Of a DNA stretch of 64,000 nt, positions 1-64,000 are shown piece by piece. The stretch is taken from positions 62,001 to 126,000 of the forward strand of contig JABIBQ010000028.1 of the NCBI GenBank assembly GCA_018652685.1, written 5' to 3'. This DNA comes from Candidatus Bathyarchaeota archaeon. GTDB lineage: Archaea > Thermoproteota > Bathyarchaeia > TCS64. A program made the translations under genes and the position numbers. The notes under the pieces were generated by a model. That model was not told the DNA's origin. It saw nothing but the letters and a program-made list of their open reading frames with translations, and did not search any database. Each line of letters opens with the position of its first letter. Positions within the stretch are counted from its first letter, which is position 1.

Positions 1-77
1 CCCAGCACGACAAGGTCAAGATTCCTCTCATCCATGTTCGCCTGAAGATGTCCAAGTCTCTTTCGATAATCAGTCAT
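1..77 (-). CDS. M24 aminopeptidase-like protein, N-terminal fragment
   Basis: The minus strand opens with ATG at 75-77 and stays open to the window edge, giving 25 residues beginning MTDYRKRLGHLQANM. A short tyrosine/arginine-rich start followed by a helix and a hydrophobic strand (DLVVLG) is how the creatinase-like N-terminal domain of peptidase M24 (Xaa-Pro dipeptidase) proteins usually begins. The catalytic domain lies outside the window, so the family call rests on the N-terminal pattern only. It is divergent from the acetyltransferase gene downstream. Confidence 0.45.
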   Translation of the reverse strand, partial: MTDYRKRLGHLQANMDERNLDLVVL

Positions 78-160
78 GGGTATAGTGTCCTGTGAAAGCG
101 ATAAAGCGTTTATGACTCGCACCCCGAAACCACTTAAACTTGATGCATAATACAGGTGCC

Positions 161-745
161 ATGAATCCGAAGGACGTCTTGATGCTCAGCAAGATACCTG
201 ATTCAGTGGACTCCGATAGGGTCATCATCCGCAGGTATGTCCCTGGAGATGGCGATGCGATGTACGCGCTCGCTGAGAGGAACGGCAACCGAGATAACTT
301 GAAGGGGATTGCAGATGACATCGCTGACCTGGAGTCCGTGAAGCACGCCGAGGTTAAGGCACTCAAACACCGCGCTGAGTGGGCGAAACGTGACCGCTTC
401 GTCGCGGGAGTCTGGCTCAAGGTGGACTGCTCCTATGTTGGTGAGCTATGGATTGAGCCCGCTAAGTGGGATGTGCCCAGCTTTGAGATCGGATGGTTCA
501 TCGACAAGGGTCACGAGGGTAGCGGTCTGGTTTTCGAGGCGGCTCGGGCGGGCCTCAACTTCATCTTCGAAGAGCTGAAGGCACACAAAGCTATAGTCCA
601 AACCGATGACACAAACACGAGGAGCTTCAAACTGGCCGAGAGGCTGGGCTTCAGGAGGGAGGGCCATACTAGGGAGTCCGAGATCAAGGACGGTCAGCGG
701 TTCGGACGCCTCATCTACGGGATGCTCAGGGACGAGCGGTCTTAA
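161..745 (+). CDS. GNAT family N-acetyltransferase (RimJ/RimL-like)
   Basis: A 194-residue protein with the single-domain GNAT layout: an N-terminal strand (VIIRRYVPGD), a central strand with VGELWIEP, the acetyl-CoA loop region around FIDKGHEGSGLVFEAARAGL, and the C-terminal block TRSFKLAERLGFRREG that is typical of RimJ/RimL-type acetyltransferases acting on protein N-termini or small amines. The substrate cannot be told. I chose ATG 161 because a TATA-like CTTAAAC lies about 25 bases upstream, as for a leaderless transcript; TTG 140 and ATG 143 are in frame and would add 6-7 residues. Confidence 0.75.
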   Translation: MNPKDVLMLSKIPDSVDSDRVIIRRYVPGDGDAMYALAERNGNRDNLKGIADDIADLESVKHAEVKALKHRAEWAKRDRFVAGVWLKVDCSYVGELWIEPAKWDVPSFEIGWFIDKGHEGSGLVFEAARAGLNFIFEELKAHKAIVQTDDTNTRSFKLAERLGFRREGHTRESEIKDGQRFGRLIYGMLRDERS

Positions 746-752
746 CCATCAG

Positions 753-766
753 TTTTTTTTATAATG
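753..766 (+). promoter_or_regulatory. TATA box of the HD phosphohydrolase gene
   Basis: A T-run followed by ATAATG sits about 24 bases before ATG 784. This is the spacing expected between an archaeal TATA box and the transcription start, so the transcript is probably leaderless. Confidence 0.55.
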
Positions 767-783
767 AACACCACATCTCAATC

Positions 784-2049
784 ATGCAGAGCTGGGAGAT
801 CAAGGACCCTATACACGGCTACATCGAGGTAACACCCACTGAAAGGGCTGTAATTGATACGCCCCAGTTCCAGAGACTCAGGCGAGTAAAGCAGCTGTCA
901 GCCGCTCACCTGACCTATCCGGGTGCAGAGCACACCCGGTTCCAGCACAGTCTCGGGGTCATGCACATATCGGGTGAGATAGCCCGCAGGCTGCAGGATG
1001 TTGAGCTAATCAATCAAAAGGATGCGAACAGGATACGTTTAGCCGGGTTGCTCCATGATATCGGGCACGGCCCATTCAGCCACCTGTTCGAGGAGGTTCT
1101 TGAAAAGATGGACATGGACCACGAGCAGATGTCAACGAGAATAGTCAGGGAGACCGAGGTTGGTGATGTCCTGAAAGGCCATGGCTTCGATGCCAAAGAG
1201 GTGGGCGACCTATCAATCGGGCACCTGGACTGCAATAAACCGTACATCAACAATATTATAGCGGGCCAGTTCAGCGCGGATGTACTGGACTACCTGCCAA
1301 GGGACAGTTATTTCTCAGGAGTCGAGTACGGCAAGGTGGACTTTGACAGGCTGGTCAGGAGCATAGGGGTGGTTGATGATACCCTGGCGGTGAAGGACAC
1401 TGCTCTATACGTGCTGGAGTCCATGGTCATCGCTCGGTATATGATGTTCAAGGCCGTCTATTTCCACCGCAGCGTCAGGGCCGCAGAGGTTATGCTTGTA
1501 AGGGCGATGGAGCTGGCAGATGAAGAGTTGGGAATAACGGGATTCAAGACCGCAGACGAGTACCACCAACTTGACGACAACTCAGTAATCAGTATGCTAA
1601 GCTCCCTGAAGGACTCATCAAGCAAGGAGAGCAGGACCGCTTACGAGCTGACCCAGGGTTACCTCGACAGGAAGCTCCTCAAATGCGCCTACGAGACTGT
1701 GGTTCACAGGCGGGACAGGCTTGCAGTCAATGTCATGGCCATGGCTGATATCAGGGAGAACCTGGCAAAGGATATCGCTGATGAGGCTGGTGTTGACCGT
1801 AACACCGTCATCATGGACGTGTCAACGGCACCCAGCGTACCATACGCTGCGTCGCAGCAGCAGCCCCAGGACATACCCCTATACCACGAGACTGGGGACG
1901 GAGGGAAAAAAAAGGTTAGTTTCAGCGAGATGAGTCCACTTGGAGGCACACTCGTGGGCTACCTGGACGTGATGAGAGTCTACGCGAAACCCGATGAACT
2001 TGAGTCAGTCAGAGAGGCAACTGAGAACAAATTTGGAAAAGAGCAGTAG
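784..2049 (+). CDS. HD-domain phosphohydrolase (COG1078, dGTPase-like)
   Basis: A 421-residue protein with a full HD metal-binding signature: an early histidine in TRFQHSLGVMHI, then LLHDIGHGPFSH carrying the HD pair, and a later FSADVLDYLPRDSYFSGV block seen in the COG1078 branch. Members hydrolyse nucleotides or related phosphates; the archaeal ones are mostly uncharacterised, and dGTP triphosphohydrolase activity is a family-level guess. The C-terminal part (after about residue 330) is variable. It stands alone in its transcription unit, although the small zinc-finger gene follows on the same strand 66 bases later. Confidence 0.8.
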   Translation: MQSWEIKDPIHGYIEVTPTERAVIDTPQFQRLRRVKQLSAAHLTYPGAEHTRFQHSLGVMHISGEIARRLQDVELINQKDANRIRLAGLLHDIGHGPFSHLFEEVLEKMDMDHEQMSTRIVRETEVGDVLKGHGFDAKEVGDLSIGHLDCNKPYINNIIAGQFSADVLDYLPRDSYFSGVEYGKVDFDRLVRSIGVVDDTLAVKDTALYVLESMVIARYMMFKAVYFHRSVRAAEVMLVRAMELADEELGITGFKTADEYHQLDDNSVISMLSSLKDSSSKESRTAYELTQGYLDRKLLKCAYETVVHRRDRLAVNVMAMADIRENLAKDIADEAGVDRNTVIMDVSTAPSVPYAASQQQPQDIPLYHETGDGGKKKVSFSEMSPLGGTLVGYLDVMRVYAKPDELESVREATENKFGKEQ

Positions 2050-2115
2050 CTACCAAGATACGCTTCTAAAGCCTGATATACCTCTTTTACCCAGCATAAT
2101 ACGGAGTTCTGGAGC

Positions 2116-2346
2116 ATGTCCAAGGTGTATGTATGCCCATTCTGTGGGGTTGAGAAGCCGAAAAAGAACCAGATAGACTTCCATTTAAAGTACGGCCACG
2201 CCGAAGCCTACCACTTGTTGCAGGAGGACGTGGAGTTGCACGACCTTGAATCCAAGATGGATGAGTTGTACAAGGAAAAGAAGCTCCTCGACAAAGAGAT
2301 TGACCTCATGAAATCCATTATTGAGGTTAAGAAAAAGGAAGACTAG
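2116..2346 (+). CDS. small C2H2-type zinc-finger protein with coiled-coil tail
   Basis: A 76-residue protein. Residues 7-28 hold a C-x2-C-x12-H-x4-H arrangement (CPFC at the start, H near FHLKYGH), a classical zinc-finger spacing. The rest is strongly charged with a helical heptad pattern (LESKMDELYKEKKLLDKEI), suggesting dimerisation through a short coiled coil. A DNA- or RNA-binding role is plausible but unproven. The stop overlaps by four bases the stop of the convergent aconitase-X small-subunit gene. A second C2H2 protein lies at 31117-31512. Confidence 0.65.
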   Translation: MSKVYVCPFCGVEKPKKNQIDFHLKYGHAEAYHLLQEDVELHDLESKMDELYKEKKLLDKEIDLMKSIIEVKKKED

Positions 2347-2744
2347 TCTAGGATTTCGACCTTTCCCTGGTCGGCATCAACCCTGACCCTCATCCCGTTC
2401 TTTATCACTTTCAACGGGTCTTGATCAAGCTTGTCCACTAGCGGTATGTCGCTTATGACGCATCCGGTGGCTAGTATCGCCTCAGTCTCGATGTTGATGA
2501 TTGCGGCGGGTGCCGTGCCAAGCTTTGCCATCCTGTAAATGACGTAGCTGCCTACGGTGCTTCCCTTCCCCGTGGGGAACACGAATACCTTGCCAGTGAT
2601 GTTCTCGCCTTTGCAGCTGTGCCCTGGGTCGACTATTATCCCGGTGACCGGGTCAACGCCCCCGTAAAAGCTCACGGAGTCCATGGATACCAGTGCCTCG
2701 CCCTCGGCCACACCGCCCATGACCTTGCGTCCCTTTAGTATCAT
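2343..2744 (-). CDS. phosphomevalonate dehydratase, small subunit (aconitase X swivel domain)
   Basis: A 133-residue protein of the DUF126/aconitase-X swivel family, recognisable by the start KGRKVMGGVAEGEALVS and the block VVDPGHSCKGENITGKVFVFP-like (seen here as IVDPGHSCKGENITG) with TGKGSTVGSYVIY. In archaea the two-subunit aconitase X dehydrates mevalonate 5-phosphate to trans-anhydromevalonate 5-phosphate in the modified mevalonate route. It overlaps its large-subunit partner by four bases (ATGA), so the two are surely co-translated. Confidence 0.9.
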   Translation of the reverse strand: MILKGRKVMGGVAEGEALVSMDSVSFYGGVDPVTGIIVDPGHSCKGENITGKVFVFPTGKGSTVGSYVIYRMAKLGTAPAAIINIETEAILATGCVISDIPLVDKLDQDPLKVIKNGMRVRVDADQGKVEILD

Positions 2745-3931
2745 TTTGCGGCCTCCTTGACTAAGCTCTCAACCGTTTGCAGTTTTGTCTCAAAGCCGTG
2801 GGCCGTGCTGTAGTGTCCGCCCTTGAAGCTGTTGGTGCCAACTCCTTTCCACCCCATCTCGTGGAGTGGCGCGACCACCATACAGGTATCACGGTAAACC
2901 CTTCCACCGGCGTCCTCGATTATCTTGATGAGACCGCCCTTCTCGGCTTGGTCATAGACGCCCCTGCTGGTGAAGACCCAAAGTTTTCCATCAAGGCTCT
3001 TTCCCTTGACTAGATTTGCCGTCTCCTCCATCTCCTTGAGACTGCAGTGTGGGCATCCTATGCAGTAGGTTGGGTTGTCAGGGTCGGAGACTATCTTTGT
3101 CTTTGCCTCCTTGATGTCCTCTTTTGTTATTGTAATTGTCTCGATGCCTTCCAGGTAACCTGCGGCCCATTCTGCCTCAGGTGTGATTCCCTCGCCGTGC
3201 CACAGGGCTATACTCCCGCTAGTGGCGCAGGCGGCCCCCATTGTTTTCATTGACTCCATGTCAAGGTCACCAAGGCCCCTGAAGTAGGGAACAGCTGACC
3301 CTAGCAGCTTTCCTGTGACATAACCGAGCCCGCTGTAGTCCAGCCTCGAATTCAGGTCTGCCTCCACCTGTATAATCTTGGCGGGCTTCCTATTCTCGGG
3401 TAGCCTATAACCGTACAGGGCCGCGACTCCCGTGACCGCTGATGCAAGGGTCGTTGGCCCCGACTCACGATTTGTCCTCGCTGCTAACACGCTGTTTACG
3501 AAGCAGACTGCGTTTGACTCGGCCCATGCGACCTGTGTTCCCCTCCTGGGGACGTGGCCGATGAGGTATGGTGTGCAGGTGCAAGTTGGCTCTACTCCCA
3601 TGGACTCGAAAGCGTCAAGAACCCGCCTCTGGCCAATGGCGAACTCCTCTGGGACGCCCATCTCCTTCCACTTGTCCATGTCCATTCCAGCAGGGTTCAA
3701 TGTTGCTCTGATCCTGCACTTAGCCCCCGTGGTCGCCTGCTCCTCAAGCCACTCGGTGCCCGCCTCTCCCAGGTTCTTGTAGCTTACCCCGCTTATGTGA
3801 GCCGACTCAACGGGCACCAGCTTTTCCGCGCCGAATACGCTGCCGAGTGCCACCAGTAGCTCAATGGATTTCCTGACGGCTACCCCTTCCTCGCCGTTCA
3901 TCATCCGCTCCTGTTTCCGTGTCAGATACAT
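2741..3931 (-). CDS. phosphomevalonate dehydratase, large subunit (aconitase X)
   Basis: Catalytic subunit of aconitase X (DUF521), 396 residues from the ATG at 3931, which begins MYLTRKQERMMNGEEG as family members do; the frame extends 16 residues further upstream but those look non-conserved. Cysteines suited to the [4Fe-4S] cluster lie around CTCTPYLIG, CIGCPHCS and YRDTCMVV. The family's archaeal role is dehydration of mevalonate 5-phosphate for isoprenoid (membrane lipid) synthesis. The matching UbiD-type decarboxylase is encoded about 200 bases upstream on the same strand, which supports this role over a hydroxyproline-epimerase-type function. Confidence 0.9.
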   Translation of the reverse strand: MYLTRKQERMMNGEEGVAVRKSIELLVALGSVFGAEKLVPVESAHISGVSYKNLGEAGTEWLEEQATTGAKCRIRATLNPAGMDMDKWKEMGVPEEFAIGQRRVLDAFESMGVEPTCTCTPYLIGHVPRRGTQVAWAESNAVCFVNSVLAARTNRESGPTTLASAVTGVAALYGYRLPENRKPAKIIQVEADLNSRLDYSGLGYVTGKLLGSAVPYFRGLGDLDMESMKTMGAACATSGSIALWHGEGITPEAEWAAGYLEGIETITITKEDIKEAKTKIVSDPDNPTYCIGCPHCSLKEMEETANLVKGKSLDGKLWVFTSRGVYDQAEKGGLIKIIEDAGGRVYRDTCMVVAPLHEMGWKGVGTNSFKGGHYSTAHGFETKLQTVESLVKEAAK

Positions 3932-4199
3932 GAAATTCAAATGAAATGGTAATCTACCGCTATTTAGACCCTTACACATATAATATTCAATTATTTGTGA
4001 TATTAAATATGATTCAAATCGGGGAGTGGGACAAGATGGGCCGTATCGTGAAGATGTGTCATTTTTCTTACATCGGCTACGAGACCGTCATAGACTAAAG
4101 TACCTCGATTGGCTCCCTTGTGCACATTGACCGTGAGCACTCATATGAGATAAAAACCCGACATAATTAACTATTACTAATAAATTATTGTAATAATGG
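3932..4199. other. intergenic region between the decarboxylase and dehydratase genes
   Basis: This gap of about 270 bases holds A/T-rich promoter-like sequence at both ends (CATATAATATTC near 3978-3989 on the dehydratase side; TAATAAATTATTG near 4179-4192). On the plus strand ATG 4036 opens a 20-codon frame ending ETVID. It has no recognised relatives and could be a gene remnant or chance. I see no RNA gene here. Confidence 0.4.
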
Positions 4200-5537
4200 T
4201 CAACTGTACCGGGAGAGGATTTCCTTGGCCGAGTCGCTGACGGGTATCAAGGCCCGTTTGAACCCCGCGGGGTCCTTGAACATGGGCTTCGTCGCGTCAA
4301 CTCCCACCTTGGTCCCCATCTCCTTCTCCTGGTCCCCAGCCGGGTCAAGACTGCTGACCCTGACTCCCGGGATAACCAGCAAATCCTCGGCCCCGTTGAA
4401 ACGGGTGGCTATGGCCCACTCTACCTGCTCCATGTCGTAAGGGTCGATGTCGCTGTCCACCACAACTGCATGCTTCAGGCTCGGATGGGCCGCGAATATT
4501 GCCATCAGTACGTTCTTTGGATCTCCCTCTTTGGACTTATCAAAGCTCACCACGCAGTGAAGCCAGCCCATTCCTCCAGTGGACATGTTGACGCCCCGGA
4601 CGGTGGGCACGATATTACTGACGTACTCCCAGATCCTTGGCTCCCTGGGCATCCCCATGAGGAGCCTGTGCTCGCTTCCAGAGGGGAGCAACCCGTGATA
4701 CATGTAGTCCTTCCGGTGCATGACACCAACCAACTCAAGTGTAGGCTGCTGCCTCTGGACATCAAAAGTGCCCGAAAGATCCACGAACGGGCCCTCCGTT
4801 GAAAGCTTGTCTAGATGAAGTTTGCATTCTAGAACTATTTCTGCGTCGGCCGGTGCCAGTGCATCAACGTGTTCGCACTGGGTGAGCTGGAGTGTTCCCC
4901 CGAGGAGCCTGTTTGCCACATCGAACTCACTTGTACCGAAGCTGGCTGGTAAAGCTGCAGCCATCAGAGTAGCGGGGTGGTGCCCGATGGTAACCGCCAC
5001 ATCCAGGCTGGTTTTCCCCATCTCCTCGGCCTGCTTCGTGAGTTTGTAGAGGTGTCTGTGCACGATCCTGATGGCCATGTGCTTATCATCCAGCACTAAG
5101 AGCCGGTGGAAGCTGACGTTCTCGGATTTCCCGTCGGGTCCCTTGGTGTGGATGATGCCGGATGTGATGTATGGTCCGGGGTCGCCCTCGAAGTGGGTTA
5201 GAACCGGGATCTTGGCCATGTTGCCCTCGATGATCACTTCCTTGACGGGGCCGGTTTCCACTATCTCGCATTTCAGCGGGGTCTTTGTCGCCTCGATCAA
5301 CATAGGGTAGAGGGTCTCCGCCGTGGCCCCTATTGATCTCAGGAGCCTGGGCCTGTTGCCGTTAACTCCTCCGACTACTGTGACACCAGTCTCTTTTTCC
5401 TTAACTATAATCGCCTTGCCGCCGTCGAACTGGCGCAACGCCGCCGCTATCTCATAGTTCCTTGAGAGCGGCTCGTTGATCACTACCGTCTCTGACTCGA
5501 TCTCCATCAGGAATGTTCGCAGATTATTCTTTGCCAT
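4200..5537 (-). CDS. UbiD-family decarboxylase, probable anhydromevalonate phosphate decarboxylase
   Basis: A 445-residue UbiD-fold protein. Typical stretches are the N-terminal NNLRTFLMEIE helix, PVLTHFEGDPGPYITSGI (prenylated-FMN site region), VTIGHHPATLMAAALP, and the acidic EGPFVDLSG segment. UbiD enzymes decarboxylate unsaturated acids with prenylated FMN. Because it lies beside the aconitase-X pair, the likely substrate is trans-anhydromevalonate 5-phosphate, giving isopentenyl phosphate. That inference comes from the pathway described in archaea, not from a residue-level substrate signature. Its start overlaps the stop of the upstream small gene by 14 bases, implying an operon. Confidence 0.88.
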   Translation of the reverse strand: MAKNNLRTFLMEIESETVVINEPLSRNYEIAAALRQFDGGKAIIVKEKETGVTVVGGVNGNRPRLLRSIGATAETLYPMLIEATKTPLKCEIVETGPVKEVIIEGNMAKIPVLTHFEGDPGPYITSGIIHTKGPDGKSENVSFHRLLVLDDKHMAIRIVHRHLYKLTKQAEEMGKTSLDVAVTIGHHPATLMAAALPASFGTSEFDVANRLLGGTLQLTQCEHVDALAPADAEIVLECKLHLDKLSTEGPFVDLSGTFDVQRQQPTLELVGVMHRKDYMYHGLLPSGSEHRLLMGMPREPRIWEYVSNIVPTVRGVNMSTGGMGWLHCVVSFDKSKEGDPKNVLMAIFAAHPSLKHAVVVDSDIDPYDMEQVEWAIATRFNGAEDLLVIPGVRVSSLDPAGDQEKEMGTKVGVDATKPMFKDPAGFKRALIPVSDSAKEILSRYS

Positions 5538-5847
5538 CGTTTAACAACTCGTTTAGTAGCCCCAACACTGTTTTCCCATCGAAGCCCATTGGAAGGTTGG
5601 TTGATACAAGCGCCATTTTCTCGTAATCGGAGGCGATCCTCTCCCCTATCATACGCGAGAGCATCTCATCCCTGTCCCCCAGCAGCTGGCTGCTTGACCT
5701 GTCAGGGAGGGTCACTGATACCCCGCCCAGTTTAGGCTTCTCACCGACCCAGAAGAAGGCCAGCACCGCGTTCTCCAGCTCGCTGATGGAGCCGTGGAGG
5801 ATCTTCTCCTCGACGGTGGCCGTCTTCTCGGAAAACTTGAGACTCAT
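5524..5847 (-). CDS. small protein, possible PAC3-like proteasome assembly chaperone
   Basis: A 107-residue protein I do not firmly recognise. Its pattern, a beta-rich N-terminal half with LGGVSVTLPD, then QLLGDRDEMLSRMIGERIA, then KMALVSTNLPMGFD and a C-terminal helix, resembles the order of elements in eukaryotic proteasome chaperone PAC3 and its archaeal relatives (GTLVSL..., LLGQDEPLIHVCAKNL, AVLLAVAVKD). The fold assignment is inference. It is translationally coupled to the UbiD gene (14-base overlap), so a role as a partner of that enzyme is the alternative. Confidence 0.4.
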   Translation of the reverse strand: MSLKFSEKTATVEEKILHGSISELENAVLAFFWVGEKPKLGGVSVTLPDRSSSQLLGDRDEMLSRMIGERIASDYEKMALVSTNLPMGFDGKTVLGLLNELLNDGKE

Positions 5848-5864
5848 TTAACAAGATTTAGCCA

Positions 5865-5879
5865 CTTAACGTTGTTAAG
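5865..5879. repeat. 15-base perfect inverted repeat upstream of the PAC3-like/UbiD pair
   Basis: CTTAAC-GTT-GTTAAG is a perfect dyad of 6-base arms and 3-base centre. It ends 18 bases before the start codon of the 107-residue gene and also lies just after the end of the COG3199 kinase gene. It could be an operator in a promoter or a weak terminator. Confidence 0.45.
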
Positions 5880-5885
5880 GGTTGT

Positions 5886-6980
5886 CTAGGCGATCTTTGC
5901 TAACTTCGTCTCGTGTCTACTGACAACAACCCGCATGAAGCCTGATAGCTCCTCGTCAAGCCCAGAGTCTCCGGTATCGACTGACAAGGTTCCAATCTGA
6001 GCCAGCTTCGTGGCCGTAGAAACAATGATTATATTCTTTTTTCCGACCCGGCGAACCACCTCGGGACTGATCTGCTGGTTTCCACGCCCCAGGATTGATC
6101 CCATCCCGCCGAGGGGAGATATCAAGATATAGTTCTCATCGCCCATCTCCGCGAGGATTCCGGCTTCATCAACATCGACCCCGATCAACTCGCCGTTCCT
6201 CACAAGGTCGATACCGAGAATCGTTTTGTCTAGTTCAAGTTGATCGGTGACCGATGCAACGGTTGAACCCGGCCCCATGATGTATAGCGCATCCCACCTC
6301 ATCTCCTCTGCGATTCGTTCCCCGATCGCCTCCTTGATGAGGCTCTCGTCTACCGTGTGCACTGCTGATTTCTCGTTGAGCACCAGCGACGCGATGAACG
6401 GCGTCCTGGAGTAGCCCTTGAGCTCCGCTGACAGGTACCCCTCTCTGTACGCTTCCTCGTCTATGTCCATTACCTCGCGTTCAGCCAACGATGCTTCGCC
6501 CGCTATGAACCTCCTGATAAGTTCCCCACTTGCCTTCGGCGTCGTGCCAAAAACGCCACTATACATTTTGACCCCGGACGGGATACCGAGTATCGGAACC
6601 TGAGTGCCTACAGCACCCATGACATCAACTGCTGTCCCGTCCCCACCGGTGAATACGATCAAGTTCGGGCTCACATCAAGCATGGCCTCCGCCGCCTTCA
6701 CTGTGTCCTCCTTACCAGTCTTTCCACTAGACGGTGATCCTAGTACTTGGGGCGATAACCCAAGTCTCTTCAGAACATCCTCTCCCATGGGGCCTCCCCA
6801 GGTCACCCACTGGCTATCAGCTTTTTTCAGTGTCTCCAGTGCCTGAATAGCTCTGTCCTGTGCCCTGGGAAACGCACCCCTCATGATGGCCTCCCTGAGT
6901 GTGTCCTCGCCGTCGGTCCCCTTGAGTCCCACCCTTCCACCCATCCCCGCTATGGGGTTAATGATCAGTCCGATACGCAT
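5886..6980 (-). CDS. ATP-NAD kinase-like protein (COG3199)
   Basis: A 364-residue relative of NAD kinases with the nucleotide motifs MRIGLIINPIAGMGG at the N-terminus and FTGGDGTAVDVMGAV around residue 115. The insertion between them and the long C-terminal half (PGSTVASVTDQL, ISPLGGMGSILGRGNQQI) match the COG3199 group of predicted polyphosphate/ATP-NAD kinases, whose archaeal function is not well settled. ATG 6980 is preferred over the in-frame TTG 6989 because a TTTAAAT box lies about 25 bases upstream. The same A/T block probably also serves the divergent aglB gene. Confidence 0.75.
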   Translation of the reverse strand: MRIGLIINPIAGMGGRVGLKGTDGEDTLREAIMRGAFPRAQDRAIQALETLKKADSQWVTWGGPMGEDVLKRLGLSPQVLGSPSSGKTGKEDTVKAAEAMLDVSPNLIVFTGGDGTAVDVMGAVGTQVPILGIPSGVKMYSGVFGTTPKASGELIRRFIAGEASLAEREVMDIDEEAYREGYLSAELKGYSRTPFIASLVLNEKSAVHTVDESLIKEAIGERIAEEMRWDALYIMGPGSTVASVTDQLELDKTILGIDLVRNGELIGVDVDEAGILAEMGDENYILISPLGGMGSILGRGNQQISPEVVRRVGKKNIIIVSTATKLAQIGTLSVDTGDSGLDEELSGFMRVVVSRHETKLAKIA

Positions 6981-7002
6981 CGTAGACAATCCTAGTTATC
7001 GC

Positions 7003-7016
7003 AATTTAAATAAAAG
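7003..7016. promoter_or_regulatory. shared A/T-rich promoter core between the kinase and aglB genes
   Basis: A near-symmetrical AATTTAAATAAA block lies about 25 bases before ATG 6980 on the minus strand and about 40 before TTG 7051 on the plus strand, so it can serve as a TATA box in both directions. A four-codon frame (ATG 7032, reading MNGV then stop) precedes the aglB start. Confidence 0.45.
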
Positions 7017-7050
7017 CCTCGCATATCCTACATGAACGGAGTCTAAAGTT

Positions 7051-9048
7051 TTGGCTGATAACTCACAGGGATTTGATACGGACGCGATACTGAGTAAATT
7101 AAGGGTCTCCCGGCTTCAGGCCATAGAGATAGCCGTGGTCGCAATTGTCGCGGTCGTGGCAGTTCTAATCAGGATGCTTCCTCTCCAGTACGGTGCCTAT
7201 CTCACCGCCTTTGACCCCCTGTTCCAGTACAGGGCAACCGAATATGTCGTCGAGAATGGATACGCTGCGTGGTGGACATGGCATGACACTCTGAGCTGGT
7301 ACCCAATGGGCAGGGATATACCATCAACCGCTTACCCTGGAATCCCGTTCACAGCGGCCTTCCTCTATGGAATAGCCAAGATATTCATCTCAAATCTAAC
7401 GGTCCTGGATGTCGCCTTATATTACCCCATTTTCATGGCTGTCTTGACCATCATCGCGATATACTTCCTCGGGAAAGAGGTTGGAGGCTCGCCGGCAGGG
7501 ATATTCGCCGCCCTGTTCATGGCAATCAGTCCTGCATATATCAGAAGGTCCTCGTTTGGGTTCTTTGATACCGAGAACATTGGTGTCTTTGCAATAGTAT
7601 TGACAAGCCTGTTCTTCCTTCGTGCGAACGACGACAAAAACAAGATAGAGAAGAAGGTTGTATATGCGGTTCTTTCAGGCTTATCATTGGGGCTCATCTA
7701 CGCTAGCTGGGGGGCGGCCAAGTATATGTCCGGTCTCCTCATGCTGTACATGCTCCTGATCGTTGCCTCGGAGAAATACAGTTCAAAGTATCTCATCTCA
7801 TACAGCTTCACGATAGGACTCGGTTTCCTCGTTGTCTCGTTGACACCGAGGCTAGGTCCAAACACCCTCATGGGGATGGACAGCCTTGCATCGTTCGGGC
7901 TAGTCGTCCTCTTACTTGGTTACGAGTTCGTCAAGGATAGAATCGATATCGGAGTTGTAAGCGTCGGAGCAGCCGGATTGGTAGTTCTAGCGGTCCTACT
8001 CGTATACATACTGCCAGCTGTGGGAATCACACTGCCCATTGGCAACAAGTTCCTACAAGTCCTGAATCCTTTCACATCAGGCAGTAGTTTCCTGTACGAC
8101 TCAGTTGCTGAGAACCATGTCACCGCATGGACATCACTGTTCAATGATTACGGCTTGGTCCTCGCCCTCGGGGTGTTTGGGTCCTATTACGCCGTGAAGG
8201 AGCTTGACGAGAAGAACTTGTACGCGCTTGCCTTCTTCACAACAGGGCTTTATTTCGCGGGCGTCATGAGCAGGCTAACTCAGATACTGGCAGCACCCGC
8301 ATGTCTGATGGGAGCCTACGGAATAGTTATGGCTGTTAAGCCGTTCCTACAACCCAAAGCGTCGGAGTCAAGCAGCCGAAAATCCAGAAGAAAGAACGAA
8401 GTCTCAGGTGTCAGCAAGCGCCTGGTTTTGTTCTTCATGGCGTTTATGTTACTGGCGCTGATACCAAACGTGAACAACGCTATCAAGGCCGCGGATTCGC
8501 CAACTCAGTTGGCATCCTCTTCGATCAGTGTCAAGATCGATGGCGAGTATCCCCAGGACTGGCCCCAGGCACTTGAGTGGATGAAGGAGAACGTCGGAGA
8601 CGACGAGGTGGGCTGCAGCTGGGGGGACTATGGTTACTGGATCGAGGCAATGGCTGGCAAGACCACAATGGCTGACGGCGCGACGCAGACCACGAGGCAG
8701 ATCAGCACCATCGGAAAGATAATGATGAGCGAGCCCGAGGAGAGCCTCGAGCTGCTTGAGAGGTACGATGCCGACTATATTTTGGTGTTCTTCACGCATG
8801 AACCTGACAACGTACAGAAAGGCTGGCCTTTCGGTGATAACGTGAAGTGGGAGTGGATGGTGAGGATCGGTGGACTTGATCCTAACGATTACGTCAACTA
8901 CACCGCAGGGATTTACAAGGATGGCTTCATAAACAGCACTCTTGTGAGCCTCATGTACGAGATGCCTGAACAAGGATATGAGCAGGTATTCGCTAGCGAG
9001 AACAGTTTCGTTCTCATCTACAAGCTAGAATATCCCGAGACAGGCTAG
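7051..9048 (+). CDS. aglB: oligosaccharyltransferase catalytic subunit AglB/Stt3
   Basis: A 665-residue membrane protein with about a dozen hydrophobic helices over residues 20-480 and a soluble C-terminal domain. The acidic loop motif DPLFQYR (residues 65-71) corresponds to the metal-binding DxD-like motif before the first long external loop, and SWGDYGYWIEAM (about 528-539) is the WWDYG acceptor-binding motif, here with glycine in place of the second tryptophan. It transfers lipid-linked glycans to asparagine in N-x-S/T of exported proteins. The start is TTG 7051; no ATG fits before the first helix. Sequon-rich exported proteins in this window (34432, 44831) are plausible targets. Confidence 0.9.
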   Translation: MADNSQGFDTDAILSKLRVSRLQAIEIAVVAIVAVVAVLIRMLPLQYGAYLTAFDPLFQYRATEYVVENGYAAWWTWHDTLSWYPMGRDIPSTAYPGIPFTAAFLYGIAKIFISNLTVLDVALYYPIFMAVLTIIAIYFLGKEVGGSPAGIFAALFMAISPAYIRRSSFGFFDTENIGVFAIVLTSLFFLRANDDKNKIEKKVVYAVLSGLSLGLIYASWGAAKYMSGLLMLYMLLIVASEKYSSKYLISYSFTIGLGFLVVSLTPRLGPNTLMGMDSLASFGLVVLLLGYEFVKDRIDIGVVSVGAAGLVVLAVLLVYILPAVGITLPIGNKFLQVLNPFTSGSSFLYDSVAENHVTAWTSLFNDYGLVLALGVFGSYYAVKELDEKNLYALAFFTTGLYFAGVMSRLTQILAAPACLMGAYGIVMAVKPFLQPKASESSSRKSRRKNEVSGVSKRLVLFFMAFMLLALIPNVNNAIKAADSPTQLASSSISVKIDGEYPQDWPQALEWMKENVGDDEVGCSWGDYGYWIEAMAGKTTMADGATQTTRQISTIGKIMMSEPEESLELLERYDADYILVFFTHEPDNVQKGWPFGDNVKWEWMVRIGGLDPNDYVNYTAGIYKDGFINSTLVSLMYEMPEQGYEQVFASENSFVLIYKLEYPETG

Positions 9049-10217
9049 GCATAGCGGCAGATAATTGCCGCGTTATTTTTCCCTACCATCGTGAAGACCA
9101 CGAGTCCACGCCTTCTTCCTCGCCCCTGTATCTTCTCATGGATTTTCCTCATATCGACGCTCATACCCCTAGCCTTGAAGTCCACTCGCCCTATTTCCAG
9201 TTCCCCGAGAATGGCGTTGATCTCGTCTTGCTCGGTTCCTGTCACCCTCAACACCTCGTAGGTCTTCAGTAGAGGTGTTCTCAGCAACTCGTCTCCTGTC
9301 AGGTAGGCTATCTTGGAGTGGATCTGTGTAAGCTCATACTGCTGTGCAAGAGTGTCTATCAGCCTCCCCTTGATGTATGCGGGGTCTGGCTCAAACAGGT
9401 ATTTCTTAACCTGTGTGACCTCGATTTCAGGAGTGGTTCGCTCCATGGTCACCTTCTCGGGTAGCTTCGTGGCTAGCGCCGTTTTTTTCTCTTGGTCCAG
9501 TTTCAGCTTGCCGAACCAGAGGATAACCTCCTTTACCTCCCCCCTGTTGGAGATGACTTCGATATCGCAGTTATACCTGATTCTGTCCAGGTCTGTTCCC
9601 GGTGATATCTTGACGCACAGGTTTGGACAGATTTTCAGCAATTCTTCTACGAATGAAAGTGGGGGTGTGTACTCCTCAGTCTTGACGGTCCTGCCGCGCT
9701 CTCCTCTTCTGCTGGGGTCAAAGAAAATTACATCCAGTTCACTCAGGCTCGATTTGAATCCCTCGTCATTGACGAGTTTTGTGATGTCCCCTTGGACGAC
9801 CTCGACTTTGTTCTGGAGCCCGTAGACCTCGATGTTATGTCTGAATACCTCGATCATCTCAGGATCGATCTCTACAGCGACAACCGGCCACCTCAGGGCC
9901 ATCGCTATAGTGTCTCCCCCGATGCCTGCGCATGCATCAAGGGCTTTCCTAACGCTGCCCAGCTGTGACCTGATCTTCCACGTTCTGTACTCAGCGACAG
10001 CTTTCCCTGTGGCCATGGCAAGACCGTCCCTCGTGAACTTCATCTTGGACGCCCTGGGGAACTTGTCTCTGCCCTTGGTCTTGTAATGCACATCATCGAG
10101 GATACCGTCAATGTCCTCATCACTGACCCTCTGGGCTTCGAGGTACTTGCGGCGTTTGTTGATGTCCCTGATCTTGGATGCCTCTGCGATCAGGCGTTCC
10201 CTGTTGTCGTGGTTCAC
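9045..10217 (-). CDS. class I SAM-dependent methyltransferase with THUMP-like C-terminal domain
   Basis: A 390-residue protein. The Rossmann SAM site reads DACAGIGGDTIAMAL followed by VVAVEIDPEMIEVFRHN; the catalytic-strand region is DVIFFDPSRRGERGRT; the C-terminal block VDFKARGMSVDMRKIHEK with GLVVFTMVGK matches the THUMP-like domain found in a group of uncharacterised methyltransferases. An RNA substrate is likely from the domain pairing but not shown. The start codon is GTG. It overlaps the end of aglB by four bases in convergent orientation. Confidence 0.75.
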   Translation of the reverse strand: MNHDNRERLIAEASKIRDINKRRKYLEAQRVSDEDIDGILDDVHYKTKGRDKFPRASKMKFTRDGLAMATGKAVAEYRTWKIRSQLGSVRKALDACAGIGGDTIAMALRWPVVAVEIDPEMIEVFRHNIEVYGLQNKVEVVQGDITKLVNDEGFKSSLSELDVIFFDPSRRGERGRTVKTEEYTPPLSFVEELLKICPNLCVKISPGTDLDRIRYNCDIEVISNRGEVKEVILWFGKLKLDQEKKTALATKLPEKVTMERTTPEIEVTQVKKYLFEPDPAYIKGRLIDTLAQQYELTQIHSKIAYLTGDELLRTPLLKTYEVLRVTGTEQDEINAILGELEIGRVDFKARGMSVDMRKIHEKIQGRGRRRGLVVFTMVGKNNAAIICRYA

Positions 10218-10350
10218 GCCTTACCATAATCCCTCACTGATTTAATGGATGGGTTACACAATGGTCAACCAGAAAGGTTAAGAACGGACTGAGTATTGCT
10301 CTAAACACTGGGTTCGATGCATGAACGCATTTCAAGGTTGAGCCACTTTT

Positions 10351-10953
10351 ATGAACAAGGTAAAGAAAACTGAGTATAAACCCGCCCCAGTCCGCGAGAC
10401 CCTCATCCGGATGAAGGACATATCAGAGTTAATGATCGATTTGGCATACTCGGCAGCCCTCTTCCACAACAAGGAGCTGGCGGAGGAGGTCATGGAGCTG
10501 GAGACCAAGATAGATGACCTCGTCTACTTGCTAAACATGAACCTGATGCTGGCTGCCCGTGACAAGAAGGACGCAGAACAACTTGCTGGCGTAGCAAAGG
10601 TGGGGAGTCTCACAAACGCCATCAGTGATGCTGCGGCTGACATCGCCAGCCTTGTCTTGCACGATATCAAGATCCACCCCGTAGTAATGGAAGTCTTCCA
10701 GCGGGCAGAGGAGCACTTGACCAGGGTCATCATTGATGAAAACTCGTTCATGGCTGGAAAGACCGTAGATGACCTGGAACTGGCCGCCGAGGTTGGGGCC
10801 GACATCATCGCATTGAGGCGAGGAATATTCTGGGACATCAACCCCGACAAGGAGATACTCATGCCAGGCGATTTTGTCGTTGCACGGGGTACCAAGGACG
10901 GGCTAGAGAGCCTGGTAAAGGCCGCACGGGCGGAGGTTGACCACCTTGAGTAG
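10351..10953 (+). CDS. PhoU/TrkA_C-domain regulatory protein (COG3273-like), first copy
   Basis: A 200-residue protein. Residues about 15-110 form PhoU-like helices (MKDISELMIDLAYSAALF), and residues about 120-195 form a TrkA C-terminal (RCK_C) ligand-binding domain ending MPGDFVVARGTKDGLESL. Such proteins are predicted to sense small ligands and regulate potassium or other ion transport from the cytoplasm. No channel gene lies next to it here. It is followed directly by a paralogue, so the two probably form a heteromeric pair. Confidence 0.75.
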   Translation: MNKVKKTEYKPAPVRETLIRMKDISELMIDLAYSAALFHNKELAEEVMELETKIDDLVYLLNMNLMLAARDKKDAEQLAGVAKVGSLTNAISDAAADIASLVLHDIKIHPVVMEVFQRAEEHLTRVIIDENSFMAGKTVDDLELAAEVGADIIALRRGIFWDINPDKEILMPGDFVVARGTKDGLESLVKAARAEVDHLE

Positions 10954-11524
10954 TGCCGACCGAGCTCACTGGGAGCGGATCACCGAGGACTTAGTGACGC
11001 TAAAGGACACAAGCGAGATGATGATGGATCTGGCATACAGTGCCCTGCTTCTCAACAGCAGCTTCCTCGCGGATGAGGTTATGATGCTTGAGGAGCAGAT
11101 GGACGAACTTCACATCTCATTCCAGAAACGAGTGCTCTCCCGTACCGAAGAAGAGACCAAACCCGAAGACCTTCTGGGAATCATCCGGATGGGTAATGTT
11201 ACAGAAAGAATAGCCGATGCCGCGTCTGAGATAGCCGAAGTAGTCCTTAGAGGAGATGAGCCCCACAGGGTTCTCCAGATGGTTATTCAGGACGCAGAGG
11301 AAACCGTTGAGCGTGCTGTTGTTGGCGAGAACTCGTTAATCTCAGGAAAGACCCTTAAGGATGCAGAGATAGCCGATGAGACCGGTATGTGGGTGCTTGT
11401 CGTTCGTAGAGGTCCCCTCTGGATCAGGCCAAAACCATCTACCATGCTGTTCCCAGGCGATGTCATCATCGCAAGCGGGTACAGTGAGGGAGAGGAAGAT
11501 TTCAAACAATTAGTTTCTGGATAG
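10946..11524 (+). CDS. PhoU/TrkA_C-domain regulatory protein, second copy
   Basis: 192 residues with the same order as its neighbour: PhoU-like helices (LKDTSEMMMDLAYSALLL) then a TrkA_C domain ending FPGDVIIASGYSEGEEDF. The shared layout indicates tandem duplication. I chose TTG 10946, which overlaps the upstream stop and has a GGAGG nine bases before it; TTG 10937 would place that sequence directly against the start. Co-translation with the first copy supports a joint complex. Confidence 0.72.
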   Translation: MSSADRAHWERITEDLVTLKDTSEMMMDLAYSALLLNSSFLADEVMMLEEQMDELHISFQKRVLSRTEEETKPEDLLGIIRMGNVTERIADAASEIAEVVLRGDEPHRVLQMVIQDAEETVERAVVGENSLISGKTLKDAEIADETGMWVLVVRRGPLWIRPKPSTMLFPGDVIIASGYSEGEEDFKQLVSG

Positions 11525-11533
11525 AAATAGGGG

Positions 11534-11941
11534 TTATTCCTCTGATTCCTCGATTGGAGCCTCTGGCTCTACCTCGGGTTCGGGCTCCGCTACCTTCTTC
11601 TTCGGCGCCTCGATTACTGCAAAGTTCAGGAATGTGGTCTCTTGGCTAATGGTGTTGCCCCTGACGACCTTTCTCTTCTTCATCCCCTTATCTTTTGGCT
11701 TGTAGCCGACACCGCCGCTTAGGACGATGCGTGACTTTGCACTTCCGTGGACGTCGGGCCTCATTGGGATCCCGTCCTTGTCGGTTCCGCCTGTTAGTTT
11801 GAGTTTGTATCCCTGCATACCTGCGAATGAGCCGTCGATGGTCATTCCGATCCTTGTACCGACGAGAGGTCTCAGCTGAGCGTCTTCGATCTCTACCCTC
11901 TGGCTTGTCCCGTTTGGGTCTGAGACGATGAGTATTGGCAT
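11534..11941 (-). CDS. rps6e: 30S ribosomal protein S6e
   Basis: A 135-residue archaeal S6e starting MPILIVSDPNG, with the family blocks AQLRPLVGTRIG, YKLKLTGGTDKDGIPMRPDV and KKRKVVRGNTIS. It has an extra acidic Glu/Pro-rich tail (EPEPEVEPEAPIEESEE) after the usual end, which is uncommon. The frame extends 12 residues upstream into the aIF5B gene, but the conserved start is ATG 11941. The order aIF5B-S6e is an operon arrangement known from other archaea. Confidence 0.93.
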   Translation of the reverse strand: MPILIVSDPNGTSQRVEIEDAQLRPLVGTRIGMTIDGSFAGMQGYKLKLTGGTDKDGIPMRPDVHGSAKSRIVLSGGVGYKPKDKGMKKRKVVRGNTISQETTFLNFAVIEAPKKKVAEPEPEVEPEAPIEESEE

Positions 11942-11954
11942 TTTTCTTTTTCTC

Positions 11955-13727
11955 CTATATTGCCCAGAGCATGTCATTCTTGCGTTTCAGCTGAACCAGC
12001 TCCCTGAGAGCATCGTTTTGGCTCTCAGTTAGTCTCCCAGCGTACTTTGTGCGCAAGAGCTTAGCATGTTTCTCTGGAATGTCTACGAACAGAACATCGC
12101 GCTCTTTTATATGTCTACCTACGATGGGCTGGGGCATGGCCACAGCCACTTCCTTGCCCTCTTCGGCCAATGGAATCGCCTTTCCGCCTTCCTGTATCTG
12201 GCTGATCCTGCCAAGTTTCTCACCCGCTTGGTTAATACATTGAACTCTTGGTGTTAATTGACCAGCCAACACGATGGCACCGAAAATGCTGGGCTTGGCC
12301 CGCCGGAAGATATAGCCCTCCATGATCTCGAATTTTCCAGGCTTGACAAGGGTATCAAACTCCTTTCTCTCCTTTGCCTCCCTCTCCTCCTCGACCCACC
12401 TAACGTACTCGTCCATGAGGTTGTAGATGATGTCGTTCCAAAAGATGGGGACCTTCTGATCCCTTGCCTCCGTCTCTGCATCCGGCAGGATTTTGACGTT
12501 GAACGCTAATATTGCCCCGAGATATGGATCCTCGTACTTGACGCTGAGGGCCTCCATGACATCCCTCCTGCTTACATCCCCGATATCCGCTGTCCTGATA
12601 GGGATGTCCTTCGCCCTGAGGCTATCAACTAGGGCCTCCAGGCTGCCAAGTGTGTCCGTCTTAACCATGATCCCTGTCTGCTCTGTCTGAACTTTGAGCT
12701 GCTCCATCTCTGAGGCGACTTCCTCCATAGCCTTCTCAAGTGTCATGCCCTCCCCTATGGCAAAGAGGGGTGCTCCTGGTATCGCGTTATCGATATTGGG
12801 TGCGGCTATCTTGATACCCGCAGCCGCGTGAGCCTCTTGGATGGTGTTGAACTGCTTTTTAGAGTCCCTCATCTCCTCCAATGGCTGGGGGACCAGTATC
12901 GCCCTTATCTTGGTGGATATGGGGCCTTCTCTACCCCCGATGACAATGGTGTCATCGGCATGTAGAGTTCCGTCGTAAATGATGGCGTTGAGGGTCGTGC
13001 CCAGGCCCACCTCTTCCCTGACCTCAAGGACAGTGCCCCTGGCTAGTCCCTCCGTGACCTGCAGCTTCTGTTCGAGGAACTGCTGTGTGAGACCGATGAG
13101 GACCATCAATAACTCCCCTATGCCCTCACCTGTCTTTGCGCTGACCGGTACGATAGCGATATTTTTTGTAAAGTCACGAACCTTGTCAAATCTATCGCTA
13201 GCCATACTCTCCCTGCTCAAGGTCCCCATCATGTTGTAGAGTCTATTGTCAAGGTCTTCTTTGACCCACTTATTCTGGGCATTGTATCCCTTCATGAATG
13301 GCCTGTTTTCCTCGGACTTCCAACCTGTGACCCTGTCAATCTTGTTTGCAGCGATGATAAATGGTACTTTTCTTGCCTTGAGAATCTGGAGGGACTCGAA
13401 TGTCTGGTTCTCGAAGCCGTGCATTGCGTCAACGACCAGAATAGCGATGTCTGCCACGCTTCCCCCCCTCGTCCTGAGGTTGGCGAATGCCTCGTGGCCC
13501 GGGGTGTCCACTACAAGAAGACCGGGAACCTTGACGCTGAGGTCAACATTCTGCATCAGCTTCTGTACGATGGCTACAAGGGTGTCAAACGGGAAGTAGC
13601 TGGCACCTATCTGCTGGGTGAGGCCGCCGGCCTCCCTCATCTGAACCGCTGTTCCCCTGATCTTGTCGAGGAGGCTTGTCTTTCCTGTGTCAACGTGACC
13701 TAGCATGCATACTATTGGTTGTCTCAT
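11955..13727 (-). CDS. infB: translation initiation factor aIF5B
   Basis: A 590-residue GTPase of the IF2/eIF5B family. G1 is GHVDTGKTSLLD at the N-terminus, G3 is VVDTPGHEAFANLR, G4 is AANKIDRV and G5 is VPVSAKTGEGI. The rest follows the domain II-IV order, with VQTEQTGIMVKTDTLGSL opening the later half. It promotes ribosomal subunit joining. ATG 13727 gives the conserved MRQPIVCMLGHVDTGKT start; TTG 13733 is in frame. It is followed by S6e after a 13-base gap. Confidence 0.95.
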   Translation of the reverse strand: MRQPIVCMLGHVDTGKTSLLDKIRGTAVQMREAGGLTQQIGASYFPFDTLVAIVQKLMQNVDLSVKVPGLLVVDTPGHEAFANLRTRGGSVADIAILVVDAMHGFENQTFESLQILKARKVPFIIAANKIDRVTGWKSEENRPFMKGYNAQNKWVKEDLDNRLYNMMGTLSRESMASDRFDKVRDFTKNIAIVPVSAKTGEGIGELLMVLIGLTQQFLEQKLQVTEGLARGTVLEVREEVGLGTTLNAIIYDGTLHADDTIVIGGREGPISTKIRAILVPQPLEEMRDSKKQFNTIQEAHAAAGIKIAAPNIDNAIPGAPLFAIGEGMTLEKAMEEVASEMEQLKVQTEQTGIMVKTDTLGSLEALVDSLRAKDIPIRTADIGDVSRRDVMEALSVKYEDPYLGAILAFNVKILPDAETEARDQKVPIFWNDIIYNLMDEYVRWVEEEREAKERKEFDTLVKPGKFEIMEGYIFRRAKPSIFGAIVLAGQLTPRVQCINQAGEKLGRISQIQEGGKAIPLAEEGKEVAVAMPQPIVGRHIKERDVLFVDIPEKHAKLLRTKYAGRLTESQNDALRELVQLKRKNDMLWAI

Positions 13728-13830
13728 CGGCAAAGTGCGTACCCGCCTGTTATGACCAAAAGACGGTTAATATAGGTATCTGGCTAAACGGTTGTGCCCT
13801 CAATAGGTTCTAATACCCTGAAAATAACCT

Positions 13831-14997
13831 TTGATTGCATTGTCAAAAGAGAACATCTTCAATTCAGCCACCGCGGAGCTGATGCGCTCAATACCTAACC
13901 TGAAATGGGACAGATACCCTGATGACGTTATCCCAATGTGGATAGCTGCACCAGACGTGCCCATCGCACCTGAGATCATGAAGGCGTTACACGACTCCGT
14001 GGACGAGATGGACATGTACTATAACGCGGACAAGTCCACCCGTGAGGTGTTGGCGGGTAAGATCAATGAATTCAACAAGATACCCGTTGATACGGATGAC
14101 GTAATGCTCATCCAAGGCGTCGACCCCAGCATCTGGCTGGGCGTCAAGTACGCCTGCAAACCTGGTGATGAAGTGATCGTAAATGACCCTACCTACCATG
14201 CATTCACAGCTGTGCTCCCTGCAGCGGAGGCAAAGCCCGTTTCTTGGGTGCTTGATAGGGAGGATGGCTATAAGTTTGACTCAGAGGCACTCAAGGAGAT
14301 AATAACGCCTCGAACCAAACTCATCTACCTTTGCAACCCCCACAACCCAGCTGGCCGAGTTATGACCAAGGAGGAGCTGAAAGCGGTCGCGGACATCGCT
14401 GTTGACGGGAAGATCACCATCATGGTTGACGAGCTCTGGGAGGACATCGTGTTCAAGGGTAACAAACACGTCTCAATCGCGAGCCTGAACCCCGAGATTT
14501 CGGATCTAACATTGTCGAGCTGGGGGTTCAGCAAGACATTCGGTGTCGCCGGGCTCCAGATCGGGTATATGGCAACAACCAACAAGGAAATGCTAGAATC
14601 CATGCAGAAGGCAGCAACAGGTGTCCAGAGAGGTACATCAACATTGGGACGAGCCGCGGCCAGGGTAATGGTTAGTAACGAGATGGATTACTGGAGGAAG
14701 GGGATGATGGATCACCTGCACAAGACTAGGGCGATATGCTCCAAACGCCTTGGGTCTATCCCCGGCGTAGAGTTCCCTATGCTTGAGGGCACATACGTCC
14801 CGTTCCCAAAGTTCGACCTCGGCCTCACCAGCGATGAGCTCCAGGAGTACATCCTCAAGGAGGCGAGGGTAGCCATCTCCTCGGGCAAGGGGGACGGCGA
14901 GAAGGGCAAGGGTCACATGAGAATCAACATCGCCACAAGCGAGTCATTGATGAACGAGGCGATGGACAGGGTGGTTGAAGCCCTGTCTAAACTATAA
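13831..14997 (+). CDS. PLP-dependent aminotransferase, class I/II (MalY/PatB-like)
   Basis: A 388-residue fold-type I enzyme. The cofactor lysine lies in SSWGFSKTFGVAGLQIGY, the aspartate that pairs with the pyridine nitrogen in MVDELWED, and the NPHNPAGR motif binds the substrate side chain region. The opening PDVIPMWIAAPDVP resembles the MalY/PatB cystathionine-lyase branch, but aminotransferase activity is equally likely. Start codons are uncertain: TTG 13831 or TTG 13840. It is convergent with the Cdc48 gene. Confidence 0.78.
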   Translation: MIALSKENIFNSATAELMRSIPNLKWDRYPDDVIPMWIAAPDVPIAPEIMKALHDSVDEMDMYYNADKSTREVLAGKINEFNKIPVDTDDVMLIQGVDPSIWLGVKYACKPGDEVIVNDPTYHAFTAVLPAAEAKPVSWVLDREDGYKFDSEALKEIITPRTKLIYLCNPHNPAGRVMTKEELKAVADIAVDGKITIMVDELWEDIVFKGNKHVSIASLNPEISDLTLSSWGFSKTFGVAGLQIGYMATTNKEMLESMQKAATGVQRGTSTLGRAAARVMVSNEMDYWRKGMMDHLHKTRAICSKRLGSIPGVEFPMLEGTYVPFPKFDLGLTSDELQEYILKEARVAISSGKGDGEKGKGHMRINIATSESLMNEAMDRVVEALSKL

Positions 14998-15003
14998 AAA
15001 AGA

Positions 15004-15019
15004 TGAGCTTTTTGGCTCA
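15004..15019. terminator. hairpin between the aminotransferase and Cdc48 genes
   Basis: TGAGC-TTTTTG-GCTCA forms a 5-base stem, with A-runs on one side and T-rich sequence on the other. It lies in the 37-base gap between two convergent genes and may end transcription from both. Confidence 0.35.
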
Positions 15020-15034
15020 ATCATTGCTTTTTGA

Positions 15035-17227
<2,193 letters not shown>

Positions 17228-17243
17228 CTATTCCTCTACAACC

Positions 17244-17735
17244 TTAATTGACGTGGATATCGATTCCCTCGGGCGACGTTTCCTCGATTAGCTCAAGCGT
17301 CACGTCCAGCACGCCGTTGTTGTATGTAGCCCTGGCTGTCTTAGGATCAACCTTGGCTGATACCGGTATCTCTGTGTCGATGTTCCTAAGCTCGTTGCTC
17401 GCCGTTACCCTAATGCTGGTCTCGGTACCCGTGATCCTGATGGATTCCTTTGCTAGTCCAGGGAGTTCCACGATGACCCTGACTGTATTGTTAGCCCTGT
17501 CTACGTCCACCTGTGATAAAGGCTCGTCGTTGTGCTGTTCCCTCAGTGGTGCTTGGGGGGAGTCCGATCCCCACTCTTTAACTACCGGCTTGCCGTCCGC
17601 CCCCGTTGTCATGCTGTATCCATAGGACCATTTCTTGAGGTGGGGGGGCTCTGGGTCTAACCTCTCAGGGAACCCTAACTGCTTGAATATTCTCTCGAAG
17701 ATCTTGTCGAAGTCGTCGTCAATATTCCACGCCAT
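17244..17735 (-). CDS. small heat-shock protein, Hsp20/alpha-crystallin family
   Basis: A 163-residue protein whose residues about 75-160 form the alpha-crystallin domain, seen in VRVIVELPGLAKESIRITG, a characteristic edge strand, and YNNGVLDVTLEL (the GVL signature). It lacks a clear C-terminal I-x-I motif, although it ends GIDIHVN. It holds unfolding proteins for refolding. Upstream are a TATA box and an operator-like repeat shared with the divergent gene at 17899, suggesting heat or stress control. Confidence 0.93.
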   Translation of the reverse strand: MAWNIDDDFDKIFERIFKQLGFPERLDPEPPHLKKWSYGYSMTTGADGKPVVKEWGSDSPQAPLREQHNDEPLSQVDVDRANNTVRVIVELPGLAKESIRITGTETSIRVTASNELRNIDTEIPVSAKVDPKTARATYNNGVLDVTLELIEETSPEGIDIHVN

Positions 17736-17765
17736 TTTTCTCTACGGTGTCACTGGGAATGGACA

Positions 17766-17777
17766 CCTTATAAATAT
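17766..17777 (-). promoter_or_regulatory. TATA box of the Hsp20-Cdc48 operon
   Basis: Read on the minus strand, ATATTTATAAGG lies about 32-44 bases before the Hsp20 start, predicting a transcription start near 17742 and a short leader. Confidence 0.55.
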
Positions 17778-17787
17778 TATGGCATAT

Positions 17788-17803
17788 TGTCATAAATCTG
17801 ACA
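17788..17803. promoter_or_regulatory. operator-like dyad TGTCA-n6-TGACA upstream of Hsp20
   Basis: TGTCATAAATCTGACA is a 5-6-5 dyad placed directly upstream of the Hsp20 TATA box. The first 10 bases, TGTCATAAAT, recur at 17857 immediately before the TATA box of the divergent gene. The same motif in the same position at both promoters suggests one regulator for both. Confidence 0.45.
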
Positions 17804-17856
17804 TAATTGCGGGGTTTCCTACATGAGTCAGATGTTCTGCCTGATTTCTAACCACA

Positions 17857-17879
17857 TGTCATAAATTCTTATATAATGC
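17857..17879 (+). promoter_or_regulatory. second TGTCATAAAT motif and TATA box of the ACT-like gene
   Basis: TGTCATAAATTC at 17857-17868 runs directly into CTTATATAATGC at 17868-17879. The TATA centre is about 26 bases from ATG 17899, so the message is probably leaderless. Confidence 0.5.
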
Positions 17880-17898
17880 AGTTTTTTATTGAAGACTG

Positions 17899-18555
17899 AT
17901 GTCAGGCAGACGGAACTCAGTACAGGAATCGGTCAGGGTCATAATCACGCAGAACCCCTACCTCTACAGGGGGCTCCGCATGCAGGTAATCAATTACAGC
18001 GCTGTTGCCCGCTACATCCAGGACCAGGTCAGAGAGATGTCCGGAAACGAGGTAGACCCTAATACCATAGTAACCGCCATCATGCGGTTCAGCAGGGAGG
18101 CAAGTAAACAGGAGCCAAGTCAGCAGCAGGGGGCCCTCGCCGGGTCAAGGTTCAACCTCGTGACCGATATTATCGATATCACGATACCCACGGGGACATC
18201 CAATCAAACTGCGGTTGTAGAGCAGCTGTCCAAGCTACAAAAGCGAGGTCTCAACATCAAGATACATCAGTACCAGGGCAGCGTCAAAGTGATAACCACC
18301 AGCGAGGCCATGAGCGAGTTCATGCAGGAGCTGTGGCAGTACCACCCCGTTATCAGAGAGGGGTACTCTGAGCTAAACGTGTCCCATGCTCAGGAAACCT
18401 CCATGTATGACAGGGTCGCTCTGTTGACCGACCTGTTGTTCAGGCACGGGGTTCACCTTGTAAACGCATTCTTCAGCCCTAGTGAGATAAGCCTCATAGT
18501 AAACGAGGAGGACGCCTCAAAGGCTTTCGAGGTATTGAGGAGCCAGAGCAGGTAG
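17899..18555 (+). CDS. ACT-like domain protein, possible regulator
   Basis: A 218-residue archaeal protein. The N-terminal 60 residues contain a helix-rich segment (NYSAVARYIQDQVRE) compatible with a winged-helix, and the rest contains two alternating strand-helix units (VTDIIDITIPTGT..., DRVALLTDLLFRHGVHLVNAF with SEISLIVNEEDASKAFEVL) with the look of tandem ACT domains similar to aspartokinase regulatory units. No catalytic domain is present. A ligand-responsive regulator is the best guess. Its promoter shares a motif with the divergent Hsp20 operon. Confidence 0.5.
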   Translation: MSGRRNSVQESVRVIITQNPYLYRGLRMQVINYSAVARYIQDQVREMSGNEVDPNTIVTAIMRFSREASKQEPSQQQGALAGSRFNLVTDIIDITIPTGTSNQTAVVEQLSKLQKRGLNIKIHQYQGSVKVITTSEAMSEFMQELWQYHPVIREGYSELNVSHAQETSMYDRVALLTDLLFRHGVHLVNAFFSPSEISLIVNEEDASKAFEVLRSQSR

Positions 18556-18599
18556 ATTCATACTCGACTTTTTAAGTTCACAGCCCACCGCTGTTTGGT

Positions 18600-19853
18600 A
18601 TGAGCGAGCGCTGGGAGAAACGACTACCATTCTATTATGGATGGGTGATCTTCGGAATCACTTTCTTCATCTACATGTTCATGTACGGCCTACGGTACAG
18701 CGTTGGTATATTCTTTGACCCCATTCGCAACGAGTTCGGATGGAGCAATGCCCAGACCGCCAGCGGGGTAACCATATTCTTCTGGGTCTACGCAGTCAGC
18801 GCCCCTCTTGTTGGTCAGTTGGCCAAAAAGATTGGTGTTAGGAAGACCGTGTTGATTGGAGGGCTTTTACTTGGGGGAGGGGGCATTCTCCTCTCTCAGA
18901 TCCAGACTCTCTGGCAACTATATCTAGCATGGGGGGTAATTGCGGCCATGGGTGCTGCTGCCTTGTACATAGTGCCCACTATGGTGCTGAGCAAGTTCTT
19001 TCACAAGAAGAGGGGCAGTGCCGTAGGTTGGAGCAGCGTGGGAGTGTCCGCTGGACAAGCATTGATCATCCCCCAGATAGCAAAGCTCATCCCGAGTTGG
19101 GGGTGGAGGCCCAGCATGCTTTTCTTGGGTACGCTGGTTATTTGCACTACCAGTTTGATTGGGTGCCTGTTCTTGAGGGAGGACCCCGAGGAGCTTGGGT
19201 TGTACCCCGATGGGGCGGACAATCCCCCGAATGTACTGCACGATGATGCGTTGTCCGAGGACTGGACGCCCAAGAAGGCATCATCTGATTGGACGTTCAG
19301 GATTATCGCAGTTAGCTACTTTTTCAGCACAGGGGGTATCATTAGCATGCTGACCTTCGTGGTTCCCCACATGATCAACATCGGCATCTCCCCGATTGAT
19401 GCCAGCGGGGCTTTCGGTGTTATTGGTGTCATGAGCGCCGTGGGGAGCATCATTTTCGGGTTTTTCAGTGACAGGTTTGGTAGGAAGAGGACGATTGTGG
19501 TTACGACGGGTTTGATTGCTCTGGCTTTCGGGGTCTCGACTCTGATCCCGGCCAACCTGACAATGCTTTATGCCTGGGCGATTCTTTACGGGCTGAGTTA
19601 TGGTGGTGCCCCTGAGCAGTACGCGGCGATTGTGACTGATTATTTCGGTACCACTCATAACACGACCCTGTTCGGTTTGGTCACGTTGGCAGGTGGTATT
19701 GGAGGTGGTTTGTTCCCTCTAATCGGCGGATGGGTCGTGGACCAGACAGGGGACTATTACCTAACTCTTCTTGTTCTCGGAGCAGGGATGGCGATGGCCT
19801 CGTTGCTTGCCTCGTCTCTGAAGGACCCCAATGGGGCTACTCTAGCTCCCTGA
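18600..19853 (+). CDS. MFS transporter, OFA/monocarboxylate-type
   Basis: A 417-residue protein with 12 predicted membrane helices in two halves. The RFYYGW-like start (RLPFYYGWVIFGITFF), the first loop VGQLAKKIGVRKTV and its second-half repeat FGFFSDRFGRKRTIVV are major facilitator signatures. The N-terminus most resembles the oxalate/formate antiporter and monocarboxylate branch, so a small organic acid is a likely substrate. Its 3' end overlaps the convergent nitrilase gene by 17 bases. Confidence 0.82.
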   Translation: MSERWEKRLPFYYGWVIFGITFFIYMFMYGLRYSVGIFFDPIRNEFGWSNAQTASGVTIFFWVYAVSAPLVGQLAKKIGVRKTVLIGGLLLGGGGILLSQIQTLWQLYLAWGVIAAMGAAALYIVPTMVLSKFFHKKRGSAVGWSSVGVSAGQALIIPQIAKLIPSWGWRPSMLFLGTLVICTTSLIGCLFLREDPEELGLYPDGADNPPNVLHDDALSEDWTPKKASSDWTFRIIAVSYFFSTGGIISMLTFVVPHMINIGISPIDASGAFGVIGVMSAVGSIIFGFFSDRFGRKRTIVVTTGLIALAFGVSTLIPANLTMLYAWAILYGLSYGGAPEQYAAIVTDYFGTTHNTTLFGLVTLAGGIGGGLFPLIGGWVVDQTGDYYLTLLVLGAGMAMASLLASSLKDPNGATLAP

Positions 19854-20889
19854 GCATCTTCTCCAGTTTGTCAGCGTCAACTCCGTATCTTATCGCCACC
19901 TCACGGATCTTGCTGTACGGTATCTCAGGTGCCGTGAACGGCCTGTTCGGCTCTCCCCTGATGTCCAGGCGTAACACGTCCCATCTAGCATAGTGCCCCA
20001 GTGCATCGATGTACGCCTTGGTGTGGCGCCTGTCATCCTGGTCAAGCTCCGCGTAGAGGATTGTCTCCTTGTCGAACACGGGCTCCACGATGTAAACCCC
20101 TGCAGGGTTGATGATACTGGATCCTCCTGACGCGATGTTAAAGTCCTGCGTGTCCTCTGGCATCATGTCATCGGGGATGTACTGGCAAGCAGAGAGCACG
20201 AAGTTTTGTGTTTCGATAGCATATTCCTTGCTGGCGTACTCGATGTCACAGAGGTGGTGGTTGTCTCCCACCCTGAACCTGCGCTTCTTACCGGGGTGCC
20301 GGTCCATGACCCAGTAACCGTCCCACAGGGCACAGTGTATCTCCTCGCCCATGTATGACATTGCCGCCTTTAAGAGTGTCATGTGATGCTCGTAGCAGAT
20401 GAGGCCACCAACTGTCCCGATATCCGTGTCGAAGACGATGATGTCCTCGCGTCCACCGGTTCCCCAGACAGTTCTCTCGCCGTGGGTGGGCATGAGCTTC
20501 CTGTGCCTCCCCAGGAGTGATCCGTCTTTCCCGATGAACACGATGCTGTTGTAGAGTGTGTTGCTTCCCTTGATGTCGCTGAGCTCCGTTGCCCCGATCA
20601 CCGATATTATCTCGGAGCTCCTGCAGGCGTCGCCGAGGACCTCAGTCTCTGGTCCTGGGATACTGATGGCGTTCTTCATGTACTCCACCTGGTTGTCGCT
20701 CCACTTGCTGATGGGGTTGGTGCCCCTCCAGTACGGGTAGCCTGGGATGTGGGTCTCGCTGAATACGATGAGCTCAGCCCCTTTCCTGCCTGCCTCCTCG
20801 ATGGCCTTGCAGGTCACGTCCACCGTAGCCTCTTTGTCCATGAAGACGGGACTGATCTGGGCCACCGCCACCTTGACCTTGTCACGCAT
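19837..20889 (-). CDS. nitrilase (carbon-nitrogen hydrolase family)
   Basis: A 350-residue enzyme with the Glu-Lys-Cys triad of the family: glutamate in VFSETHIPGYPYW, lysine in RHRKLMPTHGERTVW, and nucleophile cysteine in GGLICYEHHMTL. Length and the GYPYW block fit true aliphatic nitrilases or cyanide hydratases rather than amidases. The usual CWEN after the nucleophile is CYEH here. It would turn nitriles into acids and ammonia in the cytoplasm. It lies among transporters and amino-acid hydrolases. Confidence 0.82.
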   Translation of the reverse strand: MRDKVKVAVAQISPVFMDKEATVDVTCKAIEEAGRKGAELIVFSETHIPGYPYWRGTNPISKWSDNQVEYMKNAISIPGPETEVLGDACRSSEIISVIGATELSDIKGSNTLYNSIVFIGKDGSLLGRHRKLMPTHGERTVWGTGGREDIIVFDTDIGTVGGLICYEHHMTLLKAAMSYMGEEIHCALWDGYWVMDRHPGKKRRFRVGDNHHLCDIEYASKEYAIETQNFVLSACQYIPDDMMPEDTQDFNIASGGSSIINPAGVYIVEPVFDKETILYAELDQDDRRHTKAYIDALGHYARWDVLRLDIRGEPNRPFTAPEIPYSKIREVAIRYGVDADKLEKMLRELE

Positions 20890-20941
20890 AACTGATCAAT
20901 CGATCATTGGGCACCGCGTATTTAGAGTTAAGGAGGATAGC

Positions 20942-21829
20942 ATGTTTTTTCCGTGGATGCGTGGAATGTTATTCATGTATGGGGAGTTCCTCGCCCTGGT
21001 CGCGTCTTTCTGCACCGCGTTGAGTAGCGTGATGGCGACTAAGGGGATGCGGGACACTGATGCTGATACCGCGAACCTTGTACTAACGGGCTCACAGACT
21101 TTGGTGCTGACCCTCCTGCTTGCTAGGGGGCTGCCTGAGCTGGATCTGATGGGTTTGTTCTTGTTCGCCATTGCTGGAATCTTTGCCTCGTTTATTGGAC
21201 GTTTGTTCACGTTAAGGTCTTACAAGGAGATCGGGGTTTCAACAAGCAGCGCAATCGTTGGAACGAGCCCACTTGTGGTGACCATCTTGGCTATTTTATT
21301 CCTCGGTGAGCCTCTGGTGCTTCCCGTTATCGTCGGTGCATTGCTTGTGGTCGGCGGGATTGTTCTGATCAACATGAAAGGGGGGCGGCTCTCGCTTGAA
21401 CTAGGCGCCATCTACCTACCTATTGGGGCTTCGGTGCTGTTCGCTGTGTCAAACATCCTTAGAAAGATGGGGACAAACCTGTTACCTGACTCGGTTCTTG
21501 GGGCACAGTTCAGCACATTAGCGGGGCTGGTGGCCTTCGTGGCATACCTGGGCGTAACTAATCGGTTAAAGAAGATAGACGTAAACAGAGACAACGCTCC
21601 GTGGCTCGTTGGTTCAGGGGTTGTAAACGCCGTGGCGTGGATCGCCCTCACGTTATCTATAAGCCTAGGCAGGGTATCGGTGATGACTGCGATTGTCTAC
21701 AGCTACCCGTTGTTTAGCGTGATTCTCGCTAGGCTGATCCTCAAGGACTCTGAGAAACTTACTAGGTACACGGTGGTTGGATGTGTGCTCATTGTCATGG
21801 GAGTAGTAATTGTCAGCCTGATCGGTTGA
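20942..21829 (+). CDS. EamA/DMT-superfamily transporter
   Basis: 295 residues with ten hydrophobic helices in two EamA repeats; the first half ends LVVGGIVLINMKGGRLS and the second ends VLIVMGVVIVSLIG, the usual ends of each repeat. I chose ATG 20942 because AGGAGG lies five bases upstream; the open frame extends back into the divergent nitrilase gene but that part is not membrane protein. Substrates of this superfamily are metabolites such as amino acids; none is indicated here. Confidence 0.8.
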   Translation: MFFPWMRGMLFMYGEFLALVASFCTALSSVMATKGMRDTDADTANLVLTGSQTLVLTLLLARGLPELDLMGLFLFAIAGIFASFIGRLFTLRSYKEIGVSTSSAIVGTSPLVVTILAILFLGEPLVLPVIVGALLVVGGIVLINMKGGRLSLELGAIYLPIGASVLFAVSNILRKMGTNLLPDSVLGAQFSTLAGLVAFVAYLGVTNRLKKIDVNRDNAPWLVGSGVVNAVAWIALTLSISLGRVSVMTAIVYSYPLFSVILARLILKDSEKLTRYTVVGCVLIVMGVVIVSLIG

Positions 21830-21847
21830 TCGTTTATTGGTATATCT

Positions 21848-22741
21848 CTAGGAGGTCTCGATCCCTGTTTCTATTTTCCCATCTTTGATTGACGCCCACA
21901 CCATCCGCTTGGTGGTGAAGGCGTGTCCGATATTCCCGTCGGGGTCTAACGCGATCAGTCCTCCTTGTCCGTTGACTCTCACCTTCATGTAGCCCAGTGC
22001 CTTCTCGGAAGCCTCCTGGACGGGCATTCCCATATTCATGTATGTCAGCACGAGCTTCGCGAGGTTCACCTTCATGATTGACTCCCCGTGACCCGTTGTT
22101 GAGACACCGCCGACCTTGTTATCAGCGTAGCCGCCGCTGCCGATGAGGGGAACGTCCCCGATCCTGCCAACCCGTTTACCTGTTACCCCGCCTGTACTCG
22201 TGGCGGTTGCGATGTTTCCATCGCTGTCAAGGGCAACCGCTCCTACGGTGTCATGGCCAAATGAGTCACCGAACACTGCTTTCTCGGACCACTCCTCGAA
22301 CTCCCGCACCGCCTCTCCAGTAACCAGCTTCTCCTGTGTAATCCTCTCTAACCCGAACTCGTCGGCTATCCTGCTGGCTCCTTCCCCGATCATCATCACG
22401 TGGGGCGTTTCCTCCATGACCTTGCGTGCCAGTCTGATGGGGTACCTGACATCCTTCAAGCCCGCCACCGCCCCTGCATCGAGTTTTGCTCCGTCCATGA
22501 TGAGGGAGTCCATCTCGATTGTCCTGTCTTCCGTGAGCCCCGAGCCTATGCCTGCGTCAAAGCTAGGGTCGTCCTCAAGCACGTTGACCGCTGCTACAAC
22601 GGCGTCAAGGGCCGAGCCGCCTGCCTCAAGAACTATCCATCCAGCCTTGACCGATTCCTCTACTCCATTCAAGTTGGCTTCCACGAGGCGGTCAGGGATG
22701 CCCCATGCACCCCCATGCACGATGATAACGGGTTTAACCAT
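21848..22741 (-). CDS. isoaspartyl peptidase/L-asparaginase (Ntn hydrolase)
   Basis: A 297-residue plant-type asparaginase precursor. The start KPVIIVHGGAWGIPD and the autocleavage site before threonine in GHDTVGAVALDSDGN are diagnostic; cleavage there would yield alpha and beta subunits with Thr as nucleophile. Residues of the substrate pocket follow in ATSTGGVTGKRVGRIGD and STTGHGESIMK. It removes beta-aspartyl residues or hydrolyses asparagine in the cytoplasm. Convergent with the DMT transporter. Confidence 0.9.
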   Translation of the reverse strand: MVKPVIIVHGGAWGIPDRLVEANLNGVEESVKAGWIVLEAGGSALDAVVAAVNVLEDDPSFDAGIGSGLTEDRTIEMDSLIMDGAKLDAGAVAGLKDVRYPIRLARKVMEETPHVMMIGEGASRIADEFGLERITQEKLVTGEAVREFEEWSEKAVFGDSFGHDTVGAVALDSDGNIATATSTGGVTGKRVGRIGDVPLIGSGGYADNKVGGVSTTGHGESIMKVNLAKLVLTYMNMGMPVQEASEKALGYMKVRVNGQGGLIALDPDGNIGHAFTTKRMVWASIKDGKIETGIETS

Positions 22742-22852
22742 ACCAAATGGGACACTGGACCCGATATAAAACTGGGTACCATCCAGGGTTAACTGTCGAT
22801 ATCTTTTCCTGTGAATAAATCATTGTTTTATTCTCCCCTTTCCTAGCTTACA

Positions 22853-23380
22853 GTGACTGCCTTGTGCTGGTACGGACCTCATAGATACCTAAACGAGTTC
22901 ATCCGCGAGAACTTGTGTGGTAGGATTATGGAGATTGGAGTTTACAACGGGGAGAACGCCGTCGGTATGGTACGGGCAGCGAAAAAGGGACGGCCAGCCT
23001 CCGAGGTGGAGTACCACGGTTTCGATTTCTTCTCCAGTTACAGCACCGAGCGGATCGGGGGAAAACTGGATGAGACTGGTTGCAGGCACGCGCTCTTTGA
23101 GGGGAATACCTTGGACACAGTACCAGAGGCGGCTAGGATCTTGCAACCCATGGACATTATATTCATCGACGGAGGCAAGTCCTTCAGCGAGGCTTGGAGT
23201 GACTGGGAGGGGGCAGCGAAACTCATGCATGACGGCACAGGCGTCTTTATCCACAACGTGGATTTTGCAGGCGTAGAGAAAATGGTTCGCAGTATCCCTA
23301 GAGATATTTACGACGTAGAGATGTTCAACCCACGGTTCGAGGGTAAAGTTGCCCTGATTAGAAAAAAGCCATCCAGTTAA
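22853..23380 (+). CDS. class I SAM-dependent methyltransferase (Methyltransf_24-like)
   Basis: A 175-residue protein with a SAM site in GRIMEIGVYNGENAVGMV, acidic end of strand 2 in YHGFDFFSS, and a motif IIFIDGGKSFSEAWSDW corresponding to the FIDGxHxYExxxxD motif of the Methyltransf_24 family, with lysine where histidine is usual. Substrates range from small molecules to sugars; none can be assigned. The start is GTG 22853. Confidence 0.65.
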   Translation: MTALCWYGPHRYLNEFIRENLCGRIMEIGVYNGENAVGMVRAAKKGRPASEVEYHGFDFFSSYSTERIGGKLDETGCRHALFEGNTLDTVPEAARILQPMDIIFIDGGKSFSEAWSDWEGAAKLMHDGTGVFIHNVDFAGVEKMVRSIPRDIYDVEMFNPRFEGKVALIRKKPSS

Positions 23381-23451
23381 TGAGGGAAAAAACCGACTCC
23401 ATCTACTAAGACGGCCTTCTCATACTTTACGCTTCGATTAACGTCAGCTTG

Positions 23452-23598
23452 CTAATCTGTCTCGACCATGTTCTGCGCTACTTGCATCGTGTCCAAGTGG
23501 ACATTCGATGTTTTGGCTTCACGATCCCACTTCCTGAATGGCTCGCATGATTCGCATAGCGGGAAAAAATGTCCAACTTTATGGCAAACATAGACCAT
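23452..23598 (-). CDS. possible small zinc-binding peptide
   Basis: A 48-codon frame with ATG at 23598 lying in an otherwise empty gap of about 320 bases. The protein begins MVYVCHKVGHFFPLCESC, with C-x4-H and C-x2-C spaced like a small zinc knuckle, followed by a polar helix ending VAQNMVETD. I see no strong ribosome-binding site; a weak GTAGATAAGC box lies about 35 bases upstream. It could be a real micro-protein or the remnant of a larger zinc-ribbon gene. The rest of 23381-23699 shows nothing else. Confidence 0.35.
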   Translation of the reverse strand: MVYVCHKVGHFFPLCESCEPFRKWDREAKTSNVHLDTMQVAQNMVETD

Positions 23599-23699
23599 TT
23601 TGCATCTTCAAAACGAGTTTCGGTGCATTGCTTATCTACCTATGTGTCTGGTTTTTTTCACACCCCGTTAGGAGAAGAGGAATATGACCTGAAAGAAGA

Positions 23700-23777
23700 T
23701 GGTGGGCCGGGTCGGATTCGAACCAACGACTACCGCGATGTGAACGCGGTGTCCTAGCCAGACTAGACCACCGGCCC
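23700..23777 (-). tRNA. tRNA-Val (anticodon CAC)
   Basis: The acceptor stem GGGCCGG/CCGGCCC pairs fully, the T loop is GGTTCGAATCC, and the anticodon stem CCGCG/CGCGG encloses the loop TTCACAT with CAC at its centre. Discriminator A is followed by encoded CCA (23700-23702). There is no intron. Confidence 0.95.
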
Positions 23778-23880
23778 ATCCTGCACCTGATATTCAGGCA
23801 AACTAAATAAATCCTTTCCGCTGTTCAAGGTTCTTCCACTTTTGTAAAAAGGGGAAAGAAAACTGCACATTTAAGCAGGA

Positions 23881-23921
23881 ATTATATACCAGATTGACCA
23901 AATGTAATGACATTCGGTGAA
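23881..23921 (+). promoter_or_regulatory. promoter and dyad operator of the Lrp-family gene
   Basis: The TATA box ATTATATACC (23881-23890) predicts a transcription start near 23910. Over that start lies an interrupted dyad: TTGACCAAATGT (23894-23905) and ACATTCGGTGAA (23910-23921), 12-base arms with two mismatches around AATG. This is the place and shape expected for autorepression by an Lrp-type dimer. Confidence 0.55.
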
Positions 23922-23926
23922 TAAAC

Positions 23927-24373
23927 ATGATTGATCAGGTTGATCGCGCAATACTGGAGGAGTACATCAAGGACAGCAGGCAGAGCTTCAGGGAGGTAGC
24001 TAGGAAGACCGACGTTAGCCCGGGCACGGTGGCGGCAAGGGTCTCCAAGATGGAGGAAAAGGGCATCATCAAGAGGTACACTATCCAAGTTGACCACGAG
24101 AAGCTGGGGTACGACCTGACGGTCCTCATAAACGTGAACGTTAGCGGGGCACCTGATTTCTTCGAGGAGAACAACGCGCTTACCGCGCTAGTGGAGCCCA
24201 ATGCCATATACAACACCACCGGCGACAATGATATCATGATCATCGCCAAGTTCAAGAACCGAGAGGAGCTGAGCAACTTCACAAAGAACCTGTTGCGGAT
24301 GGAGACCGTCCAGGGCACCAAGACCCAGCTGGTTCTGAAGACCCTAATCGAGGACTTTGACAAGCTCAGGTAA
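23927..24373 (+). CDS. Lrp/AsnC family transcriptional regulator
   Basis: A 148-residue protein. The N-terminal helix-turn-helix reads VDRAILEEYIKDSRQSFREV then TPGTVAARV-like (here SPGTVAARVSKMEEKGIIKRY), and residues about 65-145 form the RAM/Lrp effector domain with the G-D-x-D turn in NTTGDNDIMIIAKF. It would sense an amino acid and control metabolism genes. A dyad at its own promoter suggests autoregulation. Neighbouring branched-chain aminotransferase and peptidase genes are possible targets. Confidence 0.9.
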   Translation: MIDQVDRAILEEYIKDSRQSFREVARKTDVSPGTVAARVSKMEEKGIIKRYTIQVDHEKLGYDLTVLINVNVSGAPDFFEENNALTALVEPNAIYNTTGDNDIMIIAKFKNREELSNFTKNLLRMETVQGTKTQLVLKTLIEDFDKLR

Positions 24374-24376
24374 TGC

Positions 24377-24646
24377 CTATTCCGGGTCGATGGGCACCAT
24401 CTCCATTATTACCTGACCATTTGGGTCGGGGCACTCCACTAGCCACGTTCCCTCCATCCAGTCACCCGGCTCGTCCAGCTTGCGCTGTTTTGCCGGTATC
24501 AAGGGCAGTATGGAGTTCAACGCCCAGAAACAGAAATGCCTCTCCGGGATTGATATTCTGCCTCCGCGGACGATGAAGAAATCGCCCTCCTGGATGGTGT
24601 CGCAGTAGCCCTTGATCTCCTTGACAATGACCTTCAGGTCCTGCAT
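24377..24646 (-). CDS. TIGR04076 family protein
   Basis: An 89-residue protein of the TIGR04076 family, recognised by the lysine-valine start (LKVIVKEIKGYCDTIQEGD), the HFCFWALNSILPLI block and the final ECPDPNGQVIMEMV. The function of the family is unknown; it is found in many anaerobes. It has a clear AAGGAGAT about nine bases before ATG 24646 and an upstream leader with two hairpins. It is convergent with the Lrp gene, four bases apart. Confidence 0.75.
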   Translation of the reverse strand: MQDLKVIVKEIKGYCDTIQEGDFFIVRGGRISIPERHFCFWALNSILPLIPAKQRKLDEPGDWMEGTWLVECPDPNGQVIMEMVPIDPE

Positions 24647-24670
24647 CTCAGATCTCCTTTTTTCGTTGTT

Positions 24671-24713
24671 TGAGGATTCTCCTCAGAAAATCTTGTTCCC
24701 ACTAGGCGTGGGA
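24671..24713 (-). promoter_or_regulatory. two-hairpin leader upstream of the TIGR04076 gene
   Basis: Two perfect short dyads lie 25-67 bases before the start codon: TGAGGA-TTC-TCCTCA (24671-24685) and TCCCAC-TAGGC-GTGGGA (24697-24713). A weak TATA-like AGTTTTATCC (minus strand, near 24774-24784) would start a transcript of about 110 bases that carries both hairpins. The rest of the gap 24714-25038 holds the isolated TATA-like block listed next and no gene I can support. Confidence 0.4.
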
Positions 24714-24875
24714 GTAATTCCAGTCCAAGTGATACACGCTCATGTCACTTCGCTTATCTGGGAAAGTGGAGGTGGATAAAACTGTTGTAACCAGAAAACG
24801 GGTCATCTGAGCTGGGGCGTGGGTTTCATCTTCCCCCTACCAAATTCATGGTGCCTGTAGGATTTTACTTGATGA

Positions 24876-24891
24876 CATTTTTATAAATTTG
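24876..24891. promoter_or_regulatory. isolated strong TATA-like block without an obvious gene
   Basis: CATTTTTATAAATTTG reads as a good archaeal TATA box on either strand. On the plus strand the only frame after it is 20 codons from ATG 24925; on the minus strand only a 7-codon frame begins at the right distance. An untranslated RNA is possible. I see no recognisable RNA family. Confidence 0.3.
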
Positions 24892-25038
24892 GAATGGGAA
24901 GTGCTTAGCACGGGCGTCCTGTGAATGGTTACCCTATATATCGCGAATAAAAAAATCGGGTTTCTTATATCAAGTAACCTGACATAAGAGAAAAACGTTC
25001 TCGTCACCGGTATTATCTCGAAAAAAGTAACGAGGGTT

Positions 25039-25968
25039 TTAAACTGGTGTCAGCCAGTGCTTGTACTTTTTGACGTTCCCGGCAAGTATCTCGGCGTAGT
25101 ATTCGCCGATCTTCTTGGTGATGGGCCCCGGGTACCCCTTGCCCATCTTGATGTCGTCGATACTGGTTATGGGTGTACATTCTCCGCCGGTCCCGCAGAG
25201 GAACGCCTCGTCGCTGGCGTACAGCTCCACCCTCGTATAGTCCTTGACCTCGACCGGGTGCCCCAGGTCTGGGATGAACTCGATGAAGCAGCCGCGGGTG
25301 ACTGATTCAAGAATGGATGCGGTGACCGGTGACGTGATGACCTTGCCGTCCCGTACAACCATCAGGCACGCCAGCGTCCCCTCCGAGACAAAGCCCCTGT
25401 TGTCAAGGAAGATCGCGTTATCGTACCCGCACCTCTTCGCCTCCCTGATGGCGTGCATGTTGTTCTGGTAGTTGGCCCAGCTCTTTGCCTGGGTTGGGAG
25501 GGCGTCGCTGCTTATCCTCCGCCAGCTGCTCACCATGAACCTACGCTCCTCCCCGAACTTTTTGTTACCCTTACCCAGCAAGGTCTCAAAGGGCCAGACG
25601 GGCACCACGACGTGACTGTCGTCGGAGCCCCATGCTTTCTTCGGCCATATCCTCGGTTGGGTATACGTGTTCGTGTTGTAATCGTTTCTTATGATGCAGG
25701 CCCGTACCGCTTCAAGCAGTTCGTCCTTGCTGTACGGCATGGCCAGGCCGTTGACATCGGCGCTTCTCCACAGTCTGTCTATGTGTTGCGTCCAGCCGAA
25801 GATATTTAGGTCCCCGCTTCCGTTCACGTCGCCCTCGACGTATGCCTTTATGCCCTCGAATATACCGAGGTGTATCGCCTCCATAGGGGAGACCAGGGCG
25901 TCCTTTGTCTCCATTACGCTGCCGTTCATCCAGCAGTACCTTGATCCTCCAAAACCAGCTGCGCTCAT
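25039..25968 (-). CDS. ilvE: branched-chain amino acid aminotransferase (class IV)
   Basis: A 309-residue fold-type IV PLP enzyme. The lysine that binds the cofactor is in LPTQAKSWANYQNNMHAI; the conserved glutamate lies in FLDNRGFVSEGTLACLM; the early block MEAIHLGIFEGIKAYV replaces the usual S-x-x-HYG-GVFEG segment. It interconverts leucine, isoleucine and valine with their 2-oxo acids. It stands 38 bases from the dipeptidase gene on the same strand, suggesting a peptide-to-amino-acid catabolic unit. Confidence 0.87.
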   Translation of the reverse strand: MSAAGFGGSRYCWMNGSVMETKDALVSPMEAIHLGIFEGIKAYVEGDVNGSGDLNIFGWTQHIDRLWRSADVNGLAMPYSKDELLEAVRACIIRNDYNTNTYTQPRIWPKKAWGSDDSHVVVPVWPFETLLGKGNKKFGEERRFMVSSWRRISSDALPTQAKSWANYQNNMHAIREAKRCGYDNAIFLDNRGFVSEGTLACLMVVRDGKVITSPVTASILESVTRGCFIEFIPDLGHPVEVKDYTRVELYASDEAFLCGTGGECTPITSIDDIKMGKGYPGPITKKIGEYYAEILAGNVKKYKHWLTPV

Positions 25969-26006
25969 GGAAAATAGGTTGGGTTAAGGGTTAATGAAAG
26001 TAGTGG

Positions 26007-27023
26007 CTAACCAATGACGTCCTTGAAGACCCTCATGTGGTTGCCGCCGAGGATTTTCAGTACGTCCTCGTCGCTGTAACCCCTCTTCACTAACACCCTG
26101 GTGACGTTTGGTGTCTTGTCAACGGTCTCGATACCCTCCGGCGGGTTGCCGATGCCGTCGTAGTCAGAGCCCAGTCCAACATGATCGGGGCCAACCAGCT
26201 TCACTATGTGGTCGATGTGATCAACCATGTGCTCAACGGTCGCGCCGTCTCCTCCCTCCCGAACGAAGGATGGCGCGTAGTTCATGCCGAGGACCCCGCC
26301 GTGGTCCGAAATCGCCTTGATCATGTCGTCATCGCAGTTCCTGGCATGGTTACACACCGCCCTTGCGTTGCTGTGACTGGCGATGAACGGCCCCTTCATG
26401 ACATCTGCCACATCCCAGAACACGCTGTCAGCAAGGTGGCTCACGTCAAAGACCATTCCAAGCCTGTCCATCTCCTCAAGGCCCTGGACCCCTAGCTCAG
26501 TGAGCTTGCTCTCGCTCCTCTTTGCGCCTAAACCATCCGCGAAAGGCGTCCTGTAGTTCCACGCGAAGCTCAGCATCCTGACCCCGAGCCTGTAATAGAC
26601 TCTTAGTGCTCCTATCTCGCCCATCAACGGCTCCGCACCCTCTAGGCTCAGCAGTCCGCAAGTCTTCTCCGCCTTCTTCGCATCAACGATCTCGTCGTGG
26701 GTGGTGACCGCCACGATCCCGTCGTTTGCCTCGATCTCGGTGTAGAACTTGTCCACCATCAGCGTGGCCATCAACGGGGCTTCAGGCACGATTGCCCTCC
26801 TCCCCGTGTACACCGCGAATGTCTGGCATGTCACCCCTCCCTCCACCATCCTTGGAAGGTCCAGGTGACCGCTCTCGCCCCGTTCCCCCAGTTTCCTTGC
26901 CGGAGGTCGTCTATATGGCTGCTTGAGGAACTGCATCAGTGTATCGCAGTGGGTGTCAACTACTATGGCCTCCTTGTGAAGCCTCATTGCCCGCTCTTCT
27001 TGGGTCTTTGTTAGCTCGATCAT
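26007..27023 (-). CDS. membrane dipeptidase (peptidase M19)
   Basis: A 338-residue renal-dipeptidase-type metallopeptidase. Zinc ligands are visible in VVDTHCDTLMQFL, the bridging glutamate in LLSLEGAEPLMGEIG, histidines in SHSNARAVCNHARN, and the C-terminal HVGLGSDYDGIG. It hydrolyses dipeptides, including those with D-residues. There is no signal peptide, so it is cytoplasmic here. It shares a promoter gap of 115 bases with the divergent SMC operon. Confidence 0.92.
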   Translation of the reverse strand: MIELTKTQEERAMRLHKEAIVVDTHCDTLMQFLKQPYRRPPARKLGERGESGHLDLPRMVEGGVTCQTFAVYTGRRAIVPEAPLMATLMVDKFYTEIEANDGIVAVTTHDEIVDAKKAEKTCGLLSLEGAEPLMGEIGALRVYYRLGVRMLSFAWNYRTPFADGLGAKRSESKLTELGVQGLEEMDRLGMVFDVSHLADSVFWDVADVMKGPFIASHSNARAVCNHARNCDDDMIKAISDHGGVLGMNYAPSFVREGGDGATVEHMVDHIDHIVKLVGPDHVGLGSDYDGIGNPPEGIETVDKTPNVTRVLVKRGYSDEDVLKILGGNHMRVFKDVIG

Positions 27024-27138
27024 GGTGTTCAGAACATATTATCCGTTTTGAGGTTTTTACTGTTTTCCCGTTCCCGTTTTCTTTTGTTAAGGTTAATAAA
27101 TGAGTCTCATCTAAGTTGACTGAGTCCGAGGAAAACCG

Positions 27139-29193
27139 ATGCTGATCAAAGAGGTAATTCTAGAGAACTTCATGTCATACGAGTATGCCCGTATACCCCT
27201 TAGGGAAGGGGTGAACGTCGTATGCGGACCAAACGGCTCGGGCAAGAGCAGCCTCCTTCTAGGAATCTGCGTCGCCCTCGGGGACACATACACAGAGAGA
27301 TCAAAAAAATTAAGCGACCTCATCAGGTGGGGCGCTGATGTCGCCAGGGTAACTTTGACCCTTAACAACGGCAAAAAGGCAAACGGCTACAGGCCCGTCC
27401 CACAGTACAACATGGACGATATCACCCTCACGAGGACCCTCCGCACGGACGGCAAGTATGGTTTCCAGCTCAACCAGAGGAATGTCTCGAAGATCGAGGT
27501 AGTCAGCCTGCTCAAGACTTTCGGTTTCGACCCCAATAATATGCTCATCATCATGCACCAGGCCATGCCAACCAGGTTTGCCAACATCAACCCTAAGGAG
27601 AGGCTCAAGATACTGGAATCCGCAGTCGGGTATGAGACGTTCAGGGATGACGTCATCGAGGCCAAGAGCAAGCTAAGCGGAGTCCTCAGCGAGGAGCAGA
27701 GCCTTGGTAGCCTAATGAACCAGGCAAGGGAGACACTCAATTACTGGCGCGAGCAGAACGAGAGGCTTCAGGAAAAGAAACAACTCCAGACCAGGCAGGT
27801 CTTTCTCCAGCAGGAGATGGCATGGAGCCGCGTCGTAATGCTTGAGGCACAGGTCGAGAAGCTACTGGACCAATTCGGCGACACCGAGAAGGACTTGGCT
27901 GATGCCGAGGCCGAGATGGCCAGGAACACCCAGAACATCGTTGACTCAGAGTCATCTCTACGTGAGATGCGCACCCACAGGAACGACCTCATCGAGAAGA
28001 GGATCGCGTCAGAGAGGGCAATCGGCGTAAACGAGTACAGCATCAACGCTGCCAAGGAGCAGATTACCCAGCTTGACAGGATACTCAAGAACAGCCAGGA
28101 GCAGAGGCAGAGGTTCGAGTCAAGCTTCAAATCATTACTTTCACAGGTCCAGGGTAGCGATACCAAGCTGGACGATTACTTCAGCCTCTTCACCCAGATC
28201 GAGGAGACACAAGTCGAGTCATACGACAGCCTCAATACCGAGTTCGGATCACAGAAGATGGTCAACCAGACCAGCCTAGAGTCCTTCTCAAACCAGCTAT
28301 CAGCGGCAGAGGAGGAGAGCCTGCGCCTCATGAACGAGATGGAGGGCGTCCGCAGGGGTATCGAGCAGTCAAACGACAAGTACATCGATTCCAGGATCAG
28401 GCTGGCCCTCCTCAAGGACAGGAGGCAGAGGCTAAGCCGCAGGGTACAGCTACTACAGGGCGAGATTGACAGGGCAAACAGGGATCTGAAGGACTCAGAG
28501 GCAGAGGCACTCATCAGGGGCCCCAGGATCGAGACCGGTAGGACCGGCGACGACATACTCAACGAGATCAGGAAAACCCAGGGCATCCTCATGGGCATGG
28601 CAAACATCCCCGACGAGGCCGAGGAGATGTACGAATCCTACAACGAGACCTATAAGGAGATTCAGAAGCGCATCGAGGAGGTCAGGGCCAACAGGATCAG
28701 AATTCTACAGGAGATCGAGGAGCGCCAGAAGAGGTGGCGAGAGATGACCGAGACGATGCTTGACGAGGTCAACATCCGGTACAAGCAGCTTCTCAGGAAG
28801 CTCCAGGCCGTAGGCGAGGTCAGGCTCATCAACAACCATGACATCGAGGAGGCCGGGCTTGAGATGTACGTTGGCTTCAAGGGGGCGGCGACACAGAAGC
28901 TGGACCCCTACACCCATAGTGGAGGCGAGAGGAGCAGCAGTGTAATGGCGTTCCTGCTGGCACTGCAGCAGAACATACTGAGTCCATTCCGGGCAGTGGA
29001 CGAGTTCGACCTGCACATGGACCCCCAGAACAAGGAGGCCGTCAGTGATTTCATCGTCTCTACCATGGCGGGCACAAACGACCAGTATATCGCCATCACG
29101 CCTAGCCAGGTCACTTTCAAGGGAACGGATGTCCACATCATCATGATTCACAAGTCCGAGACGGTCTCGATACCGAGGCTAGTGGAGGCGTAA
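27139..29193 (+). CDS. compact SMC ATPase with Smc5/6-like head motifs
   Basis: A 684-residue SMC-superfamily protein, far shorter than canonical SMCs (about 1,100-1,200). Walker A is GPNGSGKS at residues 30-37; the ABC signature is SGGERS at about 594-599; Walker B is FRAVDEFDLHMDPQN, with D621-E622. This DEFD-x-x-MD form is that of Smc5/Smc6, not the LDExDxxLD of Smc1-4 or Rad50. The C-terminus (QYIAITPSQV...HIIMIHK) also follows Smc5/6. Residues about 160-560 are coiled coil with a short break near 335-380; I see no globular hinge and no CxxC hook. It is the first gene of a three-gene operon with a kleisin and a KITE-like protein; the next start is one base after its stop. Confidence 0.88.
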   Translation: MLIKEVILENFMSYEYARIPLREGVNVVCGPNGSGKSSLLLGICVALGDTYTERSKKLSDLIRWGADVARVTLTLNNGKKANGYRPVPQYNMDDITLTRTLRTDGKYGFQLNQRNVSKIEVVSLLKTFGFDPNNMLIIMHQAMPTRFANINPKERLKILESAVGYETFRDDVIEAKSKLSGVLSEEQSLGSLMNQARETLNYWREQNERLQEKKQLQTRQVFLQQEMAWSRVVMLEAQVEKLLDQFGDTEKDLADAEAEMARNTQNIVDSESSLREMRTHRNDLIEKRIASERAIGVNEYSINAAKEQITQLDRILKNSQEQRQRFESSFKSLLSQVQGSDTKLDDYFSLFTQIEETQVESYDSLNTEFGSQKMVNQTSLESFSNQLSAAEEESLRLMNEMEGVRRGIEQSNDKYIDSRIRLALLKDRRQRLSRRVQLLQGEIDRANRDLKDSEAEALIRGPRIETGRTGDDILNEIRKTQGILMGMANIPDEAEEMYESYNETYKEIQKRIEEVRANRIRILQEIEERQKRWREMTETMLDEVNIRYKQLLRKLQAVGEVRLINNHDIEEAGLEMYVGFKGAATQKLDPYTHSGGERSSSVMAFLLALQQNILSPFRAVDEFDLHMDPQNKEAVSDFIVSTMAGTNDQYIAITPSQVTFKGTDVHIIMIHKSETVSIPRLVEA

Positions 29194-29194
29194 T

Positions 29195-29968
29195 ATGTCA
29201 GAGCTTGAGAGCGTCATCAACCTGTGCCTGATGGTTCAGAGCGGCAAGATCGAGCCATTCGACATCGATTTTGATTACGTGATGAGTGTTATCAAGAAGA
29301 ACTATCCAAACCTCAAGAACGTCCAGGAGTTCTGCCTGGACGCACAGGCGCTCAAGGAGCTGAGCAACGTCCTTGAGCGGCAGAACCAGTGGATCGAGCA
29401 CCAGTCAACCACGTTGTACAAGGACCCGTTCATGTTGAGCCAGAGCCTCATGGGCATGGACATCGGGGCCATAGCGAACGCGTTCCTCCGTTCATGGCAT
29501 CCACTCATGGAGATGGAGCAGATAAGCACCAAGACCTTGGCGGGGAGCCTGAGCTACTGGGGCGGACTGATACCCTTCGATGAGAGGTGGCAGGACTGCC
29601 TAGTGGAGGAGCGAGAAACTGAGTACGCCAGCATGGACGAGGCGATAGAGCTGGGTTTCATACCCGGAGAGGGGTTCACGGAGGTCGTGGAGAACTTTTG
29701 GAAGGAGCTCGGTGAGCGCGTCGGTCCAGGAGGTATAATAGAATACTGGGAGTGGATAGGGGAGGAGACCTACGAGGCCACCGTATACAGGGCCTACTTA
29801 ACGGTCTTCATGGTGGGTTACGGCTACGCGAACGCCCACTGGGACCGACTCATGGAGGAGAACAAGATCATACACAACGTGGAGCCGCGGCCTGACCCGG
29901 GCCAGCAGAAGGTCAGCATACCGACGATGGTAGATTACGAGGAATGGAAACAATGGCAAAACGATTAA
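29195..29968 (+). CDS. ScpA-like kleisin partner of the compact SMC
   Basis: A 257-residue protein. Residues 7-29 (VINLCLMVQ then SGKIEPFDIDFDYV) match the N-terminal kleisin motif of archaeal ScpA (SGEIDPWDIDIVEV pattern), which binds the SMC neck. It continues with helices (LDAQALKELSNVLERQNQWI) where ScpA has its second conserved helix. The centre and C-terminus are not recognisable; a final winged helix for the SMC cap is expected from the family but not visible by eye. Its position between an SMC and a winged-helix protein supports the role. Confidence 0.62.
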   Translation: MSELESVINLCLMVQSGKIEPFDIDFDYVMSVIKKNYPNLKNVQEFCLDAQALKELSNVLERQNQWIEHQSTTLYKDPFMLSQSLMGMDIGAIANAFLRSWHPLMEMEQISTKTLAGSLSYWGGLIPFDERWQDCLVEERETEYASMDEAIELGFIPGEGFTEVVENFWKELGERVGPGGIIEYWEWIGEETYEATVYRAYLTVFMVGYGYANAHWDRLMEENKIIHNVEPRPDPGQQKVSIPTMVDYEEWKQWQND

Positions 29969-30531
29969 CCAAGACGGAGCAGGTATACCAGAGGAAGCTA
30001 AAGGACGCGGTCCACCTACTATTCTTCACACACCACAGGCTGCCCGGCGTGCGTGGTTGGGAGCTGCGCAAGGAGCTGGGTGCCGACTGGCAGAACATTA
30101 TCGAGGTTCTGGACAAGCAGCTCCAACCACTTGACCTAAAGGTTACCCGAGTCTTGGAAGAGCCAGACATCGTGGAGCCCACCAACGCCCAGTTACAGGA
30201 GGCGAGGTACTACATCATCATGAGGGGCACCGTTGACCAGAAGACCGCCAAGACCATCGGCTGGCGAATCGACGACATAGCGGGTCTGGCCGTATCCGTG
30301 GCCTATATCATCTCAAAGCAGGGCAAGGTCCCCCGCCAGGACGTGGAGCGGATACTGGAGGAGAAGCTGCCTGGATGGAGGGTCAAGCTCAACATCGACA
30401 GGTACGTCCGCCAGGGTTACCTGGGAGAGGACGACTCGGGTATCCTGTACCTCGACTGGAGGGCAAGGGCAGAAATTGATACAAAGAAGCTCGTTGATCT
30501 CGTGGTCAGTTTCGGAAAGAAAGCGGCCTAA
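29944..30531 (+). CDS. KITE/MAGE-like tandem winged-helix protein (ScpB/Nse3 role)
   Basis: A 195-residue protein with two winged-helix-like units. Unit one is about residues 10-85, unit two about 100-195. The second unit (RIDDIAGLAVSVAYIISKQGKVPRQ split by helices, then DRYVRQGYL and YLDWRARAEIDTKKLVDLV) follows the closing pattern of Nse3/MAGE proteins (short strand, W-G-x-R-A-x-x-E, helix). KITE proteins bind kleisins and DNA in SMC complexes. It overlaps the kleisin gene by 25 bases (16 if ATG 29953 is used), so the two are co-translated. Confidence 0.55.
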   Translation: METMAKRLTKTEQVYQRKLKDAVHLLFFTHHRLPGVRGWELRKELGADWQNIIEVLDKQLQPLDLKVTRVLEEPDIVEPTNAQLQEARYYIIMRGTVDQKTAKTIGWRIDDIAGLAVSVAYIISKQGKVPRQDVERILEEKLPGWRVKLNIDRYVRQGYLGEDDSGILYLDWRARAEIDTKKLVDLVVSFGKKAA

Positions 30532-30902
30532 TCGGAAGGCCCGTACCTATTTTTAGTGTACTCGTCGAACACGCCGGGGCATGCCTCCGACTCGAAGGGT
30601 CCCTGCCACCACTCGTAGAGTATGGCGTCCTCAAGAGGCACCAGAATGTGGGCCAAACCCTGGGGAGTCAAGTGTACCTCGTTCTCTGTCAAGGGATACT
30701 CGATAATCTTTCCGTCGATCTCCTTGACCACCATCGCCGACCCGCCCAGCAGCACTGTGTACTGGTCGTAGGGGTGGATGTGGTTGCCTCTGTATGCTCC
30801 CTTCTTTGTCTCAAGGAAGCTGCACCACTTCCCGTTGATATCAGCCGCGTAACCATTACCCACCTTGGGAGTTGAAGCCCAGTCCACTAATTTAAAACTC
30901 AT
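30528..30902 (-). CDS. cupin-domain protein
   Basis: A 124-residue single-domain cupin. Motif 1 is seen in GNHIHPYDQYTVLLGGSAMV (metal histidines in HIHP) and motif 2 around LTPQGLAHILVPLEDAI. The fold binds a metal and small ligands; enzyme or sugar-binding roles are both possible. ATG 30902 is the conserved start; ten more codons are open upstream. Its stop overlaps the end of the KITE-like gene by four bases in convergent orientation. Confidence 0.72.
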   Translation of the reverse strand: MSFKLVDWASTPKVGNGYAADINGKWCSFLETKKGAYRGNHIHPYDQYTVLLGGSAMVVKEIDGKIIEYPLTENEVHLTPQGLAHILVPLEDAILYEWWQGPFESEACPGVFDEYTKNRYGPSD

Positions 30903-30999
30903 TTCTATTAAACCGCCTTCGGGTAGTTGCATGAGTTTAAAGCAATTCCGATGAAGGGATCACCCGGAATTACCAAAAACAGGCAACTATTAATTGCGG

Positions 31000-31052
31000 A
31001 TGGATTGTCCCAATTATCAATACCCCTCGAGTCATTTCAGGGGACAATCCAT
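31000..31052. repeat. 12-base perfect inverted repeat with competing inner hairpin
   Basis: ATGGATTGTCCC (31000-31011) and GGGACAATCCAT (31041-31052) are exact reverse complements separated by 29 bases. Inside, CCCCT (31023-31027) can instead pair with AGGGG (31039-31043), so the two stems exclude one another. It sits between the divergent cupin and zinc-finger genes, just upstream of the TATA-like TTAATTTTTAAG at 31062-31073. Confidence 0.55.
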
Positions 31053-31116
31053 TTTTCAGGGATTAATTTTTAAGCCCTAATCCTATTCAATCCATTAGAT
31101 TCCCTCTGGTGAAACG

Positions 31117-31512
31117 ATGGCGCAAGATGATCCTAAAATGTTGGGCACAGTTAACGAGGTTGGCCTGAAGAGGGACGAACAGGAGTTCAGGAACTATAAC
31201 CTCACGGTCGGGATCAAGCTCAAGACAGGGAAGAAGCTGACCTACGCAGAGGGCGCGAAGCTCATCAAGCAGCTTAGGAAGAACCTCCTCGGCAAGAACA
31301 TTGAGCTGGAGGCCATCGCCGTGCCGTGCCCATTCTGCGGTAAGACCTACAACAGCGAGACGGGCATGAAGCAACATGTTAGGCGACAGCACGAGGGTGA
31401 GGAAGAACCACCCAAGAAGAAACGGGGCCGTATAAAAAAGGCAGCAGTCAAAAAGCCCACCAAGAAGTCGGCAAAGAAGCCGAGGAAAAAGTCTGCCTCC
31501 AAGAAAAAATAA
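31117..31512 (+). CDS. C2H2 zinc-finger protein with histone-H1-like lysine tail
   Basis: 131 residues in three parts: a beta-rich N-terminal segment (residues 8-65), a zinc finger PCPFCGKTYNSETGMKQHVRRQH (C-x2-C-x12-H-x4-H, about 70-92), and a tail of about 35 residues made almost wholly of Lys, Pro, Ala, Ser and Arg (repeats such as KKPTKKSAKKPRKKSA). Such a tail is like eukaryotic H1 or bacterial H1-like proteins and should bind DNA or RNA electrostatically. GGTGA lies five bases before the ATG. A nucleoid or RNA-associated function is inference. Confidence 0.6.
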   Translation: MAQDDPKMLGTVNEVGLKRDEQEFRNYNLTVGIKLKTGKKLTYAEGAKLIKQLRKNLLGKNIELEAIAVPCPFCGKTYNSETGMKQHVRRQHEGEEEPPKKKRGRIKKAAVKKPTKKSAKKPRKKSASKKK

Positions 31513-31559
31513 CGCGGGTCGGTTTATATTCAGCCAATAGGGGTATTTTCTGATTTAGT

Positions 31560-32756
31560 ATGGCTAAACCCAAGGTATATTTCGGCTCATTCAACCACGG
31601 CAGGATAGCCCGTGAGTTCTCCATGAGTGTAAAATTCGACGAGATATTGAACCAACTTGATTTCTCGACGATCAAGAAGAAGGACAAGGTCGCTATCAAG
31701 ATGCACCTCGGGTTCAAGGATGGATTCCAGACAGTACCCGTCTTCTTCATCAGGCGACTAGTGCAGAAGGTCAAGGAGACCGGGGCCTTCCCGTTCATCA
31801 CTGACAACCCCACCGCGGTCTACAACGCCGTTGACCGGGGCTACACCGCCGAGACATGCGGCTGCCCAATCATACCCATTGCAGGGCTCAAGGACAACTA
31901 CAAACACAGGGTCGAAGTCAACTACAAGACGGTTGACTTCCTGGACATGGCGGGCGTCATGAAGGACAGCGACGTGCTCATCGACGTATCACACGTCAAA
32001 GGACACGGGACAGCAGGATTCGGTGGCGCATTCAAGAACATCGCCCTGGGCGGTTACTGCGGTACAAGCAGATGGAGGAAGATCCACGGTGTCGAGAAGA
32101 GCGCTCCCTACTGGGACGCTGACAAGTGCTCACCAGAGCACGGCAAGAAGCTGGTTGAGTCATGTCCATATAAGGCAATGAAATACGACAGTGAGAAGCA
32201 TCACCTTGACCTTGGGTTCGGTAACTGTCACAACGGGAACTGCCTGGAATGTCTCAAGGTGGACGAGGGAGTAGGATGCCTCAGCATCCCAAAGGAGGGC
32301 TTCGCCCACTTCCAGGAGCTAATGGCTATCACATCAAAGAAGATTCTGGAGTGCTACGATGACGACAAGAAGTTTTTCCTCAATTTCATTATGGACGTCA
32401 CACCCCACTGCGACTGCCTAGGAATGGTGCAGCCACAGGTTGTTCCAGACATCGGCATAGTCGGCGGACGTGATATCGTGGCCGTGGAGGAGGCAAGTCT
32501 TGACCTGGTCAAGAGGGCGCGGTTCCTCAAAGACCAGTTGCCACCCTACCTCAAGCACGTCAGCGACGACGAGGCGTTACACCCGTTCCAGCGGATATGG
32601 GGCCCATACAAAGACCCATACCTCGTCAATGAGTACGGGGAGAAGTTGGGGCTGGGCGCACGTGACTACGAGCTGGTGGAGATATTGCCGGCGTCAGAGA
32701 CCAAGGACCTAGAGCCCGGGAAGCACAGCTTCGAGGACCAGGCAACCTTCTTTTAA
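31560..32756 (+). CDS. DUF362 domain iron-sulfur protein
   Basis: A 398-residue DUF362 protein with the family blocks VAIKMHLGFKDGFQTV, VLIDVSHVKGHGTAGFGGA and NIALGGYCGTSRWRKIHG. The central cysteines (CSPEHGKKLVESCPYKAM, CHNGNCLECLKVDEGVGC) are spaced irregularly compared with a normal two-cluster ferredoxin insert, but could bind at least one iron-sulfur cluster. Function of the family is not settled; oxidoreductase roles are inferred. It is 47 bases after the zinc-finger gene. Confidence 0.75.
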   Translation: MAKPKVYFGSFNHGRIAREFSMSVKFDEILNQLDFSTIKKKDKVAIKMHLGFKDGFQTVPVFFIRRLVQKVKETGAFPFITDNPTAVYNAVDRGYTAETCGCPIIPIAGLKDNYKHRVEVNYKTVDFLDMAGVMKDSDVLIDVSHVKGHGTAGFGGAFKNIALGGYCGTSRWRKIHGVEKSAPYWDADKCSPEHGKKLVESCPYKAMKYDSEKHHLDLGFGNCHNGNCLECLKVDEGVGCLSIPKEGFAHFQELMAITSKKILECYDDDKKFFLNFIMDVTPHCDCLGMVQPQVVPDIGIVGGRDIVAVEEASLDLVKRARFLKDQLPPYLKHVSDDEALHPFQRIWGPYKDPYLVNEYGEKLGLGARDYELVEILPASETKDLEPGKHSFEDQATFF

Positions 32757-32766
32757 TAATGAGAAA

Positions 32767-32841
32767 TGGAGCCTCGGGCGGGAGTCGAACCCGCGGCCAA
32801 CAGCTTACAAGGCTGCCGCTCTACCACTGAGCTACCAAGGC
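32767..32841 (-). tRNA. tRNA-Thr (anticodon TGT)
   Basis: Acceptor GCCTTGG pairs with CCGAGGC (one G-T), the T arm is GCGGGTTCGACTCCCGC, and the anticodon loop CTTGTAA carries TGT. Discriminator T is followed by encoded CCA (32767-32769). No intron. Confidence 0.95.
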
Positions 32842-32947
32842 ACGCACCATCTAAGACAGGGTCTTGCAGATAAATTTTTGTCTATTCTGGAAACAGAAAA
32901 CGATTCGTTTAACCGTGGACTTCCGTTTCTCATCCTGATTAGGGAAA

Positions 32948-33592
32948 ATGGTGTCAAAGGACGGTTCAGGGATGAAGATAGCTTACATACTTGTGGTTGC
33001 CAACCTGCTGATCAGCGTGGTGACTTACCCCATGCTGCCTGATAGGATCATCATGCACTGGGGAGCGGGTGGCGTCCCTGACGGGTACGGCTCAAAGCTG
33101 TCAGGGACGTTGCTGATGCAGCTCGTCCAGTTCTTCATGTTGGGGATCTACGTGGTGATCCCAAGGATTGACCCCCAGAAGAAGGTCACCATGTCCACCG
33201 GGTATTACAAGGACATCATGAACCTGATGCTGGCCTACTTCATGTTCTTCAACGTGCTTTTCATCACCCAGAACCTGGGCTACGACTACAACATGACCTC
33301 TGTTATGATGCCCGCGATCGGCGTGCTCCTGTTCTTCCTCGGGGACATACTTGGCAAGGCCGAGCCCAACTGGTTCGTCGGTATGCGGACCCCGTGGACA
33401 CTGAGCAACGATGATGTGTGGCGTTCAACCCACGAGAAAGCGGGGTTTCTCTTCAAGGTATGCGGGGGCATATCCGTGGCCGGGGTTCTGTTCCCCGTTT
33501 ACAGCATTTGGTTGCTGGTGGGCTCCATCACCGTGACTGCTTTCTACCTCGTTGTCTTCAGTTACACCGAGTTCAAGAGATTAGAGGGCTAG
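32948..33592 (+). CDS. SdpI-family membrane protein with DUF1648 segment
   Basis: A 214-residue membrane protein with about six helices. The segment MLPDRIIMHWGAGGVPDGYGSK is the DUF1648 signature, and GMRTPWTLSNDDVWRSTHEKAG is the SdpI signature. Bacterial SdpI gives immunity to the SdpC toxin and works with an ArsR regulator; archaeal copies are usually unlinked and of unknown role, as here. Start could be ATG 32948 or ATG 32972 (MKIAYILVV). Confidence 0.82.
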   Translation: MVSKDGSGMKIAYILVVANLLISVVTYPMLPDRIIMHWGAGGVPDGYGSKLSGTLLMQLVQFFMLGIYVVIPRIDPQKKVTMSTGYYKDIMNLMLAYFMFFNVLFITQNLGYDYNMTSVMMPAIGVLLFFLGDILGKAEPNWFVGMRTPWTLSNDDVWRSTHEKAGFLFKVCGGISVAGVLFPVYSIWLLVGSITVTAFYLVVFSYTEFKRLEG

Positions 33593-34359
33593 GGGTTCGC
33601 CCTGTTCAAGTCAAAACCCCTCTGCTTCAGCTGTTTCTTCATGGGCCCGGGGTCCGGGCTCCGCTGACCGATCTTTCGGCAGATATGCTCGGTCCAGCTG
33701 TAGGTGTCAAAGTCGTAGGTCTCCTCCCTCTCCACGGTGAGCTTGATCATGGCGTTCTTGCTGGAGTAGTAGTCCTGGGCCAGGTAGCCGTCGTCCATCA
33801 CCTTCATGGCCTCCCTGACCTGGTCGTCGGTGAAATGGGTGTACTTGTCCTCGAACAGCGTGTACCCCAGCGGGTACCTGGGCCTGCAAGGTGGCGCCTC
33901 ATCAGGGTAGCCCATTGTCAGCTGGACCATGGGGAAAACCCTCTCGGGAAGGGCATACTGCTCCGCGATCTTGTCCGCATAGCTGGGGGCGGCCCCGAGC
34001 AAGCAGCTGCCCAACCCTAGGCTCCTACCGGAGATGATCAGGTTCTGAGCCGCATACGATGCGTCCTGCACCGCCATCCAGATGGAGTTGAGGTCGTTGG
34101 TCCTCCGCTTCCAGCCCCTGACCTCCATTATGCGCTCGAACTTGTACATGTCAACGCATACCGTGAACAGCAGCGGTGCCTTGAACGCGTTCTTTGGCCT
34201 GTCCCTGCTCAGCAAAAAGCTGTACGACTGGGCCGCGAAGGGTGCCTGCTGGGCCGCACGCACAATGGTCTCTATCACCTCGTCCGTTGGGTCCTGGTCC
34301 GAGTACGCCCTGATTGACTTGTGGTCAAGCAGGCACTCGATAACCGAGTTTGATTTCAT
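33589..34359 (-). CDS. nitroreductase-family protein
   Basis: A 256-residue FMN-dependent nitroreductase-fold protein: HKSIRAYSDQDPTDEVIETIVRAAQQAPFAAQSYSF (start block with the R-S/R-x-Y/F motif), SYAAQNLIISGRSLGLGSCLLGA, and PMVQLTMGYPDEAPP. Relatives reduce nitro compounds, quinones or flavins with NAD(P)H, or take part in cofactor synthesis. Substrate cannot be told. Its stop overlaps that of the SdpI-like gene by four bases in convergent orientation. Confidence 0.85.
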   Translation of the reverse strand: MKSNSVIECLLDHKSIRAYSDQDPTDEVIETIVRAAQQAPFAAQSYSFLLSRDRPKNAFKAPLLFTVCVDMYKFERIMEVRGWKRRTNDLNSIWMAVQDASYAAQNLIISGRSLGLGSCLLGAAPSYADKIAEQYALPERVFPMVQLTMGYPDEAPPCRPRYPLGYTLFEDKYTHFTDDQVREAMKVMDDGYLAQDYYSSKNAMIKLTVEREETYDFDTYSWTEHICRKIGQRSPDPGPMKKQLKQRGFDLNRANP

Positions 34360-34431
34360 GGTTTAACCTCCCTCCGCGGGCTGATAACTCCTGTCACACC
34401 TAAATACGGGGAATCAATCTTTCAGGTAGCC

Positions 34432-35448
34432 TTGAGCAAACTAGTTGGACTCCTCCTTTTCTTGATGATACTCCTAGTCCCTGTTTCGGCTCAATCGACG
34501 GGAGAAATTCCTCATATTGAGGTATATCCTGAGATTGTTGATATCGCGTTTATCGTTAATACCGATAGTGAATTCAATTCAACAAAGACCCAAGAGGCTC
34601 TCAATTATGGGATACCGGTGGTCTACTACGGGGAAAACCCGGAACTATTCAACGAGTTATACAACTTTTCACTGACTTTGACCGGGGAGACCGATAACAC
34701 CACCAAAAATGTTGCACTTGGGGGCGTAATACTCAGACGTAGACCTGTGCTCGTCGAGCAAACATTGAGCATCAAGGACTACTCCTATGACCCGAGTCAT
34801 CTTAATAGAAGCCGCGAGTGGATCGCAAAGTCGTTCAGTTATCCAGACACATCGTTTGATGTCTTTTCTAGAATCGAGCTGGAATACCAGGAACCATACG
34901 GAGTTCTTGAGACCCTGACTGAGATAGTCCAAGTAAATGATACCTCCTCCGAGTTTGACTGGTACGACGTGACTGTTTCACAGACACTGACACCGGGGGC
35001 GAACTCAAGCGGCAGCGACTGGGAGTGGGAATGGCTGACCTATACCATGAACGGCTCAATGGTTGAGTCCAATGTCTTCCTGTCCGATTATGACCAGCCT
35101 CCCTCCGGGGACCTGCCCACGGGGCTCTTCAGTTTCCTCTGGCGGATACTGAACTTCGATCCAAGAGATTTGCTCCCCTGGCTTTACCCACCTCCTATAG
35201 ATGTTGAGGGTTTAGATATGAGCGATTTCAGCCAAGAGTTACTCAACATCAGATATCAGGCTCCTAACAGGTACCAGAAAGCCAACGAGCCCCTTGAGGT
35301 CAGGCACCACTACGTGTTGCGAGTGGGTGAAGGCGAGCCTCTGAAGTTCTGGCAGCAGTCACAGGTCAAGTACGTCAAGGGCAACGTGATCGCTGCACCC
35401 CCCTACTTCTCACCACTCATGGGCGAGGGCTACCTAGAGCTACGATAA
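34432..35448 (+). CDS. exported, sequon-rich protein of unknown function
   Basis: A 338-residue protein starting at TTG 34432 with a signal peptide (KLVGLLLFLMILLVPVSA, cleavage expected near SAQS). The mature chain is acidic and carries at least seven N-x-S/T sites (NST, NFS, NTT, NRS, NDT, NSS, NGS), so it is probably glycosylated by the AglB encoded at 7051. No C-terminal membrane anchor is visible. I recognise no domain. Likely a secreted or surface-attached protein. Confidence 0.6.
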   Translation: MSKLVGLLLFLMILLVPVSAQSTGEIPHIEVYPEIVDIAFIVNTDSEFNSTKTQEALNYGIPVVYYGENPELFNELYNFSLTLTGETDNTTKNVALGGVILRRRPVLVEQTLSIKDYSYDPSHLNRSREWIAKSFSYPDTSFDVFSRIELEYQEPYGVLETLTEIVQVNDTSSEFDWYDVTVSQTLTPGANSSGSDWEWEWLTYTMNGSMVESNVFLSDYDQPPSGDLPTGLFSFLWRILNFDPRDLLPWLYPPPIDVEGLDMSDFSQELLNIRYQAPNRYQKANEPLEVRHHYVLRVGEGEPLKFWQQSQVKYVKGNVIAAPPYFSPLMGEGYLELR

Positions 35449-35480
35449 GCCCTATATCCGACCGGCACAACGGTGCGGGT

Positions 35481-35873
35481 ATGAGTATGATGATTACGCA
35501 GATCGAGGGCTGGAAGCTCAAGGCGGAGTACGACGGTTTCACCGTGATAAGCGGACAGGCTACAAGGGATTCTGATTACGAGGGCTTCAGCCCCGGCAAG
35601 CTGATGGTTGCAGGACTGGGCATGTGCACGGGGATGCACGCAGTCACCTACTTGACAAAGCACGGTATCGAGTACAGTGACCTGGAGCTAGAGCTGACAA
35701 CGGAGGGCGCCGGTAACCCGGCAAGGTATGCCGTGTTCAACATGGGCATCTCCGTGAAGGCCGACCTCAACGAGGAGCACTACAAAGGATTGGCCGAGGA
35801 GTGCAACAGGTGCTTCGTGGGAAACACCATGACACACCAGCCAGAAATCAAGATAGATATTAAAACAGTTTAG
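35481..35873 (+). CDS. OsmC-like peroxiredoxin
   Basis: A 130-residue OsmC/Ohr-family protein. The two conserved cysteines lie in LGMCTGMHAVTYLTKHG and EECNRCFVGNTMTHQP. OsmC proteins reduce organic hydroperoxides with the two cysteines as peroxidatic and resolving residues. The start segment with a G-G or GF-P turn is SPGKLMVAGLG. It overlaps the convergent flavodoxin-like gene by four bases. Confidence 0.85.
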   Translation: MSMMITQIEGWKLKAEYDGFTVISGQATRDSDYEGFSPGKLMVAGLGMCTGMHAVTYLTKHGIEYSDLELELTTEGAGNPARYAVFNMGISVKADLNEEHYKGLAEECNRCFVGNTMTHQPEIKIDIKTV

Positions 35874-36415
35874 AGGCTCTTTCCGAGCTCTCTAGCCTTT
35901 TCCAACAACTCTGCGTTGTCTTTTACGGGCTTGTTCCCACTCCCATGAGCCTTCAAGCCGCCAACAATCTCCATCTCCCAGTAATGGGTCATCCTCTCGT
36001 TGAGCCAGTTCACCACCTCGGTGTAAGCGTCCTGGTTGTCCCATCCGCATGTTACCGCGTTGATGAATTTGACTCCTTTCGGGAACTTGTCGTTGTACTC
36101 TGCTCCGCGGCTCTTGGCGTAATAGTAGAGCCTGTCGATGAACAGTTTGGCTCTGCTGCTCACGTGGTCGTAGTAGATGGGTGTACCGAACACGAGTGCT
36201 CCCATTGACTCGATGTGGGGCATGATCTCTTTGAAACCGTCGTCAGGGTAGCCGTACCCCTCCTCTGCGTCGGTCAATGGGTTGATCTGCATGTCTCCGA
36301 GGTAGAACAGAACTGTCTCGTGCCCCGCCTCTTTCACCCCTTCAAGGGTTGCCTCTACTAGCTTGGCAGTGTTTCCGGTCTTCCTTGGACCTGCTACGAT
36401 TCCTAGTACTTTCAT
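35870..36415 (-). CDS. NADPH-dependent FMN reductase/iron-sulfur flavoprotein-like
   Basis: A 181-residue flavodoxin-fold protein: the phosphate loop GPRKTGNTAKLVEATLEGVKEAG, the second FMN contact FGTPIYYDHVSSRAKLFIDRL, and a final CGWDNQDAYTEVVNWL region. It lacks the compact cysteine motif of true iron-sulfur flavoproteins (ISF), so electron transfer through FMN alone is likely. It lies beside OsmC and near other redox genes. Confidence 0.82.
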   Translation of the reverse strand: MKVLGIVAGPRKTGNTAKLVEATLEGVKEAGHETVLFYLGDMQINPLTDAEEGYGYPDDGFKEIMPHIESMGALVFGTPIYYDHVSSRAKLFIDRLYYYAKSRGAEYNDKFPKGVKFINAVTCGWDNQDAYTEVVNWLNERMTHYWEMEIVGGLKAHGSGNKPVKDNAELLEKARELGKSL

Positions 36416-36448
36416 GATACGTAGGGTTGTGGGTGGGGATTGAAAAGG

Positions 36449-39508
<3,060 letters not shown>

Positions 39509-39543
39509 CTATCCTTATCAGGCATCACTGTTAGCCTCATGGT

Positions 39544-40482
39544 ATGAAGAAGTACAATGTTGAGGGAAGCTGGCCAGCCGTGGTCACCCCATTCGACGAT
39601 AACGACGAGGTCAGCTACGATGTCCTGAGGAAGCTCGTGGGTTTCCAGGCCGAGAACAACAGCACGGGTCTCCTGCTCATGGGCTCAACGGGCGAGGCAA
39701 TTCTGCTCAGTCCGGACGAGAGAAAGAAAATCATCGACACTGTCCTTGACGAGGCCAGGGGAAAGATCCCTGTCATGGTAGGTGTAGCCGCCATGACCAC
39801 GAAGCTGACCATCGAGAACGCCAAGTACGCCAAGGAAGCAGGGGCAGATCTGGGGCTCATAGTCCAGCCGCCCTACATCAAGCCAAAGCAGAGCAGCCTC
39901 TACAAGTACTTCAAGGATGTTGCCGACGCCGTTGACATCCCGCTGGCAATCTACAACAACCCGGAGAGGTGTGGCGTAAACATCGAGCCAGAGACCATCG
40001 CAAGGCTGGCGAGGCACGAGAACATCGTCGCAATCAAGGAGGCAGGACCAAATCCATACGGCGTTATGAGGACGGTGGAGCTGACCAGGGGCGAGTTCAA
40101 CGTCCTGTGCTGCGACTGCGCCTTCTACGCGTTGATACCCGTTGTTATGGCGAGCGGCGGGAAGGGGACAAGCAACGTCACAGGTAGCCTCTGCCCGAGG
40201 GAGATCTCCACCATCAGCAAGCCATGGACCAACTACGACGACGTCCTGAACATGAGGGAGGCACTGTACAAGTACCTGCCACTCATCAGGATGATGTACT
40301 CTGAGACAAACCCGGTGCCCCTCAAGTACGCAATGAGCCTCGTGGGTGCAGACGTAGGCAAACCGAGGAAGCCACTGATGGAGCTATCCGAGCAGAACCA
40401 GAAGGCCATGAAGCAGACAATGGACCGCCTAGGCATTATGGACGAGGACAGCTACCAGAAAGAGTATTTTGGGAGAAAATAA
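39544..40482 (+). CDS. DapA/KDG-aldolase family lyase, first copy
   Basis: A 312-residue class I aldolase of the dihydrodipicolinate synthase superfamily. The Schiff-base lysine is in NIVAIKEAGPNPYG, the catalytic tyrosine in LAIYNNPERCG, and the pyruvate-binding loop in MGSTGEAILLSPDERK. Candidates are 2-keto-3-deoxy-sugar acid aldolase, N-acetylneuraminate lyase-like enzyme or DapA. Divergence from the beta-galactosidase favours a sugar-acid aldolase. A second, distant family member lies at 59296. Confidence 0.85.
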   Translation: MKKYNVEGSWPAVVTPFDDNDEVSYDVLRKLVGFQAENNSTGLLLMGSTGEAILLSPDERKKIIDTVLDEARGKIPVMVGVAAMTTKLTIENAKYAKEAGADLGLIVQPPYIKPKQSSLYKYFKDVADAVDIPLAIYNNPERCGVNIEPETIARLARHENIVAIKEAGPNPYGVMRTVELTRGEFNVLCCDCAFYALIPVVMASGGKGTSNVTGSLCPREISTISKPWTNYDDVLNMREALYKYLPLIRMMYSETNPVPLKYAMSLVGADVGKPRKPLMELSEQNQKAMKQTMDRLGIMDEDSYQKEYFGRK

Positions 40483-40485
40483 TCT

Positions 40486-40505
40486 CCCTTTTTTAAAAAA
40501 TAGGG
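40486..40505. terminator. bidirectional terminator between DapA-like and GYD genes
   Basis: CCCTTTTTTAAAAAATAGGG is a nearly perfect palindrome of an A/T centre with short G/C ends, filling the 23-base gap between two convergent genes. Read either way it gives a T-run, the archaeal termination signal. Confidence 0.55.
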
Positions 40506-40790
40506 TTATTTTATCGAATCAACGAACGCGTCGATGGTCATCGAGGGCATGCTAAGTATCTTGACGGTTCCCCTGCTTCCCAGCTCGACACTCATTTTGA
40601 ACACGGCGTCGTTGTCAGGAGCCTCAACAAGTGAGACAAAGTCGTATGGTCCCAGGGTCGCATACTGTTCCACGACCTTTACGCCGTACTTCTCGACCTC
40701 CTTGTTGACTTCCTTGATGCGCTGGGGCTTTTTCTTGATGGTTGTCAGTCCCTCGTTTGTTAGCGTTGACAATAGGATGTATTTCGCCAC
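40506..40790 (-). CDS. GYD-domain protein
   Basis: A 94-residue protein with the GYD-domain outline: a beta-start KYILLSTLTNEG, a helix (KKKPQRIKEVNKEVEKYGVKV), the G-x-YD motif in YATLGPYDFVSLVEA and a closing T-V-x-I strand (RGTVKILSM). Members are small dimeric ferredoxin-like folds of unknown function; stress-related roles are guessed from genome context. The gene stands alone. Confidence 0.8.
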   Translation of the reverse strand: MAKYILLSTLTNEGLTTIKKKPQRIKEVNKEVEKYGVKVVEQYATLGPYDFVSLVEAPDNDAVFKMSVELGSRGTVKILSMPSMTIDAFVDSIK

Positions 40791-40837
40791 CTATTTCACC
40801 ATAAAATTGGTGACAGGTAGAGTTGATATGGGTATCG

Positions 40838-42181
40838 TTACAGGCCCAGGAACCTTCCCTGACCCGGCTCCCCCACGATCTCCCCGTCAACGTACGTCTC
40901 GATGCCCCTGACGTAGGTGGCAACCGGGACACCTTTCACCTCCCAGCCCTCGTATGGCGTCCAGTGGGTCTTGGTCTTCGCGTTTTCTCCCCTGATCACC
41001 GACTCTTTCTCCCGGTCAATGACCACGAGGTCCGCATCAGATCCCACCTTGATTGTTCCCTTCCTCGGGTAGAGTCCAATTACTTTTGCCGGATTCGTTG
41101 ACGCGCACTCGAAGAGGCGTTCAAGCCCGAGCCTGCCCTCGTTCACCGCAGTCAGCAATAACGACAGCATGGACTCGATTGCGGGTAATCCGGGCGGGGA
41201 CTTCCAGATGTTATCAGCACCTCTTTTCTTCTCCTCCTCGGCGTGGGTCGCGTGGTCGCTGGCGATGACGTTGACAGTTCCATCGTTCAGTGCCTCCCAG
41301 AGTGCGTCCGAGTCAGCTTTTGTTCTCAGTGGCGTCCACTGCTGGGCGTATGGTCCCAGATTCTTCGTGTTATCATAGTTGAGGAACAGGTGGTCTGGCC
41401 TCACCTCAGCGGTGATTTTGCCCATGTAACCCTTCATCAACTTGATCATCTGGACGGTCTCGGTCGTTGATACCTCCCTGAAGTGGGCCCTCACCCCGGC
41501 GTCATGGGCGAGGAGTATCCGTTTCGCCCCTCCAAGTGACTCCGCGACGTGGGGGAAGTGGTCCATATAGTCTGCGAGGGTGTTCCTCCCCGATTCCTTG
41601 AGCCCGTTCATGGTCTTATTGACGAGATCGGACTCCCTGCAGTTGAGCAATGCGAGACCATCAACCTCCTTGATCCTTTTCAATGCCTCGTAGAGGACTC
41701 CCGTGTTCTCCATTCCTGTGGGCCTGTCTCCTAACTCATCAAACACCGGGAAGGCGATGATTCCAGCCTCACGTGCCTTCTTGATCTCGTCAAGCCCGTC
41801 CGCGTAGACCGCCATCTGGAGCATGTAGTCAACATACGCCTTGCCCTCGATGATCCATCTCTTTCCCTCAATGGTCTCATGGCTGTTGGTCACGGGGCTG
41901 TTGTTTGGCTCATCAACAACGGTTGTTACCCCACCAGCAGCCGCGGCCCTGGTCCCAGTCAAGAAATCCTCTTTCTGGGTGAAGCCGGGCTCCCTGAAGT
42001 GGACGTGGAGGTCAACTAGACCCGGTGCGATGAGTTTTCCCCCGACATTAACTGTTCTTTTCGCTCCCTGACCTGAAACCTGACCGACGGCGGTTATCTT
42101 CCCGTCCTTGACCGCCAGGCTGCCCTTGATTATCCCATTCTCGGTAAGTATGCTGGCGTTGGTGAAGATGAGGTCGTCCAT
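40838..42181 (-). CDS. pyrC: dihydroorotase
   Basis: A 447-residue cyclic amidohydrolase. Zinc ligands lie in DLHVHFREPGFTQKEDF, with further ligands in HDAGVRAHF and the catalytic aspartate in IASDHATHAEEEK. A start with TENGIIKGSLAVKDGKI and the end QGRFLGL match archaeal and bacterial class I dihydroorotases (pyrimidine synthesis). Allantoinase and hydantoinase are close relatives; without other pyr genes nearby the choice is not certain. It lies upstream of the GYD gene by 47 bases on the same strand. Confidence 0.82.
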   Translation of the reverse strand: MDDLIFTNASILTENGIIKGSLAVKDGKITAVGQVSGQGAKRTVNVGGKLIAPGLVDLHVHFREPGFTQKEDFLTGTRAAAAGGVTTVVDEPNNSPVTNSHETIEGKRWIIEGKAYVDYMLQMAVYADGLDEIKKAREAGIIAFPVFDELGDRPTGMENTGVLYEALKRIKEVDGLALLNCRESDLVNKTMNGLKESGRNTLADYMDHFPHVAESLGGAKRILLAHDAGVRAHFREVSTTETVQMIKLMKGYMGKITAEVRPDHLFLNYDNTKNLGPYAQQWTPLRTKADSDALWEALNDGTVNVIASDHATHAEEEKKRGADNIWKSPPGLPAIESMLSLLLTAVNEGRLGLERLFECASTNPAKVIGLYPRKGTIKVGSDADLVVIDREKESVIRGENAKTKTHWTPYEGWEVKGVPVATYVRGIETYVDGEIVGEPGQGRFLGL

Positions 42182-42282
42182 GCTGAATCCCGTAATAATA
42201 CCCTGATTTCGTATAAATTGTGAAGGGTGGTGAACATATGAATCAAATGATTGTAATTAGTTCTCGATTAATAACTTAGAAA

Positions 42283-42357
42283 TGGAGCCTCGAACGGGAT
42301 TCGAACCCGCGGCCTACACCTTACGAGGGTGCCGCTCTACCACTGAGCTACCGAGGC
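42283..42357 (-). tRNA. tRNA-Thr (anticodon CGT)
   Basis: Acceptor GCCTCGG pairs with TCGAGGC (one G-T), the T arm is GCGGGTTCGAATCCCGT and the anticodon loop CTCGTAA carries CGT. Encoded CCA lies at 42283-42285. It resembles the tRNA-Thr at 32767 along most of its length, including the first bases after CCA (TTTC), suggesting duplication of an isoacceptor gene. Confidence 0.95.
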
Positions 42358-42405
42358 ACTGTATTGCCTGTAATGGTACAGGCTGTTAAAAAATAATGTG
42401 GAAGG

Positions 42406-43566
42406 CTAGGTCCAGGCGATGATGCCCTTCTTCTTGAGCTCCTCGTAGTACTCCTCTGACTTTCCCAGGATCTCGCAGATCACGTGCTTGTTGTCCTGTC
42501 CCAATACTGGTGCAGGACTCCTGATCTCCGGCTGAGTCTTGCTCATCTTGAAGGGGAAGGTTATCGCCTTGTACTTGCCCGCCGTGGGGTGCTCGATCTC
42601 TTGGAACATTCCACGAGCCTCAAGGTGTGGGTCAGCAACCGTGTCGTCAAGGTGGTAGATGGGCGCAACTGGAAGCTTTGCCTTTAGGATGAACTCGACT
42701 GCCTCATCCCTGTCGGTCTCGCTTGCCCATTTCTCCAGCTTCTCCTTGGTAATTTCATCGTCATCGAAGAGAGTCTTGATGGCGTCAACCGCCTTGGGGC
42801 TGTACGCCCCGATCCTGATGTAGCCGCCGTCCTTTGTCTTGAACATGCCACCAACGCCTCCTCCGGGGTTGTCCCTCCTCATCTCCCATGGCTTCACCTG
42901 TCCAAGCTGGTACAGTGTGACCCCTGGGTTGAACGCCGTCATGATGTCGAGCTGGGCTAGGTCAAGCATCTGTCCCTCGCCTGTCCTGTCCCGGTGACGT
43001 AGTGCTGCGAGTATACCCATGGCTGCCATGGTTCCTGGTCCTATGTCCCCGTAGGCCATAGCCATCTCGATTGGTGGTCCCTCTGGGTCTACTCCATCTC
43101 CTGTGAGCCTTGTGTGGCTGCTCATGGCCTCCGCGATCATGGCATAGCTTTTCCTTTCCTTGTATGGGCCTGTCTGGCCGAAGCCGCTGAGGGCTGCGTA
43201 GATAATGTCAGGCTTTAGCTCCTGTAGCACATCATAACCCAAACCCATCCTCTCCATGGCTCCAACACTCATGTTCTGGACCAGCACATCGGCTGAGCTG
43301 ATGAGCTCCTTGAGGAGTGCAAGACCCTCTGGGTCCTTTGTGTTGAGTGTAACGTCCTTCTTGTTGAGGTTCAGGTGGTGGAACGTGTACGGGATCCCTC
43401 CGTAAACTCCGCTTCGGCTCAACCTGTCAATGGCGCCCCACGGGGGCTCAACCCTGATAACCTCCGCTCCGAGATATGCTAGCATCATGGTGCTCCATGG
43501 TCCGTACCAAACGTGTGTCATGTCAACGACCCTGATATCATCGAGGGGCATCTTTTTCTCTGTCAT
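42406..43566 (-). CDS. CaiB/BaiF family CoA-transferase (family III)
   Basis: A 386-residue class III CoA-transferase: start LDDIRVVDMTHVWYGPWSTMMLAYLGAEVIRVE split over the first helix, then LNLNKKDVTLNTKDPEGLALL and LVQNMSVGAMERMGL (normally the catalytic-aspartate region ..D.LIENFRPG; here it is DVLVQNMSVGA). The catalytic aspartate near residue 167-170 fits AYGDIGPGTMAAMGILAAL. It swaps CoA between organic acids, as for carnitine, formate/oxalate or bile acids. A link to the carnitine-like cluster at 59-63 kb is possible but not adjacent. Confidence 0.82.
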   Translation of the reverse strand: MTEKKMPLDDIRVVDMTHVWYGPWSTMMLAYLGAEVIRVEPPWGAIDRLSRSGVYGGIPYTFHHLNLNKKDVTLNTKDPEGLALLKELISSADVLVQNMSVGAMERMGLGYDVLQELKPDIIYAALSGFGQTGPYKERKSYAMIAEAMSSHTRLTGDGVDPEGPPIEMAMAYGDIGPGTMAAMGILAALRHRDRTGEGQMLDLAQLDIMTAFNPGVTLYQLGQVKPWEMRRDNPGGGVGGMFKTKDGGYIRIGAYSPKAVDAIKTLFDDDEITKEKLEKWASETDRDEAVEFILKAKLPVAPIYHLDDTVADPHLEARGMFQEIEHPTAGKYKAITFPFKMSKTQPEIRSPAPVLGQDNKHVICEILGKSEEYYEELKKKGIIAWT

Positions 43567-43794
43567 TCTGGTTGTACGCTCCGTAAATCAACTTACTTCT
43601 TGATACTACAATAAAAAAACTCTCAATTCAACGTACGATCGTAATTATTGTATTTACTGTCTAAAGTAAACTCAATCAGCCCATGATTGCTGAGGAGAAT
43701 TCTTTACTCGGTCAGAACCCTTACTGGGCACTCTTCAAGACACCGATTAAAAGCCAAGTTTTAATCTGTGTGCGTCGAAATCAGGGTGAAAGCT

Positions 43795-44787
43795 ATGCCC
43801 ACTGTAAGCGAGATCGGTGAACGCAGCCTTATCGAGATATTCATGAAGCACCTCACGCCCATGCCAGATATGCCCATCCCCTTCTGGGACGACGCATCTG
43901 CCATTGACATCGGTAACAACAGGGCAATCGTGGTCAACACAGACATGCTTGTGTGGGAGACGGATATCCCGAAGGGGATGACCCCGTTCCAGGCGGCAAG
44001 GAAGGCCGTTGTTATGAACATCAGCGACCTGGCGGCAAAGGGCGTCAAGCCCATCGCGTTCATGCCCAGCCTCGCAATCCCCAGCGATTACAGTGTCGGG
44101 GATGCAGAGGAGCTGCTTAAGGGCTTCGAAGCCGGGGCCAGGATGTATGACTCCTACGTGGTCGGCGGCGACACCAACGAGGCGTACGACGTCATTATCT
44201 CGGGGCTTGCAATGGGCATAACAGAGTCAAAGAAGATTATGAAGCGAGATAACGGCGTCAAGCCAGGGCACAAGCTGGCGGTGACCGGCGACTTTGGGCT
44301 GACCTCCGCGGGGTTCAAGTACCTCCTGGACGACACGCCGCTGCCCGATGCACTCAATGAAACAATCCTGAACTCGATCTATCTTCCAGAGGCGCGGGTA
44401 AATGAAGGGATTGCCCTCGCTGAAACCGGATGCGTTACCAGCTGCATGGACTCCAGCGACGGGCTCAGCGTCAGCCTCTACGACCTCATGAGGAGCAGCG
44501 GGTACGGGTTCACTTTGGACCAAATCCCGGTTCACCCCACCGCGGAAAAGTTTGCGGTCTACAACGACCTTAACCCTAACGACTTGGCCCTGTTCGGGGG
44601 CGAGGAGTACGAGCTGGTGTTCACGTACTCGCCCAGGAACCGAAGGAAGATCGCACGTGCCCTAGAGGACGTGGAATGCGAGTTGATAACTATCGGGACA
44701 GTCTCGGAGAGCGATGAAATCGTTTACGCTCACGAGGGGGAAGTTGTCCCAATCAAGAAAGGTGGATGGGACCACTTCAACGCCTGA
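43795..44787 (+). CDS. thiL: thiamine-monophosphate kinase
   Basis: A 330-residue ThiL. The N-terminal EIGERSLIEIFMKHL, metal-binding DDASAIDI, VVNTDMLVWETDIP and NISDLAAKGVKP are the family markers, together with VVGGDTNEA and the ATP region MDSSDGLSVSL. It makes thiamine diphosphate from the monophosphate. ATG 43795, preceded by AGGGTGA, is preferred; the frame extends nine residues further upstream. It stands in its own unit, with a TATA-like AAGTTTTAATC about 35 bases upstream. Confidence 0.92.
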   Translation: MPTVSEIGERSLIEIFMKHLTPMPDMPIPFWDDASAIDIGNNRAIVVNTDMLVWETDIPKGMTPFQAARKAVVMNISDLAAKGVKPIAFMPSLAIPSDYSVGDAEELLKGFEAGARMYDSYVVGGDTNEAYDVIISGLAMGITESKKIMKRDNGVKPGHKLAVTGDFGLTSAGFKYLLDDTPLPDALNETILNSIYLPEARVNEGIALAETGCVTSCMDSSDGLSVSLYDLMRSSGYGFTLDQIPVHPTAEKFAVYNDLNPNDLALFGGEEYELVFTYSPRNRRKIARALEDVECELITIGTVSESDEIVYAHEGEVVPIKKGGWDHFNA

Positions 44788-44830
44788 CGCGGCTCAAAGG
44801 TTTATTTTACCAGTGGACAATAGTCTAATC

Positions 44831-45691
44831 ATGGAACGCAGATTACCCGTCTCAAAACCACTTCTCCTAGTCATCATTGGCTTGATAATAGGACTCAGCC
44901 TAGGCCTGGGATCAGGTTATGCGGTTTTCTACCCAAACATGGTCAACGAGAGGAGCAGGACCATTGAGGGACAGGTGATGGATGTCGAGGAAGACGTGGC
45001 TGGGCTAGGAGTCAGTCTAGACTCCATGAACCGGAGTATAGCTGTCATCGGGGACAGTCTTGAAGGCATACTTGCCCTGACCGACATCATCGACGGTGTT
45101 TCCGATAGAGTGACGACCATCGAGAACGGGCAGGTCACGCTGAACAGCGAGCTGGATGATGTGGAGGACACATTAAACCAGCTAAACGAGGACTTTGTGA
45201 CCCTAGACGATGACTGGGATGGGGTCGTCAACGAATTCGCCGACCTAATCTCAGCTTACAATTCTATGAACATTGAGCTAAAAGCAGCTCAAGATCTTGT
45301 CAGGGAGAACGACGGAATCAGAATCTTCACCGCCTATATGGCAAACCCGTCTTCCTATTTCAAGGAGGCAATAAACGACGAGGTCTACGCCCTCCTGGTG
45401 TTGGAGAGCCAGGATTTCTCTGAGTGGGCGACACTGGTTGGTCTCAACTCTGCAAATATCATTCTGCTTCAAGACATCGACACGTTAATGGGAACTTTGG
45501 TTTGGAATCCAACGAACAACACCGAGGTCGGAGACAATAGCTACCAGGTGAAACTTGAGACATACTTCCCGTTCGAGTTCGACCCCGCTAGCGTGAGTAT
45601 CAACAAGATACGAATCGAGGTAAGGGCCACGATAAATCTCGAAACCCAGGTAATTACCCTCCTACAGATAGGCACTGTAGAAGTAGTTTGA
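44831..45691 (+). CDS. membrane-anchored coiled-coil surface protein, unknown
   Basis: A 286-residue protein. Residues 10-33 form one N-terminal membrane helix (LLLVIIGLIIGLSLGLGSGY), residues about 40-145 form a coiled coil with repeated acidic heptads (VEEDVAGLG, LDDVEDTLNQLNEDFVTLDDD), and a beta-rich C-terminal domain follows, with N-x-T/S sites (NRS, NNT). ATG 44831 lies 25 bases after a TTTATTTTAC box, so the transcript is leaderless; the longer frame into thiL is unlikely. Likely faces outward. I recognise no family. Confidence 0.65.
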   Translation: MERRLPVSKPLLLVIIGLIIGLSLGLGSGYAVFYPNMVNERSRTIEGQVMDVEEDVAGLGVSLDSMNRSIAVIGDSLEGILALTDIIDGVSDRVTTIENGQVTLNSELDDVEDTLNQLNEDFVTLDDDWDGVVNEFADLISAYNSMNIELKAAQDLVRENDGIRIFTAYMANPSSYFKEAINDEVYALLVLESQDFSEWATLVGLNSANIILLQDIDTLMGTLVWNPTNNTEVGDNSYQVKLETYFPFEFDPASVSINKIRIEVRATINLETQVITLLQIGTVEVV

Positions 45692-45692
45692 T

Positions 45693-45769
45693 TGGCGCCG
45701 CCGTTCGGAATCGAACCGAAGACCAACTGCTTAACAGGCAGACGCTCTACCGAGCTGAGCTACGGCGGC
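45693..45769 (-). tRNA. tRNA-Asn (anticodon GTT)
   Basis: Acceptor GCCGCCG/CGGCGGC pairs fully, the T arm is TCGGTTCGATTCCGA, and the anticodon loop CTGTTAA carries GTT. Discriminator G is followed by encoded CCA (45693-45695). It ends two bases after the stop of the coiled-coil gene on the other strand. Confidence 0.95.
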
Positions 45770-45864
45770 TCGCGCTTTCCCAAATAAGGTCTAAACAATA
45801 TTAAACTTTGCTCCGTCGGAAAACCCGCGGTAAAACTGATGTATTCAACCGACTACAATTACTC

Positions 45865-46839
45865 ATGAAACTCGACCTCGGAGACGTTTTCGACCCAAGC
45901 GAGATCTGGGCCGCACGTAACAGGATCAAACAGTACATCTACAGGACACCCCTAATCTTCAGCGACTCGCTGAGCAAGCTCACGGGAAGCGAGATATATA
46001 TCAAGCCAGAATGCTGGCAGAGGTGCGGCTGCTTCAAAGTACGCGGGGCGGTGAGCCACGTTTCATCCTTGACCCAGGGTGAACTTGACAAAGGTCTGGT
46101 TACGGCATCCAGTGGAAACCACGCGCTGGCCGTTGCCTTCGCGTCAACACTGTTTGGGAGGCCACCGACGAGGATCTATGTACCGGAGGACGCCGACCCA
46201 GCCAAGGTCAAGCGGATCATGGAGTGGGAGCCAGAGCTAATCTACCATGGAAACAGCTTTTTCGACGCCTACAAGGAGTCCAGGCGGTACGAGAAGGAGA
46301 CAGGCGCGACCTTCGTTCACAGCCACGGTGACCGTCGGGTCATAGCTGGGCAGGGGACCATCGGCCTTGAGGTCATGGAGGACCTACCTGATGTTGACAC
46401 AATCATCGTGCCAATTGGTGGAGGTGGACTGATCTCAGGGATATCAGTTGCGGCCAAGACCATCTCAGACGACATCAGGATCGTCGGTGTGGAGCCATCA
46501 GCCGCCCCAGGCGCCTACACCTCGCTCAGGGACGGGGTGGCGCACGAGGAGATTGAGATAGAGGAGAGCATTGCCGACGGCCTGCTGGGTGGGTTTGGTA
46601 GTCTTCCTTTCCAGATCTGTAGCAAGACGGTTGATGAGACCCACCTGGTGGAGGACTCCGAGATCATCGAGGCAATGAGGGCGTTCCAGAGGGAGGAGCA
46701 GCTGATGGTTGAGGCCGCGTCATCGGTGGGGCTCGCAGGTTTGATGACTGGGAAGGTGGAGGCGAAAGGAGAGAAGGTGGTTATCATCGTTACAAGCAGG
46801 AACATCGACGCTGCCAGGTACAACCAGCTCATCTCCTAG
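45865..46839 (+). CDS. PLP-dependent threonine/serine dehydratase family protein
   Basis: A 324-residue fold-type II PLP enzyme. The cofactor lysine lies in CGCFKVRGAVSHV, where the usual S-F-K-x-R-G has cysteine before phenylalanine; the phosphate-binding glycine loop is VPIGGGGLISGISV, and SSGNHALAVAFAS binds the substrate carboxylate. It matches threonine/serine dehydratases and serine racemases; no ACT regulatory domain is present, so it is the catabolic form. ATG 45865 gives the conserved start; TTG 45808 is in frame. Confidence 0.83.
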   Translation: MKLDLGDVFDPSEIWAARNRIKQYIYRTPLIFSDSLSKLTGSEIYIKPECWQRCGCFKVRGAVSHVSSLTQGELDKGLVTASSGNHALAVAFASTLFGRPPTRIYVPEDADPAKVKRIMEWEPELIYHGNSFFDAYKESRRYEKETGATFVHSHGDRRVIAGQGTIGLEVMEDLPDVDTIIVPIGGGGLISGISVAAKTISDDIRIVGVEPSAAPGAYTSLRDGVAHEEIEIEESIADGLLGGFGSLPFQICSKTVDETHLVEDSEIIEAMRAFQREEQLMVEAASSVGLAGLMTGKVEAKGEKVVIIVTSRNIDAARYNQLIS

Positions 46840-46875
46840 GTTATTTTATAACCCTTTTATCCCCATTCAAACGCC

Positions 46876-47643
46876 ATGAGCCGCGACTACAGCAGGAAAT
46901 CAGGCAAGGAGTTCAGTAGGATCGCCTCCGAGTACGACAAGGGTCGCAGGGGCGAGGACCTTGAGCTATGGGGGAACGAGACAAAGCGGCTCGCCAGCCT
47001 TGAGGAGGAGGACGTTGTCCTTGACCTGGGCTGCGGCACGGGGCTCTACACCGTAGGAATAGGACGTGCGTCGGACGCGTTAATGCTGGGTATGGACCCC
47101 GCTGTGGGCATGCTTGGCCAGGCACGTGAGAAATCAAGGGACGTTCACTGGTTCAACGGCATCGGGGAATGGCTACCCGTCAGGGATGGGATCCTCGACT
47201 GCATCTTCAGCAGTCAGGTCTGGCACCACATCCAGGATAGGCAGGGTACGGCGGATGAGTGCGGTAGGGCGTTGAAGGATTACGGGACTGTCGTCATCAG
47301 GACCATCGGCCACAGGCAATTGCACCAAAAAGTGGTGTTCAAGTATTTTCCTGAGATCAAGCAGAACCAACTTGATGTTTACCCAAGCGATGAGGAGTTC
47401 AAAGAGTATTTCGATAAAGCTGACTTTAGGGATGTGGAGTTCCACGAGTACTCGGAGGAGCGGTACCAGACCGTGGAGGGGTTCATCGAGATCGCCACCA
47501 AGAAGCTCTGGAGCATGTTCAGGCCCATCACCGAGGAAGGATTGTCAAAAGGGATCGCTGAACTGAGGCAGTACTACGAGGACACAGGCGGCTCTTCGGT
47601 CAGGAACGACGAGATGATCACCCTTGTCGTGCCCAGAAAATGA
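46876..47643 (+). CDS. class I SAM-dependent methyltransferase
   Basis: A 255-residue Methyltransf_11-type protein: SAM loop VVLDLGCGTGLYTVGIG, acidic residue in LGMDPAVGMLGQA, motif II VRDGILDCIFSSQVWHHI, and LKDYGTVVIRTIG in place of LKPGG. The N-terminal EFSRIASEYDKGR is usual for small-molecule methyltransferases of the UbiE-like group. The substrate is unknown. It follows the dehydratase gene by 36 bases. Confidence 0.8.
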   Translation: MSRDYSRKSGKEFSRIASEYDKGRRGEDLELWGNETKRLASLEEEDVVLDLGCGTGLYTVGIGRASDALMLGMDPAVGMLGQAREKSRDVHWFNGIGEWLPVRDGILDCIFSSQVWHHIQDRQGTADECGRALKDYGTVVIRTIGHRQLHQKVVFKYFPEIKQNQLDVYPSDEEFKEYFDKADFRDVEFHEYSEERYQTVEGFIEIATKKLWSMFRPITEEGLSKGIAELRQYYEDTGGSSVRNDEMITLVVPRK

Positions 47644-47740
47644 CTTGAGTCAATATTTCGTTATTTTACTCTCCCCTGAAGGATACATCCAACCCTGTAT
47701 AACCGTTATTAGCCGCGGTTTCCTAGCTTTTTTGATTGTT

Positions 47741-48283
47741 ATGGATCCAAAAATGTTGAAGGAATTGAACAAGCAGATTCAGGAAGAGACCTATAGTAGT
47801 TACATTTACCTCGCCATGGCCACTGACCTTGAGGCCACCGGGTACAAGGGGCTGGCTACTTGGATGCATGTACAGGCGAGGGAGGAGAAGATACACGCCG
47901 ATATCTTCCTCAACTATATCCTTGAAAGAGGTGACAGGGCTGAACTGTTGGCTATCGAGAAACCGCCGTCCAGCTGGTTAAGTCCCCTTGAGATTTTCAG
48001 GACAGCGTACGCCCACGAGCAGCACATCACGGGGAGGATAAACCACATTGTGAAGGTGGCACGAGATCTCAACGACAACGCCACTCTGAACATGCTCCAG
48101 TGGTTCGTCGAGGAGCAGGTAGAGGAGGAGGCCAACGCAAGCGAGGCCGTCCAGCAGCTAGAGATAGTGGGGGATGATGGGCGGGGCAAGCTCATGATCG
48201 ACAGGGAGATGGGAACCAGGGTTTTTGCAGTCCCAGCGTCAGCGCCCTACTACCCTAAACCGGGCCAGGCAACAGGAGCCTAG
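47741..48283 (+). CDS. ftn: ferritin
   Basis: A 180-residue four-helix ferritin starting MDPKMLKELNKQIQEE. Ferroxidase ligands are in QEETYSSYIYLAM (Glu and Tyr), REEKIHADIF (Glu, His) and YAHEQHITGRI / FVEEQVEEEA (Glu, Gln). Such ferritins oxidise and store iron in a 24-mer shell. ATG 47741 is the conserved start; the longer frame into the methyltransferase gene is not. A T-run at 48288-48293 after the stop probably ends the transcript. Confidence 0.92.
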   Translation: MDPKMLKELNKQIQEETYSSYIYLAMATDLEATGYKGLATWMHVQAREEKIHADIFLNYILERGDRAELLAIEKPPSSWLSPLEIFRTAYAHEQHITGRINHIVKVARDLNDNATLNMLQWFVEEQVEEEANASEAVQQLEIVGDDGRGKLMIDREMGTRVFAVPASAPYYPKPGQATGA

Positions 48284-48375
48284 CCTTTTTTCCATCACCA
48301 CTAAAAAAGAATCCATTCAATTACATCTGATACGGATTCTGTCTACAACTCGAGGCGGATCATCGATAGTATACG

Positions 48376-48552
48376 ATGACAACGTGCATGGAGCCCTGGA
48401 CATCAGGTGGAAGATGGAGGAAATCAGGAAAATGGTGGTACTACTCCTCAACCCTGGGCGTCGATCTTCCATCCGCCATCGCCTCGAAGATGGTCAAAAA
48501 CGCGAAAAAGTACCCATCCTTCGAGTACAGGGTCAGGTTCAGGAAGTCCTAA
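48376..48552 (+). CDS. small basic protein, not previously recognised
   Basis: A 58-codon frame from ATG 48376. The protein is rich in aromatics and basic residues, with WRKSGKWWYYSSTLGVDLP in the middle and ending YPSFEYRVRFRKS, a composition unlike out-of-frame noise. It lies in the 265-base gap between ferritin and the reductive-dehalogenase-like gene and overlaps the latter's stop by four bases. I do not recognise a family. The overlap style is the same as that of other convergent gene pairs in this window, which supports it. Confidence 0.5.
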   Translation: MTTCMEPWTSGGRWRKSGKWWYYSSTLGVDLPSAIASKMVKNAKKYPSFEYRVRFRKS

Positions 48553-49940
48553 TCGTAATTGAGCCACTTTGACACAGGTTTCGGCTTCCAGTCCCTACCA
48601 TAAAGGGCGTATTCGACGTAGGGGAAGTATATCCTGGCGAGGTGGCTGTTAGCGACGAACCACCTGATTATGTTATGGATCAAAGTGTCCGGCCTGCTGA
48701 ACGGGCATGTAGCCATGCATATCCCGCAGTCGGTTCCCACCTCTCCCCAGTACTTGAAGCAGGTCTCGGGCTCTAGTATCCATTTCTCAACGCCGTTGTT
48801 GATTGTCTTCTTCCCCAAGGGGATGCTCTTGCTTGGGCATGTCTCGGCGCATTTCTGGCACCTGACGCAGAACTCGTCAACTCCAAAGCTTATGGGGTTG
48901 TCCGAGACCAGCGGCATGTCCGTTAACACTGCGAATACTCTGACTCTTGCACCCTGTTTGGGCGTTATGAGGAACCCTTGCCTGCCCACCTCACCCAGGC
49001 CCGCGTCTAGGGCTATCATAGGGGTGATGACCGTGTAATGTCTCTGGTGCTGAGCCAGTCCTATGTAGCCCATGTTCCTGAACCACTGGCTCACAACGGT
49101 GCTGATGTAGGCTCCAAGCGCGTAGTTGTTGCTTGACTCCGTAGACTCCGGGGTATGTGGGGCCGACGCCACGTTCTCGTAGGCCATCTCGGTGACGAAC
49201 ACCAGCGCGTACCCAGGAGTATCTTCTATAGGTCTACCCCAATCATCCCAGTTCTCGTAGTGGATCTCTCCTTTATGTGAATAAACCACATCCGGGTTCA
49301 CTTCGCAAGTCCCCACGCTGCACGCTCCAAGGTGTTTAGTCAGTCCTTTCACTATCTCTGTTGCCCTCTCAGGCGAAATTTCCTCCCTGACAGCCCCATC
49401 CTTGGGGACGGCATGGGCTACCCTGCCAAGAATAGGTGAAATTGCGTGGTTTGCCTGGATCATGGACCTGTTCGCGGGATGGCCTCCGTCTATCTTTCCC
49501 AGCTGCCTCTTGCTCCTCTGAACCCTAATGGTGTCATCGATCGTCTTGGATTTCGGGTGACTCCTGTAGTACTCTTCATACTGAGGTGTGTCCTGCTTCA
49601 GCTTGTTTCGTGCGAACACGATGTCCCTTTCATCCACCCTGCTGTACTCGCCCTTCCTGTACCCCTTGCTCCCGAGGAGGGCTTCCTTGTTCTGTTTAGC
49701 GGGGATGAGTAGGACGATGAGAACCACCCCAATAACCCCGAAGTACCCGAGAACAAGCTGCCTCAATGCAGGCATGTACAGGATGACCGGGATCAATGCG
49801 GTATGCCCCAGCCCCCCCAGCGAGATGATCACTGTTGGCCTTGTCTCGTGCTCCTTTATCGAGTCAATGACACCGAAAATTGATAGTGCAATGATGAACA
49901 GATCAGCGCTGAGAATTATCGGGATTACGAACTGGTCCAT
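48549..49940 (-). CDS. membrane-anchored reductive-dehalogenase-like iron-sulfur protein
   Basis: A 463-residue protein. Residues about 5-85 form three membrane helices; the rest is a reductive dehalogenase-type catalytic domain with ALDAGLGEVGRQGFLITP, the arginine-rich GARVRVFAVLTDMPL, and two iron-sulfur motifs, CVRCQKCAETCP and CFKYWGEVGTDCGICMATCPF. The domain binds a corrinoid in known members and removes halides from organic compounds; related queuosine reductases share the core. There is no Tat motif: the N-terminal helices anchor it instead. ATG 49940 has a TTAATTTTATAC box about 30 bases upstream; longer starts at 49958 and 49991 exist. Confidence 0.8.
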   Translation of the reverse strand: MDQFVIPIILSADLFIIALSIFGVIDSIKEHETRPTVIISLGGLGHTALIPVILYMPALRQLVLGYFGVIGVVLIVLLIPAKQNKEALLGSKGYRKGEYSRVDERDIVFARNKLKQDTPQYEEYYRSHPKSKTIDDTIRVQRSKRQLGKIDGGHPANRSMIQANHAISPILGRVAHAVPKDGAVREEISPERATEIVKGLTKHLGACSVGTCEVNPDVVYSHKGEIHYENWDDWGRPIEDTPGYALVFVTEMAYENVASAPHTPESTESSNNYALGAYISTVVSQWFRNMGYIGLAQHQRHYTVITPMIALDAGLGEVGRQGFLITPKQGARVRVFAVLTDMPLVSDNPISFGVDEFCVRCQKCAETCPSKSIPLGKKTINNGVEKWILEPETCFKYWGEVGTDCGICMATCPFSRPDTLIHNIIRWFVANSHLARIYFPYVEYALYGRDWKPKPVSKWLNYD

Positions 49941-50042
49941 ACCCCCATATTCCCGCATGTTGTATAAAATTAATCTCGGCTCCTCCGGCATAGTCTGTTT
50001 TATATCGAATGAGGCTTGTCTATCCCCAAAGCGGTTACGCCT

Positions 50043-51329
50043 ATGATTGAAAAAGTAGACAAAATAATCGATGAGAACAGGGAAGAATACATCGAGCTAC
50101 TGGGAAACCTGGTTCGATGGTACCCAGAGGGAGAGGAGGCTTTCCAGCAAAGGATCGCTGACAGGCTAGAAGAGCTTGGATGCGAGGTCCATATAAAGAA
50201 GCTGCTGCCAGTGGATGTCCAGCTGAAAAAGGAGTTCGCGGTGGCAGAAGCAATCGACATGACCGATAGGACTCACGTAATTGGAGTCTACAAAGGAACT
50301 GGCGGTGGCAAGAGCCTTATGCTCATCACCCACCCGGACGGCGACCCAATCAAGACAGAGACGTGGAAGAAGGAGCCCCACACAGGTCAGATAATCGGCA
50401 ACAAGATGTATGGATGGGCAGTCGCTGATGACAGTGCAGGAATCGGTATGATGACCGAGGCAGTCGGTGCGCTGATACAGGCTGGGTACAAGCCGAAGGG
50501 CGATGTCTACCTGATGAGCGCAACCGCAAAGAGGAACGCATGGGGAATAGCCGCACTACTGATGGACGGGTACAGGGCTGATGCAGCACTGTACATACAC
50601 CCAGGTGAATCCGAGCTAGGAATGAAAGAGGTCAAGACCCTCACATCCGGGCTGCTCAAGTTCAGGATCAAGGTCAAGGGCATGAGGCCACCAAAGACCG
50701 AGTTCGTTCAGGTAACATTCCACCACCTGGGCGTGAACCCCATCGACAAGGCCATGTACGTCATCGACGAGATGAAGAAATTCGACGAGACGAGGAGGAA
50801 GAGGATCACCTACCCGCCGCTCAACGATTACATCGGTAGGGGCACACAGCTACTCAACACATACATCGAGTCAGGCAAGAAGGACAACCTCACGGACATG
50901 CCACCGGACTGCACTCTCGGTTTTGGTTTGACATTCCCACCACCGGAGGATATCGATGCAACGGTCAAGGAGGTCGAGGCAGAGGTCAAGAGAATCTCAG
51001 ATTCAGACCCATGGCTCAAGGAGAACCCTCTGGTGATTGAGTGGATTCAGGGCACCCAGGGAGTTGAGATCCCATTGGATCACCCCGTTGTCGTCACAAC
51101 CATGGACGCAATCGAGGACGTCACAGGTGAGAGGCCGTTCAGCAACCCCCTTTACTCCAAGAGCGATGTCAGGACACCTATGCTGATCGCTGATATACCA
51201 AACGTCGGCTACGGGCCCCTTGCGGGTGATCTTGCCACCACTGGCGGAAAGGACGAGTGGGTTGACCTGGATGACTACATCAGGGCCATAAAGGTTACAG
51301 CTAGAATTATTATGGAATGGTGTGGCTAG
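50043..51329 (+). CDS. M20-family metallopeptidase-like protein with altered active site
   Basis: A 428-residue protein of the ArgE/DapE/M20 fold. The first metal motif THPDGD and the bridging aspartate in GWAVADDSAGIG are present, but the catalytic Glu-Glu expected after strand 4 (usually DEE-x-G) reads SATAKRNAWG, the next ligand region reads IHPGES, and the C-terminal histidine region reads DLATTGGKDEW. It may be an inactive relative or an enzyme with changed chemistry. ATG 50043 is favoured over TTG 50016, with a GTTTTATATCG box about 45 bases upstream. Confidence 0.7.
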   Translation: MIEKVDKIIDENREEYIELLGNLVRWYPEGEEAFQQRIADRLEELGCEVHIKKLLPVDVQLKKEFAVAEAIDMTDRTHVIGVYKGTGGGKSLMLITHPDGDPIKTETWKKEPHTGQIIGNKMYGWAVADDSAGIGMMTEAVGALIQAGYKPKGDVYLMSATAKRNAWGIAALLMDGYRADAALYIHPGESELGMKEVKTLTSGLLKFRIKVKGMRPPKTEFVQVTFHHLGVNPIDKAMYVIDEMKKFDETRRKRITYPPLNDYIGRGTQLLNTYIESGKKDNLTDMPPDCTLGFGLTFPPPEDIDATVKEVEAEVKRISDSDPWLKENPLVIEWIQGTQGVEIPLDHPVVVTTMDAIEDVTGERPFSNPLYSKSDVRTPMLIADIPNVGYGPLAGDLATTGGKDEWVDLDDYIRAIKVTARIIMEWCG

Positions 51330-51799
51330 GGGAGCTTGATGTCAGGATCCGTCCTGACCAGCTCGATTATCTTTTTCGCTGACCATTTTACATAGTCTTC
51401 ACAGAAATAGATGCCATTTGCCCTGTTCTCTGCGTATTTTTTCTTACCCTCCTCGGTTCTAGTATTCGCCCCGAGCAGGTCATAGCAGTTGACGTTTCCC
51501 CACTTGTCCTCGAACATTTGCAGGTAGATCTGGGTCTTCTCCCTCGCTTTTTCCCTGATTGCCGTGTATTCATCCGGGGCCTCGTCGCCGTTGGTGCCCA
51601 TGAGCAGCCCGTAGACCATGCATCCCCCGCTTACAGCACCGCAGAGGCTTCCCCAGCCCCCGCCGCCGCCACCCATGTTGGATGTTGCCCTCATTACTTC
51701 TTTCCCAAAGCCTTCCAGTGGTATCTCGTCGTTCACGAACATGATTACGCTTTCACAGCAGTTGTACCGCTTGCCGTCCTTCTCGTACATGCCTGACAT
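51326..51799 (-). CDS. C_GCAxxG_C_C family redox protein
   Basis: A protein of about 157 residues with the cysteine set of the C_GCAxxG_C_C family: NCCESV near the start, a glycine-rich NMGGGGGGWGSLCGAVSGGCMV core, then later cysteines (NVNCYDLLG, IYFCEDYV). Members are small redox or split-ferredoxin-like proteins with unknown partners. The glycine run is unusually long. ATG 51799 follows a TTTGATAAAAC box; the frame runs upstream to TTG 51859. Convergent with the M20-like gene, overlapping by four bases. Confidence 0.7.
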   Translation of the reverse strand: MSGMYEKDGKRYNCCESVIMFVNDEIPLEGFGKEVMRATSNMGGGGGGWGSLCGAVSGGCMVYGLLMGTNGDEAPDEYTAIREKAREKTQIYLQMFEDKWGNVNCYDLLGANTRTEEGKKKYAENRANGIYFCEDYVKWSAKKIIELVRTDPDIKLP

Positions 51800-51879
51800 G
51801 TATCCACACTCGTAGAAAATGCTATCGAAAACGGTGAGTTTTATCAAATAGGACTGCAATGGTTGTAGTGATTTCCATC

Positions 51880-54195
51880 ATGTCCGATGTTGACTCCATC
51901 CTTGAACAACTAACCATCGAAGAGAAGGTCTCGCTATGCTCAGGTTTCGGCCCGTGGAGCACCAAGAAGATCGAGCGTCTAGGGATCCCAGCCGTTTTCA
52001 TGAGCGATGGACCCCACGGTCCTCGTTGGATGAAAAAACAGAGCTACACCCAGAGTGCCAAGTGGGATATGAGCAGCCTATCCCACTTAACGACTAGGTC
52101 TGGTTACCTTGACCTACTCCACCCTGTCACTAGTTTTCCGTCCATGGCTACTCTAGGATCCAGCTGGAACCGTGAGATACTATACAAGGTAGGGCAGTCA
52201 ATCGGCGAGGAGTGTCGCGAGCTGGGGATTGGACTCTTACTGGCACCTGGAGTGAACATCGTAAGGCATCCGCTGTGCGGCCGATCATACGAATACCTGA
52301 GCGAGGACCCTGTTGTCGCCGGTGAGCTTGGCTCCTCTTACATCAATGGAGTCCAGAGCACGGGAGTCGGGGCGACACTGAAGCACTTCGTGTGCAACAA
52401 CGCCGAGTTTGAAAGGCTCAGCATGGACTCGATAGTCGAGGAGAGAGCCCTCAGAGAGTTATACCTCGCCGTATTCGAGCGAATAGTCAAGCAGGCTAAC
52501 CCATCAATGGTGATGGAGAGTTACAACAAGGTCAACGGGACAAGCCTAGTTGAGAACAAGCGCCTCTTGACTGATATTCTAAAGAAGGAGTGGAGTTTCC
52601 AAGGCGCTATTATCAGCGACTGGTGGGCCGTAAACGATAGGGCGGATGCACTCAACGCCGGGATGGACATCGAGATGCCTCAAAACCTGTTCAGTGAAGC
52701 CGTGCTACTAGAGGCTGCTAAAGATGGTAAGGTTTCCATGGAGCAGCTTAATGACTCTTGCAGGAGGATTCTTTACATCATCGAAAAATACGCCAACCTG
52801 GAAAAGGTGAAGGCAGACTTTGATGCACACCATGAGATAGCGAGGAAAGCAGCAGGTGAATCCATTGTGCTCCTTAAGAACGACGGAGCTCTGCCATTGA
52901 AAGGTGACGAGAAGATCGCCGTAATAGGATCCTTCGCCGAGACTCCGCGTTACCAAGGAGTTGGCTGTTCCATCGTGAACCCAAGAAAGTTGCTGGCTCC
53001 TCTAACTGAGGTCAAGGCAAAGGCAGGCAACGTATCCTATGCGCAGGGATATGATATTGACCACGAGACTAGTGCGCAGCTACTGGACGAGGCGACGGCT
53101 CTTGCCTCAAAATCCGAAGTTGTTATCCTGTTCGCTGGTCTCCCAGAGGAGGTGGAGACCGAGACACATGACAGGACCGACTACAATATGCCCGCAACTC
53201 ATATTGAGCTCATTAAAGCAGTGTCTGAAATCAACAAGAATGTAATAGTGGTGCTGCAGAACGGCTCAGCTGTTGCCGTCCAGCCCTGGATGGGGCAGGT
53301 ATCGGCTATCGTCGAGGCTTGGCTGGGAGGAGAGTCAGGCGCTGGAGCAGTTACCGATGTTCTATTCGGTGACGTGAACCCTTCTGGTAAGATTGCCATT
53401 ACATTCCCAGAGAAAATCGAGGACTCACCGGGGTACCTGAACTTCCCAGGAGAGAACGGGGCGCACATGTATGCCGAGGGCATCTTCGTGGGTTACAGGT
53501 ACTATGAGAAAAAGAAAATCACGCCAACCTTCCCATTCGGGTACGGTATGAGCTACACTGAGTTCCAGTATAGTGGCCTAAAGCTTGACAAAGAGTCAAT
53601 GACTAACGAGGAAATGCTCACTGTCACCCTTTCGGTCACCAACACGGGAAAAATTGCAGGGAAGGAGATAGTTCAGCTCTATGTTGCACCACATGGCTCA
53701 AAGCTCAAGCGACCCGAGAAGGAGCTGAAGGAATTCGCCAAGATACACCTTGAGCCAAGTGAGTCCAAGGAGATCTCGTTTGAGCTATCGGAGAGGGCTT
53801 TCGCGTACTATGATGACCATTACGCGGAGTGGATCGTGGACAGCGGAGAATACTCCATCCTGATCGGTGCCTCATCAGCGGATATCATGCTCAAATCCTC
53901 TGTCGATATGATCTCAAAACAGGTGTTCTTCACCCCATTCACTGGTGAGAGTTACTGTTACAACCTGCTGGACAACCCTCATGCGATCGCTGCGTTCAAG
54001 AAGGTAATGATCGAGAACGATGTCTGGTCCGCAGATGTCACAGACGAGTTCATCGAGGCCATCAGGCACAACTTTATCCCCCTGTTCAAATCAGTGACCC
54101 GTCAGACAAGTGGTGCGGTTAACCGGAAGACATTTGACTCCTGGATGGAGCAGGTCAACAGGGAAACCTATCAGTCTATGAAAAAGGCTGCCTAG
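51880..54195 (+). CDS. glycoside hydrolase family 3 beta-glucosidase
   Basis: A 771-residue three-domain GH3 enzyme. The TIM-barrel domain carries KHFVCNNAE and the nucleophile aspartate in GAIISDWWAVNDRADAL; the second domain holds GESIVLLKNDGALPL and the acid/base region; residues about 560-680 form the Fn3-like domain (VTNTGKIAGKEIVQLYVA). No signal peptide, so it acts on imported oligosaccharides. About 80 residues follow the Fn3 domain and are not part of the usual family. Start ATG 51880 is favoured over ATG 51859. Confidence 0.92.
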   Translation: MSDVDSILEQLTIEEKVSLCSGFGPWSTKKIERLGIPAVFMSDGPHGPRWMKKQSYTQSAKWDMSSLSHLTTRSGYLDLLHPVTSFPSMATLGSSWNREILYKVGQSIGEECRELGIGLLLAPGVNIVRHPLCGRSYEYLSEDPVVAGELGSSYINGVQSTGVGATLKHFVCNNAEFERLSMDSIVEERALRELYLAVFERIVKQANPSMVMESYNKVNGTSLVENKRLLTDILKKEWSFQGAIISDWWAVNDRADALNAGMDIEMPQNLFSEAVLLEAAKDGKVSMEQLNDSCRRILYIIEKYANLEKVKADFDAHHEIARKAAGESIVLLKNDGALPLKGDEKIAVIGSFAETPRYQGVGCSIVNPRKLLAPLTEVKAKAGNVSYAQGYDIDHETSAQLLDEATALASKSEVVILFAGLPEEVETETHDRTDYNMPATHIELIKAVSEINKNVIVVLQNGSAVAVQPWMGQVSAIVEAWLGGESGAGAVTDVLFGDVNPSGKIAITFPEKIEDSPGYLNFPGENGAHMYAEGIFVGYRYYEKKKITPTFPFGYGMSYTEFQYSGLKLDKESMTNEEMLTVTLSVTNTGKIAGKEIVQLYVAPHGSKLKRPEKELKEFAKIHLEPSESKEISFELSERAFAYYDDHYAEWIVDSGEYSILIGASSADIMLKSSVDMISKQVFFTPFTGESYCYNLLDNPHAIAAFKKVMIENDVWSADVTDEFIEAIRHNFIPLFKSVTRQTSGAVNRKTFDSWMEQVNRETYQSMKKAA

Positions 54196-54232
54196 CGCAT
54201 ATCTCTTATCCGGGGTTCATTGTCTTATCTCC

Positions 54233-55480
54233 ATGGGGCCGAGCACCACCAAGCAGATGCTTATTGACAGAGTCGATGCGGATAAGGACCAGCTAATTAC
54301 TTTCCTCAGGGGGTTCCTGAGGGCAAAGAGTCCTAACCCGCCGGGAGACACGCGGGAAGCGACGAGTTACATCACCGATTATCTTGACGGGAAAGGGGTC
54401 GAGTACCAAGTGGTTGGACCTGACTCTGAGAAACCAAACATCGTCAGCACATTCCAGTCACCCGTTGAAGGCAAGAAACTGATTCTAAACGGTCACATCG
54501 ATGTATTCCCAGTTGGCTCAGGCGAGGGCTGGAGCCAGGAGGCTTGGGGCGGCGAGCTTGTAGACGGTAAAATCTACGGTCGCGGGGCATGCGATATGAA
54601 GGCAGGAACCACGGCCTCTATTTACACCTACCTTGTGCTCCACGAGCTCAGGGAACAGCTCAAAGGAAGCGTCACGCTGACCGCCGTAAGCGACGAGGAG
54701 ACAGGTGGCAGACTTGGAGCCGGCTGGCTCATCGAGAACGTCCCCGAGACGCTGGGCGATTGCTGCATCAACGGCGAGCCCAGCAGCCCCTACACCATCA
54801 GGTTCGGCGAGAAGGGAATCCTGTGGCTCAAGATGAGGGTCAAGTCCAAGGGAGGGCATGGCGCGTACCCCCACCTGAGTGTCAACCCCATCAAGATCGC
54901 GTCCAAGATCATAACTGAACTGGAGTCACTGAACGAGATTCCGGTCCCATATCCCGAAAACCTGAGGAAGGCCATCGACGAAGGACATGACGCGGCAGAG
55001 AAAGCCCTAGGAGAGGGTGGTGCCGAGATTATGAGCAGGCTCAGCGTCAACATCGGTACCATCGAGGGCGGTCTCAAAGTCAATGTGATCCCGAGGGCGT
55101 GCAGCTTCGAGGTGGACTTGCGTTTACCACCCGGCTTGAGCAAGGACGATGTCTTGCCGAAGGTAGAAGAGATAGTATCAAAGTATGAGGGAGCCTCTGT
55201 CGAGGTTACAAGGTACGATGGCCCACTCTGGAGCCCACCTGACTCAGAGATGGCTTCGATAATGCGGGGGAACTCAAGGTTGCTGGGAATTGATCCAGTA
55301 CCCATCGTGAGCCTTGGTGGGTCTGACCTCAAGTTCTGGAGGAGCAAGGGAATACCTTCCTACTATTATGGTCCAATGAACCACGGGATGGGCACCGTGG
55401 ACGAGTACGTCGAGGTGGAGGAGTTCATCCACATCGTGAAGGTGCATCTCCTATCAGCGTACGAGTACTTGACAAGGTGA
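54233..55480 (+). CDS. M20 family deacylase/succinyl-diaminopimelate desuccinylase-like
   Basis: A 415-residue di-zinc hydrolase with a complete M20 active site: LNGHIDVFPVG (His and Asp), GRGACDMKAG (bridging Asp), TAVSDEETGG (catalytic Glu pair), and later GEPSSPYTIRFGEKG, and MNHGMGTVDEYV with the last histidine. It removes acyl groups from amino acids or peptides in the cytoplasm (DapE, ArgE and peptidase types). The gene is coupled to the amidohydrolase that follows by a four-base overlap. Confidence 0.87.
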   Translation: MGPSTTKQMLIDRVDADKDQLITFLRGFLRAKSPNPPGDTREATSYITDYLDGKGVEYQVVGPDSEKPNIVSTFQSPVEGKKLILNGHIDVFPVGSGEGWSQEAWGGELVDGKIYGRGACDMKAGTTASIYTYLVLHELREQLKGSVTLTAVSDEETGGRLGAGWLIENVPETLGDCCINGEPSSPYTIRFGEKGILWLKMRVKSKGGHGAYPHLSVNPIKIASKIITELESLNEIPVPYPENLRKAIDEGHDAAEKALGEGGAEIMSRLSVNIGTIEGGLKVNVIPRACSFEVDLRLPPGLSKDDVLPKVEEIVSKYEGASVEVTRYDGPLWSPPDSEMASIMRGNSRLLGIDPVPIVSLGGSDLKFWRSKGIPSYYYGPMNHGMGTVDEYVEVEEFIHIVKVHLLSAYEYLTR

Positions 55481-56442
55481 AAACAATGGGAAAAATAATA
55501 GACATACACATACACCTGACCCCACACAGGTTCAGCGAGGTCGCGTTAACCGGTAAGGATTGGTACGGGATGACCGCTGAGGACGGGGAGCTGGATAATC
55601 CAAAGAACCTCTGGACCACCGAGCGTAGGATCGAGGAGATGGACAGGATTGGGCTGGACACACAGATGGTCTCACCCACGGATGTGTTCTACCAGTACAA
55701 CCAGGAGCCCGAGGTTACGGCCAAGATAGCATCGGAGTGCAACGAGGAGATATCAGAGTTATCACGGGGCCACCCAGACCGATTCATGGGGCTAGGGACG
55801 CTCCCAATGCAGGATATCCCGCTTGCGTTAACCGAGATGGAGAAGGGAATGACGAAACTCGGGTTGAAGGGCTTCATGATCGATGACCATGTCAATGGGT
55901 TGACGTACGATGACCCAGCCTTCGAACCATTCTGGTCTCTAGCCGAGAGACTTGGAGTATTCATTCTAATACACCAGTACGGGCCAACCGTTACCGAGAT
56001 AAGGACAAGGAAATATTTCCTGCACAACACCGTTGGCAACCTAGTTGACAGGACCCTGACCTACGGGTGTCTTGTTGGTGGTGGAGTTATGGACAGGCAT
56101 CCTGACCTCAAGATTTGTCTGGGGCACGCGGGTGGCTACGTGCCGTTCGCGGTTGACAGGATGGACAAGGGCTGGGAGATGTTCCCAAAATACAGGGGGG
56201 AGACTGAGAAGCCCCCGAGCACCTATCTTGACAGGTTCTACTATGACACGACCACTTTCACTGACAGGAACTTGCGTTTCCTTGTTGACATGGTGGGTGC
56301 TGAACGGGTTGTCCTTGGCACTGACTGGCCTGCGCCAATGGCCGTGGTTGATCCAGTGAACGTCATAAAGAACTCTGCTGTACTCGATGAAGCAGAGAAA
56401 TCTGCTATTCTCTGGGGAAACATGGAAAAAGTCCTCGATTGA
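55477..56442 (+). CDS. amidohydrolase (ACMSD/amidohydrolase-2 family)
   Basis: A 321-residue metal-dependent hydrolase or decarboxylase: IIDIHIHLTPHRF (metal histidines), GLDTQMVSPTD, LGLKGFMIDDHVNGL, the third ligand CLGHAGGYVPFAVDRM and LGTDWPAPM (catalytic aspartate). Known members decarboxylate aromatic acids (ACMSD type) or hydrolyse lactones. The start is GTG 55477, overlapping the M20 stop; ATG 55486 is also open. Confidence 0.85.
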   Translation: MKTMGKIIDIHIHLTPHRFSEVALTGKDWYGMTAEDGELDNPKNLWTTERRIEEMDRIGLDTQMVSPTDVFYQYNQEPEVTAKIASECNEEISELSRGHPDRFMGLGTLPMQDIPLALTEMEKGMTKLGLKGFMIDDHVNGLTYDDPAFEPFWSLAERLGVFILIHQYGPTVTEIRTRKYFLHNTVGNLVDRTLTYGCLVGGGVMDRHPDLKICLGHAGGYVPFAVDRMDKGWEMFPKYRGETEKPPSTYLDRFYYDTTTFTDRNLRFLVDMVGAERVVLGTDWPAPMAVVDPVNVIKNSAVLDEAEKSAILWGNMEKVLD

Positions 56443-56509
56443 GCCACTTTCTTTACTAATGAAAGGCATTATCTGTTAAAGTGCCCTGTTTGTACCGGGG
56501 GTCAAACCG

Positions 56510-57601
56510 ATGAGCCATGAGAAGTTAACCCGATTCGGGTATGCTCTTGTCAATCAAGAGAAGGCAAGAGTCATAATTGAACCCAACCAGAGGGCATCCG
56601 GTTACTGGTTTGGGGGAGGAAATATGTCTCAACACGAGGACCTCCTCTACCTAGTGGGTCGATACAGGAACGCCGGTGACTCACGGAAAGGTCTGGGTTT
56701 AGGTGAGAGGGGGCTTGAGCTAGCTGTGTTCAGGTCAGAGGACGCGGGTTACACCTTTGACAAAGTAATCTCACTCTCAAAGAACGACCTGGCAGGGATG
56801 GATGAGGAGGGCAGGGCCGTGAAATCCATCGAGGGCTCCACCCTGAGCTTTACCCCTGACGGCGTGGAGCTGTACGTCTCCTCCGAGAAGGCGCTTTCCT
56901 ATCCCGATGATATCGTTGAGTACCAGAAACCAGACACTGGTATCTGGACAATTGAATACTGCAAGGCAAGAGACGTGGAGTCGATATCGGAATGTACACT
57001 CAAGACGGTCCTCCGGTCTAGTGACCCACGATGGCTCCACCTGAAGGACCCGACAATCCACAAACTAGCAAATGGTGGCACAGTACTCGGCTTTGTCACG
57101 CACCCTTTCAGCTGGTCAAGTTCCAACACCGCCTACTGTTCTATCAACGAAAGGCGAGAACTCAATGAACCAGTTTTCAACTTCCTCCAGAGGGGGTTCA
57201 CATGGGACGTGGCCGTAAGCAGAGCCACTGCATGGCTCAACGTGCCCCGGGTTGGCAAATTCGCGGACGGTCCCAAGACCCTGATCTTCTACGATGGAGC
57301 CGAGTCGATGCGCGACCTGGATGAGCATAAGGAGGCGCTGAAGAGACCCCGTGGGTATTCCTGTGAAGAGCTGGGTGGACTGGCGGTCTCCGATGCTTCC
57401 GGAGTCGGGGACATCCAGAGACTCTCAGTCAAGGAGCCCCTCTTCACCTCCCCCATGGGGACCGGTTGCAGCAGGTACGTTGACATTTTGGAGACAAGGG
57501 AAGGGTTCTACGCGACCTGGCAGCAGTCGCAGGATGACCAGTCCCAACCGCTGGTCATGAACTTCCTCAGCAGGGAGGACGCGGAAAAAATACTCTCCTA
57601 G
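56510..57601 (+). CDS. beta-propeller glycosidase-like protein
   Basis: A 363-residue protein with repeated strand patterns: LAVFRSEDAGYTFDK, RWLHLKDPTIHKLANGG and SPMGTGCSRYVDI are reminiscent of five-bladed propeller glycosidases (GH43/GH32/GH130 type), and RSEDAGYTF is also like an Asp-box. I cannot place catalytic residues. It lies after a GH3 enzyme and two hydrolases on the same strand, suggesting carbohydrate use. No signal peptide is visible. Confidence 0.5.
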   Translation: MSHEKLTRFGYALVNQEKARVIIEPNQRASGYWFGGGNMSQHEDLLYLVGRYRNAGDSRKGLGLGERGLELAVFRSEDAGYTFDKVISLSKNDLAGMDEEGRAVKSIEGSTLSFTPDGVELYVSSEKALSYPDDIVEYQKPDTGIWTIEYCKARDVESISECTLKTVLRSSDPRWLHLKDPTIHKLANGGTVLGFVTHPFSWSSSNTAYCSINERRELNEPVFNFLQRGFTWDVAVSRATAWLNVPRVGKFADGPKTLIFYDGAESMRDLDEHKEALKRPRGYSCEELGGLAVSDASGVGDIQRLSVKEPLFTSPMGTGCSRYVDILETREGFYATWQQSQDDQSQPLVMNFLSREDAEKILS

Positions 57602-57837
57602 ATGAGCCCTCTTTGTGTGAGCACATCTCTCACGAGGCTCTCGGAGTAATTTGTTGTATAGTATTTTTGTTTACTCCGTGAGTAATACAACAGCCCAAGC
57701 TTCCTCCACCTTACGGAATTCTTGGAGGACACCATCTTGACGGGAGCGCCCTCCAGTATTGCCTTCGCGAATATGACGAGGTTCTCCACGATTATGTTGG
57801 TGTCACTGATCACGTCCAGACTCTCAACCATGCTCAT
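57598..57837 (-). CDS. small uncharacterised protein
   Basis: A 79-residue protein with a start rich in hydrophobic residues (VISDTNIIVENLVIFAKAIL, where the DTNIIVE is like a PIN-domain start but the rest is too short for that fold) and a strongly basic C-terminal half (WRKLGLLYYSRSKQKYYTTN). I recognise no family. A very good TATA box lies about 30 bases upstream, so expression is likely. The stop overlaps that of the propeller gene by four bases, convergent. Confidence 0.5.
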   Translation of the reverse strand: MSMVESLDVISDTNIIVENLVIFAKAILEGAPVKMVSSKNSVRWRKLGLLYYSRSKQKYYTTNYSESLVRDVLTQRGLI

Positions 57838-57864
57838 CGTCCTCTACCCTAAGCTGATGAAAAT

Positions 57865-57876
57865 GCATTATAAACC
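57865..57876 (-). promoter_or_regulatory. TATA box of the 79-residue gene
   Basis: GGTTTATAATGC on the minus strand lies about 28-39 bases before ATG 57837, predicting a transcription start very close to the start codon. Confidence 0.5.
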
Positions 57877-58031
57877 GTTTTTCAAGATTACACCCTAATT
57901 AGGTCATAATCTGATGCCAAATTATGGAGACCTTCTCCGCCTAATTTCCCCTGAGATCCAGGTGGCCTCTATTTACTGCAACACGATTAACTTTCTTATA
58001 CCCAAAACAACAGGTATCCTGAGAAAGCCCG

Positions 58032-59267
58032 TTGACCCGCATGATTGACAGATTGAGGAGAATCATACCAATTATCGCTATCCTGTTACTACCATTAACC
58101 GTCTACGCGGTTTTCTTCGAGTCTGGGCAGGATACCGCCAATTATAGTGAAGTATCAATCACCGAGAGCGATAACTGGAACACGTACAGGAACGACGTGC
58201 GTCACCAGGGAATCGCGCCACCTGACTCCACCGTGGGCTCCGGGCTGGAGCCTGAATGGAGGACCAAGAGGCTGAACTGGAGGGAGTACGGCGCATCAAA
58301 ATCCTCCCCGGCGGTGGACGATGAAAACCTGTACATCGGGCTCGATACCTGGAGCCTGGTGGCGGTTGACCGCGTGACTGGCCTGAAAAAGTGGAGGTTC
58401 ACCACCCGCTTCTCAAAGAACGGAATCCACGGCTCACCAACCATTGACCCTAGCAGGGGATACGTGTACATCGGTGGGTATGATGGTAGGCTCTACGCTG
58501 TGGACTGCGAGACGGGGAAACGCGTCTGGGGCTCCAACCTTGGGGACTTTATTGGCTCTTCGCCGACCCTGTACAACGGTACGGTGTACATCGGGGTGGA
58601 GATGAAGGAGCCAGCTGGTTACATCGTCGGGGTTGACGCCGATACCGGGGAGGAGGTCTTCAGGAGCGATAAGTTCGGGAACCACCCCCACAGCACGCCC
58701 ACCATTGACCCTGATTCAGGGGTTATCTTCATCGGAGAGAACGACGGGTACCTCCACTGTTACTGGATGGGCAACCAGACCGAGCGGTGGCGGTTCAAGA
58801 CGGGAGGGGACATCAAGACCACTGCCTCAGTCAGCGATGGCATGGCGTACATCACATCGTGGGACGGGAGCCTCTACTCCATCAATATCACCACGGGGAT
58901 TTCCAGGTGGTCGTTCAGTACCCGGACTTCCAGCATGTCGTCGCCAACGGTAAACGCGGAGTCCGGGTTGATATATTTCGGTGACCACGCTGGGTACGTT
59001 TACGCGGTTAACTCGTCGAACGGTGATAAAGTCTGGAAGTTCAGGACAGGAGATTCAATCCTGTCGTCGCCGACACTAGTCAAGTCAACCGACACGGTCA
59101 TAATCGGCTCAAATGACGGGAACGTCTACCTGCTGGACGCGGTGAGCAGTGAATTGAAGCAAAAGATACCCCTCCTCTCCGGGTTATCAGGCGTCCCCGT
59201 TGCGGTTGGTGACCACCTGTACGTTTTCGACAACCTGGGGTACCTATACTCGTTCAGGATGGGTTAG
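58032..59267 (+). CDS. membrane-anchored PQQ-like beta-propeller protein
   Basis: A 411-residue protein. An N-terminal membrane or signal helix (IPIIAILLLPLTVYAVFF) leads to at least seven repeats of the pyrrolo-quinoline-quinone type, with blades such as YVYIGGYDGRLYAVDCETG, GVIFIGENDGYLHCY and LIYFGDHAGYVYAVNSSNG. This BamB-like propeller fold binds partner proteins rather than PQQ itself. It faces the outside of the cell membrane. Start is TTG 58032 or ATG 58041; a TTTCTTATACCC box lies about 30 bases upstream. Confidence 0.85.
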   Translation: MTRMIDRLRRIIPIIAILLLPLTVYAVFFESGQDTANYSEVSITESDNWNTYRNDVRHQGIAPPDSTVGSGLEPEWRTKRLNWREYGASKSSPAVDDENLYIGLDTWSLVAVDRVTGLKKWRFTTRFSKNGIHGSPTIDPSRGYVYIGGYDGRLYAVDCETGKRVWGSNLGDFIGSSPTLYNGTVYIGVEMKEPAGYIVGVDADTGEEVFRSDKFGNHPHSTPTIDPDSGVIFIGENDGYLHCYWMGNQTERWRFKTGGDIKTTASVSDGMAYITSWDGSLYSINITTGISRWSFSTRTSSMSSPTVNAESGLIYFGDHAGYVYAVNSSNGDKVWKFRTGDSILSSPTLVKSTDTVIIGSNDGNVYLLDAVSSELKQKIPLLSGLSGVPVAVGDHLYVFDNLGYLYSFRMG

Positions 59268-59295
59268 AAAAGGAAGTTGGGGTGCTCGCGCCCTA

Positions 59296-60216
59296 TCAAT
59301 CGACGTACCAGTTGTCCGGGATGTCCAGTTCCATGAACTCGGTCTTTGCCTTCTCAAGCATCTCTGGCTTCGCAGGTGTCTGCGGCCCCCTAACCCTGAG
59401 GTCCATGTCCGCCCCCCTGATCTTCCATATTGCCTTGTGATAACCAGCGAAGCTGGTGCCCACAAAGTTCCTGTCGATGATCTCGAACATCTTCAAAATC
59501 CTCTCGTGATAGTGCATGGTCTTCTCGGTGTCGCCCTTCTCGAATGAGTCCTTCAGCCCGTGTATCAGGTGTGGGAACGACTGGTACTGTGCGATGAGTG
59601 CGCCGTGGGCACCATGGCTGAGGAATGACAGGTACACCGCCGGGTTCCCGATGAATATGGAGATCTTCTTCCTGCACCTGTAGATGATCTTGGCGAACCT
59701 GTCGTTGTCAAAGTCGTCTTCCTTGTACGAGACGATGTTCTCAAAGTTGTCCGCCAGCCTCTCGATGACGCCCGGGGACATGGTTCGGCCAAGTCCTGGG
59801 TTGTTGTACATCAGGATGGGAATATCCACCTTGGTCGCGATCTTCTCGAAGTAGCCGTACGTCTCCTTGTCTGTTGTGTTGAATAGTAGCGGGTGGCTGA
59901 GCATGACGCCGTCGCAGCCCACATCGAGCGCCTGCTGCGTAAACATCAGTGACTCCTTGGTACTGATTGCCCCCGTCCCTGCAAGGATGGGGACCCTGCC
60001 GTTTGCCTGGTCGAGCACAATCTCCCATATCTGCTTCCTTTCCTCGTGGAGCAGGTGCGGGAACTCGCCCGTGGCACCAGTGGGAACCAGCGCGCTAACC
60101 CCGTCCGTGATTAGTTTCTCAGTGATCTGCCGGAGGGATGCCTCGTCAACCTCGTCCTTCTTGTTGAATGGAGTAACCGGGAGGCAAAGAATTCCCTCAA
60201 AACTGTCTTTCTTCAT
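59296..60216 (-). CDS. DapA family lyase, second copy
   Basis: A 306-residue aldolase of the dihydrodipicolinate synthase superfamily: VPTGATGEFPHLLHEERKQI (pyruvate loop), LMYNNPGLGRTMSPG (catalytic tyrosine) and NIVSYKEDDFDNDRF (Schiff-base lysine). It is clearly distinct from the copy at 39544. The last gene of a four-gene minus-strand run (YVTN propeller, BKACE, hydroxyacyl-CoA dehydrogenase, this one), so its aldol substrate may belong to that pathway. Confidence 0.83.
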   Translation of the reverse strand: MKKDSFEGILCLPVTPFNKKDEVDEASLRQITEKLITDGVSALVPTGATGEFPHLLHEERKQIWEIVLDQANGRVPILAGTGAISTKESLMFTQQALDVGCDGVMLSHPLLFNTTDKETYGYFEKIATKVDIPILMYNNPGLGRTMSPGVIERLADNFENIVSYKEDDFDNDRFAKIIYRCRKKISIFIGNPAVYLSFLSHGAHGALIAQYQSFPHLIHGLKDSFEKGDTEKTMHYHERILKMFEIIDRNFVGTSFAGYHKAIWKIRGADMDLRVRGPQTPAKPEMLEKAKTEFMELDIPDNWYVD

Positions 60217-60262
60217 GATCCATATGGTGATTTTTGGATATTTAATGTAGGCGCGTGCAGTT

Positions 60263-61162
60263 TTATTCTTCCCTGATCAGCCACCCCGACTCCCTGTACT
60301 CGGGGTCTGGGTAGGTGTAGAAGCCCTTCCCCGTCTTCACCCCCAGCTCGCCCTTGCTGATCCTTTCGAGCAGCACCTCTGGGGGCAGATCCTTCGAGTC
60401 ACCTGATTCACCGTAGTAGACCATCTCAATATCTCTCACCACGTCTAGCCCGACCCGGTCCATGAGTCCAAATGGCCCCATGTCGGTGCCGTAGAGGCTC
60501 ATCCACGCCCGGTCAACGTCCTCGAAAGAGGCCACGCCCTCATCCAGCACCGTGAGGCTCTCCTTCTTAATGGCCCGCCAGACCCTGTTGAAGATGAATC
60601 CCGTGCTCTCCTTGAGCACGATGAGGGGCTTGACTCCTATGCTGTAGCTGAACTTCCTCGCCGCCTCCATGGCTTCATCAGTCGTGCTTGTCCCCCTCAT
60701 GAGTTCCAGAATCCTCCTCCTCCAGGGGTGCGAGTAAAAGTGCATGTTCAACACCCTCTCAGGGTGCCGGGTCGCCCCCTCGATCTTTGATACCTTGATG
60801 CTGCTGCTGTTGGTGGCAAGCACCACGCCTGGTTCGCATAACTCGTCCAGCTTCTTGAAGACCTCGCGCTTCACGTCAAGCCGCTCGACAACGGCCTCGA
60901 TCACAAGCTCTGCTCCCTGGACTGCGTCCGCCAGGTCAACCGTGTAGGACATCCTGCCCTTGATGGCCTCTCCTTCTTGCTCGCTGATGTTACCCTCTGT
61001 TATCCACTCCTGGACATAACCATTCACCGCTTTCTTTGAGCCACTCAACGCCTCGGCCGAGAGGTCCTGCATAGATACTTTGTACCCCGATTTCGCACTT
61101 AGTACGCCTATCTGGGTGCCGAGGTACCCCGAGCCGACTACACAAACCTTGGAAACAACCAT
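60263..61162 (-). CDS. 3-hydroxyacyl-CoA dehydrogenase family protein
   Basis: A 299-residue NAD-binding enzyme: CVVGSGYLGTQIGVLSAKSG (Rossmann loop), LATNSSSIKVSKIEG (catalytic serine), and MHFYSHPWRRRILELM (catalytic histidine; the family's usual asparagine-proline is His-Pro here). Lengths and the neighbouring BKACE gene fit carnitine dehydrogenase-like or beta-hydroxyacid dehydrogenases, which oxidise a beta-hydroxy acid to the beta-keto acid that BKACE cleaves. Classical fatty-acid use is the alternative. Confidence 0.8.
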   Translation of the reverse strand: MVVSKVCVVGSGYLGTQIGVLSAKSGYKVSMQDLSAEALSGSKKAVNGYVQEWITEGNISEQEGEAIKGRMSYTVDLADAVQGAELVIEAVVERLDVKREVFKKLDELCEPGVVLATNSSSIKVSKIEGATRHPERVLNMHFYSHPWRRRILELMRGTSTTDEAMEAARKFSYSIGVKPLIVLKESTGFIFNRVWRAIKKESLTVLDEGVASFEDVDRAWMSLYGTDMGPFGLMDRVGLDVVRDIEMVYYGESGDSKDLPPEVLLERISKGELGVKTGKGFYTYPDPEYRESGWLIREE

Positions 61163-61203
61163 CCTAGTATGAAGGCGCTGGGATGAGTTGATTAAATCAT
61201 GGG

Positions 61204-62067
61204 TTACTTTAACCCGAGAATCAAGCGTGCCTCATCGGGGGACGCGATGGGCCTCTCCAGCTCCCTCGCTATGTTGGCAGCCTTTTTCACAAGGTCTGCG
61301 TTGCTCTTTGCAAGCTCGCCCCTGCGCAGGAACACGTTGTCCTCGAAACCGACCCTGACGTGGCCTCCCATGACAGTTGCTATGGTCGCCATTGGTATCT
61401 GGTGTCGTCCCAGTGCGCAGACGCTCCATGTCCAGTCCTCCGGAAGCAGGTCAACGCAGTATTGCAGCATCCTGGGAGTTGGTAAGAATCCTGTTCGCCC
61501 AACCATGACGAACTGGACGTGCAGTGGCTCTGGCACTATGCCCTTCGCCGCGATCTGCTTGCAGATGTTTATCATGCCGGTGTCGTACACCTCATGCTCG
61601 GGCTTGACGCCCTGCTTCACCATGTACCCGCACCACCGCTCCAGCATCCTCACCGTGTTCAGGAATATCTCGCCCGTGGGGTGCTCCGCCCACCGGTTCA
61701 TGGTTCCCATGTTGAGGCTCATCATCTCCGAGCCCAGCAGGCACCTGGCCTCAACGAGCCTGTCCCAGACATCAGGGGGGTTACCCACCCTGCCGCCTCC
61801 CGTGGTGAGGTTGATTACCGCATCCACCTCCTCGCGTATCCTCTCGACGTACTCCGCCATCAACGGGTTGGGATCACCGCTGAAAGCCTCCCCTGTCAGC
61901 GGGTCCTTGGCGTGGAGGTGGACCACGCTTGCACCCGCATCCACACACGCAACGACCTCCGCCACTATCTCGTCCACGGTGCTTGGGACATATGGGGTGG
62001 TGGCCTTTGACACGTACTCCCCTCCCGTCACTGCCGATGTTATGATGAGCTTTTCCAATTCAATCAA
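61204..62067 (-). CDS. beta-keto acid cleavage enzyme (BKACE, DUF849)
   Basis: A 287-residue zinc TIM-barrel enzyme. Zinc histidines are in ASVVHLHAKDPLTGEAF; the catalytic aspartate/glutamate region is VRVGFEDNVFLRRGELAKSN. BKACE enzymes condense a beta-keto acid with acetyl-CoA to yield acetoacetate and a new CoA ester; known substrates include 3-dehydrocarnitine and 3-keto-5-aminohexanoate. The dehydrogenase immediately downstream could supply the keto acid. Which acid is used cannot be told. Confidence 0.87.
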   Translation of the reverse strand: MIELEKLIITSAVTGGEYVSKATTPYVPSTVDEIVAEVVACVDAGASVVHLHAKDPLTGEAFSGDPNPLMAEYVERIREEVDAVINLTTGGGRVGNPPDVWDRLVEARCLLGSEMMSLNMGTMNRWAEHPTGEIFLNTVRMLERWCGYMVKQGVKPEHEVYDTGMINICKQIAAKGIVPEPLHVQFVMVGRTGFLPTPRMLQYCVDLLPEDWTWSVCALGRHQIPMATIATVMGGHVRVGFEDNVFLRRGELAKSNADLVKKAANIARELERPIASPDEARLILGLK

Positions 62068-62125
62068 AAAACAGTTGGCTGACCTATGAGTTAACTTTTA
62101 TCACAGAATGTAGGGGAGGGTGGCG

Positions 62126-63025
62126 TTAGCATTCCTTGTAGAAGGCTACCCCGCAGCTCTTGCGGAGGTAGGCGTGGAGGGTCTGCGCCTCCTGGTCAAA
62201 CGAGACAGTGTGGCAGCCCTCCTCTGTGATAACCTCCTCAATAACCCTCATCTCCTTGATGTCCACGACCTGGACAGAGCCGGGTTTTGAGCTGGCGACG
62301 TAAAGCACCCCACGCTTCACGTTCAGCCACGCCACATCAGGGTTGGGGTGAATCTCCACCCTGGCCAGTACCCTCCTCTTCTCGATGTCAACCATGACAA
62401 GGGCTCCCCCGTCGCAGGCGATGTAGGCGATTCCTGTCTCCTCGTCTATGTCAACTCCATGGGGGCCGACCACGGGTATGGGTATAGTCACCTCAACGCT
62501 GGATGTCTCGGGGTCAATGATAGCCAGCTGGTCCGGATCATGGACGTTCACAACGTACCTATCCAAGGTGCTTGAGTACTTGCCCCATCGCGGCCTCCCC
62601 TGTAACGGGATTTCCCCCACGAGACTCCCATCAGCTGGGTCAACTATCCTCAGATGGTTGTCACCGACATCCGCTACCAGGAACCTGTGCCTTCGGCTGT
62701 CCCAGGCGAGGCCGTTTGGCTTGGACCCTACCTGAACCTCCCGAACAGTCTCACCCGTCTCCCCGTCCAGAACAAGGATTTTACCCGTTCCCCTTGAGGC
62801 CGCTATTACCCGCTTTTCAGCCTGACCACACACCACCCCGCTAGCCCCTGGGACGCCCGTGATCGTCTTGATGTGCACTCCCTTCCTGCCATTGTACACC
62901 TCCACCGTGCCGTTTCCCGTGTGGGCGACGAAGGAGAGGCCGCTCGCCTCGACAACGTCACCGTGATCGAACCCGCCTGATGGGTGGCTCGGTAAATCAA
63001 GGGTTTTGATGAGTTTGAGAACCAT
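62126..63025 (-). CDS. YVTN-type seven-bladed beta-propeller protein
   Basis: A 299-residue protein of six or seven YVTN-like repeats: GKILVLDGETGETVREVQVG, HLRIVDPADGSLVGEIPL, QLAIIDPETSSVEVTIPI, ALVMVDIEKRRVLARVEI, SVQVVDIKEMRVIEEVIT. No signal peptide on the preferred start, ATG 63025, which lies 25 bases after a TATTGATTAAG box; a longer frame to 63160 adds 45 residues without domain character. Such propellers bind ligands or proteins. It heads the catabolic run with BKACE, which suggests a binding or regulatory role there. Confidence 0.75.
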   Translation of the reverse strand: MVLKLIKTLDLPSHPSGGFDHGDVVEASGLSFVAHTGNGTVEVYNGRKGVHIKTITGVPGASGVVCGQAEKRVIAASRGTGKILVLDGETGETVREVQVGSKPNGLAWDSRRHRFLVADVGDNHLRIVDPADGSLVGEIPLQGRPRWGKYSSTLDRYVVNVHDPDQLAIIDPETSSVEVTIPIPVVGPHGVDIDEETGIAYIACDGGALVMVDIEKRRVLARVEIHPNPDVAWLNVKRGVLYVASSKPGSVQVVDIKEMRVIEEVITEEGCHTVSFDQEAQTLHAYLRKSCGVAFYKEC

Positions 63026-63178
63026 GAATATCCAAGGTCTGGTTCGCTTAATCAATATGTGGGGAAACTCAGAGACGAGGCGTGTGATCTGAATACCACA
63101 GCAAGCGTTTCTCACCCGTAAGTCTATATCACGATAGCACCATGTACCGGTGATTCGCAATCAGGTAGCCTAAACCAT

Positions 63179-64000
63179 ATGCAGTCCTTAAACGAGTTTG
63201 ACAGAGACGTTTGGATCCTACTAATAACAAGGGGAATCCGCTCCTTCAGCGCCGCCATACTATCCGTTTGCTTCACAATTTACATGAGCAAGCTTGGGGC
63301 AACCACGGTACAGCTGGGGATGATGTTCACTGGGATGGCGTTGTTCGCCGCTGTGAGAAGCCTTGGTGAGGGGCTGATTGCCGACCGTTTCGGCAGAAAA
63401 CCCGTCCTGCTGCTCACTTCCATCCTGATGACCGTTGGTGGGCTCATCTTTGCGGTGAGCCATGACCTCAGGTTACTCACTGTATCTGCTATAATATTCA
63501 ACGTGGGGAGGATGATACCGTACACTCCCGCTGAGCAGGCAATGCTGACCGAGAAGGTCTCCAGCGAAAACCGGACGACGGCATTCAGCGTCAACAGTTT
63601 CATAGGGACCATGGCGGGCGTGTTCGGGAGCTTCGCCGCCATCCTGCCTGACATCCTCCAGGGAAGGGGCGTGGTTGAGCTCGCGTCATATCAGCCGTTA
63701 TTCATAATATTCGCTATGAGCGGACTCGTATCCACCCTCTCCTTCCTCATGATCACTGAGACATACCAGAACAATATCGAAGACGAGTCAGTAGACGAGG
63801 AACTGATCACAGTTGACGAAAAATGGATCTTGTCACGCTGGTCCCTTGTACTGGCCCTAGACGTGATCGGCGGGAGCTTCATCATGAACTTTACCTCGTA
63901 CTGGTTCTACGTCAAGTTCGGGGTGGGGCTCGGCGAGATAGGCACCCTGTTCGGCCTCTCCAGAGTCATCGCCGCCGGGTCGTATTACCTAGGGCTAAAA
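63179..64000 (+). CDS. MFS transporter, C-terminally cut by the window edge
   Basis: An open frame from ATG 63179 to the last base, 274 codons. The protein has membrane helices and the MFS signature LIADRFGRKPVLLLTS (G-x-x-x-D-R-x-G-R-K) in the first cytoplasmic loop, followed by helices 3-8 and the start of the second half. The substrate is unknown. It is divergent from the YVTN propeller gene, with 153 bases between starts. Confidence 0.8.
   Translation, partial: MQSLNEFDRDVWILLITRGIRSFSAAILSVCFTIYMSKLGATTVQLGMMFTGMALFAAVRSLGEGLIADRFGRKPVLLLTSILMTVGGLIFAVSHDLRLLTVSAIIFNVGRMIPYTPAEQAMLTEKVSSENRTTAFSVNSFIGTMAGVFGSFAAILPDILQGRGVVELASYQPLFIIFAMSGLVSTLSFLMITETYQNNIEDESVDEELITVDEKWILSRWSLVLALDVIGGSFIMNFTSYWFYVKFGVGLGEIGTLFGLSRVIAAGSYYLGLK

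Follow-up and report, generated by a model that had tools for sequence, protein, structure and literature searches.

A membrane-anchored hybrid reductive dehalogenase of a Bathyarchaeota archaeon with a predicted cytoplasmic catalytic domain

Described reductive dehalogenases (RDases) differ in how the catalytic chain relates to the membrane. The PceA2B2 complex of Desulfitobacterium hafniense (8q4h, PMC10624902) is built from two chains, exported by Tat and placed on the outer face. In the catabolic, cytoplasmic enzymes NpRdhA and BhbA, an NADPH/FMN/2Fe-2S module is fused to the chain and membrane helices are lacking, and the Asgard RDases of Loki- and Thorarchaeota are soluble, with no fused membrane helices reported (PMC6737245). 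A further group, the hybrid RDases, has three membrane helices at the N-terminus of the catalytic chain itself, together with an EXE motif; it was described by Jochum 2018 (PMC6129605) and Atashgahi 2019 (PMC6797604) and already includes one archaeal (Korarchaeota) member. Hybrids are found in many sediment phyla and have been predicted to resemble the PceA2B2 complex (Cimmino 2023, PMC10624902); dehalogenation has been demonstrated for none of them (PMC6797604). Published topology predictions place their catalytic domain on either face, with mixed TMHMM results that include many outside C-termini (Table 1, PMC6797604). RDases of Bathyarchaeota have also been reported (PMC6472368).

Here we describe a hybrid RDase gene in a 64,000-nucleotide stretch of a Candidatus Bathyarchaeota archaeon genome, the whole of which we call the window. 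Its product shares with the published hybrids the three N-terminal helices, the EXE motif at the helix 1-helix 2 turn, both Fe-S motifs and a length of 450-500 aa, as well as the lack of a Tat motif and of an adjacent rdhB. The architecture itself is already known, and the publication of hybrids (PMC6129605, PMC6797604) has overtaken the premise of a preliminary description of the locus that known respiratory dehalogenases need a separate anchor. The genome around the window differs from the published cases in its Bathyarchaeota host and in holding six soluble RDases in addition to four hybrid copies. New here are the profile match of the EXE hairpin to RdhB, a uniform charge pattern across the family and the RDase gene complement of an archaeon; the match and the charge pattern together provide one testable model for the whole hybrid group. 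We read the window gene as a hybrid, anchor-fused corrinoid/Fe-S RDase that would face the cytoplasm and dehalogenate natural organohalides, with a probability of about 0.62.

Gene, family and catalytic core

The open reading frame spans 48549-49991 on the minus strand and encodes 480 aa counted from the first ATG, and residues are numbered throughout with M1 at 49991. The end at 49940 given earlier corresponds to an internal start, M18 (MDQFVIP...). M18 is likely the true start, since the relatives' proteins begin just ahead of helix 1 in the alignment and a TATA-like box lies upstream of M18 at a spacing like that of a leaderless archaeal transcript.

48549..49940, minus strand: hybrid RDase coding sequence, M18 being the likely start (TIGR02486 180.5 bits, relatives' starts, position of the TATA-like box)
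49962..49969, minus strand: TATA-like box TTTTATAC, read from the sequence and centred ~26 bases upstream of M18

By family, the window protein is a reductive dehalogenase, far beyond chance. It scores 180.5 bits against the RDase model TIGR02486 (NCBIfam; cut-off 160.35), and its sequence matches the PDB relatives NpRdhA, SmPceA and DhPceA at E 8e-41 to 3e-31. From an alignment of 20 relatives, AlphaFold2 gave a model (mean pLDDT 90.9, pTM 0.88) that retrieved PceA at 1e-20, 8q4h_A at 1.6e-19, NpRdhA at 1e-19 and QueG at 2e-6 in a fold search. The RDase-like domain of the preliminary description is upheld by these matches. A queuosine-reductase-type or other corrinoid Fe-S reductase acting on a compound without halogen would have the same fold in its favour, since QueG and the window protein share it, but we regard this as very improbable. 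The QueG model TIGR00276 gives 34.3 bits against a cut-off of 200, the genome encodes two separate proteins that prefer the QueG over the RDH model, and the comparison with queuosine reductases proposed earlier does not group the window protein with them: QueG is separated in our trees from the RDases, including the window clade, with support of 95/92, but the AU test of the window clade joined with QueG gave p 0.058, and the RDase/QueG rooting near the clade is not firm. The two QueG-preferring proteins are short (~255 aa; L019 1288-2049 and L020 1297-2070) and fall well below the QueG cut-off.

The catalytic core is well conserved, as seen in the following features.

48834..48869, minus strand: 4Fe-4S motif 1, C375-x2-C378-x2-C381-x3-C385-P (sequence, Pfam Fer4_7, invariant in relatives)
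48702..48761, minus strand: 4Fe-4S motif 2, C411 ... C422-x2-C425-x3-C429-P (sequence, invariant in relatives)
49122..49124, minus strand: Y290, equivalent of the catalytic SmPceA Y246 / DhPceA Y337 (alignment, invariant in relatives)
48939..48941, minus strand: R351, equivalent of SmPceA R305 / DhPceA R396 (alignment, invariant in relatives)

Both iron-sulfur motifs are complete, as had been noted, and all eight of their cysteines are invariant in the 20 aligned relatives. The roles assigned to Y290 and R351 are those of the PceA Tyr and Arg at the same positions (PMC10624902). The corrinoid contacts, proposed earlier as a check, are less constant. Most of the DhPceA residues that PMC10624902 places around the corrinoid have changed: H395, K399, H461 and S479 are replaced by V350, A354, I405 and G423, respectively, and N454 aligns one position off N399. 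SmPceA likewise lacks H395, and its own Asn272 is missing from the window protein. The chain, of 480 residues in all, continues for 51 residues after C429, the final cysteine of the clusters, and Pfam assigns it only Fer4 families; from the Pfam result and the protein length, a fused NAD(P)H/flavin/2Fe-2S module of the NpRdhA type is absent. The window protein resembles NpRdhA and BhbA in its fold (E 1e-19), its lack of a Tat signal and its predicted cytoplasmic side, whereas these enzymes form a separate branch in the tree. With the Asgard RDases it shares an archaeal host and the lack of both a Tat signal and rdhB.

Membrane domain and predicted orientation

The N-terminal part of the protein forms the membrane domain, which in the AlphaFold2 model precedes the RDase domain.

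49854..49928, minus strand: transmembrane helix 1, residues 22-46 (hydropathy; AlphaFold2 helix 16-46)
49845..49862, minus strand: S-x-x-E-x-E turn, S44-E47-E49 (EXE motif), between helices 1 and 2 (alignment)
49776..49844, minus strand: transmembrane helix 2, residues 50-72 (hydropathy; AlphaFold2 helix 50-72)
49704..49772, minus strand: transmembrane helix 3, residues 74-96 (hydropathy; AlphaFold2 helix 74-94), absent from the RdhB hairpin

Hydropathy and AlphaFold2 agree on the three membrane helices first seen on this chain, and the N-terminus contains no RRxFxK, in keeping with the earlier report that a Tat signal is missing. The EXE motif reads E47-H-E49; S44 and E47 are invariant in the 20 relatives and E49 is invariant in a set of 5. 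This turn, S-x-x-E-x-E or a close variant, is common to hybrids of many phyla, and the hairpin turns of RdhB proteins read SYGEDE (beside Sulfurospirillum PceA) and SYVEIE (beside a Dehalococcoides RdhA). When a profile of the hybrid membrane domain was run against 4,497 background ORFs, two RdhB proteins were the top non-hybrid ORFs (E 0.001 and 0.006), and in a block-shuffle control on these two proteins 0/1000 and 2/1000 shuffles scored as high. In the Dehalococcoides RdhB, the match covers helices 2 and 3. In the DhPceB structure, E61 and E63 lie in the loop between helix 2 and helix 3, the two helices that enclose the menaquinone (PMC10624902). From the profile match, the EXE turn and the agreement with the DhPceB loop, helices 1 and 2 of the hybrids appear to correspond to the EXE hairpin of RdhB, on good but limited evidence, two RdhB sequences having been compared. 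Helix 3 has no counterpart in that hairpin and leads the chain back to the face on which the EXE turn lies. Searches of the PDB with RdhB or the hybrid membrane domain returned nothing, or chance rhodopsin matches only, and are uninformative, hydrophobic segments as short as these being poorly detected by such searches. The window protein and PceA2B2 share the RDase fold, the catalytic Tyr/Arg pair, the EXE hairpin and C-terminal helices with a His/Arg/acidic/Tyr set, whereas the window protein is a single chain with an extra third helix, probably on the inner face.

The distribution of charge points to this orientation. Among 25 distinct relatives with three helices, Lys and Arg residues are more numerous on the EXE-loop/catalytic side than on the opposite one in all 25 (119 vs 23 in total), a count that applies the statistical positive-inside rule to relatives that are not independent of one another. 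Together with the lack of a Tat signal, this pattern predicts a cytoplasmic EXE loop and catalytic domain in the window protein and its hybrid relatives, and the inner-face position proposed in the preliminary description gains support from it, all the more as the genome does encode TatC. Features of respiratory RdhAB (PceAB-type) systems are missing on the protein and beside its gene (no RRxFxK, no adjacent rdhB). An extracellular catalytic domain, as in Tat-exported RdhA and reached by another export route, would agree with the outward-facing EXE loop of RdhB in the solved complex (PMC10624902) and with the outside C-termini that TMHMM gave for many hybrids (PMC6797604). However, we consider it improbable, as the charges point inward in every relative counted, Sec would need to export an unfolded cofactor protein, and the window protein has no Tat motif. 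The loops of RdhB themselves carry few positive charges. The charge pattern would settle the mixed TMHMM predictions in favour of the cytoplasmic face.

Electron donor and proposed mechanism

In the mechanism that we propose for a cytoplasm-facing hybrid RDase, the RdhB-like EXE hairpin would consist of helices 1 and 2 and the S-x-x-E-x-E turn that joins them, and helix 3 would bring the catalytic domain to the turn's face. The catalytic domain would fold and receive its corrinoid in the cytoplasm; because the charge pattern puts the EXE/catalytic face there, no Tat export would be needed. Electrons taken up at or near the membrane surface would travel along the two 4Fe-4S clusters to base-off cobalt and from there reduce a halogenated organic compound, with Tyr290 donating a proton and Arg351 supporting Tyr290.

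Two readings of the electron donor can be weighed, and the first concerns the C-terminus.

48600..48683, minus strand: C-terminal helices, residues 437-464, with H439, R443, E460 and Y464, matching the DhPceA menaquinone-site helices alpha17/alpha18 (alignment; PMC10624902)

In the alignment, K489, H495, R499, D515 and Y520 of the DhPceA menaquinone site correspond to R433, H439, R443, E460 and Y464, and these equivalents are conserved in 20 hybrids from many phyla. H439 and its neighbours are also found in the six soluble paralogues and in relatives without transmembrane helices, and such C-terminal residues occur in organisms without quinones too (PMC10624902). For these reasons we do not read the His/Arg/Asp/Tyr set as evidence that a quinone is used; it is compatible with quinol use and is not proof of it. 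Neither MqnA nor MenD was found in the genome, a difference from PceA2B2 hosts that makes menaquinone synthesis by known routes unlikely in this archaeon, with import or another carrier possible. Two sub-cut-off MenD matches proved to be acetolactate synthase-like.

The preliminary description took an inner-face position to suggest another substrate or a corrinoid-dependent assimilation role, either of which may apply. Such a position does not in itself argue against respiration: the electroneutral PceA2B2 complex oxidises quinol and dehalogenates on one and the same face (PMC10624902), and an electroneutrality of this kind would hold on the inner face too. The hybrid could then be an inward quinol:organohalide oxidoreductase, in which a quinol site on the cytoplasmic face is built from the inverted RdhB hairpin together with the C-terminal helices and the organohalide is the terminal acceptor. 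The retained EXE turn, the conservation of the menaquinone-site equivalents across phyla and the resemblance to PceA2B2 expected by Cimmino 2023 (PMC10624902) speak for it; the missing MqnA and MenD, and the presence of the C-terminal residues in soluble paralogues and quinone-less organisms, speak against it, and we hold this reading to be rather unlikely.

Somewhat below even odds, in our judgement, stands an assimilatory or detoxifying dehalogenase supplied by a cytoplasmic ferredoxin or flavodoxin, with an anchor that only holds the enzyme near hydrophobic substrates. The cytoplasmic orientation from the charge pattern and the lack of quinone synthesis markers are consistent with such an enzyme. 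A flavodoxin gene, a candidate electron donor, lies directly upstream of one soluble paralogue (L090 4646-6380). In addition, genes near the genome's RDases include MFS transporters, amidohydrolases and oxidoreductases, which suit the use of halogenated organics and suggest catabolism of organic compounds. However, inspection of the ORFs around the window gene revealed neither an adjoining rdhB nor an electron-donor gene beside it, and an EXE turn kept across phyla implies more than passive anchoring.

More speculatively, and with low probability, the hybrids as a group may be an inside-out RdhA-RdhB, with a cytoplasm-facing EXE hairpin and a third helix, that would use scavenged corrinoid to reduce organohalides with electrons drawn from a membrane carrier other than menaquinone. 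If true, this would be an export-free form of organohalide respiration in archaea.

Host genome, corrinoid supply and relatives

The genome (completeness 94.9%, contamination 8.7%) encodes ten RDases, an unusual number, all above the RDH cut-off: four hybrids (C60, C10, C70 and C81; ~50% identical) and six soluble proteins of 385-410 aa. The window gene is unlikely to be a contaminant, since it lies on a 134-kb contig with archaeal genes, including aIF5B-, Cdc48- and AglB-like ORFs recognised by eye; those paralogues that sit on shorter contigs are assigned with less certainty.

The source of the corrinoid that we infer for these enzymes is harder to account for. Searches of the genome found no FecCD/BtuC-type permease, CobS, CobQ or CbiZ, and in positive controls on 14 well-known genomes the same searches detected FecCD, CobS and CobQ in 10-13 and CbiZ in 5. 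Of the corrinoid transport suggested earlier as a check, a BtuC-type permease was thus not found in the genome, and what was found is a generic ECF energy module with no neighbouring substrate subunit. The corrinoid source is left unexplained by these results, which counts against the dehalogenase reading; genome incompleteness or families outside the search could account for the missing genes. Ten RDases without recognised quinone or corrinoid-uptake genes make the questions of donor and cofactor concrete for sediment archaea.

At E <= 1e-70, a hybrid RDase is present in only 2/257 genomes of the class, both of the host's genus. The hybrid of one same-genus genome (G001) has a membrane domain identical in sequence to that of L030, from a 'Candidatus Bathyarchaeota archaeon' MAG. 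The nearest outside relatives, retrieved by an alignment-based scan of genome contigs, come from three 'Deltaproteobacteria' MAGs and are 45-46% identical over the full alignment; in the tree, these three hybrids and the archaeal copies form a fully supported clade (100/99) within the RDases. As the archaeal copies are not seen as one clade, hybrid RDases have likely been transferred between domains, in one direction or the other. A clade of RDases without transmembrane helices (L049, L050, L051, L054, L058, L061 and L077) groups with the hybrids and keeps the H-x-x-[IV]-R ... DDLxYG C-terminus without the three-helix membrane domain. Separate membrane subunits were looked for beside these relatives, and none was convincing.

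Several further genes lie near the RDases of this genome. Three soluble RDase genes stand in tandem with a TauE-type permease alongside (L088 5032-8594), and a multihaem c-type cytochrome is encoded a few kb from the hybrid RDase of contig C70 (L086 621-2207). In the window, an M20-peptidase-family gene at 50016-51329 (plus strand) keeps the HxD and bridging Asp region and has SATAKRNAWG at the expected catalytic Glu-Glu position, so that its product may be an altered hydrolase or a degenerate one. A putative redox protein of the C_GCAxxG_C_C family is encoded at 51326-51859 (minus strand), also near the RDase gene.
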